Virus record (IMG/VR): IMGVR_UViG_3300032050_000189
Span: 1-52,698 of that record
Length of the DNA: 52,698 bases
Direction: 5' to 3' (one strand)
Source of the DNA: a virus
The notes under the pieces are model-generated. The model saw only the letters and a program-made list of their open reading frames with translations. It did not search any database and was not told the DNA's origin. Position numbers and translations under genes: made by a program. Below are positions 1 through 52,698 of this stretch, in pieces. Every line of letters starts with the position of its first letter. Positions within the stretch are counted from its first letter, which is position 1.

Positions 1-787
1 CACTTTCCTGCCTCATTAGCGTTGCAAGACCATTGGCTTTATAAATCCAGTTTGATCCGCTTTGGTGTGCATTAAGAACTAAATCAGCAGTAACGCCAGA
101 GTCAGTTGAAAAAGCCGCTTGGCTACCGACTTGAATGGCTTTAAAATTTCCACCCCAAGCACTAGGAGTAACTCCCAAGCCTAGATTGCCCGAAGAGTCC
201 ATTATTAACTCATCACCGCCAACCCCGTTGTAATTAAAACGAAGTGTGTTGTCGGTGTAGTTGTAAACTTGCCAAGCATTCGTACTATTTGTGGCTTCGT
301 AAGCAACAGCCCCCTTGACTTGTAGTTTCTGTGTGGGACTACTTGTACCAATACCCACATTCCCATAAACAACCAAATCACTGAACCTAGACACCTCAAC
401 AAAGTCAGATCCGTTCCAAGCAACAGTAGCTCTTGCGCCATTAGCAATCGTCACGCCCGTAGTTGGGCCAGCACCAACCAACTGAACTGCAAATCCGCCT
501 GTAGTTGCATTGATAACTGTATAAATCTTTGACTGGGCCGGAGCAGTCACTGTACGAATAGCTGTACGCGCACCTGAGAACAACAGAATTGCTTGCCGCG
601 CTTGGTTAGAAGCACCAGTGGTTGTGGTCAGTGTGACGTTTGAATCAGCGCTAACGTTGGTCGTTCCTGCTACTGCGGTGTCAACAAGTGACGTAATGCT
701 GTTGTTTACCGTGTCACCCCAAGTCCCGCTCAATTCCCCCGTGACTGGAAGGGCCAGACCTAAGAGTGATGTATATGCTGTTGTCAT
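1..787 (-). CDS. Tail fibre protein, N-terminal part (3' end outside window)
   Basis: The reading frame is open from the ATG at 787 to the left edge, so about 262 residues are seen and the C-terminus is missing. A Shine-Dalgarno GAGG lies 7 nt upstream. The N-terminus (TGELSGTWGDTVN) is a typical start of aquatic phage tail proteins. Near the middle lies GNVGIGTSSPTQKLQV, a motif common in fibres that end in an S74-type (endosialidase-like) intramolecular chaperone. That chaperone, if present, would lie outside the window. It probably contacts the host surface. It is the last gene of the leftward late operon, next to other virion proteins. The fibre identity is inferred from the motif and position. 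Confidence 0.75.
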   Translation of the reverse strand, partial: MTTAYTSLLGLALPVTGELSGTWGDTVNNSITSLVDTAVAGTTNVSADSNVTLTTTTGASNQARQAILLFSGARTAIRTVTAPAQSKIYTVINATTGGFAVQLVGAGPTTGVTIANGARATVAWNGSDFVEVSRFSDLVVYGNVGIGTSSPTQKLQVKGAVAYEATNSTNAWQVYNYTDNTLRFNYNGVGGDELIMDSSGNLGLGVTPSAWGGNFKAIQVGSQAAFSTDSGVTADLVLNAHQSGSNWIYKANGLATLMRQES

Positions 788-796
788 GTTTAAACC

Positions 797-1618
797 TCAA
801 GTTACGATTTCTTCCCAATCGGCAGTTTCCGTAGTGTCAACTATAGTCCAAGTGGGTGTCTGTGAGTTGGTGATATTTTGCCAGTTTGCAGTTTCACTGT
901 CATCAATTAGTTTCCAATAAACTGCGATTACATCACCCGTAAAACCACTGGCAAGGTTTCCGGTTAAAGACAATACTCGTGGGCCAAGCGCCATAGAACC
1001 GACCGCTGCGCTAGATGCCACCCCGGTCAGGGCAATCTCTCTGTCGCCTGATACTGATCCTACTTCACCGGTCGCGCTGTTTGGCAACAACGGAACGATA
1101 ACGGCATTGACTGCGCCAAGGGCTGCTACTCCAACTAATTCAACAGACGCAGACTGGACAACAGTGCCTACGGCCCCTGCACCATCTACCCCAGTTATTG
1201 GGACAGTCTTAACGTGTGTAACTGATCCAACATTACCAGAAGCCGCTACACCACTTAGTTCAACAGTGGATGAATTAACAACAGAGCCAACTGCACCTGT
1301 AGCCTCATCCCCAGATAGAGCTACGGTCTGACTCTGAACAACTGAACCGACCGCGCCGGAAGCAGCTACGCCTGTAAGGGCTACCTCTACAGTTAAACCA
1401 ACGGAGCCAACTTCACCTACCGCCTCATCACCCTGCTCGGGGATGATGATGACTTCGGCAATATCTCCAGCTAGACCGGAAGCTGCGACACCGGAAAGAG
1501 CAACAACGCGGTCAGATGTGACGGAACCGACCGCACCTTCGGCGGCAACTCCTGTTGCATCGAGAGTACCGCCCCAGCCATTACTCCCCCACGCGCCGTC
1601 ACCCCAGCCGAGAGACAT
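797..1618 (-). CDS. Repeat-rich virion/tail protein
   Basis: 273 residues. After a Gly/Trp-rich start (GWGDGAWGSNGWGG), residues about 18-235 are made of roughly eleven copies of a 20-residue unit with the pattern LTGVAASGAVGSV followed by six or seven variable residues. The C-terminus has three spaced Trp segments of the form W-x2-I-x-(D/N)-(S/T). The regular Gly/Ala/Val repeat suggests stacked beta-strands in a fibrous virion protein. It lies between the tail fibre and a paralogous pair of structural genes, so a tail or fibre-accessory role is inferred. I do not recognise a named family. Repeat number could vary between related phages. Confidence 0.65.
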   Translation of the reverse strand: MSLGWGDGAWGSNGWGGTLDATGVAAEGAVGSVTSDRVVALSGVAASGLAGDIAEVIIIPEQGDEAVGEVGSVGLTVEVALTGVAASGAVGSVVQSQTVALSGDEATGAVGSVVNSSTVELSGVAASGNVGSVTHVKTVPITGVDGAGAVGTVVQSASVELVGVAALGAVNAVIVPLLPNSATGEVGSVSGDREIALTGVASSAAVGSMALGPRVLSLTGNLASGFTGDVIAVYWKLIDDSETANWQNITNSQTPTWTIVDTTETADWEEIVT

Positions 1619-1628
1619 GGCTTACCTT

Positions 1629-2105
1629 TTAGGTTGTGGACAAGCGCAGCAAAGCGGTTGTTGTGGTGTTGGAAGGCATGGTCAGAGTGAACGTACCAGC
1701 CGTAATGGTCTGTGAACCAAATGTATGAACAGACACCGCCTTGTTAGACTGGCTGCTGTTATAGATCAACACGCAGTCAAACGCTGTGCTCAAAGTCACA
1801 GTCGTGTAAGTGATAGACGCTGAAGGTGTCCAGTAAGCCACGCCAGCAGTAGCTGAACTGTTTGTAGCAATAGGAGCCGTAGCGTTAGTCACCGTTACAC
1901 CGCCCGCTGTGTAGCCTGTACCAGTCACTTCATTGGTGGATGAGTAAGCCGTGGTAGAAGCGTTAACAGTGGCTGAAGTCAGATACAGCGCCGCCTTGAA
2001 TGTGTCGGCAGTGGTAGCCGCACGGATTGGTGCAGTGCCAAAGTTATGGGTAGCCGTCATGAGTTCGCCCATGAACGATGTGCACATGCTTTGAGTGTTG
2101 GCCAT
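1629..2105 (-). CDS. Beta-rich virion protein, paralogue A
   Basis: 158 residues, Thr/Ser/Ala-rich. It is clearly homologous to the 138-residue protein two genes upstream in the operon (2306-2722): both share an ALY segment, TNEVTG-x-GY-x-AGGVT, ALIYN, NK-x-V, FGS and TMP-x-NT-x-TALLR. The pattern suggests a jelly-roll-like or other beta-sandwich structural protein, perhaps a tail or decoration component, but the fold is not provable here. ATG at 2105 is preceded by AAGGAG. Function is inferred from late-operon position and composition. Confidence 0.6.
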   Translation of the reverse strand: MANTQSMCTSFMGELMTATHNFGTAPIRAATTADTFKAALYLTSATVNASTTAYSSTNEVTGTGYTAGGVTVTNATAPIATNSSATAGVAYWTPSASITYTTVTLSTAFDCVLIYNSSQSNKAVSVHTFGSQTITAGTFTLTMPSNTTTTALLRLSTT

Positions 2106-2114
2106 GATAGCTCC

Positions 2115-2309
2115 TTATGCAATTGAGGCCGCTTCAGCAGCCATGTAAGTTAATGGTTTCTTTAGAGTCACATGAACTGATCGGTGAACCAATTCACCCT
2201 CAAGCCAATACTCCACCCAAGTGGTGTTCTCGTTGTCATTATCCACGACCCCTTCTTTTTTCTCAAGAAGAGAATCATCCATTTCGCCTTTGGTGGTAGT
2301 AACGATCAA
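2115..2309 (-). CDS. Small late protein with TTG start
   Basis: 64 residues, acidic N-terminal half (EKKEGVVDNDNEN) then a hydrophobic/aromatic stretch WVEYWLEGELVHRSVHV. The TTG at 2309 is preferred because AGGAG sits six bases upstream, inside the end of the preceding gene, and the start overlaps that gene's TGA (TTGA). The next in-frame ATG (2282) has no better site. It lies between the two paralogous virion genes. I do not recognise the family. Confidence 0.55.
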   Translation of the reverse strand: MIVTTTKGEMDDSLLEKKEGVVDNDNENTTWVEYWLEGELVHRSVHVTLKKPLTYMAAEAASIA

Positions 2310-2722
2310 TTTGAACTCCTGATTAAAGCTGCCGTCGCAGTGTTGGCAGGCATTGTGATTGTAAAGTTGGTAGATGTTTTGTCTGAACCAAAGTCCAGCA
2401 CGGCAATAGATTTATTACCTTTAGTCACGTTGTAGATCAAAGCACAGCGAGAAGTCACTGCGGCGTTAAACACAACGTTGTTGAAGTTTATGTAAGCCGT
2501 ATAGCCGTCAGAGTTAAGTGTCACCCCAGTTAGAGTGACGCCGCCCGCTACATAACCACCGCCAGTCACTTCATTGGTTGTGGAGTACACGGTTGTGGCA
2601 GCGTTTAAATCTGCGTTTGCTGTGTACAGCGCAATCTTGAGCGTGTCCGTAAGCATGTTGTGAACAGCTTGGTACAACTCCGTTTTGAAGCTGGTGGTTT
2701 GGGTTTGGACAATTGAACTCAT
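2306..2722 (-). CDS. Beta-rich virion protein, paralogue B
   Basis: 138 residues, paralogous to the protein at 1629-2105: TNEVTGGGYVAGGVT, CALIYN, LDFGSD and TMPANTATAALIR align with it. It lacks the roughly 20-residue insertion of the longer copy. Its start overlaps the stop of the upstream connector-like gene (ATGA). The gene order (connector, copy B, small protein, copy A) indicates a duplication that now flanks a small gene. A virion structural role is inferred. Confidence 0.6.
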   Translation of the reverse strand: MSSIVQTQTTSFKTELYQAVHNMLTDTLKIALYTANADLNAATTVYSTTNEVTGGGYVAGGVTLTGVTLNSDGYTAYINFNNVVFNAAVTSRCALIYNVTKGNKSIAVLDFGSDKTSTNFTITMPANTATAALIRSSN

Positions 2723-3567
2723 GAGACGGGAATCCTAATTTGTCCATCTCGGTAGGCATCGCCACGTTGCTTGCCATCGCCGAGGTTTTTATACAGAGCA
2801 ATTGCTTGCATATAACGCTCTTGAGCAAGGCCAATCATATCTGCCTCACCCTTCATGTAAACAAGAGCTTCGCAGATTGTGCCGTACAACAACACAGAAT
2901 CAAAGTTATCACCCAGCCAAGTAGTGCCAGCAGTAACGATGGACTCTGGGTAGTAGTAATAATGCAGCTCTGCAACGTAAGTTGCATTGGGTGTTGGGCC
3001 AACAATGAACGACAACTCGTTTGTGACTACACCGCCGGTGACCGTGGGGCCGAACAGTGCGTAGTGCTTAGGCTCAGACACGTAAGCCGACAGAGGATAC
3101 GCAGAGCGAATGAAGTTCACATCCTTGTTCAACAAGTACAAGTAGTCACCTTGAAAGGTCACTGAGTTTGCAATCGTTGTGGCGTTGTTCTCAGTCAAGT
3201 AGATTGTGGTCCCGCTAATGCTACGAACAACGGCATTAGTGCCAATACCTGAACCGGTAACTTGCTGACCCACCGCAATACCTGTTGTAGATGCCACCAC
3301 AATTGACTTTGCTCCAGCAACGCCGGTAGCAGTTGTTGTGTTCTGCGGATATACCGCAAGGCTATATACAGAGAGAAAATCCTCTGGGGCAGACAAGTAC
3401 TTGTTTGTTGAGGTAATCGTGCCTGTCACGTTCTTTCGCAAGTTAGCTGGCTGCGCAGTGTTATAGATGCGCTGCTCCGCCTGACGTATGAACGTATTCA
3501 TATTGTCAGTTGGGAAAGAGTTCTCGCAGTAATCGCTTACCTGCGTGACAAGCTCGGTGTAGTTCAT
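2719..3567 (-). CDS. Head-tail adaptor/tail tube-like connector protein
   Basis: 282 residues. The helical N-terminus (MNYTELVTQVSDYC, then NTFIRQAEQRIYN) and the C-terminal helical region (LLYGTICEALVYMKGE ... RYMQAIALYKNL) match the organisation of podovirus connector proteins that seal the portal. A Gly/Thr/Val-rich beta insertion occupies about residues 83-135. Position downstream of the capsid block supports assignment as an adaptor or tail-tubular-A-like protein. The family call is by pattern, not by a search. Confidence 0.6.
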   Translation of the reverse strand: MNYTELVTQVSDYCENSFPTDNMNTFIRQAEQRIYNTAQPANLRKNVTGTITSTNKYLSAPEDFLSVYSLAVYPQNTTTATGVAGAKSIVVASTTGIAVGQQVTGSGIGTNAVVRSISGTTIYLTENNATTIANSVTFQGDYLYLLNKDVNFIRSAYPLSAYVSEPKHYALFGPTVTGGVVTNELSFIVGPTPNATYVAELHYYYYPESIVTAGTTWLGDNFDSVLLYGTICEALVYMKGEADMIGLAQERYMQAIALYKNLGDGKQRGDAYRDGQIRIPVS

Positions 3568-3574
3568 GTGTTCC

Positions 3575-3841
3575 TCAAGCCATAGGGCCGCGAGCCATTA
3601 CGCCTTTAGTAGCTGCGCCAGTACCGCGAACTTTAATGCCGCTGGTCTTAGTTGGCTTTTCACCAGCAGACTTGCTAACAGCACCAACGCTCATGTCGTA
3701 TGTATCTAGCTTGCTACGGTTTGGCTCTTTACCGGGATTGGTAGAAGCTTTAACAACTTTACCAGTCATGGTGTGTGGTGTGGCATAGACTTTGGCATCG
3801 CCAACTTCTTTACCCATTAATTTTTTACTAAATGTAGCCAT
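3575..3841 (-). CDS. Small basic late protein
   Basis: 88 residues starting at ATG 3841 (MATFSKKLMGKEVG), chosen over a longer frame because GAGG lies 5 nt upstream and the longer form would run through the preceding gene. Lys/Gly/Thr-rich with no Cys. It is one of about eight small basic proteins between the connector genes and the glycosyltransferase. No family recognised. DNA binding or virion packing is possible from charge alone. Confidence 0.55.
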   Translation of the reverse strand: MATFSKKLMGKEVGDAKVYATPHTMTGKVVKASTNPGKEPNRSKLDTYDMSVGAVSKSAGEKPTKTSGIKVRGTGAATKGVMARGPMA

Positions 3842-3848
3842 GTTAGCC

Positions 3849-4028
3849 TCACTTTTGATTGTTTGCGCGGGCCATGTTGCGACCAACTGCACGCATGGCT
3901 TCACCAGTCACGCCTTTAGTTTTTTTGCCGCCGTGCGTCATTTTAGCAATAGGGCCGCTATCGCCGTAGTTTTTACCAACGGTCTTACCTTTTTTAGCAA
4001 TGCCGTCTGCTGATCGTGTGAATGCCAT
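3849..4028 (-). CDS. Small Lys/Gly-rich late protein (DGI-KG motif)
   Basis: 59 residues. The start at ATG 4028 follows AAGGAG at a good distance. Carries RSADGIAKKGKTVG and KMTHGGKKTKG, versions of the DGIA-x-KGKTKG and GGK elements found at the C-termini of the proteins at 5855-6121 and 6131-6505. Function unknown. Confidence 0.55.
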   Translation of the reverse strand: MAFTRSADGIAKKGKTVGKNYGDSGPIAKMTHGGKKTKGVTGEAMRAVGRNMARANNQK

Positions 4029-4038
4029 AATTAACTCC

Positions 4039-4422
4039 TTAAGATATTGATACTGTACCAACAAATGTTGTTGCCACCAAGTAGTTTGGTGTCAATCCTG
4101 CATCATTTAAACTAGCCCCGCCAACGGGATACCAGCCCCACTGAATGTCCCGTGAACCGCCCGATGGGTTTCCGTTTACGTTCACACCCGAAGTCACATA
4201 AGTTGTGTCCTTGCGAGGATTACGCAAAGCTTGTGGGTCATCCACTGGGAACGTTCCCAACATTAACTGCGGCTGATCTGGATCCCAGCAAGTAGGGCAA
4301 ACCAACAGCTCGTACTTGCGCTGCTTAATGATCTCAGTCTTAAGCTGCTTTAATCTGTACTGTTGGCCGCAACGATCACATTCAGCAATCGCTATCTTGC
4401 CGGATGCGAACCTATTGCCCAT
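4039..4422 (-). CDS. Zinc-ribbon late protein
   Basis: 127 residues. Two CxxC pairs (C15/C18 and C42/C45) spaced by 23 residues form a probable zinc ribbon. The rest is polar and Gly/Asn-rich with a Trp-containing IQWGWYPVGG segment. The start overlaps the stop of the upstream connector-like gene (TAATG), so translation is probably coupled. It may be a small virion or assembly protein. The zinc site is visible, the role is not. Confidence 0.6.
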   Translation of the reverse strand: MGNRFASGKIAIAECDRCGQQYRLKQLKTEIIKQRKYELLVCPTCWDPDQPQLMLGTFPVDDPQALRNPRKDTTYVTSGVNVNGNPSGGSRDIQWGWYPVGGASLNDAGLTPNYLVATTFVGTVSIS

Positions 4423-5351
4423 TAGTAGCTACCACCAATGTATTGTTGTCTTGGAACAAACCTAACTGGGGCTTTCTCTCGATCTTCCCCAGCCGCGATC
4501 TCAAATGTTTCGTCGTACATCTGCTTGAGCATCTGGATGCGGGGCATCAACTCAGGCACTTTAACTGCAATGTGATACGCCAAGCCCGCTACCAAACAGG
4601 GCAAAAAACGGAAGTTCATGTCGGCGGTCTCCACACCAGCGCCAGCATCCTGCACTCGGCGCAGTCTCCAGTACACAAATTGGTACGGAGTAGTGTTGTC
4701 TGGCGTAGGCCACAAAGTTACGGCTGGAAGCTGGGGCACAAAGACCGCTGTACCATCTGATTGGGCTGCTGCGGTTGTATTATTTTGACCACGGAATACA
4801 CCACCTAGGGTATTCCCTGTGACGTATGTGTAGTAAATATCTTCTGTACCAAGGCGAATAAAACCAGCGTTAGCTAGTCCAACCACCGTGTTAAGCGTGA
4901 TCGTGGTGTCCGTGGAGCTTATTGCGCCAACAAGGACTGAATTTGTTGGGTTGGTTTCGCCAGACAAACGCTGAATCCAAACTTGAATTGGACGAGCTTG
5001 GCTAAGTTTATTTGGAATAGTGGCGTAAGTAGAAACACTAATACGCGAGATTGTTAAGTCTGCCTGTGTAGAAGAAGTATTTGATCCAGTACGAATCACA
5101 TGCTCCATCAGGTCAATCGTATCTGTTGGCAGTGCATACGTGGCAAGGCCGGGAGTCAGGTTAATGATCCCCTGCTCCATTGTCCACATGTTGATGCCCT
5201 TAGACTGCCACTCAATAGTCATCAGGTTCATTGAACGACGAGCTGTACGCAGGTCATAGCCTGAACGCATTTCACGACCGGCTCGCTCCCACGCTTCCTC
5301 GGCAATCTCCGTGAAGTCCATGTTGAATAGGGTTGAGCCGGTAGTAGTCAT
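4422..5351 (-). CDS. Connector/packaged-DNA stabilisation-like protein
   Basis: 309 residues. The N-terminal region (DFTEIAEEAWERAG, then RRSMNLMTIEW and GINMWTMEQG) has the helical layout typical of head-completion proteins of P22 gp4/gp10-like type in aquatic podovirus-like phages. The centre has a beta-rich Thr/Gly segment, and the C-terminal part (RFLPCLVAGLAYHIAVK) is helical. It sits in the late operon between small basic proteins. Role inferred: closes the portal and joins the tail. Confidence 0.6.
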   Translation of the reverse strand: MTTTGSTLFNMDFTEIAEEAWERAGREMRSGYDLRTARRSMNLMTIEWQSKGINMWTMEQGIINLTPGLATYALPTDTIDLMEHVIRTGSNTSSTQADLTISRISVSTYATIPNKLSQARPIQVWIQRLSGETNPTNSVLVGAISSTDTTITLNTVVGLANAGFIRLGTEDIYYTYVTGNTLGGVFRGQNNTTAAAQSDGTAVFVPQLPAVTLWPTPDNTTPYQFVYWRLRRVQDAGAGVETADMNFRFLPCLVAGLAYHIAVKVPELMPRIQMLKQMYDETFEIAAGEDREKAPVRFVPRQQYIGGSY

Positions 5352-5581
5352 CTAAATCCTGCCGTTTTCTTTGCTATCGTTTTAGGTTGCGCTACGAATT
5401 GTTTTCCGGCTTTTTTTCCGGCTCTTTTCGCACGCGTTGTCGCAGCGTACTCAGCAGGACTGAGACTTTTAATCGCAGCACTAGGAAGGTATCGCTCACC
5501 CGTGTCAGAAGATTTCTTACCACTCTTGGTTCTCCATTTCTGGTCGCCCCAGTCCTTCAATGATTTCTGAGGCGCTTTCAA
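5348..5581 (-). CDS. Small basic late protein (GERYLP motif)
   Basis: 77 residues, strongly basic. Motif order W-x2-QKWRTKSGKKSS, TGERYLP, EYAATTRAKRAGKK, then a Lys-rich tail. I associate this pattern with a widespread uncharacterised small protein of aquatic phages and large viruses (possibly DUF5872, not verified). Start overlaps the stop of the next gene upstream (ATGA). Nucleic-acid binding is plausible from charge only. Confidence 0.6.
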   Translation of the reverse strand: MKAPQKSLKDWGDQKWRTKSGKKSSDTGERYLPSAAIKSLSPAEYAATTRAKRAGKKAGKQFVAQPKTIAKKTAGFR

Positions 5582-5853
5582 TCTCGATAACCCCCGCCAG
5601 CTTCCTTGTACTTTTTAGCAACAAGTTGTGCTTTACGGGCAGACCATTGGCCTGCGCCAGTGCCGTGAGTTGCTGCGGCTTTTACTTGGGACACAATCTT
5701 CTTGCGAAGACCGGGTTTGGTGTAATTACCAGCGGCGTTGACTTTACCACCTTCAGCATACTGCGTAAAGTCAGTGTCGTCACGGCGGGCTTTCTTTTTC
5801 CCGCCGGGCATCTTAGATGGGGATATGGCCCCCATGCCACGACTGGCTATCAT
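5578..5853 (-). CDS. Small basic late protein (QWSARKAQ motif)
   Basis: 91 residues. Contains YAEGGKVNAAG followed by GLRKKIVSQVKA and GQWSARKAQLVAKKYK ending GGGYRD, a conserved arrangement in aquatic phages. ATG at 5853 lies one base after the upstream gene's TGA. Same basic, glycine-containing style as its neighbours. Function unknown. Confidence 0.6.
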   Translation of the reverse strand: MIASRGMGAISPSKMPGGKKKARRDDTDFTQYAEGGKVNAAGNYTKPGLRKKIVSQVKAAATHGTGAGQWSARKAQLVAKKYKEAGGGYRD

Positions 5854-5854
5854 G

Positions 5855-6121
5855 TCAGCACTTCCCGCCGTAGTTCATCTTAATCATTGTGCCCTTGGTC
5901 TTGCCCTTAGTAGCAATACCATCAGCACGTTTGGATGCAGAGGAAACTTTACCGCCGCTAGCATAACCGGCAGCTTTGATCTTAGAACGAACTTTTTCGT
6001 CCTCAACATCACGCTTAGCCTCTTCCATTTTGGCGCGTGTTTCTGGATAAATTACTTCATCCAAAGAACCGGGTGTGCGGCGTGGCTTGTATTGCTTTGC
6101 AGCTTCTGGTGTCATTGGCAT
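5855..6121 (-). CDS. Small charged late protein ending in GGKC
   Basis: 88 residues. The N-terminal half is a highly charged helix (ETRAKMEEAKRDVEDEK). The C-terminal half has YASGGKVSSAS and ADGIATKGKTKGTMI, and ends in a terminal Cys (YGGKC). The C-terminal 22 residues are closely similar to the end of the protein at 6131-6505. Function unknown, possibly a virion cargo or scaffold-associated peptide. Confidence 0.55.
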   Translation of the reverse strand: MPMTPEAAKQYKPRRTPGSLDEVIYPETRAKMEEAKRDVEDEKVRSKIKAAGYASGGKVSSASKRADGIATKGKTKGTMIKMNYGGKC

Positions 6122-6130
6122 AATAAATCC

Positions 6131-6505
6131 TTAGCAGGCTCTGCCGCCACGTTTCATGGCAATCATTGTTCCTTTGGTTCTACCCTTAGAAACAACGCCA
6201 TCAGGTGTCTTGCCAGTCTTTACAGCGCCCATCTTAGATGGAGCCATACCGCCCTTAGCCAATTTAGTCATAGGCTGACCTTTGTGCAAGCGGCCTTCGT
6301 GTTTGTTTACGGCCTTCTGCATCATCTTCTTGTCCATTTTCACGTCTTCGTGTTTCATATCGCCACCTTTAGAAAATTTACGGCCTTTATCAGCCTCATT
6401 AAACTCTTTACCCACAGACTGTGGGACGCCTGCTTTCTTAGCAAACGCTGGGTTGTTAGCCACCGCCGCCATGAAATTGTGTTGTTTTTTGCTTGTGCTT
6501 GGCAT
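6131..6505 (-). CDS. Small basic late protein (SKKQHNFM motif), ends in Cys
   Basis: 124 residues. The N-terminus SKKQHNFMAAVANNP, FAKKAGVPQSVGKEF and ADKGRKF is a conserved module in aquatic phages. The C-terminal region carries two GG elements (FSKGGDMK, LAKGGMAPS) and the shared DGVVSKGRTKGTMI tail ending GGRAC. Start overlaps the stop of the holin-like gene (TAATG). Very Lys/Met-rich. Function unknown. Confidence 0.6.
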   Translation of the reverse strand: MPSTSKKQHNFMAAVANNPAFAKKAGVPQSVGKEFNEADKGRKFSKGGDMKHEDVKMDKKMMQKAVNKHEGRLHKGQPMTKLAKGGMAPSKMGAVKTGKTPDGVVSKGRTKGTMIAMKRGGRAC

Positions 6506-6750
6506 TACTTACCACCTGCGTACCAGTTAACAAGCTGAACTAAACCAGCGCCTACAACGCTGCTGGCTCCACCAACTAACATTAAAACTTTCCAGCCACC
6601 TTTGGCTTCAGACAATGTTTTGTCAATAGCCGCTAGTGTTGCCTGCATAGTTTTCATGTTGTCCAGCATCTTGTCCATATCATCTTGCAAATGCTTGATG
6701 TCAGACGCATGCGTGGCTAATTCTCTGGCTGTTTGAATAGCGTCACTCAT
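6505..6750 (-). CDS. Holin-like small membrane protein
   Basis: 81 residues. Residues 14-48 form an amphipathic heptad-like helix (IKHLQDDMDKMLDNM). Residues 53-76 form one transmembrane segment (WKVLMLVGGASSVVGAGLVQ) followed by a short Lys-ended tail. This coiled-coil plus single TM layout resembles XhlA-type and other small phage holins. No endolysin was found nearby, so holin function is an inference from topology alone. Confidence 0.5.
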   Translation of the reverse strand: MSDAIQTARELATHASDIKHLQDDMDKMLDNMKTMQATLAAIDKTLSEAKGGWKVLMLVGGASSVVGAGLVQLVNWYAGGK

Positions 6751-6751
6751 G

Positions 6752-6997
6752 TTAGCAATTCCACGCCCGCAGGCTTTTATTTATGCGTGAGTTTGGGTCT
6801 TTCTTGGCCTTCTCTCCGGTCAGCTTCTTCTTCATGCCTTCCATCCTCGCACAAAAAGAGTCTCGCCGGGAGCCGCCTTCGGGCTGGGGCGGTTTCAAAT
6901 TCATGCCTTGCTTTTTCGCGGAGGCCCGTCCCTTGGCATTTAAGCCACCCTTCGGATTCTTGCCTTCTTTTCTCTGCCATGCTGGTGTCTTAGCCAT
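6752..6997 (-). CDS. Small basic late protein (NPKGGLNAKGR motif)
   Basis: 81 residues, 23 or so of them Lys/Arg. The motif KNPKGGLNAKGRAS, then LKPPQPEGGSRRDSFCARM and a terminal RAWNC match the pattern I associate with DUF6321-like proteins of aquatic phages (family name not checked). Start overlaps the end of the glycosyltransferase gene by 8 nt. Like two neighbours, it ends in Cys. Function unknown. Confidence 0.6.
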   Translation of the reverse strand: MAKTPAWQRKEGKNPKGGLNAKGRASAKKQGMNLKPPQPEGGSRRDSFCARMEGMKKKLTGEKAKKDPNSRINKSLRAWNC

Positions 6998-7727
6998 TTG
7001 CTACTTTCAGTTTGGTCTTACGGATAGCTTCCAGTAAAGGCATTACTACCTCTTCACGGAAGTTGTTCTCAAACGTATCTGTGCCAACGTGCGGAAGACT
7101 GATATCTACATCCGCATAAATTTTAAACCCGTGTTCCGCAGCTCGGTCGCAGAACAGATAGTCTTCACCAAGATAATGACCATCTTTGATTTCAAAATCA
7201 AACACGCTACACACTTGCTCACCCTTGAAGTCGTAAAACCACTCGGGGTGAGCCACAACCATTGTCTCTAAAACATGGCGTTGAATCAACATAAAGCCTG
7301 TACCAACGCGCTTTAAACGCATCAATGAACCATCAAACTCTAGGTCTTGGTTTTCATTAAAGTACAGATCGGCAAAGAAGTTACGATCCTTGGATCTGCG
7401 TGGGTACATACCAGCGGTAATATCTTTGCCCCCACTTTGCGCCATCAAACGCAAAATGTCATCTGCCGTAGCAATCACATCAGAATCAATAAACAGCAGC
7501 TCTGTTGCGTCGGATTTGAGGAACTCATGCACCAATTGGTTTCTAGCCATAGTGATGATTGAGCACCCAGACACATCGCCCATATTAACGGCAACACCAA
7601 ACTGCATAGCCTTGGGCATTAACGCCGCAATGTTGTACGCGAGTTTGATATTGATCTTGCCGTCATACGCTGGGATAGCTATGAATAGCTTACGCCCAGC
7701 CAGAACTGCTTGTTTTGCTTCAGCCAT
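6990..7727 (-). CDS. Glycosyltransferase, GT-A fold
   Basis: 245 residues. N-terminal strand KLFIAIPAYDGK, an ARNQLVHEFL helix, and FIDSDV (D81-S-D83) give the nucleotide-sugar/metal-binding DxD of GT-A glycosyltransferases, family 2-like. The C-terminal region has an aromatic acceptor-side segment and GEDYLFCDRA, where E-D would supply the catalytic base. It would transfer a sugar from an NDP-sugar to a virion or host target. It is embedded in the virion operon with 8-nt overlaps on both sides, which suggests that the acceptor may be a virion protein or host surface polymer. Confidence 0.8.
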   Translation of the reverse strand: MAEAKQAVLAGRKLFIAIPAYDGKINIKLAYNIAALMPKAMQFGVAVNMGDVSGCSIITMARNQLVHEFLKSDATELLFIDSDVIATADDILRLMAQSGGKDITAGMYPRRSKDRNFFADLYFNENQDLEFDGSLMRLKRVGTGFMLIQRHVLETMVVAHPEWFYDFKGEQVCSVFDFEIKDGHYLGEDYLFCDRAAEHGFKIYADVDISLPHVGTDTFENNFREEVVMPLLEAIRKTKLKVANG

Positions 7728-8001
7728 AGAACGCCGTAATTTTTGCGGTTGCAGGTAATGTCACATGGATGCTGGTTGCAAACAAAATACCTTCGCCGGG
7801 AATAGGCATGGTAATTGGCTGCGTTCCAGTTCCAATATTAAACTGCAACAATACAGTACCGCTTGCGCCGCCATTACGGAAGATAACATCTCCAGCTGTA
7901 CCACCAGAAATGCAATGGTATCCTTTAAGTCTGTTGCGTCCAGACACCATAGTGCCTGTAGCTTCAACGTGCGCTGCTTTAACGTCGGTTTGCATACCCA
8001 T
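7720..8001 (-). CDS. Small beta-rich virion protein
   Basis: 93 residues, rich in Gly/Thr/Ile/Val with alternating strands (DVIFRNGGASGTVLLQF, PITMPIPGEGILF). No Lys-rich character, unlike the following cluster. GGAG lies 7 nt before the ATG. It may be a decoration or spike component. It is preceded by an intercistronic GC hairpin. No family recognised. Confidence 0.55.
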   Translation of the reverse strand: MGMQTDVKAAHVEATGTMVSGRNRLKGYHCISGGTAGDVIFRNGGASGTVLLQFNIGTGTQPITMPIPGEGILFATSIHVTLPATAKITAFYG

Positions 8002-8017
8002 AATTAATCTCCTTTAA

Positions 8018-8037
8018 AACGGGGGCCGAAGCCCCCT
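8018..8037 (-). terminator. GC hairpin with UUCG loop, partial terminator
   Basis: On the minus strand, GGGGGC-TTCG-GCCCCC is followed by GTTTT. It lies between the stop at 8045 and the ribosome binding site of the next gene. The short T run suggests a leaky terminator or an mRNA-stabilising hairpin that sets expression after the capsid-region genes. Confidence 0.65.
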
Positions 8038-8044
8038 AGATCAA

Positions 8045-8545
8045 TTAATCGTTTTGTTGGCCAAGCAATGGGTCAGCAACGAAGTACAGAATCGTACCAG
8101 TGATAGAACCACCGGTAGGAGCATCACCAGAAGTACCGCCGCCGGTGATAGTCACCAACTTGGTTGCAGACATAGTTGTACCCATGTTAGCGCCAGCAGT
8201 AGCTGAAGCCATATTGATTACCAACTTGCCTGTGGTAGCAACAGCAGCAGACACCAAGCCTGTGTTTGTAGCAGTAGAAGTACCGTACAAAGTGAAGCCC
8301 ATGTCAAAGGTAGGAGTTGTACCGCCAGTGGCAGCGCAAACAGCTTGGATCTCAACAACGATAGCACCAGCAGGCAAAACAACTGCGGGAGCGCCAGTGG
8401 CTGAAGAAATTTTAGCGGATGTACCAGCAGCAGAAGCGCCGGAAATGTAGAACTGGGCGGCCATTAAGCCGGAGCCACAATAAGCGGTACGAGTTTGATC
8501 GCCGCCACCAGAACGCCAGATACTTTGGGTGGTTGATAATGCCAT
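8045..8545 (-). CDS. Beta-rich virion protein downstream of capsid gene
   Basis: 166 residues, extremely rich in Ala/Thr/Gly/Ser and low in charge, with strands such as VVLPAGAIVVEIQAV and KLVTITGGGTSG. It lies next after the major capsid gene, separated by a terminator, so it may have its own expression level. The composition suits a head decoration or tail spike protein. Start: ATG 8545 with AAGGA about 9 nt upstream. No family recognised. Confidence 0.55.
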   Translation of the reverse strand: MALSTTQSIWRSGGGDQTRTAYCGSGLMAAQFYISGASAAGTSAKISSATGAPAVVLPAGAIVVEIQAVCAATGGTTPTFDMGFTLYGTSTATNTGLVSAAVATTGKLVINMASATAGANMGTTMSATKLVTITGGGTSGDAPTGGSITGTILYFVADPLLGQQND

Positions 8546-8649
8546 GATAAATTGTCCTTACATACAAGATCAGCGCATCAATCGGTATGTCGTCTGCCGG
8601 GTCAGTTTGATGCACCGGGAACCCCGGGGTATTTGCAATATACAACAAA

Positions 8650-8673
8650 AGAAAAAGGGGCACAAGGCCCCTC
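8650..8673 (-). terminator. Rho-independent terminator after major capsid gene
   Basis: Minus strand: AGGGGC, loop CTTGT, GCCCCT, then TTTTC. The six-pair GC stem and T tract lie about 25 nt after the capsid stop. It would separate the highly expressed head genes from the rest of the operon. Confidence 0.8.
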
Positions 8674-8677
8674 TTCA

Positions 8678-8697
8678 AATATTTCCTAAGAAATATT
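8678..8697. repeat. Perfect 8-bp inverted repeat at capsid gene stop
   Basis: AATATTTC and GAAATATT are separated by four bases. The repeat begins within the capsid stop codon. With the following GC terminator it makes a double hairpin at the 3' end of the capsid message, which may protect it from 3' exonucleases. Confidence 0.6.
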
Positions 8698-9604
8698 AGG
8701 CTCCGGGTGAACCGAAGATACCCAGTGGGTCAGACACGCCGAAGCTGTAACGCTCACGGGCTTTGTAACGAACGTTACCTGTGTCAAAATCCCCGTCCAT
8801 TCCAGTGCTCATAGGAGTACGGACAAAGTGCTTCAAGCCGTTAGGCACGTCTGTCAACAGGAACCAAGCATTGGTGTCTGTCAAGAAGTGGTTAACGCAG
8901 TAGCCATCAGGAATAGAACCGTTGTTCTTCAATGCGTTGATGTCATTGTCGTTAGTACCAACGCGCAACTCGGTCTCGAGCAAGCGGGTAGCAACGAACA
9001 TCAATGAAGGAGGAACAACCAACTTCTTGGGCTTAGCAGCGATCAGCAAACCACGCTCGTCTGTCCAAGCAGCAATCTGAATAACGGCATTCTCAAGAGA
9101 AGTCTCGTTCAGGTCAGCAGGAGTAGAAGGAGTGTTGCTGTTAGTGCCACCGGAAACCAAGGGGTGTGCTGTAGAGCACAACACTTGACCGTCGCCGTAT
9201 GTAGGGCCACCACTGAAAGCGTTGTTCAGGACAAAAGCGGCCTTAACTTGCTTTGTGTAAGCCATACCACGGGCCAGAGCCTTGGTATAACGTGAAGACA
9301 AGCTGTCGTACAAGTTATCTTCCACAGCTTCCTCTGTGATGGAGAAGCCCATCGCAATGGTTTCGTGGGTGTAACGTGCAGTCCATGCTTCTTGCGCGTT
9401 GTCGTACTGAATGGCAGAGCCTTCATTCTTGACAGGTGCAGCAGAGAAACCAGACAGCTTTGTCTCTTCTTCGAAGCTACGCTCAGATGACTCTGTTTCG
9501 TAGATCTCTTTGTGCTCTTCGCCGTATTTAGCGTACTCAAGACCGAACAATGCGTTCAAGCCGGGGAGCAATTCTTTGAGCAGTTGTGCGCGTGAAATAG
9601 CCAT
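8696..9604 (-). CDS. Major capsid protein, Mu gpT-like
   Basis: 302 residues. The pattern of an N-terminal LNALFG region, E-x-SSERSFEEE, GSAIQYDNA, FSITEEAVEDNLYD, repeated helices with VLNNAF, DGQVLCSTAHPL, a long middle domain with KKLVVPPSLMFVA, and YRARERYSFG-type C-terminus is that of Mu gpT-like major head subunits (HK97 fold). It assembles the icosahedral shell around scaffold and portal. It lies downstream of the scaffold-like and decoration-like genes, as usual. ATG 9604 has AAGGAG-type SD (AAGGAGTAAC). Two hairpins follow it. Confidence 0.85.
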   Translation of the reverse strand: MAISRAQLLKELLPGLNALFGLEYAKYGEEHKEIYETESSERSFEEETKLSGFSAAPVKNEGSAIQYDNAQEAWTARYTHETIAMGFSITEEAVEDNLYDSLSSRYTKALARGMAYTKQVKAAFVLNNAFSGGPTYGDGQVLCSTAHPLVSGGTNSNTPSTPADLNETSLENAVIQIAAWTDERGLLIAAKPKKLVVPPSLMFVATRLLETELRVGTNDNDINALKNNGSIPDGYCVNHFLTDTNAWFLLTDVPNGLKHFVRTPMSTGMDGDFDTGNVRYKARERYSFGVSDPLGIFGSPGA

Positions 9605-9614
9605 TTGTTACTCC

Positions 9615-10229
9615 TTAAACACCAGTGGTGTCAGTGTATTGGTGCAAGTTGAACTTGACCAAGAATTCAAAGTAAGTCGTAGCGGCAACGTTAGCTGCGC
9701 CAGTGGCTGTATCAGGTACAACATCAACGACACGAATAGGAAGCGTAGCTGTAGTACCAGCGGACGCGCCGTCAATACCATAGAACGAATCACCAGTTGT
9801 GGTGCTACCGGTGTTAACAGACAACGCAACGTTAGAACCAACCAATGCACGGCTGAAAGCTGTAGGCACGGTAGTCTGGCCGCTGGTAGCTGCAACACGG
9901 AAGACCGCATTGGGATCATCCACAACAAAGCCAAAGGCTAATTGTGTAGATGTAGACTGAGCAGCAGGGTAGTACTGACCATTGGTGAATTGACCGCTGG
10001 AATTTGTGTAGCTGCAACCAACCAACACACCAACGCTGTCGCCAGAGTTAGAAGTGGTGTTTGCAATCAAATAACCATTGGTATCCACCTGAACAGTATC
10101 ACCATTGAAAATTGCAGTAGCGTAGCCAGCTGCAATAGGGATTTGACGGATCGCTCCGGCGTAGGGCAAGCCATCCAGTCGATTGACTGGCTTCAAACCA
10201 TACGTCTTTGAAACGGTAGGATATGCCAT
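9615..10229 (-). CDS. Head decoration-like structural protein
   Basis: 204 residues. The start MAYPTVSKTYGLKPVNRLDG, then GAIRQIPIAAGYATAIFNGD, VGVLVGCSYT and AFGFVVDDPNAVFRVA, is a conserved protein found directly upstream of the capsid gene in many aquatic phages. It probably coats or stabilises the head. Mostly beta, weakly charged. Family function is by association, not proven. Confidence 0.6.
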   Translation of the reverse strand: MAYPTVSKTYGLKPVNRLDGLPYAGAIRQIPIAAGYATAIFNGDTVQVDTNGYLIANTTSNSGDSVGVLVGCSYTNSSGQFTNGQYYPAAQSTSTQLAFGFVVDDPNAVFRVAATSGQTTVPTAFSRALVGSNVALSVNTGSTTTGDSFYGIDGASAGTTATLPIRVVDVVPDTATGAANVAATTYFEFLVKFNLHQYTDTTGV

Positions 10230-10247
10230 TTAAGACTCCAAAAAAAT

Positions 10248-10706
10248 TTAAGTACCTTTTCCGAAAGTGACCGTGGACTTACGTTCTTTAAACATAGGCA
10301 TCCTCGGATCATTCTCGCGCATGTAGGTGTTATCTACTGAAGCCATCTGAGCTTCCGATTGTTTTCGGTAGTACTCATTTCGCTGATCGGTAAACTCCAC
10401 AGGTGTTTTGCAAAGCAACAGACCGCCGACTTCAATACTGTCAGGAAACTTCCCGTTGGAAGAGCCAAACAGACGGATTTCGGGATGGTCAGAAGCCTTA
10501 ACAGGTTCCCAGCCTTCGCGTAACTTACCGGAAATGTTTGTGGCATCGTCTTTACCTTGTGATGCAATCCTGATCCAACGAAACGCATAACCCTCCTCCG
10601 GATTGGGGTCGGGCAGAAGTTGTGGTGGCATCCATTGCTTAGGACGCTCCATCTTCTCGCGGGTATCAAGTTCACGAGTCATACGGTTAGATTTTTCCAT
10701 TTTCAT
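10248..10706 (-). CDS. Conserved late protein between scaffold and head genes
   Basis: 152 residues, charged and basic N-terminus (TREKMERPKQW), central YAFRWIRIASQGKDDATN and LFGSSNGKFPDSIEVGGLLLCKTP, Met-rich C-terminus. The start overlaps the scaffold-like gene's stop (ATGA). Conserved position suggests a head-assembly role. No catalytic motif is seen. Confidence 0.55.
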   Translation of the reverse strand: MKMEKSNRMTRELDTREKMERPKQWMPPQLLPDPNPEEGYAFRWIRIASQGKDDATNISGKLREGWEPVKASDHPEIRLFGSSNGKFPDSIEVGGLLLCKTPVEFTDQRNEYYRKQSEAQMASVDNTYMRENDPRMPMFKERKSTVTFGKGT

Positions 10707-11656
10707 TTCCTCATTTCTTCAGCAACCTTACGGGCGTACAGTTCCAATGGAACTCCCAACCGCTTGGCGAGATTCACCTGTGTCTGCGTAAGCACGATCT
10801 TTTTAGGCGCTGTGCTACGGGTTGCAGGTGCAACAATGTTGGATTTGGTACGTTGAGGTTTCGCATCAACGGACTCTTCGGCTCCAAACTGATCCGAGAA
10901 TCTTTCCCTAATGTCAGCGTTAATACGTCGATAGTATTCATCGCTGCCACTCGGTATTCCTTCGCTCACCAAGTCTTCATGCAAGCCTAGGGCATAGGCC
11001 GTCATTCTCTTGTTGCTTCCAAACCACTGATTTTGGTCTTGCCATGCAAGTAGTTTTTCATCAACAGGAGCAGCTCTGGTGGGCTGTTGGGCGATTTGTA
11101 CAGGAGTTTCTTCTTCCTGTAAAGGGGCAGGCTTAAAATTATTTACTTTATCTGCACGGATCTTTGCGATAGTGAGTGCTTCTTGAGCCTCAACTAACTT
11201 GTCAGAATCCCCAGATTCGTAAGCTTCTTTGTACATGCGCTTAGCGGTCTCGACCTCGTTAGAGACCACGCGTTTGGCCTGCTCCAAGAGAGCCGTCTGG
11301 TTCTGATTGACAGAACCTTTGAGCTTTTTGTTCTCTTCCAGCACGGCTTGCGCCAAGCGAAGAGCCTCTTCTCTTTCACGTTCAGCTGTCTCTTTTGCGC
11401 GACGCTCTTCGTGATAGCCCTTGGTAAAGTGCTTAATGCGCTTCTGTACGCCTTCATCGTATTTGGCTAACTCCTCGTCTGTTACCTCTTTAGGAGGCTC
11501 AACCATGGGCTTGCGGCCACGGTCTTCAGCGGGCGTATCGTCTACGACTTCAATCTCAGGTGTACCTTCACCTTCAACTTCGAAGTCAATCTTTTCCTCA
11601 GCTTTAGCATTCTTGCTTTCAGCTTCGTCGGGAAATTTAAATTCTTCTGTTGCCAT
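10703..11656 (-). CDS. Scaffold-like protein
   Basis: 317 residues. Acidic disordered N-terminus (about residues 1-60), then a long charged coiled coil (residues about 75-170, for example EERRAKETAEREREEAL), and a basic C-terminal helical end (TQTQVNLAKRLGVPLELY). This layout, just upstream of the capsid genes, is typical of phage scaffolding proteins that shape the procapsid and then leave. No protease domain is seen. Assignment is by composition and position. Confidence 0.65.
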   Translation of the reverse strand: MATEEFKFPDEAESKNAKAEEKIDFEVEGEGTPEIEVVDDTPAEDRGRKPMVEPPKEVTDEELAKYDEGVQKRIKHFTKGYHEERRAKETAEREREEALRLAQAVLEENKKLKGSVNQNQTALLEQAKRVVSNEVETAKRMYKEAYESGDSDKLVEAQEALTIAKIRADKVNNFKPAPLQEEETPVQIAQQPTRAAPVDEKLLAWQDQNQWFGSNKRMTAYALGLHEDLVSEGIPSGSDEYYRRINADIRERFSDQFGAEESVDAKPQRTKSNIVAPATRSTAPKKIVLTQTQVNLAKRLGVPLELYARKVAEEMRK

Positions 11657-11666
11657 GGTTTACTCC

Positions 11667-12074
11667 TTAACTTGGACGCTGGATACCGCGAGGGTCTTGC
11701 ACAACGGCTTGAACGGAATCATCATTGATGAGTCGCCACTCTGTACCATGAATCTTCATGCGAGTTCCAGTGTTGGGTCTAACCAACACAAAGTCACCTA
11801 CCTTGCAGCTCGGGCCAGACGGAAAACGGGCCGGATCTTTGAACGCATCAGGGCCAATCTTTGCAACAAACAACACGGGGGAGAGAAGCTCCTCGTGATG
11901 CATCATGGTGGCTGTTTTGTATAACAAACCAGATTCACCTAACTCTTCCTCTGCCTTGGGCAACATACACAGTAAGTGGTACGTCGCTGGGTCCGGCACT
12001 TGTTTGGCTTTTTCTTCAGCAGAGGTATTGAGCACACCACTGAGATCAACCGCACTAACATCAAATTCACTCAT
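11667..12074 (-). CDS. GroES (Cpn10)-like late protein
   Basis: 135 residues from ATG 12074, chosen because AAGGA is 8 nt upstream (the ATG at 12080 would be only 2 nt away). The core LLSPVLFVAKIGPDAF, KDPARFPSGPSCKVGDFVLV, RPNTGTRMKIHG and EWRLINDDSVQAVV matches the beta-barrel of co-chaperonins: xxVGP-A, KVGDxV, and a final IxDDxV strand. A clear mobile loop is missing and the N-terminus is longer. It could help host GroEL fold the capsid protein, as phage co-chaperonins do, or may just use the fold structurally. It overlaps its upstream neighbour by 8 nt. Confidence 0.6.
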   Translation of the reverse strand: MSEFDVSAVDLSGVLNTSAEEKAKQVPDPATYHLLCMLPKAEEELGESGLLYKTATMMHHEELLSPVLFVAKIGPDAFKDPARFPSGPSCKVGDFVLVRPNTGTRMKIHGTEWRLINDDSVQAVVQDPRGIQRPS

Positions 12075-12261
12075 CTTCATATTCCTTAGTTTTTCGCACG
12101 AGGTCAGCAAGTTCATACTGCGCGGTTTGCAGACCCCGGATAGTTCCGCACAGTTCTTTGTAGTGATCGTAGGTTTTAGCACCACCACCACTGACAACAT
12201 CAACCAACTGCTTGACTTGTTCGTCAAGTTTTTTGTTCAACACCTCAAGCATTGTGGTCAT
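12067..12261 (-). CDS. Small coiled protein next to portal gene
   Basis: 64 residues, helical (VLNKKLDEQVKQLVDVV, then LQTAQYELADLVRKTKEY). Strong SD AAGGAG at 7 nt before ATG 12261. Placed between portal and GroES-like genes and translationally coupled to the latter. Function unknown; an assembly accessory is possible. Confidence 0.55.
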   Translation of the reverse strand: MTTMLEVLNKKLDEQVKQLVDVVSGGGAKTYDHYKELCGTIRGLQTAQYELADLVRKTKEYEDE

Positions 12262-12263
12262 GA

Positions 12264-14834
12264 TTACTCCTTATTACCCTGTAATAAACGTTGAATTCTG
12301 TCTAGATCAGCATGCCTCATTCTCTGTTCATGGACTTGCCCGCCGTGAGCCATCTTCTGCTGAGCCTGAGCCTGTTGCTGCTGCATGGCTTGCTGTTGTT
12401 GCATTTGAGCCTGTTGCTGCTGAGCCTGCGCTTGCTGCAACTCCATCTGCTTAGCTGCCATCTCTAGACCGTGCAACTCTTGCGCCTGAGCAATTTCTTG
12501 CTGTAGTCGCATCGCAGCTAGCGCTGGATCTTCACCAATGCGAGCCGCGCTCTCTTGCGCCTTGAGTGACAACTCTTCAGCCTTGAGCTGCAAGTCACCC
12601 TTGACCTTAAGCGCCTTGATCTCAGCTTCTTGTTTCTTGATTGCCAACTCAGCCTGCTGCATCTGCATGATCGGATCTTGAGCCTGCTGCATCGCTTGCT
12701 GCTGAGCTGCTTTGGCTTTATCCATTGCAAGAAGTTGAGCGGAAGCCTGAGCCACAAGTTTAGACATCTGAATTTCTGTGTTCTCATCCAACTCAATATC
12801 AGGAGCAGGCAACGTTGCACCCAACTGTTCCTGAATTTTCTGACGGTACTGGAACGCAACGTGTTCAGCAACGTGGGCCATGATCGCAGCTTGAATCTGC
12901 TGGGCCATCGGGTTCTGACCAATTTGCCCCATCACAATCGGATCCTGCATCATCGATGTGTGTACAGCAATGTGAGCATCGTGATCTTGATAGATAAACG
13001 CCTTCGTTGGCTTACCAGTTAAGAACGACATGTTCTCAGACACAGGATCGCGTGGTGTCATATCGTCATCTATCGGCACAAGTTTGTCTGCGTTCTTGAT
13101 GCCCAAGACTTCAATCATCTGGCGGTGCAGCAAGGGCAAGTCATAAATCTGTGGTGCGCCTTGAGCCAACTGAATCACAGCCTGATACTGCATGATGCGC
13201 TGAGCCATCGTTGCACTGTTTGGATCGCTGACTGGAATCACTGACACCATGTCATAGTCAGCTTGCTTTGCCTTACGATCACCTTCCGATGGATCGTAGC
13301 TGTACTCTGGTGGAGTGTGGTCACGGATGATGTCACGCAGAAGCTGGAACTCTTGCTTCATGCTGTAGTGGATGCGTGCCTGAACAGCAGACATCGTCTT
13401 GAGTTGTCTCTCAAGCAGTGCCAGTGTTGTACCCACTGGAGAGTTAGCAGACATGTCGCTGATGTTCATGTCAGCGATTGAACCCAGACGACGGCCTTCT
13501 TCAGTCACTTTATCCAAGAGACTTGCCAGCACTTGGCTTGGTTCTTTGTACGGCAACGCCATGATGTTGTCTTTGACCGAGCCTGACGGCACGTCCACAT
13601 CACGGAACTCACCGGGATTGATCGGAGTATCGTCATCCTTGATACGCAAGCCGCGTGTTTTCAAACCACCGGGCAAGTTAGACAGCGTACCAGCGTCAAT
13701 TAATTGACGGATCAGAGAAGTACCTGCACGGGCATAACCACCGATCAAGTGAATCAGACCCAGACCATAAGCACCGAAGCCGGGGACATATGTGTACTGA
13801 ACAAAGTGCTGGCGCTTGAGTTTCTTCTTGTCGTCTTCTTCCCAGTTGCGACGGATGGCAAGCACTGTGTTTGTGCCGCGCTCAATTGTGATGATATACG
13901 GCAGAGCGATACCATCTTCGTCTTCATAACCGGGCAGGTCGTAGTCGATGTGCACTTCAAGAATCTGATAGCGATCATCATCTGTCAGCGAGTAACCTTG
14001 ATCTTCTGCTTTCTTTCTCTCTACGTCTGTATGTATCGCAACGGGCTCACCCAAGTCTTCATCAACGTAGAAGCCCGCAACCTGCAACTTCTTCAAGTCA
14101 TTCTTGGTCTTACGCATCACATGTGTAAGCCGCTCCGCAGTGGCCGCACTGGACGCACCGTACGGAATAATGATGTCTTCAGCAGGAATAAACATCGCCA
14201 CCTGACGGTCCAAGCTTGGGTCAAAGTAGACCTTCTTGAACGCTGCACCTGCCAGTCCCAAGTTGTACAACATGCGCTCATGCTCAGGGCGATACTCAGT
14301 CATCACCTCAGTGAGCTGGTAGTTCATGTCATCTCTGACACGCTCCGCCGCCTGTTCTTTAAGTTTATCAATTGCGCCGACGATCTCGGTTTTGACCGGG
14401 CCCGCAGCAGGGAACGTTTCAATGATAGTCTCGCTTTGGAACCGTACAGCAGCCTCTGTGAGTACCGTTGAGAAAACACCGCATGCACCGAGCCACGGTT
14501 CAGTACGCTCTTCATACTTCATCCCCAAAACATCTAAGCCCTTGACATACATATCAACCCACTCTTTACGTGAGTTAATGTCAGCGTCCACCATCTCTAC
14601 GATGTCGCTGGCTACTTTAGCCAGCTCGCCAGAGTCCATGTCTTCTGCAAGGTTGGCATCAAAACTTTCTACATCCTCATCCGGCATCAGATCAATCTCC
14701 ATGCCGTCTAGACCAATTCTTACGCCATCGGGATTCTCAATCTCAATCTCGATCATGGGCTCATCACCCATATCTTCCAATGCACTTAAGCCCAGCGGGG
14801 CTTGCGACAGTGAGGGGACCATATTCGTAGCCAT
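12264..14834 (-). CDS. Portal protein, P22-like
   Basis: 856 residues. Acidic N-terminal region, then the portal core with WVDMYVKGLDVLG, EPWLGACGVFSTVLTEA, and the stem/wing segments up to about 560, ending in a long helical C-terminus (about 690-856) that is very Gln/Ala-rich. P22-type portals have such a C-terminal barrel extending into the head, and 856 residues is on the long side for the family. It forms the dodecameric DNA channel and docks the terminase. It is directly downstream of the terminase. The last part contains MAHGGQV, one of the GG elements seen in many late proteins. Confidence 0.85.
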   Translation of the reverse strand: MATNMVPSLSQAPLGLSALEDMGDEPMIEIEIENPDGVRIGLDGMEIDLMPDEDVESFDANLAEDMDSGELAKVASDIVEMVDADINSRKEWVDMYVKGLDVLGMKYEERTEPWLGACGVFSTVLTEAAVRFQSETIIETFPAAGPVKTEIVGAIDKLKEQAAERVRDDMNYQLTEVMTEYRPEHERMLYNLGLAGAAFKKVYFDPSLDRQVAMFIPAEDIIIPYGASSAATAERLTHVMRKTKNDLKKLQVAGFYVDEDLGEPVAIHTDVERKKAEDQGYSLTDDDRYQILEVHIDYDLPGYEDEDGIALPYIITIERGTNTVLAIRRNWEEDDKKKLKRQHFVQYTYVPGFGAYGLGLIHLIGGYARAGTSLIRQLIDAGTLSNLPGGLKTRGLRIKDDDTPINPGEFRDVDVPSGSVKDNIMALPYKEPSQVLASLLDKVTEEGRRLGSIADMNISDMSANSPVGTTLALLERQLKTMSAVQARIHYSMKQEFQLLRDIIRDHTPPEYSYDPSEGDRKAKQADYDMVSVIPVSDPNSATMAQRIMQYQAVIQLAQGAPQIYDLPLLHRQMIEVLGIKNADKLVPIDDDMTPRDPVSENMSFLTGKPTKAFIYQDHDAHIAVHTSMMQDPIVMGQIGQNPMAQQIQAAIMAHVAEHVAFQYRQKIQEQLGATLPAPDIELDENTEIQMSKLVAQASAQLLAMDKAKAAQQQAMQQAQDPIMQMQQAELAIKKQEAEIKALKVKGDLQLKAEELSLKAQESAARIGEDPALAAMRLQQEIAQAQELHGLEMAAKQMELQQAQAQQQQAQMQQQQAMQQQQAQAQQKMAHGGQVHEQRMRHADLDRIQRLLQGNKE

Positions 14835-14843
14835 TGTTTATCC

Positions 14844-16349
14844 TTAGTAGTACGCAGCTTTCTTGCTGCGAAAATATCTCTCTTCTTCGGGCTCGTCGCT
14901 TGGTAAGCGAATAAACCCGCCTTGTCTAAACCGCATGAGCGCTAGTGTTGTTGAGTCAACCAAGTCATCATTTGTGCCCGACGGAAAGTCGTTGCATTCT
15001 TCAATAACTTCTCTTGCCCATCTGCGATCCGGTGCAAACACCACCCCACCTTGGAACAGTGCAGAAACCGCGTTCACCCTTGCAATCTTATCTTGTCCTT
15101 TACCCGGAGTAAACTCACCCACAGGCACGCCCATGCGCCTGAACTCTTGGTAAAGCGCTGAACCGTTAGATTTCTTCTCAACAATAAATACATCAGGCTC
15201 CCACTCTTTGTACTCTTCAAGCACCATCGCTTTGAGGTCTGGGTACTCCATCCGCTTTTTGATTGAATTGAGCAAAATGATTGCGTAGTTGTTTGTCTCT
15301 TCGTTGAAGAACACACCCCACGTTGTCAGAGCGTTGTAGTCAGCCCTGTTGTTAGATTCTTGCGCCGCATCTAGCGACATGATTGTGAACTCGCATTGAG
15401 GAGGGTCGTCCTTCTCCCATATCTGCCACCACTCTCGTTTGAGTAGTGCGCCTTCTTCAGAGACAGGATTCTGCATGTACTGGGCCTGCCAGTACCGGGG
15501 ATCCATACCTGCCTTTTTACCAAGCAATTCTTCTAGCGACCAGAACTCACCCCACAACGGCTTCTCGTTCAAAATGGCAGGGAACTCTACAATCTCCCAT
15601 TGGTCCACATCTTCCTCTTTGGCCATCTGATTCACGATCATTCCGGTCAAGTCAAGTTTTGACCACCTTGTCATCACTATAATGATAGAGCCACCCGGCA
15701 TAAGACGCTGGAGAGGGCCAGACTGAAACCACTCCCAAGCAGGAAGAAATACGTCCGGTCGCCCAGTCTTAGCTTCTTGTTCCGAATGAGGGTCGTCAAT
15801 AATAAATAGATCAGCGCCACGACCAGCAAGAGCGCCTCCGACACCAATAGCAAAGTATTCTCCGTTGAAATTTGTACCCCAACGTGATGCAGACTTACTG
15901 TCAGCTTGCAATTCGATCTGCGGAAACACGTCCCGATAGGCTTCAGAACCCACCAAATTACGCACTCTACGGCCAAAATTCACCGCCAAATCAGCGGTGT
16001 GAGAGGCCATAATGACCTTTTTATGAGGGTATTTACCTAGGAACCACGCCGGCGCAAGGTAAGAAATCATCTCTGACTTACCGTGACGGGGGGCAATGTT
16101 CACAATAACCCGTCTTTTCTTGCCGTTGGCTATGTCTTCGAAGATTTTGGCCAGTCTTTTGTGGTGTGGACCCACTTTATAGCCCGGATATACGTGGTCA
16201 ATGAAGGTTAAGAAGTCATCTTTACCCACTTCTTGCACGGATTCACTGTCGTACGTCTTCAAAAGCTCCAAAGTATGGATTTTTTGCTCCAACGGCATCG
16301 TTGGAAGCGCGTCTTTGATGGCTTTTAGCTGTTCAGGCGTTATCTTCAC
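14844..16349 (-). CDS. terL: Terminase large subunit
   Basis: 501 residues. ATPase domain: Walker A APRHGKSE (residues 86-93), Walker B LFIIDD (181-186), coupling region VMTRWSKLDL. RNase H-like nuclease: SLDAA with D327, VEKKSNG with E391, and NDDLVDSTT with D461/D462/D465. All expected catalytic positions are present. It packages and cuts phage DNA through the portal encoded next door. Start overlaps the small subunit gene by 17 nt. Confidence 0.95.
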   Translation of the reverse strand: MKITPEQLKAIKDALPTMPLEQKIHTLELLKTYDSESVQEVGKDDFLTFIDHVYPGYKVGPHHKRLAKIFEDIANGKKRRVIVNIAPRHGKSEMISYLAPAWFLGKYPHKKVIMASHTADLAVNFGRRVRNLVGSEAYRDVFPQIELQADSKSASRWGTNFNGEYFAIGVGGALAGRGADLFIIDDPHSEQEAKTGRPDVFLPAWEWFQSGPLQRLMPGGSIIIVMTRWSKLDLTGMIVNQMAKEEDVDQWEIVEFPAILNEKPLWGEFWSLEELLGKKAGMDPRYWQAQYMQNPVSEEGALLKREWWQIWEKDDPPQCEFTIMSLDAAQESNNRADYNALTTWGVFFNEETNNYAIILLNSIKKRMEYPDLKAMVLEEYKEWEPDVFIVEKKSNGSALYQEFRRMGVPVGEFTPGKGQDKIARVNAVSALFQGGVVFAPDRRWAREVIEECNDFPSGTNDDLVDSTTLALMRFRQGGFIRLPSDEPEEERYFRSKKAAYY

Positions 16350-16887
16350 TGCGGATTACCTTAGCCTGTACGTCAATTGTGCGTTTTTCCAGCTTAGCCA
16401 GCGTTTCAAGCAGCTCTTTTTCCACTTCTTCAAGGGATTGCTGCTTATGGGTGACCTCAGTGCGCTTTTTAAATGCATCAACGCCGTCAACGTCACCCAA
16501 TGCCTTGATTGCACCAAGTCTAACGGTACTGTTTGGGTTCTCTGTTTCGGCAACAAGCTTGTTTACCACATACAGTTTGAAGTCTGCCAGCTCCCGCACA
16601 ATCATGTGGTCGTACTCAGCCACCATACCGGCAAGATATGCAATGGTTTCGTTGGGGTAGTTAGCCAAATCAGGTGTTGTTTTATTAGCAACAACCTTTT
16701 CCATCAACTCAAGGGCTTGGCCTCGGTTCTCAGGGCTAGGTTCAATTGGTGTTCCGTTCAAATCAGAGATCATTTTGACCGTGCGTGCACGCATCTCAAT
16801 CTCTTCCTTTGGGGAAAGAGGGGGCATAGCCTCGGTAGCTGAGGCTGGTAGCGGAATATCCGCGTCAACATTAGGCATCATCTGCAT
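16333..16887 (-). CDS. Terminase small subunit (candidate)
   Basis: About 184 residues from ATG 16887. The frame is open further upstream, and no start has a convincing ribosome binding site. The central helical region (EEIEMRARTVKMISDLNG, TIAYLAGMVAEYDHMIV) and C-terminal charged coil (SLEEVEKELLETLAKLEKR) suit a terminase small subunit that recognises DNA and recruits the large subunit. It is the first gene of the leftward operon and overlaps terL by 17 nt. Identity is based on position and helical layout, not on a recognised motif. Confidence 0.6.
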   Translation of the reverse strand: MQMMPNVDADIPLPASATEAMPPLSPKEEIEMRARTVKMISDLNGTPIEPSPENRGQALELMEKVVANKTTPDLANYPNETIAYLAGMVAEYDHMIVRELADFKLYVVNKLVAETENPNSTVRLGAIKALGDVDGVDAFKKRTEVTHKQQSLEEVEKELLETLAKLEKRTIDVQAKVIRSEDNA

Positions 16888-17013
16888 AAGAGGGAATCGC
16901 ACTCCTATAAATAGTGTTGATGGTTGAGTGCGTTCAGGGCTTATTGATTCCTCGCATCTCATCTCCATGATCCCGTTACATCGCGTCATGCCCAGAGACC
17001 ACCAACGGAAATA

Positions 17014-17022
17014 AATATACCA
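17014..17022 (-). promoter_or_regulatory. Candidate leftward late promoter (extended -10)
   Basis: Minus strand TGGTATATT is an extended -10 (TGn plus TATATT). No clear -35 is present. It lies about 130 nt before the first late gene, in an AT-rich patch (ATATTTATTTCC). A palindrome at 17039-17053 lies where a -35 would be, so the promoter may be regulated. Confidence 0.5.
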
Positions 17023-17038
17023 CATATTTGTAAAGGGT

Positions 17039-17053
17039 GGTAGGAATCCTACC
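17039..17053. repeat. Interrupted palindrome near divergent promoters
   Basis: GGTAGGA-A-TCCTACC: perfect 7-bp arms around one base. It overlaps the expected -35 area of the leftward promoter, so it is a candidate operator. The 16,888-17,314 gap otherwise has G-rich tracts and no gene. Confidence 0.5.
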
Positions 17054-17238
17054 CGGGGGGTGTTCCTATATTGAGGGGGTGGGGTAAACCCTAGACGCTT
17101 TTATTTTTACTTGGCGTTGGCTTAGAAATGGTTGGGGGAATACGTGGTGGTTTGTGTAAGTCTTAGAGTATAGGGGAACACGGGAGTCCCAAAGGCTATT
17201 TGGGGGGTCGGGTATGGGTGGGTCAACCCCGCCAGAAC

Positions 17239-17268
17239 TTTACTTTTAACCATGGGATCAGCTATAAC
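17239..17268 (+). promoter_or_regulatory. Early rightward promoter P1
   Basis: TTTACT and TATAAC with an 18-nt spacer. The same elements and spacing occur at 18086-18115 and 18928-18957. Here the palindrome arms that precede the other two are degenerate, although the spacer ACCCCGC is retained. It would drive the genes from 17315. Confidence 0.65.
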
Positions 17269-17314
17269 AGTATCAATGCAAAGCAATAGTGCAATGCAGA
17301 ACAGGAGAGACTAA

Positions 17315-17503
17315 ATGTTAAAAGCATTATGGGTTTGGTTGACGCACTACAAAGTGATAGTGCAGTGGGAAGACAAAGCGTTTGTGCACTATGCATACAC
17401 GATGAACGAGGCGCTCAGTTGGGCGGCTCAGTACAAGCTGACTCACACGACAGTGCTGATCGGCATCAGGGGCAAACTAGTCGCGGCTCGCGGCCAGTGG
17501 TAA
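17315..17503 (+). CDS. Small early protein
   Basis: 62 residues with several Trp (WVWLTHYKVIVQWED) and a terminal RGKLVAARGQW. First gene of the rightward early region; SD AGGAGA at a good distance. A GC terminator follows directly. No family recognised. Position suggests a host-takeover peptide. Confidence 0.55.
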   Translation: MLKALWVWLTHYKVIVQWEDKAFVHYAYTMNEALSWAAQYKLTHTTVLIGIRGKLVAARGQW

Positions 17504-17506
17504 ACC

Positions 17507-17530
17507 GAGGGGCTTCGGCCCCTCTTCTTT
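17507..17530 (+). terminator. Rho-independent terminator
   Basis: GAGGGGC-TTCG-GCCCCTC followed by TTCTTT. A stable tetraloop hairpin directly after the first early gene; it may also lower readthrough to the next genes. Confidence 0.75.
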
Positions 17531-17546
17531 AACTAAGGAGAGAAAC

Positions 17547-17795
17547 ATGAGTTACGAAATAGAGTACGCTGACATTGAGTCAGCAGAGACAAAGCAAAAA
17601 GCTTTGTCTGACATTAAGGACTATTGGGGCGCAACGCACTTCGATAGGGTTACTAAAGAGTTGGCTAATGATCATGGCCGATCTGGTAAACGGGCAATCT
17701 TGGTCAGCCTAATGATGTGCGGTGTGCAGGGTTATCCTGCTAGGGTGTTACTCGACACCTATTGGTCACCACAGATGCTGTTGGATCTGGAATGA
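17547..17795 (+). CDS. Small early protein
   Basis: 82 residues, acidic N-terminal half (YEIEYADIESAETKQKAL) and a helical C-terminal half (RAILVSLMMCGVQG). SD AAGGAGAGA. Overlaps the next gene by ATGA. Unrecognised. Confidence 0.55.
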   Translation: MSYEIEYADIESAETKQKALSDIKDYWGATHFDRVTKELANDHGRSGKRAILVSLMMCGVQGYPARVLLDTYWSPQMLLDLE

Positions 17796-17983
17796 CAGTC
17801 GGACAGTCCAACATCTGGCGGATGTATGTCCGCCAAGCGTTGAGGGAGGCGCTCGACGAGCGCCGTCCATTCAGCCCACTAACCTACGAAGTAGAGAAGC
17901 GAAGACTTGAACGCTTACAAGTCCAACGCGCAACGTTTTGCGCAAAGGTCGACGGCTTTGAGTTCAGCAGACTCAAACGCTAA
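17792..17983 (+). CDS. Small basic early protein
   Basis: 63 residues from ATG 17792, which overlaps the previous stop (ATGA). A longer frame starting at 17762 is less likely because it would lie inside the previous gene. Arg-rich helix (VRQALREALDERR, VEKRRLERLQVQR). Unrecognised; nucleic-acid binding is possible. Confidence 0.5.
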   Translation: MTVGQSNIWRMYVRQALREALDERRPFSPLTYEVEKRRLERLQVQRATFCAKVDGFEFSRLKR

Positions 17984-17984
17984 C

Positions 17985-18006
17985 CAATAGGGCTCCGGCC
18001 CTATTG
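17985..18006 (+). terminator. Strong hairpin without long T tract
   Basis: CAATAGGGC-TCCG-GCCCTATTG: nine perfect pairs and a four-base loop. Only ATT follows, so intrinsic termination may be weak. It marks the end of the first early cassette and abuts the repeat copy that begins at 18004. Confidence 0.55.
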
Positions 18007-18066
18007 ATACCAGTTATTTGTCGTCGCGGGCGTTAAGCGTGCGCGAGTCAAGCGGATCACTTAGCG

Positions 18067-18084
18067 TTTCACACCCCGCTGAAA
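18067..18084 (+). promoter_or_regulatory. Operator site TTTCA-N8-TGAAA, copy 1
   Basis: TTTCA at 18067-18071, eight bases CACCCCGC, TGAAA at 18080-18084; outer G/C extends the arms. It abuts the -35 at 18086, so a bound protein would touch RNA polymerase there. Confidence 0.65.
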
Positions 18085-18085
18085 C

Positions 18086-18115
18086 TTTACTTTAAGGCCT
18101 AGGGTCAGCTATAAC
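18086..18115 (+). promoter_or_regulatory. Early promoter P2
   Basis: TTTACT, 18-nt spacer, TATAAC. Same sequence frame as P1 and P3. It drives the first of two paralogous early genes. Confidence 0.7.
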
Positions 18116-18176
18116 TATTACATCAGGTAGACAGTTCGGTTTGCCTGATATTCAACCTTGCTTTATAGGAGATATT

Positions 18177-18788
18177 ATGTCTAAAGCAAAAAACCAAGCC
18201 GCCCCTTCATTGGGTTCTGTAACTGTCACTTCTATGAAGGACGCGGGTTATCAGTCAGCTATCAGCGACGAACGCAAAGATAGCGTTGCCCGTTATGTCT
18301 ATTCACAATGCCCTAACTTCACCAACGAAGTTAGCGATGAAGTTAAAACCCAGCTTCGTGCAGGTTGGGCGCTTCGTTGGCAAGAACTGAACCCCGCTGT
18401 CAGCTATAACGATAGTTGGGTTCCAGTAGAGAACGGCTCTTATGTAATGACTGTTGACGTTTGCTTCAGCTACAGTCAGCAAGCCTTCGGTCAGTTAAAA
18501 GAAGCTGACCCAGTCAAGCACGGCGTTATTAAGGGTATTCGTGATGCCTTTAATAAGTATGCTTCTAATCGAATGGCTGACTTGAAAACGGCTGTTCGTA
18601 AGGTAGAGAACGAAGGCAAGCCTAAAGTGAAAGCGCCTACCAAGGGTTTCATTCAGTACATTGATGAAACATTCAAGGCTGTCAAGGCCAGAGCTAAGAC
18701 AGCGAAAGCAAGGGGTGATGATTCAGCCCCCGATGAAGTTAAATTGCGCATGGCCATCGATGCCTTTCACAATACTCTAAGCAAGTAA
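18177..18788 (+). CDS. Early protein, paralogue 1 of 2
   Basis: 203 residues. ATG 18177 has AGGAG 6 nt upstream; an earlier frame start at 18141 has no site. It shares with the 197-residue protein at 19011 the segments DEVKTQLR-x-GWALRWQELNP, SYSQQAFGQLKEADP, KHGVIK, FNKY-x-SNR-x-ADLK and KPKVKAPTK. Soluble and charged, with no TM or Cys cluster. No family recognised. Having its own strong promoter, operator and terminator suggests an abundant early product, possibly DNA- or host-protein-binding. Confidence 0.7.
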   Translation: MSKAKNQAAPSLGSVTVTSMKDAGYQSAISDERKDSVARYVYSQCPNFTNEVSDEVKTQLRAGWALRWQELNPAVSYNDSWVPVENGSYVMTVDVCFSYSQQAFGQLKEADPVKHGVIKGIRDAFNKYASNRMADLKTAVRKVENEGKPKVKAPTKGFIQYIDETFKAVKARAKTAKARGDDSAPDEVKLRMAIDAFHNTLSK

Positions 18789-18799
18789 CATTGCACCGA

Positions 18800-18833
18800 C
18801 CTAGTCAGCCGAAAGGTTGGCTAGGTTTTTTTT
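18800..18833 (+). terminator. Rho-independent terminator
   Basis: CCTAGTCAGCC-GAAA-GGTTGGCTAGG followed by eight T. Eleven pairs (two G-U), GNRA loop. One of the clearest terminators in the window; it closes the first paralogue's cassette. Confidence 0.9.
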
Positions 18834-18908
18834 CGCCTGTAGCTTTTGATACCAGTTATGTGTCCCCGCGCGCGTCAAGGGCGTACATGCCAAGCGCACT
18901 GTTTACCG

Positions 18909-18926
18909 TTTCAGGCCACGCTGAAA
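18909..18926 (+). promoter_or_regulatory. Operator site TTTCA-N8-TGAAA, copy 2
   Basis: TTTCA, GGCCACGC, TGAAA; abuts the TTTACT at 18928, the same geometry as copy 1. Confidence 0.65.
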
Positions 18927-18927
18927 C

Positions 18928-18957
18928 TTTACTTTAAGGTCTAGGGTCGGCTATAAC
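18928..18957 (+). promoter_or_regulatory. Early promoter P3
   Basis: TTTACT, 18-nt spacer, TATAAC; nearly identical to P2 including the interval CTAGGGTC-GGC. Confidence 0.7.
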
Positions 18958-19010
18958 TTAAACACCAGATGACGAGGTGTTGTCTGGATTAACGCTTACT
19001 TGGAGAAACC

Positions 19011-19604
19011 ATGAGCAAAGCAACAAAACCCCAAGAGACAATCGTCTCATCTTTCAAAGATGCCGCATATCAATCGGCAAGGTCTAGCGAAACAATGGCC
19101 ACCATTGCTCGTTTCGTTTATGCGCAGTGCCCTACATTCTGCGAATCACAACCAGATGAGGTCAAAACTCAACTGCGCATGGGATGGGCTTTGAGATGGC
19201 AAGAGTTAAACCCTGCCACTACATTCGACAATGAATGGAAACCAAACCCCAAGGGAGGTTTTAACAATAGCATTGATTACTGCTTGTCATACTCTCAACA
19301 AGCATTTGGACAACTCAAAGAGGCAGACCCCATCAAGCACGGTGTCATCAAAGCCGTGCGTGATAACTTTAACAAGTATTGCTCTAATCGTCTGGCAGAC
19401 CTCAAAGTCGCTGTGCGCAGAGTTGAAAACGAGGATAAGCCCAAGGTCAAAGCCCCTACAAAACAATTCGAGGATTTCGCCAAAGAGTTGTTTATCACAA
19501 TGAAAGCCCGAGCAAAGACTGCCATCGCTCGAGGCGACACAACTGCACCAAACGAGATCAAATTGCGCCAAGCAATTGATGCGTTTAACAATGCTTTGAA
19601 GTAA
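19011..19604 (+). CDS. Early protein, paralogue 2 of 2
   Basis: 197 residues; paralogue of the protein at 18177, diverged mainly at the N-terminus and after the KAPTK segment. TTGGAGAAACC precedes the ATG. Unlike paralogue 1 it has Cys at FCESQPDE and at NKYCSNR. It sits directly upstream of the gene-free origin-like region, followed by its own terminator. Function unknown; two diverged copies suggest either dosage or split roles. Confidence 0.7.
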   Translation: MSKATKPQETIVSSFKDAAYQSARSSETMATIARFVYAQCPTFCESQPDEVKTQLRMGWALRWQELNPATTFDNEWKPNPKGGFNNSIDYCLSYSQQAFGQLKEADPIKHGVIKAVRDNFNKYCSNRLADLKVAVRRVENEDKPKVKAPTKQFEDFAKELFITMKARAKTAIARGDTTAPNEIKLRQAIDAFNNALK

Positions 19605-19612
19605 GCAGACCA

Positions 19613-19644
19613 TGCACCGTCAGTTTAGGCTGGCGGTGCATTTG
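19613..19644 (+). terminator. Rho-independent terminator
   Basis: ATGCACCGTCAG, loop TTTAGG, CTGGCGGTGCAT, then TT. Twelve pairs with one G-T. The T tract is short. It ends the second paralogue's transcript before the repeat region. Confidence 0.75.
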
Positions 19645-19727
19645 ATACCAGTTATAAGTCCCCGCGTGCGTGAAGTGCGTGCGCGCGAGCCAAGGCGATC
19701 AACTACCGTTTCAGGGGTGCGTGAAAT
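19643..19727 (+). repeat. Early intergenic cassette, copy 3 (promoter lost)
   Basis: TTGATACCAGTTAT, GC-rich part and operator are kept, but the TTTACT/TATAAC promoter that follows in the other copies is absent. The DnaA box begins 45 nt later. It looks like a remnant of a third cassette whose gene was lost or replaced. Confidence 0.7.
19709..19726 (+). promoter_or_regulatory. Operator site TTTCA-N8-TGAAA, copy 3
   Basis: TTTCA, GGGGTGCG, TGAAA, with no promoter behind it. If the site binds a regulator, here it may act on replication instead of transcription. Confidence 0.6.
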
Positions 19728-19771
19728 GCATAAACAAACAACAGCCATTACCTATCTCAAGCAACGCGTCC

Positions 19772-19780
19772 TGTGGATAA
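19772..19780 (-). promoter_or_regulatory. Consensus DnaA box
   Basis: TGTGGATAA on the plus strand is TTATCCACA on the minus strand, the exact consensus DnaA box. It stands at the left edge of the TTCCA/TGGAA cluster, in a gene-free stretch. Confidence 0.7.
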
Positions 19781-19789
19781 CTTTATTTG

Positions 19790-20305
19790 TTCCAAAATTC
19801 CAATTAGCGATTCCAAAGTTCCAGCCCAGTTGGAATCTTGGAATCTGACCAAAAAGCAAATTCCAATTTGGAATTCCAGTATTTGCCTCTTATGTAAAGT
19901 TGTTCCAATCTGGAACACAAAATTGGAATCTTGTAAGTGCTTGATTTTAAACAAGAAAACACCACTTTTGACCTAAAAATTCCAAAATTCCAGTTTTTTA
20001 AAATAGGACAACCGGTTGGAGAAATAATTTGGAAGAGCAAGACTGTGTCAGCAAGTGCAACGCATAGCAATATGTGGTTTTTCAGCTATTTTCTCATTTT
20101 GCCCGCCGTCCCTGCAAATCGCTGGAATCTTGGAATTTTGGAATAAATATAATTTTTTTTTTTTTTTACTACTACTACTACTCTACTCTTTATATTCATT
20201 TCATAACCTTAGTAGTACTTTTCCAGATTCCAATTCACCCCAATTTGTTCCAAAAACCCGTTCCAATAACCCCCCAAAAAGTCTAACTGTACATATCCAA
20301 TTCCA
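19790..20305. repeat. Iteron cluster TTCCA/TGGAA (about 23 copies)
   Basis: TTCCA occurs at 19790, 19798, 19811, 19819, 19861, 19874, 19903, 19980, 19988, 20221, 20228, 20248, 20261 and 20301. TGGAA occurs at 19831, 19839, 19869, 19911, 19924, 20030, 20123, 20131 and 20139. Many extend to AATTCCAA or its complement, and several pairs are 8 bp apart. About one or two copies would be expected by chance. The copies are not evenly spaced and there are no spacers of CRISPR type. Confidence 0.85.
20153..20182. repeat. T15 run followed by (ACT)5
   Basis: Fifteen consecutive T then five ACT units; TAGTAGTACT downstream (20210-20219) could pair with the ACT array. A low-melting tract within the iteron cluster, hence a candidate unwinding element. 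It is also a slippage-prone site for sequencing. Confidence 0.75.
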
Positions 20306-20363
20306 ATCCCTGTACACTACGCCCCAAGCCCCGCACCTCAACAAAGTCACCCCACACCCCTAT

Positions 20364-20389
20364 GTTTATAAGTAAAGTTATGTTACAAT
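20364..20389 (+). promoter_or_regulatory. Early promoter P4 (extended -10)
   Basis: Ends with TGTTACAAT, an extended -10. The 26-base element differs from that at 21586-21611 at only two positions, and the upstream CAACAAAGT-ACCC is also shared. The -35 is weak. It drives the 111-residue gene at 20527 after a leader of about 130 nt. Confidence 0.65.
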
Positions 20390-20467
20390 TGAGTCTGAGT
20401 CGGGGAATAAGCGCCTGCAAACCTCTCCAACTCAAGCCTTTGCCAACCCCAAGACGACCAACAATCG

Positions 20468-20485
20468 TTTCACGGGTGGGTGAAA
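20468..20485 (+). promoter_or_regulatory. Operator site TTTCA-N8-TGAAA, copy 4
   Basis: TTTCA, CGGGTGGG, TGAAA, about 42 nt before the ATG and about 80 nt after P4. In this cassette the site lies in the leader, not at the -35, so it may act as a roadblock or as an RNA hairpin. Confidence 0.6.
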
Positions 20486-20526
20486 TCAAGTTAGTTCAAT
20501 TCAGTTCAATTTAGTTAGGAGTCATC

Positions 20527-20862
20527 ATGAAAGCTAAGTTTGTCGTCTCTCCCTCCCTCGTTGCCAAAATGCAACGTGAGATGCTCGACCATCTCCCCCG
20601 TTCTATCCGCAAGACATTGCGCATTACAACCCCCAAGGCACAACCCATTGCCAAAACACCCATCGACACAGACCAAATTGTGTCTGACTGGTTAGCGATT
20701 CACGACCCCATGAACGAGTCGCACTACTACTGCACAAACACAGTTGACCCAGCTTTTGACTTTGACGAGTTCCGCGACATCGACAACGAGTACGAGGGTC
20801 TGACAGTTGTCAGTATGGGCAAAGACACAAGACGCTGGCTCAAAGGCTACAACATCCTGTAA
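20527..20862 (+). CDS. Early protein, unrecognised
   Basis: 111 residues. Basic N-terminal half (KMQREMLDHLPRSIRKTLRI) and acidic, aromatic C-terminal half (AFDFDEFRDIDNEYEG). TTAGGAG precedes ATG 20527. It lies in a P4/operator cassette. No family recognised. Confidence 0.6.
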   Translation: MKAKFVVSPSLVAKMQREMLDHLPRSIRKTLRITTPKAQPIAKTPIDTDQIVSDWLAIHDPMNESHYYCTNTVDPAFDFDEFRDIDNEYEGLTVVSMGKDTRRWLKGYNIL

Positions 20863-20910
20863 GCAAATTACAGCCATTCATTATTCCAACCAACAGATCG
20901 GACAGATAAT

Positions 20911-21213
20911 ATGAAAGTACGTACGAGATTAAAACTGCGGGCATACCGCAAAACTGGGGGGCCGATCAATATCGGCAACCGCTGTAAAAGTTACGAGCAA
21001 GGATGCGTGGTCTGCGAAGCGTATCGCTTCTACGATGAGCGTGGCAGATTCCCCACATGGGAGGAAGTCATGTTATTTGCAGAACATACACACACCGAGA
21101 TGGTCAAGCGCAAACAGTACAACCTAATGGTTGATGAGATGGTGCGTCCTACGGTTGACCCCGAGGTAAAGAAGGCGATGCTTAACCTAATCTTTCAGGA
21201 GGATGTGAAATGA
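20911..21213 (+). CDS. Early protein with Cys cluster
   Basis: 100 residues. NRCKSYEQGCVVCEAYRFYD gives C-x6-C-x2-C, a possible half zinc site, followed by GRFPTWEEVMLF. Basic N-terminus. Start ATG 20911 without a clear strong SD. Overlaps the next gene (ATGA). Unrecognised; may bind nucleic acid. Confidence 0.6.
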   Translation: MKVRTRLKLRAYRKTGGPINIGNRCKSYEQGCVVCEAYRFYDERGRFPTWEEVMLFAEHTHTEMVKRKQYNLMVDEMVRPTVDPEVKKAMLNLIFQEDVK

Positions 21214-21353
21214 AAATCAGATACGACTTGGCTTACGAGTTTGTACGCCAAGGTATATGGGATGAGGATGACTTCGCGGGATTCATACTGAATGAGGTTA
21301 TCGAGACTGGCAATTACGTAGGATGGAAGATGCGAATAAGGAAATACAAATGA
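21210..21353 (+). CDS. Mini early protein (47 aa)
   Basis: 47 residues, starts at ATG 21210 overlapping the previous TGA, with AGGAGG just upstream (TTCAGGAGGATGTGAA). YDLAYEFVRQGIWDEDDF then GNYVGWKMRIRKYK. Coupled on both sides (ATGA). Unrecognised. Confidence 0.6.
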   Translation: MKIRYDLAYEFVRQGIWDEDDFAGFILNEVIETGNYVGWKMRIRKYK

Positions 21354-21559
21354 CTGACCAACAGGACCTACTCGCGATACACGTTCGTGTAATGGATGTG
21401 TATGGGAAACGTGTCGTGTATCCCGTGTGCGACAAGGCGAAGGTGTTTGCCAGTATCGCGGACACCGTGACTTTGACTGAGGCAAACCTCAAATGCATAC
21501 GCAAGCTCGGCTATGAGATACATGTCATACCACAAGAGCCTTTAACCCTAGACATATAG
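21350..21559 (+). CDS. Small early protein
   Basis: 69 residues from ATG 21350, overlapping the previous stop. Alternating strands: DLLAIHVRVMDVYGK, VVYPVCDKAKVFA, LGYEIHVIPQEPL. An upstream in-frame ATG at 21323 would run through the previous gene. Unrecognised. Confidence 0.55.
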   Translation: MTDQQDLLAIHVRVMDVYGKRVVYPVCDKAKVFASIADTVTLTEANLKCIRKLGYEIHVIPQEPLTLDI

Positions 21560-21585
21560 CCCAACAAAGTTACCCAAAACACTTT

Positions 21586-21611
21586 GTTTATATGTAAAGT
21601 TATGGTACAAT
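21586..21611 (+). promoter_or_regulatory. Early promoter P5 (extended -10)
   Basis: Ends in TGGTACAAT, an extended -10; 24 of 26 bases equal P4. Drives the genes from 21706. Confidence 0.65.
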
Positions 21612-21616
21612 GGAAT

Positions 21617-21642
21617 CTGTGTCGGGGAGTAACTCGACACAG
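21617..21642 (+). promoter_or_regulatory. Leader hairpin after P5
   Basis: CTGTGTCG and CGACACAG are perfectly complementary around a ten-base loop. It begins six bases after the -10, at the 5' end of the transcript, where it may stabilise the message. The P4 leader has no equivalent pairing. Confidence 0.6.
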
Positions 21643-21655
21643 CCATCACTTACCG

Positions 21656-21673
21656 TTTCACGGTACGGTGAAA
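21656..21673 (+). promoter_or_regulatory. Operator site TTTCA-N8-TGAAA, copy 5
   Basis: TTTCA, CGGTACGG, TGAAA. The same distance class to the start codon as copy 4, and likewise in the leader. Confidence 0.6.
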
Positions 21674-21705
21674 TTCAATTCAGTTTTATTCAGTCAGGAG
21701 ATAGT

Positions 21706-21987
21706 ATGGGACAGTTCAAAAACATCGACATTGTTCTGCGTCAAATCGCAGACGACACCAACGTACATCCATCCATCCGCGATGCGATGCGCAACACATC
21801 CGTAAAGCAAGCACCTGTCGACAAAGTGTATTTGCTTCTGTGCGACGGCAATGTGACCGACGTATTCACCGACAAAGACATGGCGATGTACGACCTGCAT
21901 ACATGCATCAAGGCAGACGAGGCAGAGGGTCTTGACCATGAGTGGAAAGTCATTGTCCGTCAGCTCACAACCACAACCCTTCCATGA
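21706..21987 (+). CDS. Early protein, unrecognised
   Basis: 93 residues from ATG 21706 (AGGAG 6 nt upstream). FKNIDIVLRQIADDT, VDKVYLLLCDGNVTDVF, HEWKVIVRQL: alpha/beta character, mostly acidic. First gene of the P5 cassette, coupled to the next by ATGA. Confidence 0.6.
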   Translation: MGQFKNIDIVLRQIADDTNVHPSIRDAMRNTSVKQAPVDKVYLLLCDGNVTDVFTDKDMAMYDLHTCIKADEAEGLDHEWKVIVRQLTTTTLP

Positions 21988-22187
21988 TACCTAGCTGTTC
22001 AGCCTGTGGTGAACTTTACTCTGCACAACGCCATCGCATGGGATATACATTGTGTATGCCATGTGGCGAGAAACACGCGCGTAGTACCAAACACACTATC
22101 GTGCCGATGCCCAAGTCCAACTACATCGTTGTGACTGATCGTTCTCTATTACTTAATCTCAACTCAAGCCACAAGGGAGGCCGTTAA
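21984..22187 (+). CDS. Zinc-finger early protein
   Basis: 67 residues from ATG 21984, overlapping the previous TGA. Two CxxC pairs, CSACG near residue 5 and CMPCG near residue 26, with RMGYTL between them, form a treble-clef or ribbon-like zinc site. C-terminal KSNYIVVTDR. Resembles small zinc proteins common in aquatic phages; a DNA or RNA polymerase partner is possible. Confidence 0.65.
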   Translation: MIPSCSACGELYSAQRHRMGYTLCMPCGEKHARSTKHTIVPMPKSNYIVVTDRSLLLNLNSSHKGGR

Positions 22188-22188
22188 C

Positions 22189-23097
22189 ATGAACTTTGAA
22201 CTTCAACAACCCAACCACATCATCTCACTTGCAACGTCAGCACTTGTCGTATGCGTGGATGTCAACGTGTGGACTGCAACGAAACAGGATCGCGCCATCT
22301 CTAACGAGGTGACAACATCTAAGAAAGCCTCTGCTGATGCAGGCAAGTTCACCAAGAACTTACTCTCCGATTCACCCGACCACAAGGCGCTACTGAACTA
22401 TCGGCAGACCGTGTATAACTGGCTTCAGAGGTCGACATACGACTGGGCGGGCTCAATGCGTTTGCTTCCAACGATCAACCTTGAGAAGTTCAAGAAAGAG
22501 TACGCCCAACATGAGGCCGACTTCAAAGCTCTGCTCGAGAAGTTCATTACTGCATACCCGCAGATTGTCAGCGATGCGGCGTTCAAGCAAGGCGATATGT
22601 TTAATCGTTCAGAGTACCCTGAACCTGAAGAAGTTCGCACCAAGTTCCGCATGCGTCTGCATGTACAGAAAGTACCGCAGGCCGACTTTCGTTCGTCTGT
22701 GAGCGAAGCATTGGCAGAAGATTTGAAGAACCACTACGAGCGTCAAACGCAAGAGATCATCAACGCTGTGATGGACGATGCATCCGAGCGTCTTGTAGAG
22801 ATTGCTTCACGGTTAGCCAACGCATGTACCGAGGCAACGCCCGATGAAGATGGCAAGGTAAGGCGCAAGAAGATCTACGACAGTACTGTGAGCCAAGCCA
22901 AGGAGATTTGCAAGACCATCGAGAACTTCAACCTGACAAACAACAAGGCATTGTCACAAGCAGTAGTAGACCTTAGCTTTGCGCTTGACGGTATCAGCAC
23001 AGAGGATTTGCGTGAGAGTTCTTATACCCGAAGCGTAGTCAAAGAGAATGTCGATGACATGTTATCTAAATTTAAACCCATAAGGAGTTTTGTATGA
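22189..23097 (+). CDS. DUF3150-like protein of MoxR/VWA module
   Basis: 302 residues, mostly helical. Landmarks: WTATKQDRAI, DAGKFTKNLL, WAGSMRLLP, FITAYP, SEYPEPEEVRTKFR, ADFRSS. This order is what I associate with DUF3150, which occurs beside AAA ATPase and VWA proteins in other phages. It is the first gene of a rightward set: this protein, small membrane protein, MoxR-like ATPase, micro-membrane protein, VWA protein. Role unknown; likely a partner or substrate of the ATPase. Confidence 0.6.
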   Translation: MNFELQQPNHIISLATSALVVCVDVNVWTATKQDRAISNEVTTSKKASADAGKFTKNLLSDSPDHKALLNYRQTVYNWLQRSTYDWAGSMRLLPTINLEKFKKEYAQHEADFKALLEKFITAYPQIVSDAAFKQGDMFNRSEYPEPEEVRTKFRMRLHVQKVPQADFRSSVSEALAEDLKNHYERQTQEIINAVMDDASERLVEIASRLANACTEATPDEDGKVRRKKIYDSTVSQAKEICKTIENFNLTNNKALSQAVVDLSFALDGISTEDLRESSYTRSVVKENVDDMLSKFKPIRSFV

Positions 23098-23279
23098 CCG
23101 ACCTAGAGATCGTATTGTTGATTGCGTTTGCAGTTATGACATTCATGTACTTCAAGGCGCAACGTCGTGTTGTGTTCTTGTCATGCACATTGGTTGCGAT
23201 AGGCATGAAGGAGGCGTATGTTGAAGTAGATGAAGTAGAGAAAACATACACCATCAAGCAACTGAAAATTAACAAGTAA
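23094..23279 (+). CDS. Small single-span membrane protein
   Basis: 61 residues. N-terminal transmembrane segment (EIVLLIAFAVMTFMYF, residues about 4-20), then KAQRRV and a second hydrophobic stretch VVFLSCTLVAIG, ending in a charged soluble tail. ATGA overlap with the previous gene and 40 nt from the MoxR-like gene. May anchor the AAA/VWA module at the membrane. Confidence 0.6.
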   Translation: MTDLEIVLLIAFAVMTFMYFKAQRRVVFLSCTLVAIGMKEAYVEVDEVEKTYTIKQLKINK

Positions 23280-23319
23280 TCATTCACCCAACCCTGAAAC
23301 ATTAACCGAAGGAAACACC

Positions 23320-24390
23320 ATGTCTAAAATCAATTTCAACCTGAACATTACCATCGATGACTGCGCAAACGTCATCAAGACAATCGGTAATTCAATTACT
23401 CCCATCATTGTCTCTGAGCCTGGTTGTGGCAAGTCATCAATCCTGAAGATGCTTGAAGCTGATCTCGGTACTGATGAGTATGACTTCATCTATGTCGACT
23501 GTCCTGTTAAAGATATGATGGATGTCGCGGCATCGATCCCCAACCATGCGAGCAAGACTCTTGAGTATTATGTGTCGTCTCTCTTCAAGCTAGGCAACGG
23601 CAAGAAGAAAGTCATCATGCTTGACGAGTTCATGAAGTCTCCCAAGCTATTGCAGATTATCTTCACCCGACTCATGCTCGAGCGTAGTGTTGGCGATGAA
23701 CCCCTGCCCGAGGGTAGCATCGTGTTTGGTACAAGTAACAATGCAAGCGATGGCGTAGGCGACAGCATGTTGGCTCACGTTGGTAATCGTGTGTGTATCT
23801 TGCACATGAGCAAGCCCAATGCAGAATTGTGGAACATTTGGGCGACTAAGCACAAGGTAGCTAGACCGATTCGTGCATGGGTGGCGATGACTCCCAAGGC
23901 CATGCGTAGCTATCTGGACGGTGATGAGAGCGACAACCCATATATCTTTAAACCATCATCTCCCGCACGTTCGTTCGTGTCGCCTCGTTCATTGGCGAAA
24001 GCATCTCCTATTGTGGAAGCTAAGGACATCATCGGTGAACACGCAATGATGGCGGCATTGGCAGGCACTATCGGCGAAGCGGCGGCTAAGAGTATGTCAG
24101 CGTTCATTGCACTCGAAGGCAAGTTGATCTCATTCGCTGATGTGTTGAAAGCACCGTCAACCATTAAAGTTCCTGACGATGTGTCAGCGCAAGTCATGAT
24201 GATGTTCGAGGCGGTCGACGTAGTAGAGACTCAGGATGAGCTGAACAAGTACATGCAGTTCGTTGAGCGCATTCCGTCCTCCGAAGTTCAATCCGTGTTC
24301 TTCACGATGATTATGCGCGGTAAGCCTCGCATTGCGAGATACAACCAAGCGATCAACACTTGGGCATCAAACAACCACAAGTTGATGTGA
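23320..24390 (+). CDS. MoxR-like AAA ATPase
   Basis: 356 residues. Walker A SEPGCGKSS (residues 32-40), with Ser where the first Gly of the motif is usual; Walker B VIMLDEF (about 97-103); sensor region VFGTSNNASDG (about 134-144). An Arg-containing lid region follows. The layout is that of MoxR/CobS-type AAA+ ATPases, which work with VWA proteins to remodel or activate a target or to insert metal. The VWA partner is encoded two genes downstream. Probably cytoplasmic and hexameric, by family knowledge. Confidence 0.8.
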   Translation: MSKINFNLNITIDDCANVIKTIGNSITPIIVSEPGCGKSSILKMLEADLGTDEYDFIYVDCPVKDMMDVAASIPNHASKTLEYYVSSLFKLGNGKKKVIMLDEFMKSPKLLQIIFTRLMLERSVGDEPLPEGSIVFGTSNNASDGVGDSMLAHVGNRVCILHMSKPNAELWNIWATKHKVARPIRAWVAMTPKAMRSYLDGDESDNPYIFKPSSPARSFVSPRSLAKASPIVEAKDIIGEHAMMAALAGTIGEAAAKSMSAFIALEGKLISFADVLKAPSTIKVPDDVSAQVMMMFEAVDVVETQDELNKYMQFVERIPSSEVQSVFFTMIMRGKPRIARYNQAINTWASNNHKLM

Positions 24391-24398
24391 GCTGAGTA

Positions 24399-24488
24399 AT
24401 GCTAACCCGATGGGAAAAGTTTGAGCGAGTGGCGTTGCTGATGTCACTCATTGTTTTATTGTTAGATCTTTTTTACTGGAGACCATAA
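24399..24488 (+). CDS. Micro-membrane protein (29 aa)
   Basis: 29 residues: a charged start (LTRWEKFERV) and one transmembrane helix (ALLMSLIVLLLDLFYW). Its TAA overlaps the ATG of the VWA gene (TAATG), which supports real translation and coupling. The upstream SD is weak. It is the second membrane peptide in the module. Confidence 0.5.
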   Translation: MLTRWEKFERVALLMSLIVLLLDLFYWRP

Positions 24489-25684
24489 TGTTGACTGAAG
24501 AAGAACGCGTCAAGAAGGCGCACATTGCCATGATGAAACATCCTGAGACAGCTTTGTACTCAGGTGTGATGATGATGGGTACGACAGCCGTGATCGATGA
24601 TGCGATAACTGCATACACCGATGGTATCAACAAGCGTTACGGCAGAGCGTTCCTCAAAGCCGTGTGCAAGACAGATCAAGAAGTAGCAGGCTTAGTGCTT
24701 CATGAGAATCTGCACATCGTATTGCGTCACATGCTTCATGGCATTGACATGTTCAGAGAAGATCGTCAGCGAGCCAACAAAGCGGCAGACTATGTTGTCA
24801 ACGACATCATCATGAACATCAAGGACAAGAACCTTGTGAAGCTCCCCGAGGGCGGATGCTATGACCCCAAGTACCACAACATGAACATGCGTGAGGTGTA
24901 CAAGTTATTGGAGGAAGAAGGCGGGTGTGGCGGCAAAGGTGGTGATTCAGGGGATGGTGAATCGCAAGGTGGAGGTGGTGAGTATTCGTTCGACGAGCAC
25001 GACACCGAGGGCGATGGTAATCCGATGACTCCTGAGAAAGCCAAGGAGGTCGAGGCGCGTATCGACAGAGCGTTGCGTGAAGGCGCGTTGTTGGCGGGTC
25101 GCTTAGGTATTGATCTGCCACGAGCGATCACAGACATTCTCAACCCGAAAGTAGATTGGCGTGAGGTGTTACGAGATTTTGTTTCTTCAGCGACGAAGGG
25201 CAAGGACGAGTACACATGGCGCAAGTTCAACCGCAGAGTGTTGCCCAATGATTTGTACATCCCAACTGTGGAGAACGAGACTATCGGAGAGATTGTCGTT
25301 GCTATCGATACATCGGGTTCGATTGGTGAGAAGGAGCTCAATGAGTTCGCCTCAGAACTGGTCTCTATCTGTGAGGTCGTATCGCCCGAAGCTGTGCGCG
25401 TTTTGTGGTGGGACACCAAGGTTCATGGCGAGCAACTGTTCAAAGATGATTATCAGAACATCGGAGCAATGCTCAAGCCCTTGGGTGGCGGAGGAACTAA
25501 GGTTTCATGCGTGGCTGAATACATCAACAAGAAGCGTGTCAATGCTGAATGTGTATTGGTGTTCACCGACGGTTATGTTGAGAGTGATGTTGCGTGGCAG
25601 ATTTCAGCACCGACATTGTGGATGGTGACAGAGAACGAGAGTTGGCAACCGCCAGCAGGTAAGAAAGTTATGGTGAAGGAGTAA
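24488..25684 (+). CDS. Metallopeptidase-like plus VWA protein (DUF2201-type)
   Basis: 398 residues. N-terminal domain with VLHENLHIVLRH: H72-E73-x2-H76 is a zincin-type HExxH. A Gly/Asp/Glu-rich linker (about 145-185) follows. The C-terminal VWA domain has DTSGSIG (D274, S276, S278) of the MIDAS site, then KPLGGGGTKVS and VLVFTDGYVES. This combination is that of DUF2201-like proteins, partners of MoxR-type ATPases. CobT of cobaltochelatase also has a MIDAS VWA but lacks HExxH, so a chelatase role is unlikely. Whether the protease is active is unknown. Confidence 0.8.
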   Translation: MLTEEERVKKAHIAMMKHPETALYSGVMMMGTTAVIDDAITAYTDGINKRYGRAFLKAVCKTDQEVAGLVLHENLHIVLRHMLHGIDMFREDRQRANKAADYVVNDIIMNIKDKNLVKLPEGGCYDPKYHNMNMREVYKLLEEEGGCGGKGGDSGDGESQGGGGEYSFDEHDTEGDGNPMTPEKAKEVEARIDRALREGALLAGRLGIDLPRAITDILNPKVDWREVLRDFVSSATKGKDEYTWRKFNRRVLPNDLYIPTVENETIGEIVVAIDTSGSIGEKELNEFASELVSICEVVSPEAVRVLWWDTKVHGEQLFKDDYQNIGAMLKPLGGGGTKVSCVAEYINKKRVNAECVLVFTDGYVESDVAWQISAPTLWMVTENESWQPPAGKKVMVKE

Positions 25685-25686
25685 TC

Positions 25687-26628
25687 ATGGGTTTTTATGA
25701 CATCAACAGAATTAGTTACGAGTCCTTGGCTAACACAGTCAAGAACAGTAAGCCTTATCGTGGCTCAGGCAATGCGTACCACTTAGGTGACAGGACATAC
25801 TCAGCGCGGCACTTCAGAGCGTTGGAGGATGGTTCGTTCAGCATTTGGTATTCGCACCGAGAAATGATCGACAAACTTGAGAAAGGCGATTTGAAAGAGG
25901 GATGGTATGTAGGCAAGAAACCATTAGGCATTGTGCGCCCTGACAATTCGTTTGAGTTCACCACGGTCAATGGACTGCATCAAGGTGAGAACACTCTCAT
26001 GTCTGAATTGCTTGGTGTGTACATACATCAGGTGAAGGCTAAAGGCGGCGCGATCATGAGCGTTGGAGGTTTTGAAGACTATCCGATCTTCACAGGACTG
26101 CGGTTTGATATTGGAACTAAGAAGCCCCTGACGCAGTTCACAGTTGTTCAGCCTACCCTGAATCGCAAAAGATCAAACGCAATCATGAAGCAGTACAAAG
26201 AGTTTTTAGATGTTTATCCGATGTACATCAAGGCAATGAACGACAAGGCGGCAATCGAAGTCATCAAAGATTTACACGATCAGACTGACAAGTTCAATGG
26301 CGCAAATTTCAACGCCAAGACATTGAAAGAGACAGTTGATAAGAAACATTATGTAGATGCGGCGTTCATACAGTATCTATTGCACAACCATTGGATTCGT
26401 AGCAACTTTAGATACCAACTAGGTGATGGCGGCTCAGGCGAACCAAGGATGCCGCGCGAATGGCAAGAAAGTGTTGAGAGTGTCATCGTTAGACATTTCC
26501 GTAAGACTATCTTAGGAGAGATTGACGAAGCGTTTGATTGGGTGGAGTTACCCAAGGGTAAGTTATGTGCATCTTCATGGGATCACAAAATCGTTTCACC
26601 TACTGGTGAAGAATTTAAACAACTGTAA
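25687..26628 (+). CDS. Unrecognised protein downstream of VWA gene
   Basis: 313 residues. Aromatic-rich (YDINRISYESL, FSIWYSHREM, GWYVGKKPLGIVRPDN), with a basic helical centre (LNRKRSNAIMKQYKEF). No nucleotide-binding or protease motif. Two bases after the VWA stop and conserved operon order suggest the same module. Function unknown. Confidence 0.65.
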   Translation: MGFYDINRISYESLANTVKNSKPYRGSGNAYHLGDRTYSARHFRALEDGSFSIWYSHREMIDKLEKGDLKEGWYVGKKPLGIVRPDNSFEFTTVNGLHQGENTLMSELLGVYIHQVKAKGGAIMSVGGFEDYPIFTGLRFDIGTKKPLTQFTVVQPTLNRKRSNAIMKQYKEFLDVYPMYIKAMNDKAAIEVIKDLHDQTDKFNGANFNAKTLKETVDKKHYVDAAFIQYLLHNHWIRSNFRYQLGDGGSGEPRMPREWQESVESVIVRHFRKTILGEIDEAFDWVELPKGKLCASSWDHKIVSPTGEEFKQL

Positions 26629-26638
26629 GGAGAGAGTT

Positions 26639-27589
26639 ATGAACATAGCAACAGACAAAGTCGACCAAGACAAACTGACTGAACTGTTTACCAACAAGCC
26701 GAACCTCAAGAAGTTTGTGTATGAGTTCTGCACGGCGTTCAATGTGAAGGTCGACAGAGTTAAGAATAGCGGTGCGTTGCGCGTAGTAACACCCAATGGA
26801 TTGGATGGCGGTGAGTTGTCTACAAATACTAACTCACGCGATAGAAGTGAGACAGTCTACATCTATGAGAATCCGTATCTTGTTAAGAAAGAGAAGTCGA
26901 GTTCAAACTCCAGCAGAAGTGAGCGCGACTCTAATAAGATTGCAACACTCATTAGAACGCTGAAGAAGAACAACGAGTTTCCTAGCGATGAGAGTATGAC
27001 TAAGGCTTACGCAGAAGAAGTCATTACTGCAATTCATCCAGTCAAAGATTCGGCTAGATATGGCGCACCTAAAATAGAAGTGAATGTTGATATTGTAAAA
27101 ATGTTGGTAGAAAGCCAATTAGGTGTTGACACTATTTCAATACAGCAGTACGCTAGCGATCTCAAAGATTCGTACAGTAAATATTTAGTCAAAATGAAAA
27201 CATACAATGAGTCAGCAGACGACCATAAAAGATTCTGCAAGGGCTTCAAACTCATAGGCATTGACTACGAGAACTACTATGAAAACGATGGTACTCTCCC
27301 AGTCAAGTATCTTGTCGGTGAGGGCGTGGTTGATAACACTAACAGCCGCGAGAAGGTACTCATTCAGGGTAGCCTGAAACGCTATTCAACTCTCAAAGAT
27401 ATACCCGAAGTCGCAGTCGATGCGATGATGATCGCTACCTACATGCAAGGTAAGTCTACCGAAAGAATCTACTCCAACAGAAACGAGTTGTTCATAGGTA
27501 AGATTGACAGATTCTTACCTGAACTCGACATCAGCGCGGGCTATCGCAACAACATCGTGTGGGTGGTCATTCCCAAAGAGCCCAAGTAA
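26639..27589 (+). CDS. Unrecognised protein, end of the VWA module
   Basis: 316 residues from ATG 26639 (AAGGAGAGAGTT upstream). Highly charged, Ser/Asn-rich segment about 85-100 (EKSSSNSSRSERDSNK). C-terminal YIATYMQGK-like region and DISAGYRNNIVWVVIP. Overlaps the next gene by TAATG. No motif seen. Confidence 0.6.
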   Translation: MNIATDKVDQDKLTELFTNKPNLKKFVYEFCTAFNVKVDRVKNSGALRVVTPNGLDGGELSTNTNSRDRSETVYIYENPYLVKKEKSSSNSSRSERDSNKIATLIRTLKKNNEFPSDESMTKAYAEEVITAIHPVKDSARYGAPKIEVNVDIVKMLVESQLGVDTISIQQYASDLKDSYSKYLVKMKTYNESADDHKRFCKGFKLIGIDYENYYENDGTLPVKYLVGEGVVDNTNSREKVLIQGSLKRYSTLKDIPEVAVDAMMIATYMQGKSTERIYSNRNELFIGKIDRFLPELDISAGYRNNIVWVVIPKEPK

Positions 27590-28005
27590 TGTACAGCGAA
27601 CTTGAATACGTTACGCAATATATGCGCTCACTACACGACGCTAAGAAGTGGCCTTCCATGCCATACAAGACCCCTGATATGTGGCGCGTTCCTGTATACA
27701 GAGAAGACGATGGTTATGCAGTTGTTGTGCAACCTGACAGAGTGCGGTACTTCACCGAAGAAACATTACCTGACTTCATGAAGGCTTCACTTGCAATGAT
27801 TCACGCATTTCCGCCGCCTAAGAAAGAACTATATCAAGTCTCGGTCACGGATTCGTTTATCAATTACCACAACCCAAAGCTCGACGATGTGGGGTGGATG
27901 GTGTGCAAAGATTTATACATCGTAGTCATGCACTATTCGCAGCTTGGTGAGATTGGCTACAACAAGGAGAAATCTACATGGCAGATACACCTGAACGCAA
28001 AGTAA
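27589..28005 (+). CDS. Unrecognised protein
   Basis: 138 residues from ATG 27589, overlapping the previous TAA. Aromatic and alpha/beta (MWRVPVYREDDGYAVVV, YQVSVTDSFINY, DDVGWMVCKDLYIVVM). It overlaps the nuclease gene that follows by 28 nt. Unknown function. Confidence 0.55.
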   Translation: MYSELEYVTQYMRSLHDAKKWPSMPYKTPDMWRVPVYREDDGYAVVVQPDRVRYFTEETLPDFMKASLAMIHAFPPPKKELYQVSVTDSFINYHNPKLDDVGWMVCKDLYIVVMHYSQLGEIGYNKEKSTWQIHLNAK

Positions 28006-28274
28006 AGAAGAAAGTCCTTATGGAACTGGCTTCTATCGGGGCTTACTACACCATGCCCGTAACGAGTGGATTTGGTAATTCAGGAGTGCCTGACATTCTA
28101 TGTTGCTACAACGGGTGGTTCATCGGCATAGAGTGCAAAGCGAACGGCGGTAAGCCAACGAAATTACAGCAGTCTCACTTAGATGAGATTGAGATGCGGG
28201 GCGGCTTGTCGTTCATTGTTGATGAACACAATGTCGGGATTATCAAACAACTCATATTGGACAACGCAAAATGA
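27978..28274 (+). CDS. VRR-NUC nuclease
   Basis: 98 residues, the size of stand-alone phage VRR-NUC domains. Core: GNSGVPDILCCYNG with catalytic D39, FIGIECK with E52 and K54, and TKLQQSHLDEI with Q64 supporting the PD-(D/E)XK fold. Members are structure-selective endonucleases, often near replication genes. ATG 27978 has AAGGAG upstream. Next to the polymerase-nuclease cluster, it probably acts in recombination or fork processing. Confidence 0.8.
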   Translation: MADTPERKVKKKVLMELASIGAYYTMPVTSGFGNSGVPDILCCYNGWFIGIECKANGGKPTKLQQSHLDEIEMRGGLSFIVDEHNVGIIKQLILDNAK

Positions 28275-28435
28275 AAGAACTTAAATATCTCTCAAGAGCA
28301 TTACCAACACGTATGTGTACAGACCCGAAGTTTAAATTTAGAAACGCCTCACAAACCGATGTGCGTAGAACATGGCGCAAGGCAAGGTTGCTTATGCGAT
28401 TAGCGAAAGGAAACCCCTATGAAAGCCTTACTTGA
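28271..28435 (+). CDS. Mini basic protein (54 aa)
   Basis: 54 residues, ATG overlapping the nuclease stop. Arg/Lys-rich (MKELKYLSRALPTRM, RRTWRKARLLMRLAKG). It overlaps the next gene by 17 nt. Unrecognised. Confidence 0.55.
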   Translation: MKELKYLSRALPTRMCTDPKFKFRNASQTDVRRTWRKARLLMRLAKGNPYESLT

Positions 28436-28601
28436 ATTCAACTACCCCGAAGATGAACACAAACTTCAAAACGCGATGCGCGGCACAGAATACTACGAGG
28501 CGTTATGCGACATAGACAACATACTAGCGATGCCTTACACGAAGGCGGAAGCCTACACAAAGATCAGAACAGTAATACTAGAAGTGTTGGAGGGTACATG
28601 A
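28419..28601 (+). CDS. Conserved small phage protein
   Basis: 60 residues, LLEFNYPEDEHKLQNAM, YYEALCDIDNIL, then a helix to the end. The EFN-PED-x4-A pattern is common in podovirus-like phages. AAAGGA before ATG 28419. Function unknown. Confidence 0.6.
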   Translation: MKALLEFNYPEDEHKLQNAMRGTEYYEALCDIDNILAMPYTKAEAYTKIRTVILEVLEGT

Positions 28602-28696
28602 CATGGCCCTTCCCCCCATTTCCAAACCCCAAGGACAAGAACGACAAGCGAGAGCCGAAGTTCAATCCTGACAACTACGAGGATGCACCGAGATGA
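28598..28696 (+). CDS. Mini Pro-rich protein (32 aa)
   Basis: 32 residues: WPFPPFPNPKDKNDKRE and a charged tail. Coupled at both ends by ATGA, which is the main reason to call it. Unrecognised. Confidence 0.45.
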   Translation: MTWPFPPFPNPKDKNDKREPKFNPDNYEDAPR

Positions 28697-28935
28697 ATAG
28701 AGAAGACATTATTCGCATGGCACGAGAGGCAGATTTAGATGTCTATGACCCGCCAATTGATCTGTTGCAACGCTTTGCCAAGCTAGTAGCAGAGCACGAG
28801 CGTGAGGCGTGTGCCGAAGTTTGTAAGAAACACGCTGATGTTTATGCGGGGCTTGAGCAAAACCCAACAACGCAGTCGGCATGGGCGGCTTGTATTGATA
28901 ACCGTGACGCCATCCGAGAAAGGGGGCAAGCATGA
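28693..28935 (+). CDS. Small early protein
   Basis: 80 residues, helical: IIRMAREADLDVYD, LLQRFAKLVAEHEREACAEVC, AACIDNRDAIRERG. Common in mini-gene trains of phages. ATGA at both ends. Unknown. Confidence 0.6.
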   Translation: MNREDIIRMAREADLDVYDPPIDLLQRFAKLVAEHEREACAEVCKKHADVYAGLEQNPTTQSAWAACIDNRDAIRERGQA

Positions 28936-29090
28936 CACAAGATGACGACGACATTCAAGACTACGTTCGCCCTTGGAGGGGGCTGACCAAGGAAGAGGTG
29001 TTTGCGCTTAGCAATACGATGCCGTATGCAGATCGTTTTGAATTTGCCGAAGCCATCGAGAAAGCCTTAAAGGAGAAGAATCATGGATAA
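28932..29090 (+). CDS. Small acidic protein (52 aa)
   Basis: 52 residues, starts MTQDDDDIQDYVRPWRGL and continues with EEVFALSNTM, FAEAIEKALKEKN. Overlaps both neighbours. Unrecognised. Confidence 0.55.
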   Translation: MTQDDDDIQDYVRPWRGLTKEEVFALSNTMPYADRFEFAEAIEKALKEKNHG

Positions 29091-29298
29091 ACCAATAGCA
29101 TGGTACGACCCAAGCAACGGCATGGTAAGTACAGACAAAGACAGCCCTTTGTTTACACCATTGGGTCAGGTGTGGGGTTTGTATCCAAAGCAAGAGTGGG
29201 TAGGGCTGACACAAGAAGAAATTGAAAATTCGTATGTTCCTAACTATCAGGAACAAACTCGAGCCATTGAAGCCAAACTCAAGGAGAAGAACACTTGA
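29083..29298 (+). CDS. Small early protein
   Basis: 71 residues: DKPIAWYDPSNGMVSTDKD then GLYPKQEWVGLTQEEIE and a coiled Lys/Glu end. The IAWY start and VGLT-EEI pattern are typical of small phage proteins of unknown role. AAAGGAGAAGAATC upstream. Confidence 0.6.
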   Translation: MDKPIAWYDPSNGMVSTDKDSPLFTPLGQVWGLYPKQEWVGLTQEEIENSYVPNYQEQTRAIEAKLKEKNT

Positions 29299-29522
29299 GC
29301 AAATCCAAAACACCTGAACCACTGTACAGGCAGATTATTCCTGAAGAAGATCGAGGCAAGACAGTGGTCAGCAAGTACTACAGAGTTAGTCAGAACAGGG
29401 ATGGGTTGGGCGTGGGTTTGCACCCGTACCTTGTCGAGCGCAACTTACGAATCGACTTTGGCTTGGATGGTGGCATCTACAAGGTTGAATGGAGCAACAA
29501 AGTTTTAGGAGAAAGAAAATGA
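29295..29522 (+). CDS. Small early protein with TTG start
   Basis: 75 residues from TTG 29295, which overlaps the previous TGA (TTGA); AAGGAGAAG lies upstream. SKYYRVSQNRDGLGVGLHPY, IDFGLDGGIYKVEW. This is one of two TTG starts in the window with an SD and overlap. Unrecognised. Confidence 0.5.
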   Translation: MSKSKTPEPLYRQIIPEEDRGKTVVSKYYRVSQNRDGLGVGLHPYLVERNLRIDFGLDGGIYKVEWSNKVLGERK

Positions 29523-29728
29523 TTCACACCGACGAAGACGATGAGTTCGAGCGCATTGCGCATGAAGCTGAGATGAAAAAGGGTCAGCCATACCACTACG
29601 ACGTTTTTGTGTCGCCATCACAGCGTAATACAGTCTTGGAAGAAGTGGCTAAGGAGTTTGACGCAATGAAACCATTTGGTGATACCGCCGCAAGCTTTGC
29701 GGCATTTGTAAGGGGTATGAAGAAATGA
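29519..29728 (+). CDS. Small early protein
   Basis: 69 residues from ATG 29519 overlapping the previous stop; AGGAGAAAGAAA upstream. Acidic start DEDDEFERIAHEAE, then SPSQRNTVLEEVAKEF. Unrecognised. Confidence 0.55.
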   Translation: MIHTDEDDEFERIAHEAEMKKGQPYHYDVFVSPSQRNTVLEEVAKEFDAMKPFGDTAASFAAFVRGMKK

Positions 29729-29964
29729 CGAGCGACGAAATTTATAAACTAATTGAGGATAACGGACTGACCTTGCATGGCGACATTGAACACTTCGCCG
29801 CTCTTGTTGAAGAACATGTTTACGCCAAACAATTTGAACTACCCGAACCTAGGCTGACCGGAAAGTTTTCACTTACTGCAGGGCTGTTTAAATGCACAGG
29901 TTGTACCGGCACTTGGATTAACCGTAAAACCGCCCAACAACATTCATGCAAGGACTACCAATGA
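29725..29964 (+). CDS. Small zinc-finger protein
   Basis: 79 residues. C-terminal FKCTGCTGTWINRKTAQQHSC has CxxC then H-x-C, a zinc-finger-like site. N-terminal helix EIYKLIEDNGL. Coupled by ATGA. Possibly nucleic-acid binding. Confidence 0.6.
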   Translation: MTSDEIYKLIEDNGLTLHGDIEHFAALVEEHVYAKQFELPEPRLTGKFSLTAGLFKCTGCTGTWINRKTAQQHSCKDYQ

Positions 29965-30284
29965 CCATCGACAACAGCACAGGTAAAAACAAAGAGTTCT
30001 ACGAACTTGGTCAAAGAATGTTTGATAGGTTAAAACCACTCAAGCCCATCAAGCCGTACTTTGACACCATTCAAGAAGACATTGACTTGTTATACGAAGC
30101 AAACAGCGCGGATGTTGAAGCCTTGGAAGATGCAAAGATAACGCTGAACGTCATCAAAGAAGTTGATCCCGGCGTATACGATGAGATCATCGACTCGTCT
30201 TTAGTGTTGATAGAGAAAGCATTAAGCATGAGTTATGGCGATGCAATGGAACGAGTCACAAACAGGGCGAAGGAGAAGAAATGA
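29961..30284 (+). CDS. Helical early protein
   Basis: 107 residues from ATG 29961, overlapping the previous stop. Helical and acidic: FYELGQRMFDRLKPLKP, TIQEDIDLLYEANSAD, ITLNVIKEVDPG. Ends in Lys-rich RAKEKK. Unrecognised. Confidence 0.55.
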   Translation: MTIDNSTGKNKEFYELGQRMFDRLKPLKPIKPYFDTIQEDIDLLYEANSADVEALEDAKITLNVIKEVDPGVYDEIIDSSLVLIEKALSMSYGDAMERVTNRAKEKK

Positions 30285-30529
30285 ATAAGCTACGAATCAT
30301 TGTGTACACAAAAGACAACTGCCCAAACTGTTTGACGGCAAAGCAAATCTTAGACGCCGTAAATCTAGAGTACATAGATGTTGACGTCATGCTTGGTAGC
30401 CGACTGCAAAACATGTTGGCTGAGTACCCCGACGCACGGCAAATGCCACAGATTTTTATCAATGACCAACGAGTTGGCGGAGTAGAAGGCTTGAAGGTTG
30501 CACTTAGACAGTTAGGAGTATTGGCATGA
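30281..30529 (+). CDS. Glutaredoxin
   Basis: 82 residues. Thioredoxin-fold: IIVYTKDNCPNC with redox C14-P-N-C17, QMPQIFI cis-Pro loop (P56), and GGVEGL substrate-side turn. It reduces disulfides, possibly supplying electrons to ribonucleotide reductase, as phage glutaredoxins do, although no reductase is seen here. ATGA coupling to both neighbours. Confidence 0.85.
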   Translation: MNKLRIIVYTKDNCPNCLTAKQILDAVNLEYIDVDVMLGSRLQNMLAEYPDARQMPQIFINDQRVGGVEGLKVALRQLGVLA

Positions 30530-30777
30530 CTGTATTGAACCCATGGGAAGAGTTAGCGCAAGTTGACCGCCCAAGTATTTTCTTGACAGACCCGTACTTT
30601 CGTGCGCGTAACCCAAGCAATCAAATCAAAAGCAAGGAGGATCTAGGATACAAACAATTCGGCACATTTACACGAGCAAAGGAGAGACAACCAAACAAGC
30701 ACGAAGGAACACTAGAACATGCCAAGACCAAAGCCCCCCGCCCTCCTAAAGGCACGATACGTACGTTTGTCCGATAG
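30526..30777 (+). CDS. Small basic protein
   Basis: 83 residues; LNPWEELAQVDRPS start, basic C-terminal half (KERQPNKHEGTLEHAKTK, PRPPKGTIRTF). It overlaps the next gene by 59 nt. Unrecognised. Confidence 0.5.
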   Translation: MTVLNPWEELAQVDRPSIFLTDPYFRARNPSNQIKSKEDLGYKQFGTFTRAKERQPNKHEGTLEHAKTKAPRPPKGTIRTFVR

Positions 30778-30901
30778 AGAGTGGCTGATATTTAAACAAC
30801 TAGGTGGCGCTGAATGGCTAAGAGAAACCTTAGACAAAAAAGCACCAATGCCCAAACAATACTACGACAATTTTTTACAACCAACCAAGGAAATAAAATG
30901 A
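30719..30901 (+). CDS. Small protein with RHH-like pattern
   Basis: 60 residues: ARYVRLSDREWLIFKQLGG then AEWLRETLDK. A beta-strand followed by two helices of this spacing is typical of ribbon-helix-helix DNA-binding proteins. Starts 59 nt inside the previous gene in another frame. A regulatory role is plausible, possibly for the operators described here, but unproven. Confidence 0.5.
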   Translation: MPRPKPPALLKARYVRLSDREWLIFKQLGGAEWLRETLDKKAPMPKQYYDNFLQPTKEIK

Positions 30902-31380
30902 CATTTCACGCAAAAAGCAAAGCCCAAGAGATTCGTTCTTATGTTGCGGCTAACCCCAACGCTAAACCTAAAGACGTTGCCAAAGCAATCGGTACTGGAA
31001 TTCAGTATGTGTACGCAGTCTTATGGACTGCCAAGAAGAAAGCCAAGGTCAAGAAGCCAAGTCTCCCACGCGAAGTGATGACACTAAAACAAATCAAAGA
31101 AGCAACCGCTCGTGTGCAAGAGTTTATTAGGCAAGATTTACCGCCGATGCCGTCAGTTCAAATCGAAATGTTTGAGCCAGCTAGTGACCCAGTCAATCAC
31201 CCTGCGCATTACAAGGTAGGTGGTATTGAAACCATCGACTTCATTGAAGCCAAGAAGCTGGGCTACAACCTTGGTAATGTGGTGAAGTATCTTACAAGAG
31301 CTGACCACAAAGGCAACCGCAAGCAAGACCTTGAAAAGGCGCTGTGGTATCTGACTCGCGAAATCAATTCACTCAAGTGA
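30898..31380 (+). CDS. DUF3310 protein with N-terminal helix-turn-helix
   Basis: 160 residues. C-terminal domain (97-158) DPVNHPAHYKVGGIETIDF, GNVVKYLTRADHKGN, LEKALWYLTREI is DUF3310, called nucleotide kinase-like in phages. The N-terminal 50 residues (EIRSYVAANPNAKPKDVAK, then TGIQYVYAVLW) look like a winged or tri-helical DNA-binding domain. The longer frame from 30814 is rejected because ATG 30898 overlaps the previous stop. Confidence 0.7.
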   Translation: MTFHAKSKAQEIRSYVAANPNAKPKDVAKAIGTGIQYVYAVLWTAKKKAKVKKPSLPREVMTLKQIKEATARVQEFIRQDLPPMPSVQIEMFEPASDPVNHPAHYKVGGIETIDFIEAKKLGYNLGNVVKYLTRADHKGNRKQDLEKALWYLTREINSLK

Positions 31381-31384
31381 GGCG

Positions 31385-31867
31385 ATGATGCTTGAAGGTA
31401 TCAAGATACTAGGGGAACGTATAGTCAACATGCCTGAACTATACGACCCGAATGAGAACAGAGTGACGGAAGTCAAAATGACTGATCCTGAAGTTCCTAT
31501 TGAGGCACAAGTAGGCCAGCTTATTGCCCTTGTTTGCGAAAACGCTGATGGAATCTTTACTGATGAGGAAATTAAGTACATCAAAGACTCCATAGTCGAG
31601 TGTAGGCGCAGGGTGTTTAACTCTTGGGTGGTGGGCATCATCGCAGACCAAGATTTAATTCTGCCAAGAACTCGTGAACAAATGAAAGCCGACATAGAGC
31701 GCGAGGAAGAAGAACACAAGTGGCGTATGGAGAAAGAAAAAGAAAAACGCCAAATGGAAAGAGAACGACAACTTGCTATGGATCAAATACAACAACGTAT
31801 GAAGCAAGATGAAATGCTACGTGGTGGCAGAGGTATCGCTAATAACAATTTAACAGGATTTATTTAA
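31385..31867 (+). CDS. Coiled-coil protein upstream of polymerase
   Basis: 160 residues. Globular N-terminal half, then a strongly charged single helix from about 98 to 138 (ADIEREEEEHKWRMEKEKEK). TAATG-type overlap with the polymerase gene, so likely coupled. May tether polymerase partners; function unknown. Confidence 0.55.
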   Translation: MMLEGIKILGERIVNMPELYDPNENRVTEVKMTDPEVPIEAQVGQLIALVCENADGIFTDEEIKYIKDSIVECRRRVFNSWVVGIIADQDLILPRTREQMKADIEREEEEHKWRMEKEKEKRQMERERQLAMDQIQQRMKQDEMLRGGRGIANNNLTGFI

Positions 31868-33735
31868 TGAGCCTTATAACCATCGACTTTGAGACCTACT
31901 ACACCAAAGATGGATTGGGTTTTTCTAAGCAAACAACAGAAGAGTACATCCGTGACCCGAGGTTTGAGGTCATAGGTGTTGCTGTTCAGATTGATGCTGG
32001 CGACCCAGTTTGGCATTCAGGGGATCGTGAAACGCTACGCAAGTGGCTTGGGCAATTTGACTGGAAGAATAGCATGGTCATTGCCCACAACATGCTGTTT
32101 GACGGCGCGATTCTGAAGTGGCACTTTGGTATCACACCGATGGGGTATCTCGATACTCTGTCCATGGCGAGAGCCATTCATGGTGTTGAAGTCGGTGGTT
32201 CACTGGCCAAACTAGCGTTGCGCTACCAAATAGGAGAGAAAGGTACGGAAGTTAACGACGCAGTTAACAAACGCCGTGTCGACTTCACACCCGAGGACTT
32301 GGCGCAATATGGTCGTTATTGTGAGAATGATGTCAAGCTGACCTACGAGTTGTTTGTACGCATGGCGCAAGGCTTTCCGATGGAGGAGTTAAAACTCATC
32401 GACATGACCTTGCGTATGTATATCCATCCGATGCTGTGTATCAATCAAGATACATTGAAGGAACGTCTCGACGGGTTACAGAAAGAGAAATCAGAATTAC
32501 TTTCTTCACTGATGGTAAAGCTCGAGTGCGAGACCGAGGAAGACGTTCGCAAGAATTTATCTAGCAACAGCAAGTTTGCAAAGATACTGCAAGACCTAGG
32601 CATTGAAGTGCCGATGAAGGTCAGCCCAACTACCGGCAAGCAGATGCCGGCACTCGCTAAGAAAGATGAAGGGTTCATCGCCCTGTCTGAGAGTGAAGAT
32701 ACTTTTATACAACACTTGTGCGCGGTGCGCCTTGGAACGAAGTCAACGCTTGAAGAGAAACGCATCGAGCGTTTTATGAAGATTGGCGAGCGCAATAAGG
32801 GAATGATTCCCATCCCCCTGAAATACTATGGGGCACACACCGGTAGATGGTCGGGTACTGACAAGATTAACTTTCAGAATTTGCCGAGCCGTGACCCAAA
32901 GAAAAAAGCTTTGAAGAAAGCGATTGTTCCGCCCGAAGGCTATGTCGTAATTAACTGTGACTCATCGCAGATTGAAGCGCGGGTGCTACCTTGGCTTGCG
33001 GGTCAAGATGACATCGTTAAACTGTTTGCTGATGGAGAAGATGTTTACTCCGTCTTTGCGTCTGCTGTGTACGAGCGACCCATCACCAAGAAGAATCCTG
33101 TGGAACGGTTTGTGGGTAAGACCTGTATTCTGGGCCTTGGCTATGGCACTGGGGCTTTAAAGTTACAACACACACTAGCTACCACGCCTCCCGGTGTAAA
33201 GCTAACCGAGGACGAGTGCAAAGGACTCGTGACCAAGTACCGTCAACTCAACGACAAAATTATTGATCTGTGGGCTGAGGGCGATCAGATGCTTGATGAG
33301 ATGATGAACTCAAAGATCACCGAGCCACGAACATTCGGCAAACACAACTGCGTGTTCTATGATAACGAAGGGCTGATACTGCCTAACGGTTTTCGTATCC
33401 GATACCCCAACTTGCGCCGCGAGTACGAGGACGGCAAGAAAAAAGTAATGTACGATTCACGCAAGGGTAAGGTTTCTATTTGGGGCGGTGCGGTGGTTGA
33501 GAACGTGGTTCAAGCTCTAGCAAGGATCGTCGTGGGCACTCAGATGGCTGAGATCAACGAGAAGTATCGCGTTGCGCTAACCGTGCATGACGCCGCTGTT
33601 AATGTTGTTCCAGCGGATGAGGCTGACGAGGCCGTGGCCTTCATAACTGGCATCATGTCTAAAGCCCCCGAGTGGGCAACCGGACTTCCTGTCGCGTGTG
33701 AGGCCGGCGTTGGTGAAACTTACGGAGACTGCTAA
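31867..33735 (+). CDS. polA: DNA polymerase, family A, with 3'-5' exonuclease
   Basis: 622 residues. Exonuclease: Exo I DFET (D7, E9), Exo II HNMLFDG (D79), Exo III YCENDV (Y151, D155). Polymerase: motif A CDSSQIEARVLPW (D365), motif B R-x3-K418-x3-L422-x3-YG, motif C VHDA (D575). The residue equal to E. coli F762 is Leu. The Glu that usually follows the motif C Asp is Ala576. No 5'-3' exonuclease domain, as in many phage enzymes. It replicates the genome with the primase-helicase at 38864. Start overlaps the preceding gene, end overlaps the next (TAATG). Confidence 0.93.
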   Translation: MSLITIDFETYYTKDGLGFSKQTTEEYIRDPRFEVIGVAVQIDAGDPVWHSGDRETLRKWLGQFDWKNSMVIAHNMLFDGAILKWHFGITPMGYLDTLSMARAIHGVEVGGSLAKLALRYQIGEKGTEVNDAVNKRRVDFTPEDLAQYGRYCENDVKLTYELFVRMAQGFPMEELKLIDMTLRMYIHPMLCINQDTLKERLDGLQKEKSELLSSLMVKLECETEEDVRKNLSSNSKFAKILQDLGIEVPMKVSPTTGKQMPALAKKDEGFIALSESEDTFIQHLCAVRLGTKSTLEEKRIERFMKIGERNKGMIPIPLKYYGAHTGRWSGTDKINFQNLPSRDPKKKALKKAIVPPEGYVVINCDSSQIEARVLPWLAGQDDIVKLFADGEDVYSVFASAVYERPITKKNPVERFVGKTCILGLGYGTGALKLQHTLATTPPGVKLTEDECKGLVTKYRQLNDKIIDLWAEGDQMLDEMMNSKITEPRTFGKHNCVFYDNEGLILPNGFRIRYPNLRREYEDGKKKVMYDSRKGKVSIWGGAVVENVVQALARIVVGTQMAEINEKYRVALTVHDAAVNVVPADEADEAVAFITGIMSKAPEWATGLPVACEAGVGETYGDC

Positions 33736-34376
33736 TGAAAGCTAAAGACGCGCTTTGGTTGCGAAGAATGGGGCTTGAAACACAAATCCCTTTGGTTAAA
33801 ACAATTGAACAACAACAAGCAGAACAAAAGCGGAATCAACAACTGTTTGCGTCTGACTACGCTACTGAGAAGGCGGCGTCTAACCTAGTGAGCGAACTGC
33901 TTGACGAGAAGGGTTGGAGCTATGAGAAAGAAGTTAAAACAACAAGCGGCAAGGCAATCGACTTCGTTGTGACGGCTATGCACGAGGACCGTGAGATCAA
34001 GTTTGGCATAGAAGTTAAACGACACATGTCACCGCACTTTCCCAACGGTCTCGCCGCAACAACTCTTGCAGATCATTTGGAGCAAGCGGCGGCTTATGCA
34101 CGTGACCTGAATATGCCTGTATTCATAGGGCCAGTCCAAACAAACAAATCACCAAGCAGTATGTACACGGGCGGCAAGAAGGTCGACTCTGTGTGCGCTT
34201 TAAATATCTTTGGTGGTCGTATGAATGTAGGCACGTTTGTTGTTGGCAACACTTGGCATGGCGACAAGTTCTTCATGATCTTGCGTGGCGCATCCTTTTA
34301 CGAGAACGGGTTCAACCCTAAGCGCTTAAATATGGTAACTTCTACTGGTTCTAAAAAGGAGCGCACAGATATATGA
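33735..34376 (+). CDS. PD-(D/E)XK nuclease-like protein
   Basis: 213 residues. Core: E45 in an N-terminal helix, KAIDFVVT with D76, FGIEVKR with E93-x-K95, then LEQAAAYARDL. These are the standard active-site positions of the fold. The N-terminal 40 residues are charged and helical. Fused in translation to polA (TAATG) and to the next nuclease (ATGA). Likely a recombination or DNA-processing nuclease, not a restriction enzyme. Confidence 0.65.
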   Translation: MKAKDALWLRRMGLETQIPLVKTIEQQQAEQKRNQQLFASDYATEKAASNLVSELLDEKGWSYEKEVKTTSGKAIDFVVTAMHEDREIKFGIEVKRHMSPHFPNGLAATTLADHLEQAAAYARDLNMPVFIGPVQTNKSPSSMYTGGKKVDSVCALNIFGGRMNVGTFVVGNTWHGDKFFMILRGASFYENGFNPKRLNMVTSTGSKKERTDI

Positions 34377-35035
34377 AAGCCAGTGAAATTAAGTGGTCGT
34401 ACTCCGGCCTCAAGGACTTTGCAAATTGTCCGAAGCAGTACCATGAAGTTAAGGTCTTAAAAAATTTTAAGAAAGAAGCTACAAAGCAAATGTTATACGG
34501 CACAGAGGTTCACTCTGCGCTGGAAAACTACGTCAAAGACGGTACACCCCTAGCCAAAAACTATGAGCGGTTCAAATCCCAACTCGATCCCCTACGGGAG
34601 ATGGAAGGGGTTAAGTATCCTGAACATGAAATGGCTCTGACTTACGATAAGAAGCCTTGCGCGTTCGATGCACCTGACTACTGGGTGCGGGGCATCGCTG
34701 ACTTGCTGGTCGTGCGGGATGATGTTGGTTTTATTGTTGATTACAAGACCGGCAGTAACCGCTACCCTGACCCCAAGCAGTTGCAGTTAATGGCTCTTAT
34801 GGCATTTGCGCACTTCCCGCAGCTGCAACAGATTAACGCTGGCCTGTTATTTGTTGCACACAATCACTTTGTAACTTCCGAGTATTCGAGAGACAATATG
34901 GACTCGCTGTGGGAAGATTTTTACTGGAATCTTGAGCGCTTGCGCTTGTCCCATGAGAATAATTCTTGGCAGGCTAACCCTACGCCCTTGTGCGGATGGT
35001 GTCCAGTAAAGACTTGTCAATTCCACAAGGGGTAA
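34373..35035 (+). CDS. RecB/Cas4-like exonuclease with Fe-S cysteines
   Basis: 220 residues. N-terminal SYSGLKDFANCPKQY (C19), GTEVHSAL (H47), RGIADLLVV (D110), VDYKTG (D123, K125) give the RecB-family nuclease core. C-terminal CGWCPVKTC (C207, C210, C215) with C19 forms the four-Cys set that holds a 4Fe-4S cluster in Cas4/AddB-type enzymes. It likely resects DNA ends during recombination-dependent replication. No cas genes or CRISPR array are present. Confidence 0.85.
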   Translation: MKASEIKWSYSGLKDFANCPKQYHEVKVLKNFKKEATKQMLYGTEVHSALENYVKDGTPLAKNYERFKSQLDPLREMEGVKYPEHEMALTYDKKPCAFDAPDYWVRGIADLLVVRDDVGFIVDYKTGSNRYPDPKQLQLMALMAFAHFPQLQQINAGLLFVAHNHFVTSEYSRDNMDSLWEDFYWNLERLRLSHENNSWQANPTPLCGWCPVKTCQFHKG

Positions 35036-35037
35036 TC

Positions 35038-35349
35038 ATGCCTTATGTAAATAAACCTAGACCGTACAAAAAAGAGTACGAACAACAGAAGGCTCGAGGT
35101 GAGCACGAACGCCGTATGGAACGTCAGCGTGGACGCCGTTCAATCGACAAAACCGGCACTGATGCCAATGGAAATGGCAAGGCAGACCGCCGAGAGGGTA
35201 AGGATGTAGCGCACGTTCGCGCCCTAGATAAAGGCGGCTCAAATAAGGATGGCCTACGCATCCAAAGCGTTGCTAAAAATCGCTCGTTCCGGCGCGATTC
35301 AAAGGGTAATTTGGTCTCAGAGACCAGCAAAAAAGAACGCTCTAGGTGA
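35038..35349 (+). CDS. HNH-like small basic protein
   Basis: 103 residues from ATG 35038. Very basic N-terminal half (KPRPYKKEYEQQKARG, RRMERQRGRRS). TDANGNGKADRREGKDVAH, DKGGSNKDGL and QSVAKNRSFRR fit the His, GG-x-N and N-x-R spacing of HNH (beta-beta-alpha-metal) endonucleases. The second His of the motif is not obvious, so catalytic activity is doubtful. Third nuclease-like gene in a row. Confidence 0.5.
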   Translation: MPYVNKPRPYKKEYEQQKARGEHERRMERQRGRRSIDKTGTDANGNGKADRREGKDVAHVRALDKGGSNKDGLRIQSVAKNRSFRRDSKGNLVSETSKKERSR

Positions 35350-35379
35350 AAATACCTACGATTCCAACAAAAAAATTAC

Positions 35380-35407
35380 TTGACTTATAGAGTTTTGGCC
35401 TCATAAT
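35380..35407 (+). promoter_or_regulatory. Middle promoter upstream of SNF2 gene
   Basis: TTGACT, 16-nt spacer, CATAAT: close to sigma70 consensus. It follows the HNH-like gene's stop and leaves a leader of about 200 nt before the helicase gene. Confidence 0.65.
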
Positions 35408-35561
35408 TAAGTCAATCAAGGTTCAGTCGTTAGGCGTGAGTGGGCTGATGGGGGTTTGTTGCAGTTGCTCCATGGTTGTTTTCCCCCCGTAAACCGCGTC
35501 AGTTAGTCGGTGGGAACTCTCCTATGGGACATACTTTCGCCCGCGACAGGACTAACCGGAT

Positions 35562-35578
35562 GGGGGGCCGTGCCCCCC
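35562..35578 (+). promoter_or_regulatory. Leader GC hairpin
   Basis: GGGGGGC-CGT-GCCCCCC: seven pairs, no T tract after it (GTTCGT). Lies about 30 nt before ATG 35611, so it may limit translation or transcription of the helicase gene. A 20-codon frame at 35524 runs through it without a clear ribosome site. Confidence 0.6.
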
Positions 35579-35610
35579 GTTCGTAACACCAATTTAGTTT
35601 GAAAGGCAGT

Positions 35611-37176
35611 ATGAATATAGTTGACGACACCGCACTGCGGTTCCATTGCTCTCATGATGTGGCTAAGCAAATTACCACGTACATCGACAAGAGTGAATTG
35701 ATTGGAGCCGAAGGTGGACACTCAGAGGTGCTGATGTACTGGGGCATCAACGAGGTGCAAAAGCTCGTTCGCTTACTGCCTGACTCTAATAAGATTCCAT
35801 CTCCTATTGAGCGTGACTATCAATGGCCCGGAATGTTTACGCCATTCGATCACCAACGCGACACCGCACGGTTCTTGACACTACATCGCCGCGCTTTCTG
35901 TTTTAACGAAGCTGGTACAGGCAAGACTTCTGCCGCAATTTGGGCGGCTGATTATCTAATGAATCACGGGCTGGTGAAACGTGTGTTGGTTGTCTGCCCC
36001 TTGTCCATCATGCAGAGCGCATGGCAAGCTGATTTGTTTAAAACTGTGATGCACCGCACATGTGGCGTAGCGCACGGATCAAAGCGCAAGAAAGTTATCA
36101 ACGGTGGTTACGAGTTTGTAATCATCAATTACGATGGTGTTAACGCAGAGCGCGAAACAATCATGGATGGTGGTTTTGATCTCATCATTGTTGACGAAGC
36201 TAATGCCTACAAGAACCCAAGCACCGTCCGTTGGAAAAATCTTGCCAAGATAATTCGTCCCGACACGTATTTGTGGATGATGACCGGCACTCCCGCTTCT
36301 CAGTCACCCGAGGATGCGTTTGGTCTAGCCAAGTTGGTCAACCCCAATAACATTCCTAAGTACAAGACTGCATGGAAAGATGCGGTCATGCAACAGATTA
36401 CTCGCTTTAAGTGGATACCCAAGCCCCACGCCAAGGGTCTTGTATTCAACGCCTTACAACCCGCGATCCGGTACGAGAAAGCCCAGTGCCTTGATCTGCC
36501 TGACCTGATGTATCAGACACGCGAAGTGCCACTCAGTGCTCAAGCCACTAGCTACTACAAAGAGTTGCGCAAAGAAATGCAGATCGAAGCGGCTGGCGAA
36601 ACAATCAGCACAGTCAATGCGGCGGCGGCTCTTACAAAGCTCTTGCAGTTATCAGGCGGCGCTGTCTACACCGATGACCACAACGTGATTGAGTTTGATG
36701 TTTCACCACGTTTGAACGTGCTTGGCGAAGTGATTGATGAAGCATCGCACAAAGTCATTGTGTTCATTCCATACAAGCACACAATCAAAGTGGTTCAGGA
36801 CTACCTGACAAAGAACAATATAACGACTGAGATTATTTCAGGTGATGTGACTGCATCTAACCGTGCCGCCATATTCAACAAGTTCCAAACAACCGACACA
36901 CCACGAGTGTTGTTGATTCAACCACAAGCGGCATCGCATGGCGTAACGCTGACTGCGGCAGACACGATTGTGTTTTGGTCGCCTGTAATGTCCGTAGAAA
37001 CTTATCTGCAATGCGTTGCGCGTATCGACCGTGTTGGACAGAAAAACAAGATGACTGTGATTCACCTTCAAGGGTCTGAGGTGGAGAAGCGTATGTACAC
37101 AATGCTACAAGGCAAAGTGGACATGCACACTCAGTTGGTAGACCTGTACAAAGAGGAAATAGGAGAGAGTGTATGA
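35611..37176 (+). CDS. SNF2-family DNA helicase/translocase
   Basis: 521 residues from ATG 35611 (GAAAGG upstream); a TTG at 35599 is less likely. Motif I AGTGKT (101-106), motif II DEAN (195-198, often DEAH), motif III MTGTPASQSPED, motif V-like IQPQAASHGVTLT, motif VI CVARIDRVGQKNK (about 469-481). The order and final VGQ-x-x-K are those of SNF2/SWI2-type ATPases. Phage members act in replication or recombination, perhaps by clearing bound proteins. ATGA overlap with the next gene. Confidence 0.88.
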   Translation: MNIVDDTALRFHCSHDVAKQITTYIDKSELIGAEGGHSEVLMYWGINEVQKLVRLLPDSNKIPSPIERDYQWPGMFTPFDHQRDTARFLTLHRRAFCFNEAGTGKTSAAIWAADYLMNHGLVKRVLVVCPLSIMQSAWQADLFKTVMHRTCGVAHGSKRKKVINGGYEFVIINYDGVNAERETIMDGGFDLIIVDEANAYKNPSTVRWKNLAKIIRPDTYLWMMTGTPASQSPEDAFGLAKLVNPNNIPKYKTAWKDAVMQQITRFKWIPKPHAKGLVFNALQPAIRYEKAQCLDLPDLMYQTREVPLSAQATSYYKELRKEMQIEAAGETISTVNAAAALTKLLQLSGGAVYTDDHNVIEFDVSPRLNVLGEVIDEASHKVIVFIPYKHTIKVVQDYLTKNNITTEIISGDVTASNRAAIFNKFQTTDTPRVLLIQPQAASHGVTLTAADTIVFWSPVMSVETYLQCVARIDRVGQKNKMTVIHLQGSEVEKRMYTMLQGKVDMHTQLVDLYKEEIGESV

Positions 37177-37592
37177 CAATAAATAATACAGAAGAGTTGG
37201 TGTCTGACTACCTTGAGATTCGCAGAATGCGTGAGTCATTAAAGGCCAACTATGAGTCTCAAGACGAAGAACTGAAAGACGCTATGGATACGATTAAAGA
37301 AGCGCTTTTGGCTATTTGCAACGAGAACAATCAGAACGGTTTCAAGACAGACAGCGGTACTGTCACGAGACAAGTTAAGGAAAGATATTTTTGCACTGAC
37401 TGGGACAACTTCAGGAAGTTTGTCGAGAACGAAGGCTCGATTGATTTGCTTGAACGCCGTATCCATCAGCGCAACTTCAAAGAATTTATGTCCGAGCGGG
37501 TAGGAGATGGATTGCCGCCCGGAGTAAATGCCTTGCGTGAGTATGACATTGTTGTACGCAAGGCTTCTTCAACCAGTGAAACTTTAGTTTAA
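37173..37592 (+). CDS. Conserved phage protein of replication block
   Basis: 139 residues. N-terminal coiled helix (RRMRESLKANYESQDEEL), then TDSGTVTRQVKERYF, DWDNFRKFVENEGSIDLLERR and a final DGLPPGVNALREYDIVVRK. The GTV, DWD-F, LE+R and PPGV order recurs in many phages; possibly related to Gam-like nuclease inhibitors, but this is not certain. Confidence 0.6.
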   Translation: MTINNTEELVSDYLEIRRMRESLKANYESQDEELKDAMDTIKEALLAICNENNQNGFKTDSGTVTRQVKERYFCTDWDNFRKFVENEGSIDLLERRIHQRNFKEFMSERVGDGLPPGVNALREYDIVVRKASSTSETLV

Positions 37593-37609
37593 TTTAATCA
37601 GGAAACATC

Positions 37610-38473
37610 ATGAGTAACGAACTCGCAAACATTTTTCAAAACGCCGGTGGTTTAATGGAATTGGGCCTCGATGAGGACACACTTGCCGTAGCCGGTAATG
37701 CCACAAAAGGCAACAAGCGCATTTCTATCGAGGGTCGCGTATTCCGCAAGATCGTTGGTGGTAAAGAGCAGAGCGTCAATACAGACAACTCTATGAACGT
37801 CATCATCGTCAAGATGGCCCATGACGCATCGCGTACCTTCTATAACTCTACCTACAAGAAGGGTGTGAAGTTGGCCCCTGCTTGCTGGTCGAATGACTCG
37901 AAGACCCCTGACCCCGAGGTTAAATCTCCTTGTGCGCCGACTTGCGCTGAGTGCCCCAACTCAGTCAAGGGTTCAGGTCAAGGCGGTCAAGGCACTGCTT
38001 GCCGACTCTCATGGAGAGCCGCTGTTGTATTGCCTAACGATCCCGAGGGAGATGTGTATCAGTTGGTGTTGCCAGCTACTTCAGCGTTCGGCAAAGAAGA
38101 AGGCGGTAAGTGGCCCTTCCGTCCGTACATTCAGATGCTTGCTAACAACAACGTGTCTGCCGGTCGTGTCGTAACTAAGATGCAGTTTGACATTAACTTC
38201 CCAGTGCCACGCTTGTTGTTCTCTCCAGCGTCTGCTGTGCCTAATGAAATACGCGATGTAATCGTTCAGCAAGGCAAGACTCCAGCCGCAGAAAACGCAG
38301 TCAAGTTGTCTGTGTTTAAAACTGATGGTGTTGATGAAGTTGAAGCCCCTGCTCAACCAGCCGCTTTTGCTGAGCCTGTTCCTGAGCCAGTGAAACGCGC
38401 GTCTGCTCCTAAAGCATCTACTGAAGCTCCAGAAGATGTTAGCGACATCGTTAAAAAGTGGTCTAAGAAATAA
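37610..38473 (+). CDS. Candidate ssDNA-binding protein with Cys cluster
   Basis: 287 residues. Beta-rich N-terminal half with five cysteines: C92, C108, C112, C115, C131 (CAPTCAECP then TACRLSW), a likely zinc site. C-terminal third is Pro/Ala-rich and disordered, ending SDIVKKWSKK. The position among helicase, primase and polymerase genes and this layout suit a phage SSB or replication co-factor, but the acidic tail usual in SSBs is absent. Strong SD (AGGAAACATC). Confidence 0.5.
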   Translation: MSNELANIFQNAGGLMELGLDEDTLAVAGNATKGNKRISIEGRVFRKIVGGKEQSVNTDNSMNVIIVKMAHDASRTFYNSTYKKGVKLAPACWSNDSKTPDPEVKSPCAPTCAECPNSVKGSGQGGQGTACRLSWRAAVVLPNDPEGDVYQLVLPATSAFGKEEGGKWPFRPYIQMLANNNVSAGRVVTKMQFDINFPVPRLLFSPASAVPNEIRDVIVQQGKTPAAENAVKLSVFKTDGVDEVEAPAQPAAFAEPVPEPVKRASAPKASTEAPEDVSDIVKKWSKK

Positions 38474-38808
38474 TGGCCCGCACATACAGCCCCGAACTAC
38501 TAAGCATTGTTGATACAACTGAAGGGGACAATGTAGGCATCACGCTGGCGAAGGCGTGTATTGAAGCCAACTTGCCTGCCGCATACGCATCAGCAATTCT
38601 CGGTGTATCACGTATGGGTATCCATGCGTGGTTTCGGGGCGGGTATGTACGTAGTGGTCGTCGTGAAAAAATCAGGTTGTTTCTGCAACTTCTAAAGGAG
38701 GATACCGAAGCGGGACTCTTGCCAGCCAAGAATCTCAAAGAAGCCCGTACATACACTGAGAACATCCTCGGTCGCGCAGTTACGGAAGTTTCTAAAAAGT
38801 CGGGTTAA
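38473..38808 (+). CDS. Helix-turn-helix protein
   Basis: 111 residues. ITLAKACIEANLPAAYASAI and LGVSRMGIHAWFRGG form a helix-turn-helix of the kind seen in transposase-like or replication initiator DNA-binding domains. Next: basic VRSGRREKIRLF. Start overlaps the previous stop (TAATG). Candidate binder of the operators or iterons. Confidence 0.6.
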   Translation: MARTYSPELLSIVDTTEGDNVGITLAKACIEANLPAAYASAILGVSRMGIHAWFRGGYVRSGRREKIRLFLQLLKEDTEAGLLPAKNLKEARTYTENILGRAVTEVSKKSG

Positions 38809-38825
38809 CAGCCCATATTGTTTAC

Positions 38826-38854
38826 AGGCGAGGCCGGTCCTCGCCTTTATTGTC
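38826..38854 (+). terminator. Rho-independent terminator before primase gene
   Basis: AGGCGAGG-CCGGT-CCTCGCCT then TTTATTGT. Eight GC-rich pairs. It lies only 10 nt before the primase-helicase start, so it may attenuate transcription of that gene. Confidence 0.75.
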
Positions 38855-38863
38855 TCTGCGATT

Positions 38864-41740
38864 ATGAACGAACAATTTTTTGATAAGGTATTGCCAACGC
38901 AGGGCAACATTTGTGTAGTCGGAATCAAGGGTGACTCAGTGCGCCCTAAATTCTCTGAGTACCTTAGTGAAGCGATTGACTTCATGAAGGACTTTGATGC
39001 TGGTGACTTCAACACATTTTTTGCGCTTGGGACATTTGAGGGGTATCAACGTAAGGCTAGCGCGTGTATTTTTATGCGCTCGTTCTTTGTTGACCTAGAC
39101 TGCGGCCCTGATAAGCCGTATGCGGCGTGGGAAGACGGACTGATAGCATTGCACAAGTTTCTGTCCGATACTGAACTGCCGCAACCAATCATCGTAAACT
39201 CCGGTAACGGCATCCATGCTTACTGGCCTTTTACTGCTGATGTACCTACGGACATTTGGAAACCGTACGCTGAAAAGTTTAAACAGTATTGTTTAGACAA
39301 CGGCCTCATGATTGATGAGGTAGTTACGGCAGATGCCGCAAGGATTCTTAGAGTCCCCGGCAGTCGCAATCTAAAACGCGCTCCGTTACCGGTTGAAGTC
39401 ATACAGGACGGTGAGCCTACAGACTTTCAAGACTGGGAAAACCTGCTTGGTAAAGTTGAAAAAGCATTTGACTTGAGCCAAGTTGAAAAGGGTCTTGATG
39501 ATGAGACTCAAGCGCTGTTCGACAAGATGAACGGCAATTATGAATACGTCTTCCAAAAGCTCGCGGAGGATAGCTTAGAAGGAGTAGGCTGTGGACAAAT
39601 TAAATACATTCTCGAAAACGCGGCTAGTTGTCCAGAGCCGTTGTGGTACGCTGGACTATCTGTCGCCTCAAGGTGTGTTGATGGCGACACTGCCATACAT
39701 CTCATGTCAGAAGACCACCCCGACTATTCGCGGGACGAAACTGAACGAAAAGCAGAGCAGTCAAGAAGTGAAGCGGCTTGGGCACACAGTTGCGACGCCT
39801 TTGAACGTGAGAACAGGGCTGGATGCGTTGGATGCCCACACAAAGGAAAACTCGGAAAGTCAGGGCCTATTGCACTTGCCCGATCTATCAAACTCGCAGT
39901 TGAATATACCGAGTCCTCTGACGGAACTCCTGACGATGAAGGAGGCGAAGCCGAAGATGAAGCGGAGCCAACTGGGGCCAAAAAGGATCCCAAGAACCTC
40001 TTAGTCTTTCCTGAGTTTCTTAAGCCATTCTTTCGCCCAATCAACGGCGGTGTGTACTTTCAACCAGCGCCACGAATAAACAAGGATGGCAAGAAAGTCC
40101 AAGACCCACCCGAGATGCTGACACCAAATGATGTGTATCCCATTCAGCGACTGTTCAGCCCCCACGATGGCGAGTGCTTAGTCATTCGCTTGCACTTACC
40201 ACGAGATGCGTCTCGTGAATTTATGTTACCGCTGAAAGACATCGGCGCATTAGACAAACTCAAGGCAACCCTGCTATCTAACGGCGTTGCATTTGAACCC
40301 GCGCTCGCTCCCAAGTTTGCGAGCTATCTAATGAAGTGGACAAGTTATTTAATCAATACACAAAAGGCAGACATCATGCGAATCCAACAAGGCTGGACCG
40401 AAGATCACGAATCATTTGTTATCGGTACAAGCGAAGTATTTAAAGACGAGATCAGGCACTGCCCTCCGTCTCCCATGTCTAAGAACATTGTGCGCTATGT
40501 CAAGAAAAGCGGTACGTTTGAAGGCTGGCTTACGGCGGCTCGTATGCTCAACGACCCGGGCTATGAGTTTCATGCGTTCACGCTACTGTGCGGATTTGCT
40601 ACACCCTTGATGGAGTTCTCCAACGTCAACGGTATTGTGCTTTCCTTGCATGGTGAGTCTGGCGTTGGTAAGACAGGCGCTTTGTATTCTGCAATGAGTA
40701 TCTGGGGATCACCCGAAAGCTTGACTGTTAACGATGCAACACCCAATGCGCTAACACAGCGCATGATTACCTCTAAGAATATTACGTTTGGTCTTGATGA
40801 GCAGACTAACTTGGACGGCAAAGTAGCATCTGATGTGGTCTATAAAACTTCCGCTGGTCGCCCAAAGATTAGACTTCAGGCGTCATCCAACCAAGAACGT
40901 GAGTCAGAGTTCATCACCCGATTGATTGCGATCATCACAACAAACAATTCATTGATCGACATTATTTCAACCTACAAGGCAAACACCAGCGCCGAAGAAA
41001 TGCGTGTACTTGAGCCATACATGACTAGGCCAAATGTTCAGGGGTATGAGCTAACACTTGAGCGCGGCAAAGATATGTTTGATGCCTATCACTACCACTA
41101 CGGCCATGCCGGTATACCCTATGTGCAAGAACTGCTGAAAGTTGGCAAGAAAGAGTTAACTCGTAGGATCCACATTGAGTACATGAATGTAGCGGACAAG
41201 TATTCAAAGAGTGGTGAGTATCGTTACATCGCCAGTTTGATTGCCAACGTCTACACCGCTGAGCGCATCCTGCGTGAACTGGGTTGGTTTGAGTTTGACA
41301 TGGTTCGTATCATGAACGTGGTTGGCGGAGCGTTCAACGACATCATCAATGGTAAGCGCAAAGCTGACTCTAATACCCGCGAAGATGTTTTGGGTGACTT
41401 CATCAACAAGAACATTCAGAACATGCTGGTCGTGAACAACGGCAAAGTTTCCACAGCGCCTCGTGGCCCTCTGTATATCAGGGCTGAAGTTGAAGAAAGC
41501 ACAATCTTTGTATCTACTTCTGCGCTCAAGGCGTATCTGCATGAGATCAAGCTGGGTATCAAGGAGTTTGAGACTAAGCTAACAGACGCCGGCGTACTAA
41601 AAGGCAAGTTGCGCAAACAGATGGCGGCTGGATGGTCTGATGCAGTTGGCAGTACAAACGTCCAAGCCTATGCTTTTGAAACTGATCTGACTCACTTGAT
41701 TAAGCCTGAACAAGAGAATGAGCAAGAAACTACCGAGTGA
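38864..41740 (+). CDS. Primase-helicase (AEP-like primase plus SF3/DUF927-type ATPase)
   Basis: 958 residues. N-terminal archaeo-eukaryotic primase-like domain: FFVDLDCG (D77, D79) and NSGNGIHAYW (N112 to H118). Middle: a PriCT-like segment WYAGLSVASRCVDG with CVGCPHKGK. A disordered acidic linker near 355-375. C-terminal ATPase: LSLHGESGVGKTG (Walker A G597-T604), FGLDEQTN, and an Arg finger region. It would make primers and unwind DNA at the fork. The start ATG 38864 lacks a strong SD and follows a terminator. Confidence 0.85.
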   Translation: MNEQFFDKVLPTQGNICVVGIKGDSVRPKFSEYLSEAIDFMKDFDAGDFNTFFALGTFEGYQRKASACIFMRSFFVDLDCGPDKPYAAWEDGLIALHKFLSDTELPQPIIVNSGNGIHAYWPFTADVPTDIWKPYAEKFKQYCLDNGLMIDEVVTADAARILRVPGSRNLKRAPLPVEVIQDGEPTDFQDWENLLGKVEKAFDLSQVEKGLDDETQALFDKMNGNYEYVFQKLAEDSLEGVGCGQIKYILENAASCPEPLWYAGLSVASRCVDGDTAIHLMSEDHPDYSRDETERKAEQSRSEAAWAHSCDAFERENRAGCVGCPHKGKLGKSGPIALARSIKLAVEYTESSDGTPDDEGGEAEDEAEPTGAKKDPKNLLVFPEFLKPFFRPINGGVYFQPAPRINKDGKKVQDPPEMLTPNDVYPIQRLFSPHDGECLVIRLHLPRDASREFMLPLKDIGALDKLKATLLSNGVAFEPALAPKFASYLMKWTSYLINTQKADIMRIQQGWTEDHESFVIGTSEVFKDEIRHCPPSPMSKNIVRYVKKSGTFEGWLTAARMLNDPGYEFHAFTLLCGFATPLMEFSNVNGIVLSLHGESGVGKTGALYSAMSIWGSPESLTVNDATPNALTQRMITSKNITFGLDEQTNLDGKVASDVVYKTSAGRPKIRLQASSNQERESEFITRLIAIITTNNSLIDIISTYKANTSAEEMRVLEPYMTRPNVQGYELTLERGKDMFDAYHYHYGHAGIPYVQELLKVGKKELTRRIHIEYMNVADKYSKSGEYRYIASLIANVYTAERILRELGWFEFDMVRIMNVVGGAFNDIINGKRKADSNTREDVLGDFINKNIQNMLVVNNGKVSTAPRGPLYIRAEVEESTIFVSTSALKAYLHEIKLGIKEFETKLTDAGVLKGKLRKQMAAGWSDAVGSTNVQAYAFETDLTHLIKPEQENEQETTE

Positions 41741-41942
41741 AGCGGCTCCGCTTGACGAACCCGAGTGGCTTTTCCCCTACGAGTACATGCTTGTGGGGGA
41801 GAGTTTCTTTATCCCAACTATGCGCCCCGCATACATGGGCTACATCATAGACACAACGTCTAAAAAAGTTGGAATAAAGATGAAGACTTTCACTTGCACC
41901 GAGAACGGCGTCCTCGGTGTTCGTTCTTGGCGCATGGGTTAG
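41718..41942 (+). CDS. Conserved small phage protein
   Basis: 74 residues. EPEWLFPYEYMLVGESFFIPT, then KKVGIKMKTFTC, ENGVLGVRSWRM. The VGESFF-P and NGV-GVR-WR pattern is frequent in podovirus-like phages, function unknown. Starts inside the primase gene's end and its stop TAG overlaps the convergent gene's TAA. Confidence 0.65.
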   Translation: MSKKLPSEAAPLDEPEWLFPYEYMLVGESFFIPTMRPAYMGYIIDTTSKKVGIKMKTFTCTENGVLGVRSWRMG

Positions 41943-44900
41943 GGTTCAACACCCATCATTTCAAAGTCTTCAATGATTCCACGCTTAACTAAGTTTTGGA
42001 ATTTAACAGTATTCTTAACCGCCTCAGTACGTTCCTTGGGAGTCAGGCCCGGCATGCGGCGGTAAATGTTTGCCTCTTCCCGCAACTTCTTCAAGTCTTG
42101 GTTGATTACTTTGTTGTAGTGCTCGACTATGTACTCGTCCATGGGATTCTTCTCAACGTATCGGGCATACGCTTCTGGGTTTGAATCCTTGAACATATTG
42201 AGCTTTTGTTGCTTAGACAAAATCTGCTTCTCAACCTCTGAGAACTGCCGCGCATCAAAGTTTGACGGTGCGCCAAAGAAGCTATCAAAGAACACGGTAT
42301 CAGTCTTAGGATTAAATGCCTTCTCACCAGCCGCAAGTAAGCCGTAGTTGTATCCAGTCTGCGCCAAACGCATCAATCCGTCGCCATAGTTATTGGCGAA
42401 GAAGTACATCGTGTTAGGACTCCAGTCCACTTTACCGTCTGTGATTTCAGCAAGAGTGCGGGCCGCTGACTTGTACAACTCAGGGATGTTGTCGCCACCT
42501 GTGTAGGCATCGCCGTAGCGTGACTGACGGTTGTTATAAATCTCACGACCCAGACCATCAACGTTCATAACCCACTCAAGGAACGGACGCGCAACGGAAG
42601 GTGTAGCGGAGTCCATCGCCCATGCTGGGAAGTTGTCTATAGGACTAATGCGCGAGACCGGCAGCGGCAAGAACGAATCCAAGCCTGTGACAACAATGTT
42701 GCTAAGCGCAGTCTTAACGGATGAGTTGCCTGTAGCCAACGCCGCGATTTGTCCACCAGCAGATGCAAACGCGCCAAGTCCAAAGCCCCAAGGGATCTGG
42801 ATGGGTGTATCCATGCCGGGAATATGGAAGCGAGCGTAACGTGACCAGCGGTTTGCGTCGTCAGTAGCAGTGCGGTTGCGGCCTAAATCATCATCGTCAG
42901 ACAATGCCATAGACATCAAATAGATTGCACTGCCCATGCCAAGCAAGCCCAAAGTCATTGCAGTAGCGGCCTTCTTTTGCTCGTTGTACTTTTTCAAGAA
43001 CTCAGCGCGAGCCACTTTGTCTTTTTGAATGTACTCAGGCAGTTCTTTCAACGCATCTTCTGGATCGCGTAGCATTGGGCCTAATGTTTCAATAGCCCTG
43101 ACAGCGCCAGTAGCGGCTGGACGGAAGAACATGAACGCCGCACCAGCGGCACGGCCCCACTCACCAACCTGTTCAAAGTTGGCAAGACCTTTAGCATAAC
43201 CAGCAGCTTTGACTTGCGCATCGGCAGGGGAAAGATTTTCTGCCAGTGCTTGAGATTTGGCAATACGATACGCCGCAGTGCGGCTTGCCAATTCAAACAT
43301 GTCGGTGTAGATGTCAACAAACTTGTCGATCTGATCTTTGGTCTTCAGAATGCCGGTACGGTCCAGCGACTTCTGTAACTCTTTAAACTGACCCTTGGAA
43401 GAGAGACCAGCAAGGTACGACACTTTGCCGCCCTGCTCGATGTACTCAAGCATGTCGCGTACATAGTCACTCTTCTTCGCCATCGCTTTAATTTGATCAA
43501 ACTTACCAGCTTCATACAGCGCGGCAACTTTAGCGGCGCGGAACAAACCACCACTTGCTACATCTGTAGCAATAGCGCCGATGAATTGAGCGGCAGCTTT
43601 TGGCCCCATCTCAACACCGATTGTGTAGGCGTTTGTCAAAGCGTCGCGGAAGAAGTTAACCGGCGCGAACGCTATGTTGTAACGAGTGTGCATTTGACCC
43701 ACACCGCTAGTGATGTGGTTCAGCATATCAATGATTGGCTGAGACTGCTCATAGGTACGACGGATAGCGTTGCGTTGCGCCTTGTCATAGATCTCGATTA
43801 CATCAATACTGCCATCTTTGTTGTAATGGAAGATGATGTTTTCTTTTTTCTCTTCACCAATGTTCAGGTCTTTGTAGCGATCTGCAAATGGAATTGTTTT
43901 AGCGATCCTACCTTTAAGTAGTTGATTACCGTCTTTGTCTTTGGCTACGGCGTTCTTGATAGCAAGTGTTACGTCTCTACGGCCAGCACGCATAGCGGCA
44001 CGCGTTGCATCAGTCAATGATTGGACGATAGAGTTATCGGAGTCAGTCTCACGACCTTCAAAAGAGTTTTGACCCTCTTGCATTTCACGACCTAGGCGGT
44101 TGCTATTAAAGTCAAGCATCGCATCGGCTTCATTGGTGTACTTTTCTTTACCAGCAAAAGGTACGTAGTTTTTCCAACCGTAAAAGTCCACAATACTTTG
44201 CACGGGCGCTGACCAGTAGTTAGCTTCTTTGTTCAGCTCTTTTGTGGCATCCTGCAGTTTGCGCATGGCGGCAATGACTTTGTCCACTTCCTTCTTATTA
44301 GGATCGTTCTCATAAGAATCAATAAAATTCTGAATGGACTTAGGTGTGTAGCCACCGATGACGTTGTACTCTTCGTTGTTGCGGTCAACAGATTTGTATC
44401 CGTTTGGACTTGAGCCAGTTGGGTCTTTATACTTAGCCACAACATTATTAAGAGCATTGCGAGCAGTCTCAATCTGTGTCTTGTTCAATGTGCCAGACAA
44501 CACTTCATCCATGATGCGCTCACGGAACTCAGCTGGACTCATGACCTCATTGCCAATCTTCAGAATCTTGTCGTTCTTAAGCGGTACATTCATCATGTAC
44601 TTCACATCACGACGCTCACCCTCGTGCAGACCCATCAGGTATACATGTAAACGCTCGGTCGCTTCTTTGGTAGTCAGACCCGAAGCCTTGGCATATGCAC
44701 CGATGGCGCTCTGCATATCACTTGCCGGAGTGTTGACTTTGGTCAAATACAAATCTTTAGCGCGTGAAGCGGCTAAGGCAATCTGTGTATAGATGTTGTT
44801 CAGTTTACTGCCGCTATAAATAATCTTACCGGCGCGGGTCAAACCATCTTCCCAGCTCTTGATTGCATAACGAGCGTTCTGGAATTTAGTCACCAAGTTC

Positions 44901-47900
44901 ATACCGCCTTGGCGTGTTGTGAACAACTTGCGCACTGCATTGATACCGCTTGTTTCAGGTAGTTCATTACGCTTGATTGCTTCTTCAGTTGTTACATCAA
45001 CTTTGTTCTTGGCTTTTTGTGTAGTTGGGGCAGCTTTAGGAGCTGGTAACGGCGCGCGTTCAATGCCACCCTCTGGCACTTCAATGATACTTTCAAACGC
45101 AGTAAAGGCTTCAGACAAAAGGTTTGCTTTGCCAAACGCGCCAGATTTTGTAAACAGATTCTTTAAATTAAGAATCTCAATAACATTCTCTATAAACCTA
45201 GAAAGCGCACTGCGGTCTGGGGTAAGTGTGTACTCAAGTCCTGTGGCTGGATATTTTTTCAGCGCATCCTGAAACTCTGGGTTAGAAATCGCTTCACTAA
45301 CAAACTCAAAAATGTTTTTGTACGCATTGGGGAACAACTCAGCAAGATCACTTGCCGTAAGTGCCATGATGTCATCAAGCTGGTTAGCCGCATCAATCTG
45401 CTCAGGCGTCAGATTAGCGGTGTCGTTATTAGATACTCTATCAAGAATTTTTATTGTTGCGGCATGAACAAGCTCATGCAGTAGTGTAGTGGCTGTTGCG
45501 CCTTCTGGTGTCACTAAGATAGTGTCAGACTCTGGGTTGTACTGCGCAATGTCGCCATCAGGCAGTGAGTCAACGTACTTGATCTTTGTCTTTAGTCCTA
45601 AACTTTTAATACGTGAAGCAACGAGTCGCTGAAGCTTTATAGCGATTGTTTTATTAGGATTAGGAATTGAAGTAGACAACCAATTTAGCACTGCTCCAAG
45701 ATCACCTTCTTTGATCTTATCAATCAAAGCATTGGGGACTTTCTTTTCGCCCGTAGGTTTAGCTTTCTTGCCTTCGCGCTTTTCTTTAATTTCACGTTGC
45801 GCACGCTCTTGAGACTCAGCTTCAGACTTTTTAAGTTGCGCTTCACGTACATCAAGATAGGTCTTACCGGGAGCGGGAATGTAACCTTCTTGTACAAGCT
45901 TATCTGCAACTGCTTTAAAAGCCGTATCGTGATCTTCAGCGGTGGCGTTCTTTATGTCTTTTTGTTTGTCAGACAAAGTTTTGTTGTACAGCGCACGTTG
46001 CTCATCATTGAGCTGCTCCCATGTGGGGTACTCTAATCTGTCACGAGATTTGTATGCTTGACGGTTGCGCTCATAGATGCCGGCAGATGGATCAGCTTTA
46101 AGATCTTTGGGCTTACCTTGCGTCTCACGCAGTTGTCTGCGGTATTTAACCAAAGCGCGACGCGCACTAGCATGCTCTTGAGCGGTGTTGTTACGGACGT
46201 TATCCAGATAGACCTGACGCTGGTCATCTGTAAGTTTCTCCCATGGCACAAGCACGGCACGCTTATCGTCAATCTGCTGTTTTAGATCGTTAAGCGCTTC
46301 GTTTACTGCTTCAACCTTAGCTTGTGGTGGCAGTGTTTCAAAGTTATCAGGCAGGTCAGGCAGTTCTAGCTCGTTGCGCTCAAGCACAGCATCAAGACGA
46401 GCCGTGCCCAACTCCATGCCAGCTGGAAGTTTTCCGCTTTGAAGCGCATCGTAAAGGTTTGCGCCATCGTCGTCTAGTTTGGCGTACTCACGTTCTTCAT
46501 CATACAACTCAGAAACTTGCTGGACTTTTTCGTCCATTTCCTTTTTGACTTCGGCAGATGGGCCAGTTGATTTAGTTACTGTAGTGGACTCTGTTCCTTT
46601 TCCTTCAGCAGTGCCTGTAACATCCGGTCCAGTAGAAACCATTCCATCTCGTTTAGCTTCTCCAGCTCCTGCGGCGGGGGGAACGATGACGGCTGGTTGT
46701 GGAGGTAGCGTAGTGCTCGTTCCAGCTGCTTGACCGAGAGTTCCTGTAACATCTTCCGCTCCCTTCGGACTGACCTTGGATAACGCATCGTCAATACTCG
46801 CTTTAAGTTTTGCGTTTTTATTGCGTTTGCCTGTAAGAAGCCCACGCTCAGAATCTGTAAGAGTTGTGCCACGGGACTCCATCTCTTTGATCTCAGCGTC
46901 GCGTTTATCGTACTCGGCTTGCATCGCTACGATCTTTGGATCGCGCTGTACTTCAGCTATGTCTACTGATGGTGTTTCTACAATAGTGCCGGGCGCAACT
47001 TCTTCAAACTCAGTGCCAACGATTGAAGGCTTGCCTTCTTTTTTAACTTCAGTTGTAGCAGTTTCAGCAGCAGTCTCAGCAAGTGCCTGAGCTTCTTCTT
47101 GTTTCCGCTGTTCCTCTTCGCGCTGCTTGAGTGCTTCTTGTCTTAGAACTTCATCACGTATTTGTTGATCTGTTTGACGGCCCCCAACGATGCCAGTTAC
47201 TCCGCCCATGCCAGCAGCACCAATTGATGCCATGGCCGCAGTTTCACCCAAGCCCGAAGTTAAGTCACGATCAAGGCCAGCGGCGCGAGCTGCAATGTTT
47301 TGCGCAAGGCGACCACCAACTTCTTCCACATTCTCGCTTGGCAATTCTTTAAGTGCGCCTGCAACGCCGCCACGTATGATACCTGCGCCTGTTTTTTCAC
47401 CAGCAAGCACGCGCTCAAGCGCACTGCCACCGGGCAAGAAACGATTAGCTAAAACAGACAGTGCGTAGCCTGATACACCAGCAGCTCGTGCTAAATTGAT
47501 AGTTTCAGCCGCAGCTTGTTCGGCGGGCATTCTCTTAGACAACTCTGCGTAGATCTCATCATACGAGCCAGCACCAATATCTGCGCCCTGCTGGACAGCG
47601 CCAGTCTGAACAGCGGCTGTCGTACCAGCTTTGACTGCGGCTTTCTTAGCGGCAGCTTCAGCGGCTTCTTTTGCCGTGCCTTTGGCGAGCTCTTTGGCTA
47701 GAGTACTACCAGAAGTGAGCGCGGCTGTGCCACCGCCTGTGATAGCGGCAGGGATAATCTGTGGAAGTTGTTCAGCTAAGAATGATGTCAGCAGTGCTGG
47801 GTCAGAAACAGTCTCACCCAAAGCGGTTTTAAATGCAGCAAACTGGCCTTGCTTTTCTGCCTGCGCTACCTTTTCAGCGCGAGCTTTTTCACGAGCCAAC

Positions 47901-48223
47901 AATGACTGCGACTTTAAGCCTTTTGCATATTCTTCAATGTCTTGACCAGCGCCCAATGCGCCTGTCTTAGAAAAGTCACCTGTGGCTAAACCATAAAGTT
48001 GGCCGGGTAGCTGAACAAGACTGCCAATACCGCCAAGACCAGCCGCACCAATATCGGTAAACGCTTCACCAAAAGTACGTTCTGGAATCTTAGGCGCGGC
48101 AGGTTTAGGAGCAGGCCTTTGCCCCTGCATGTGGGTTGTATATGCCCACTGCCACGCTGTATTTTCATCCGGCGCTTCAACTTCGTATTTAGCGCCTTCA
48201 ACGTTTACAGCAAATTTAGCCAT
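41939..48223 (-). CDS. Giant virion protein with HELVH metallopeptidase-like motif
   Basis: 2,094 residues. Ala-rich N-terminal third with probable amphipathic or membrane-active helices (GGIGSLVQLPGQLYGLATG, ALLTSFLAEQLPQIIPAAIT). Charged coil near 350-380. HELVH at about residues 916-920 in a strand-rich domain (ILVTPEGATATTLLHELVH) is a zincin motif. C-terminal third has ANFEQVGEWGRAAGAA, a TM-like LGLLGMGSAIYLMSMAL (about 1757-1773) and a polar tail. This resembles ejected internal virion or polyvalent proteins, which may open the cell envelope and protect entering DNA. Protease activity is unproven. Confidence 0.7.
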   Translation of the reverse strand: MAKFAVNVEGAKYEVEAPDENTAWQWAYTTHMQGQRPAPKPAAPKIPERTFGEAFTDIGAAGLGGIGSLVQLPGQLYGLATGDFSKTGALGAGQDIEEYAKGLKSQSLLAREKARAEKVAQAEKQGQFAAFKTALGETVSDPALLTSFLAEQLPQIIPAAITGGGTAALTSGSTLAKELAKGTAKEAAEAAAKKAAVKAGTTAAVQTGAVQQGADIGAGSYDEIYAELSKRMPAEQAAAETINLARAAGVSGYALSVLANRFLPGGSALERVLAGEKTGAGIIRGGVAGALKELPSENVEEVGGRLAQNIAARAAGLDRDLTSGLGETAAMASIGAAGMGGVTGIVGGRQTDQQIRDEVLRQEALKQREEEQRKQEEAQALAETAAETATTEVKKEGKPSIVGTEFEEVAPGTIVETPSVDIAEVQRDPKIVAMQAEYDKRDAEIKEMESRGTTLTDSERGLLTGKRNKNAKLKASIDDALSKVSPKGAEDVTGTLGQAAGTSTTLPPQPAVIVPPAAGAGEAKRDGMVSTGPDVTGTAEGKGTESTTVTKSTGPSAEVKKEMDEKVQQVSELYDEEREYAKLDDDGANLYDALQSGKLPAGMELGTARLDAVLERNELELPDLPDNFETLPPQAKVEAVNEALNDLKQQIDDKRAVLVPWEKLTDDQRQVYLDNVRNNTAQEHASARRALVKYRRQLRETQGKPKDLKADPSAGIYERNRQAYKSRDRLEYPTWEQLNDEQRALYNKTLSDKQKDIKNATAEDHDTAFKAVADKLVQEGYIPAPGKTYLDVREAQLKKSEAESQERAQREIKEKREGKKAKPTGEKKVPNALIDKIKEGDLGAVLNWLSTSIPNPNKTIAIKLQRLVASRIKSLGLKTKIKYVDSLPDGDIAQYNPESDTILVTPEGATATTLLHELVHAATIKILDRVSNNDTANLTPEQIDAANQLDDIMALTASDLAELFPNAYKNIFEFVSEAISNPEFQDALKKYPATGLEYTLTPDRSALSRFIENVIEILNLKNLFTKSGAFGKANLLSEAFTAFESIIEVPEGGIERAPLPAPKAAPTTQKAKNKVDVTTEEAIKRNELPETSGINAVRKLFTTRQGGMNLVTKFQNARYAIKSWEDGLTRAGKIIYSGSKLNNIYTQIALAASRAKDLYLTKVNTPASDMQSAIGAYAKASGLTTKEATERLHVYLMGLHEGERRDVKYMMNVPLKNDKILKIGNEVMSPAEFRERIMDEVLSGTLNKTQIETARNALNNVVAKYKDPTGSSPNGYKSVDRNNEEYNVIGGYTPKSIQNFIDSYENDPNKKEVDKVIAAMRKLQDATKELNKEANYWSAPVQSIVDFYGWKNYVPFAGKEKYTNEADAMLDFNSNRLGREMQEGQNSFEGRETDSDNSIVQSLTDATRAAMRAGRRDVTLAIKNAVAKDKDGNQLLKGRIAKTIPFADRYKDLNIGEEKKENIIFHYNKDGSIDVIEIYDKAQRNAIRRTYEQSQPIIDMLNHITSGVGQMHTRYNIAFAPVNFFRDALTNAYTIGVEMGPKAAAQFIGAIATDVASGGLFRAAKVAALYEAGKFDQIKAMAKKSDYVRDMLEYIEQGGKVSYLAGLSSKGQFKELQKSLDRTGILKTKDQIDKFVDIYTDMFELASRTAAYRIAKSQALAENLSPADAQVKAAGYAKGLANFEQVGEWGRAAGAAFMFFRPAATGAVRAIETLGPMLRDPEDALKELPEYIQKDKVARAEFLKKYNEQKKAATAMTLGLLGMGSAIYLMSMALSDDDDLGRNRTATDDANRWSRYARFHIPGMDTPIQIPWGFGLGAFASAGGQIAALATGNSSVKTALSNIVVTGLDSFLPLPVSRISPIDNFPAWAMDSATPSVARPFLEWVMNVDGLGREIYNNRQSRYGDAYTGGDNIPELYKSAARTLAEITDGKVDWSPNTMYFFANNYGDGLMRLAQTGYNYGLLAAGEKAFNPKTDTVFFDSFFGAPSNFDARQFSEVEKQILSKQQKLNMFKDSNPEAYARYVEKNPMDEYIVEHYNKVINQDLKKLREEANIYRRMPGLTPKERTEAVKNTVKFQNLVKRGIIEDFEMMGVEP

Positions 48224-50253
48224 TATCCAACCCTTGTAACAGCACCTTTTGGTGGAGGAGGTATATTAGCAGCTCCGCCCCCCGCTGCGGGCAGCATCTT
48301 AGCAATTTTTTCGTTTATTGCGTCAATTGCCGCCTGAGCTTTTTCCTGTGTCTTAGGATTAGTTGATATATTTAACAAACGCTCTTGCATGGCGCGTTGT
48401 TCTATCAACGCTTTATATTCTGGATTACGGTTTAATGTTTCCTGCGATTTGCGCTCTTGCTCGGCTAACCAGTTTTGTTGTCTTTGTTGACGCTCTGATT
48501 TTTTACCTTCCGCTTGCATAGCAGCAGTCTGAGCGCGGGCTAAACGATTATCAAGAGCAATCTGTTTGCTGGCTTCAGCCCGCTCGTCAGTAGCAACTAG
48601 GCTTGCACCAGAGGACTCTGACTGACGTTTATTAGCAATAGCATCCTTAATCGCGGCTTCGCCCGCATTAGCAGCTTTGTATTTGCCTTCAAGTTTAAGT
48701 TTGGCAACTTCGTCTTGCATAGCGCCAATTTCATCAAAGAACTTAAGATCCTCGGCGGAATAGCCTTTACGAGTAGCTTCAGCTTTATTGCCCATCATGT
48801 TTATCAATGAACCAACTCCGCCGCGAATTGGAGTACCGGCAGCAGACAAAGCTTCAACCCATGCGGGGGTGCGTTCGCCTTGGAGTCTTCTAATCATCTC
48901 TTGGCGCTCAGCAATACGGGCTTCGCGGGGCTGCAAAAGCTTGTCAATCCCCATGAAATCTTCGTAGCGCTTAGCTCCTTTAGCCCACTCAGCACTTTCA
49001 TCTTTACCTAATTCCTTGCGAATATTGGCTTCAATAAGGGCACGCAAACTGTTGGGGTCAAGTGCTGCTGCCGCAGGTGCGGCGGGTCCACCAACGCTAG
49101 GTCCACCGGCGCTAGGACGAGGTTGCGTAGGTCTAACATCATCAGGAGAAGTTCCTGTTATTTCTTTTCTTGGGACTGGATTAGGGTAGCGAGGAACAGT
49201 TCTGTCACCCGCTCCTCGTGAAGTAGGTGTTTGTTCACCGCGACGGGCATTTTCGTGTACATGCTTTGCCCATGCTTCGTCGCTTACATTCGGTGGGCGG
49301 GCTTGACGGACACCGTTTTTATCTATATATGTATTTTGTATCGTTGGGTTGGGTGAACCTTCAGGTAAGTTATATCCACTCCCGCTCGGCATACCAGAGT
49401 ACCGTTGGGATCCTTTTTTGGAAGGCTCAGCACTTGCTGCAAGTTCTGCCGATCCTTCTTTAGCGCGGATATACCGATCATAGAACGGAGTCATGGTGTC
49501 CGAACTTTGGTTGCCGGGGGTTAATGCAGGTTTTAAATAATCAACATTTGCGCCCAATGCGCGTGCAGGGCGAATCATTGCAGTATCAACTGCGCCAGCT
49601 AAACCACGAGGAATCAAACTTGCAATATCCGCTAGGGCGGCCATACTCTTACCAGCGTACTCACCACCGGTTTTTCCCAGCGCCCTAGCAAGCGCATCAA
49701 TTTTTTCTTTATCAGCTCTGCGTTGAGCTTCAAGTTCTTCTTCTGTAGGAACTTTACTTTCATCTTCGCCGTTAAACGCAATAATCCCGCCGCCAGCGTA
49801 GTGGCGACCAAGGTTAGACATGAGCTGATCAATACTGCCACCACGAGCTGCCATTACGGGTTGCCCTTGTGGTGCGGGGGGAGGGCCACCCTGCGGGCCT
49901 TGTGGCATGGGTGGGGGACCGCCTTGAGGACCTTGCGCCATCTGGGGTTGACCTTGTGGTGGCTGGAACTGAGGGGGTTGGCCCGGCATGGGCTGGGATT
50001 GTCCACGTTGCTGAGCCGCAAGCATCTGCTTTAGTTTTTCAACGATAGAAGGTTGAGCACCGCCCGCCTGCATAGCTTGCTGGTTCTGTGCACCTTGCCG
50101 CAACTCATTAATTTGCTGAAGCGCCAAAGCTTCTTCAAAATCTTCGGGAAGCTCACCGGGCTTTTGACGTTGCTGATTTTTTTCCACTTTGGCTTCCAAA
50201 GGCGCTGGGTTGCCCATAAATGCATCTACAAGTTTATCAATGCCAACACTCAT
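48223..50253 (-). CDS. Large Pro/Gln-rich virion protein
   Basis: 676 residues. Low-complexity Pro/Gln/Gly linker at about 83-130 (QPPQGQPQMAQGPQGGPPP). GG elements (MAARGGSIDQLM, HYAGGGIIAFNGE) follow. The C-terminal half has long charged helices (EERKSQETLNRNP-like) and ends with Pro-rich PPPKGAV. Coupled to the giant protein by TAATG. Together they probably form internal or tail-associated proteins. No enzyme motif seen. Confidence 0.65.
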   Translation of the reverse strand: MSVGIDKLVDAFMGNPAPLEAKVEKNQQRQKPGELPEDFEEALALQQINELRQGAQNQQAMQAGGAQPSIVEKLKQMLAAQQRGQSQPMPGQPPQFQPPQGQPQMAQGPQGGPPPMPQGPQGGPPPAPQGQPVMAARGGSIDQLMSNLGRHYAGGGIIAFNGEDESKVPTEEELEAQRRADKEKIDALARALGKTGGEYAGKSMAALADIASLIPRGLAGAVDTAMIRPARALGANVDYLKPALTPGNQSSDTMTPFYDRYIRAKEGSAELAASAEPSKKGSQRYSGMPSGSGYNLPEGSPNPTIQNTYIDKNGVRQARPPNVSDEAWAKHVHENARRGEQTPTSRGAGDRTVPRYPNPVPRKEITGTSPDDVRPTQPRPSAGGPSVGGPAAPAAAALDPNSLRALIEANIRKELGKDESAEWAKGAKRYEDFMGIDKLLQPREARIAERQEMIRRLQGERTPAWVEALSAAGTPIRGGVGSLINMMGNKAEATRKGYSAEDLKFFDEIGAMQDEVAKLKLEGKYKAANAGEAAIKDAIANKRQSESSGASLVATDERAEASKQIALDNRLARAQTAAMQAEGKKSERQQRQQNWLAEQERKSQETLNRNPEYKALIEQRAMQERLLNISTNPKTQEKAQAAIDAINEKIAKMLPAAGGGAANIPPPPKGAVTRVG

Positions 50254-50289
50254 GATATTTCCTTTTGCTTATTCTATTTCGCATTTGGT

Positions 50290-50649
50290 TTAGCGTCTAC
50301 GGAGAAGATTTATTAAACCGCCCTTGGCAAACATTTGCTCGTAATACCGGTCATCTAAATCTCGGCCATAGCCTCCAGAACGCCCAAACCCACCTGTGCC
50401 GTCAAACTGGAATGTTCCTTGATTTTGCTCTTCAGAAAAGTCTTGAGTAGGCGGCGGAGCAGGAGGCGGAGGTGGCGGGGGTGGTGGCTCAGGAGGCGGT
50501 GGGTTATATGCATAAGACGGTTCTTGCCTTGGCGTAAACATAGGCTCAGGCTCAGCAGGGCGTGACGCAGCCGCAGCAGCCAAACCACCAGCTAATCCTA
50601 ACCCTAGGCCCAAGCCCCCGCCGCTATCCGAAGACGCGGCGGAATCTAC
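50290..50649 (-). CDS. Probable -1 frameshift extension of the large Gly/Gln-rich protein
   Basis: About 119 residues in the -1 frame relative to the gene at 50646. It begins at codon GTA 50647-50649 (VDSAASSDSGGG) after a shift. Then GLGLGLGLAGGLAAAAA, a polyproline run, EEQNQGTFQFDG, and an end MFAKGGLINLLRRR. There is no ATG with a ribosome site at its front; the only starts are TTG codons without an SD and ATG 50541. It reads through to a stop at 50290. The GG ending matches other late proteins, so it is a real coding segment. Confidence 0.55.
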   Translation of the reverse strand, partial: VDSAASSDSGGGLGLGLGLAGGLAAAAASRPAEPEPMFTPRQEPSYAYNPPPPEPPPPPPPPPAPPPTQDFSEEQNQGTFQFDGTGGFGRSGGYGRDLDDRYYEQMFAKGGLINLLRRR

Positions 50650-50655
50650 TTTGGG
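50618..50655 (-). promoter_or_regulatory. Candidate -1 ribosomal frameshift signal
   Basis: Minus strand: slippery heptamer C-CCA-AAG at 50655-50649, stop TAG at 50648-50646 immediately after, spacer ATT, then CCGCCG and CGGCGG as a perfect six-pair stem with a 13-nt loop. T-G pairs extend it to eight. Spacer between the heptamer and the stem is six bases. All elements of a classic -1 site are present. Confidence 0.6.
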
Positions 50656-52698
50656 GATGAAGACCCAAATCCTAAGTTACCAAGCAATCGGTCAAGCGTG
50701 ATGCCGCTGTCTGTGTTACCGGCCAACTTAGCTCCACCGCCCGCACCCGCAAGAATTTCCTGCAATGTGCTAGGTTGAGCCATGTTGTAGTTGGTTGCGG
50801 AAATTGGCAAACCTTGGAGCAAAGACTGCTGGAACTGAACCATCTTGAATGGATTCTCACGAGCTTCTTCAAATGCTGCCTTGTCTGCGGCAATACCTTC
50901 AGCCTCAATACCACGCTGTTGAGCACCAAGACGCGCCTGTTCTTGCAACTGAGCCAAGCCCAACTGACCACCAGAAATTCCCAAGTTACCTTGAGTCTGT
51001 GCGGCCTGAAGACCAGTCTGAAGACCTTTGAGTCCCAAGTCAGCACCAAACTGACGGGATTGTTCAGACGCTTGGTTGGCAGCTTGACCGTACTGAGCGG
51101 CTTGCTGAGCCGCAGTCATAGACTGGCCTTGGTTGAACTGACGTGCAGCTTCTTGAGCTTGCTGTGCAGACATGCCGTACTTAGCCATCATGTCAGCGGC
51201 AGTCATGCCCTGAGTAGCACCAAACTGCTTAGACTGCTCAGATGCCTGCTGTGCCTGCATGTTACGGGCTTGGTCAGCATTGAACTGAGACATAGCGTTC
51301 TGGAACGCAGTGTCATAGCCCTTACCTGTAATACCAGCTAGGTTAGTGCCAAGGTTACGTTGGTTCTCTGCGGTCAAGATGGCGCTACGGCCACCACCAA
51401 AAGCACCAGCCTTGGTCATTGCAGCTTTGTTTGCTTGCTCGCTAATGTTTGACTGACGGCGAGCCTCTTCTAGTTGTGGGTTCAAAGAAGCCTGCAAGTA
51501 CGGATTCATGTACTGCTGAGCTTGCTCCTGACCAAAAGTGCCTGATTTGAACGTTGTACTTTGGTACGGGTCGGGTGCTTTAAACTGGTTTGTAAACTGC
51601 GTGGCAGCAGAAAGTTCTGGCGCTTTAAACTGATTATCAAACTTAGTTGGGCCGTAGTTTATGCCTTGAGCTTTGGCAGCAATATCACCCGCAGTCTGAG
51701 TAGCTTGACCAACACTGCTAGGCACAGACAGATTACCCGCAGCTTGGAACGCTTGCTGTTGCAAACCAGAAGCACCCGCAGTCAATGGGCCACCGTACTG
51801 CTGATATGGAGCTTCAGACAATGCGCGGCCTTTACCGAGCATGTCGGTGATGTACTCGCCCGCCCAAGTTGCAGGGGCTTGCTCTTGACCGGTCACGCCC
51901 GCCGCTGCCGCAGAGCCAACGCCTGATGCCCCACCGGTATTAAACTTCTTAACAGCGCCGCCATCAGCATAAGCTTGGGCCAAACCACCGGGCATGAACT
52001 TGTCGGGATTGATTTGCTTACCTTGCTTCTTTGTGCCGGTACGAGCTTGACGAATCTTGTCCATCATGCTGTATAACTTCTTAGCTCCGGCATCAGAGTT
52101 ACCGTTGCCCAAATGAGACACAACATCCGCAGGGACAACAAACTCACCATGGCTAAGCGCAGCAGGTTGGCTCTGACCAATACGGGCTGGAATCTTATCA
52201 GCCATGCCATCAGTCTCCCCTTGTAGGTAGCGAGGGCTGTTTACATTGCCGCCTTTAGCGTACATAAAACTTTCACCTTCACCAAAGTAAGGATAGTCAT
52301 CGTATGACGGAAATTGCGTAAACGCTGGCGCTTCATACTCTGGCATTTCATACTCTGGTATTTCGCCACGAAGACGATCAAACTCAGCTTCAACTTCTGC
52401 ATCGGTTAACTGATTTGGAAGCTGAGACGCTAGATTGTCTCTAATCTGTTTATCAATTCCAGTAAATTCATCCAGTTTTGGTATTCTCTTTAGCGTTCCG
52501 CCAGCAGTAGATCCGGGTGGAGCACTGCCGCCAATCCCTTTAAATATATTAGAAATGGAGCCAATGGCGTTACTTGCATTACCCGGCTTACTAAGATAGT
52601 TACCAAGCAATGCAGCCAATCCAGCACCACCAGCTACTTTAGCAATGTTTCCTAATGTAGAGCTACCACCACCACCGCCACCACCATCAGAAGAACCT
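50646..52698 (-). CDS. Large Gly/Gln-rich virion protein (5' end outside window)
   Basis: At least 684 residues; the frame is open to the right edge with a poly-Gly start (SSDGGGGGGGSST), so an internal TTG at 52619 is not the start. Includes MYAKGGNVNS, GETDGMADKIPARIGQSQP, LSHGEFVVPADVVSHLGNG and RQARTGTKKQGKQINPDKF, a module widely seen in aquatic phage virion proteins. The C-terminal half is Gln/Ala-rich helix (for example QQAAQYGQAANQASEQ). Ends SSSPK at the frameshift site. Likely internal or tail protein. Confidence 0.7.
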   Translation of the reverse strand, partial: GSSDGGGGGGGSSTLGNIAKVAGGAGLAALLGNYLSKPGNASNAIGSISNIFKGIGGSAPPGSTAGGTLKRIPKLDEFTGIDKQIRDNLASQLPNQLTDAEVEAEFDRLRGEIPEYEMPEYEAPAFTQFPSYDDYPYFGEGESFMYAKGGNVNSPRYLQGETDGMADKIPARIGQSQPAALSHGEFVVPADVVSHLGNGNSDAGAKKLYSMMDKIRQARTGTKKQGKQINPDKFMPGGLAQAYADGGAVKKFNTGGASGVGSAAAAGVTGQEQAPATWAGEYITDMLGKGRALSEAPYQQYGGPLTAGASGLQQQAFQAAGNLSVPSSVGQATQTAGDIAAKAQGINYGPTKFDNQFKAPELSAATQFTNQFKAPDPYQSTTFKSGTFGQEQAQQYMNPYLQASLNPQLEEARRQSNISEQANKAAMTKAGAFGGGRSAILTAENQRNLGTNLAGITGKGYDTAFQNAMSQFNADQARNMQAQQASEQSKQFGATQGMTAADMMAKYGMSAQQAQEAARQFNQGQSMTAAQQAAQYGQAANQASEQSRQFGADLGLKGLQTGLQAAQTQGNLGISGGQLGLAQLQEQARLGAQQRGIEAEGIAADKAAFEEARENPFKMVQFQQSLLQGLPISATNYNMAQPSTLQEILAGAGGGAKLAGNTDSGITLDRLLGNLGFGSSSPK

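Follow-up and report, generated by a model that had tools for sequence, protein, structure and literature searches.

Why does a phage genome carry three copies of an upstream control cassette for two genes? The question is raised by IMG/VR virus record IMGVR_UViG_3300032050_000189, whose positions 1 to 52,698 (52,698 nt, the window) were analysed. A preliminary description had read the third copy as the trace of a lost gene. Our analysis points to a conserved early control module of an uncultured tailed-phage lineage, which would be served by one trans-acting factor, a reading that we hold with moderate confidence; autoregulation by the family proteins themselves is a more tentative step.

The cassette and its two genes

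Genes A and B proved to be paralogs with the lengths and coordinates first described (Table 1), sharing 65% identity over 185 aa (P0001 vs P0002, E 5e-94). The common upstream cassette was likewise confirmed: cassettes 1 and 2 (about 110 bp; 18001-18126 and 18843-18968) share 78% identity over 126 nt, compared with 44-48% (maximum 48%) in ten dinucleotide shuffles of the region. The third copy (19642-19726) indeed lacks promoter and gene, and the sequence is in keeping with each gene forming a promoter-gene-terminator unit of its own. The claim of a strong terminator after each gene held for gene A, which has a canonical one; the hairpin after gene B is equally stable and is not a canonical intrinsic terminator, because only TTTG follows it.

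In each complete cassette a box (TTGATACCAGTTATnTGTCgyCGCG) comes first, then a tract rich in G/T and GC, next a palindrome of 18 bp (TTTCA-N8-TGAAA, the operator), and last a promoter of sigma70-like type (TTTACT-18-TATAAC). The 52.7 kb contain exactly three copies of the box core, TTGATACCAGTTAT (18004, 18846 and 19642), and the + strand of the tract is skewed to G and T in all copies. The promoter motif was found three times in the window versus 0 expected in shuffles; it follows box copies 1 and 2 and is absent after copy 3. Its remaining occurrence (TTTACTT..GGNTCAGCTATAAC, 17239-17268) lies before the first small gene (17315), with neither box nor operator. A plain sigma70 scan missed the promoters of genes A and B because their -10 element ends in C; these predicted promoters are supported instead by position-specific conservation.

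Table 1. Coordinates of the features discussed, in the window unless a relative is named
Feature	Position	Strand	Remarks
Box 1 (TTGATACCAGTTATTTGTCGTCGCG)	18004..18028	+	Exact repeat in window; conserved upstream of relatives' family genes
G/T- and GC-rich tract, copy 1	18029..18062	+	Composition skew; variable sequence
Operator palindrome 1 (TTTCACACCCCGCTGAAA)	18067..18084		
Putative sigma70-like promoter of gene A (TTTACT-18-TATAAC)	18086..18115	+	Same place in relatives
Gene A	18177..18788	+	Family protein, 203 aa
Intrinsic terminator of gene A	18798..18835	+	-21.6 kcal/mol, eight-T run
Box 2	18846..18870	+	Exact repeat in window
Operator palindrome 2	18909..18926		
Putative promoter of gene B	18928..18957	+	Repeat of promoter motif
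Gene B	19011..19604	+	197 aa, paralog of A
Hairpin after gene B	19612..19641	+	-22.0 kcal/mol, then only TTTG, no U-tract
Box 3, terminal and gene-less	19642..19666	+	Exact repeat; present in relatives and whole records
Operator palindrome 3	19709..19726		No promoter behind
DnaA box (TTATCCACA)	19772..19780	-	Only one in window; 46 bp behind operator 3
AT-rich TTCCAA/TTGGAA iteron-like region, putative replication origin	19785..20300		
Operator without box	20468..20485		Before gene 20527-20862; kept in 9/10 orthologues
Operator without box	21656..21673		Before gene 21706-21987; kept in 11/12 homologues
Operator variant ATTCA-N8-TGAAA	23282..23299		Before ATPase gene 23320-24390
Box-led genes of the 154-162 aa family, in relatives	L041 3738-4202; L087 5491; L124 3986; L130 8078; L134 8313; L050 4701; L056 4028; L080 3810		

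The cassette does not behave as an RNA element: RNAalifold gave an empty consensus fold on both strands for 56 diverse elements, and Rfam gave no match at the gathering score, so this reading was rejected. An IHF-like reading of the box was also rejected, since its flanks, judged by eye, do not conserve an IHF-like site. By sequence comparison, the 25-bp box is better conserved than the proteins apparently under its control, across dozens of distinct uncultured phages. As the best-conserved part of the cassette it might be bound by a second factor, an activator or a nucleoprotein organiser, although this is a guess.

Gene-less boxes in relatives and the putative origin

We surveyed IMG/VR for relatives by profile searches with the protein family (46 loci) and by a scan with the box alone (105 stretches). 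The combined set held 184 family proteins of full length, part of them from loci that overlap, with 111 distinct sequences and 62 representatives below about 88% similarity. A box preceded the gene in 119 of 120 distinct family-gene upstream regions (at most 3 mismatches in 18 letters), and a gene-less box followed the last gene in 70 of the 71 phages with enough sequence (at most 4 mismatches in 18); random 250-nt stretches mostly gave 7-9 mismatches. When only the protein had been used to pick loci, so that the box could not bias the selection, the upstream box was present in 58/58 and the terminal box in 33/34. The exception is L098/L049, where an extra gene intervenes after the last family gene and the box comes after it. 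Whole records (17-18 contigs, up to 70.7 kb) carried two boxes per one gene and three per two genes, and almost none elsewhere (two weak 3-mismatch hits); a reversed-pattern control gave 1 hit in 18 whole records.

Across the family in related IMG/VR contigs the rule is thus n genes and n+1 boxes. The terminal box is also present in phages with a single family gene, the terminal copy retains a palindrome of the same kind, and in no relative examined was a family gene found behind the terminal box. Copy 3 is consequently not the remnant that the preliminary description took it for: although within the window alone a box and operator lacking promoter and gene look like a relic, a gene-less copy conserved in box and palindrome in 70 of 71 phages, among them those with a single gene, makes loss of a gene highly improbable. 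The gene-less copy belongs to the layout as a fixed element, a conserved architecture.

The box precedes more than one kind of gene. An unrelated family of 154-162 aa (ending ..SPTCKxV..) is likewise led by this box and is encoded upstream of the main family (Table 1), and single box-led genes without a match to the family profile encode 276 aa (L104 7996-8826) and 242 aa (L085 6320). The box-gene-box layout of L104 is that of other loci, and these two genes are possibly very distant family members.

In the window, 500 bp of the iteron-like region behind the terminal box hold 21 TTCCA/TGGAA at a GC content of 0.30-0.38. In 53 distinct phages, the 600 bp behind the terminal box held a median of 18 TTCCA/TGGAA, where the remainder of the locus predicts 1.2, at a GC content of 0.36 versus 0.48; the iteron-like region follows the terminal box in most of these phages, and a minority of clades have other repeats. 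By its anatomy this region is probably an iteron-type origin, and the terminal box probably belongs to it because it lies beside the iteron-like AT-rich region and the window's only consensus DnaA box. Most relatives have no DnaA box at this site, and the minimum of the GC skew, at 22.6 kb, fits an origin at the terminal box only roughly. Within the putative origin, a T run followed by (ACT)n (window 20157-20190) may vary in length between relatives.

The palindrome outside the cassettes

Six exact matches to TTTCA-N8-TGAAA occurred in the 5.2-kb region, against a shuffle mean of 0.015 and a maximum of 2. Besides the cassette copies, operators without a box precede neighbouring genes (Table 1); across the orthologues of these early genes, the site is 20-60 nt away from the start codon. 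Among homologues of the gene at 21706, the operator arms are constant and the inner bases change in pairs. The operator was found before 7/30 orthologues of the ATPase gene and 11/37 of a DUF3150-like gene, compared with 1/26 for the VWA gene, which served as a control, and 2.7% of windows chosen at random. A repeated promoter block (20351-20410 and 21573-21632; 83% identity over 60 nt; TGTTTATAAGTAAAGTTATGnTACAAT) precedes both box-less operators.

Some clades carry a different palindrome, which the gene and terminal cassettes of a single phage then have in common: ATTCGGATCGATCCGAAT (ATTCGG..CCGAAT) in L113, CTTCAG-N6-CTGAAG in L070, TTCCA..TGGAA in L103 and TTTCAG..GCGAAA in L124. A permutation test on automatically called palindromes gave 6.2 of 10 arm bases within phages versus 5.2 (maximum of 2000 permutations, 6.0), a difference partly confounded by phage relatedness and drawn from noisy palindrome calls. 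Operator sites present either strand of their inner bases towards the gene and occur in the apparently untranscribed terminal cassette as well; for these two reasons the palindrome is more readily taken as the target of a DNA-binding dimer than as an RNA hairpin. Its presence upstream of several early genes makes it a predicted early regulon site. It recurs without the box in front of early and replication genes nearby, so that a single trans-acting factor probably governs these genes together with the family genes and the edge of the origin.

The module has the layout [box - G/T-rich tract - palindromic operator - sigma70 promoter - monocistronic gene - hairpin] x n, with one further [box - tract - operator] capping the putative iteron-type origin. 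A dimeric regulator would bind the palindrome: at the promoters of cassettes 1 and 2, where the operator abuts the -35 element, as a roadblock in the leaders at 20468 and 21656, and at the origin edge through copy 3.

Candidate regulators and the history of the array

The family proteins are basic (pI about 9.2-9.3, median 9.2), and distant members share 21-35% identity. An AlphaFold2 model built on a 64-sequence alignment was all-helical (pLDDT 91, pTM 0.71). The proteins matched nothing in Pfam, PHROGs or the sequences of solved PDB structures, and Foldseek returned nothing from PDB or BFVD, a set of viral predicted structures (E >= 0.3). No DNA-binding, Rep or winged-helix initiator fold was recognised in Pfam, PDB or BFVD, and the best VIA-align hit (Z 4.7, HIV capsid helices) is uninformative for a helical protein. 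A ribbon-helix-helix reading of residues 85-130 was rejected, since the model has a helix-helix-long helix there and no RHH-type match was obtained. The lack of a match to the predicted fold does not prove a new one. A search of 50,697 phage records turned up no family member, and 84,980 bacterial and archaeal genomes, searched for prophage or host signal, yielded neither the family nor the box.

A 42-residue helix-helix-long-helix motif is common to the family and to proteins of 65-85 aa (hhalign 97%, E 5.6e-11), which in many relatives are encoded just upstream of the family genes. To the left of box 1 lies a hypervariable slot (window 17547-17983; L005 5606-5803; L007 3671-3874) with differing small genes in close relatives, and several of the small genes left of box 1 carry this 42-aa motif.

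We tentatively propose that the family proteins make up the palindrome-binding factor, wholly or in part, and that they repress the promoters of their own genes and also act at the origin; linkage, charge and constancy make them the best candidates. Alternatively, the palindrome is bound by another protein, the product of another phage gene or a host repressor, and the family are strongly made early effectors, for example in host take-over or anti-defence, that use a common cassette. This is a real possibility, short of an even chance: the box also precedes the unrelated genes described above, and the family evolves fast and duplicates often, as effectors do. However, a family gene is part of nearly every box array and, also where it is the only one, stands next to the origin-like region, and no other regulator gene is linked to the module as consistently. 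A bolder form of the autoregulatory reading, in which these are an undescribed family of origin-binding regulators with a new all-helical fold, genes and origin stand under one modular element and the expandable array amplifies or exchanges genes beside the origin, seems unlikely to hold in full.

Repeated duplication, also part of the first account, is borne out by a maximum-likelihood tree of 83 proteins, in which at least five separate origins of paralog pairs can be told apart (the window clade, L070/L123, L072/L078/L079/L127, L099 and L151); for other pairs (L038/L039/L040/L084 and L051/L052) the split is older and lies deep in the tree. The paralogs would have arisen by repeated tandem duplication of the box-to-box unit, for which the direct boxes flanking each gene offer unequal crossing-over as an obvious route. 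Such boxes might instead be mainly sites of recombination or exchange, through which early genes are duplicated and swapped, the terminal copy being the right-hand repeat of the array. Recurrent duplication and the n+1 layout would fit, as would close relatives that differ in the genes left of box 1 yet are conserved from the box onwards. We nevertheless consider this quite improbable, given that none of the window genes tested was recognised as a recombinase and that the terminal copy keeps its operator and its fixed place before the iteron-like region, neither of which a mere repeat boundary needs.

The control module we favour resembles known arrangements in part. Iteron origins of plasmids and phages combine AT-rich repeats and a DnaA box beside an autoregulated initiator gene with an inverted-repeat operator, and the Rep protein of iteron plasmids controls its own gene. 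The module likewise has AT-rich repeats and an adjacent gene, with an operator both in the family genes' own promoters (18067 and 18909) and at the origin region (19709), as in relatives; the window also has a DnaA box there, which most relatives lack. It differs in that the operator is distinct from the TTCCAA repeats, no Rep fold is recognised and the control cassette is present in n+1 copies.

The SAS/ESAS elements of cluster K mycobacteriophages, where a 13-bp sequence (GGGATAGGAGCCC) lies at translation starts in 11-19 copies per genome, are likewise short conserved repeats accompanied by imperfect inverted repeats before some of the phage's genes (PMC3203893). The box is not such an element, as sequence, position and copy number differ: here 2-4 boxes lie upstream of promoters, with one gene-less at the putative origin. 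Stoperators of cluster A mycobacteriophages are similar in being a repressor-type site repeated across a phage genome, some downstream of promoters (PMC9283540). Those are asymmetric immunity-repressor sites in temperate phages (PMC9283540), whereas the site here is palindromic and clustered in the early region, and the 84,980 bacterial and archaeal genomes gave no relative.

Judged by DNA polymerase (34-35% identity), the closest phages in culture are Kochitakasuvirus (Pseudomonas phage KPP25) and Rhizobium phage RHph_TM3_14A, and their corresponding regions contain no box, operator or family member. The literature on repeated promoter cassettes with paralogs yielded nothing closer. What we describe is a protein family without a known relative and a new cis-element, set in a known kind of arrangement of repeated operators and autoregulated, origin-linked genes. 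From the module, both an early regulon and an origin are predicted for phages that are not represented in culture.
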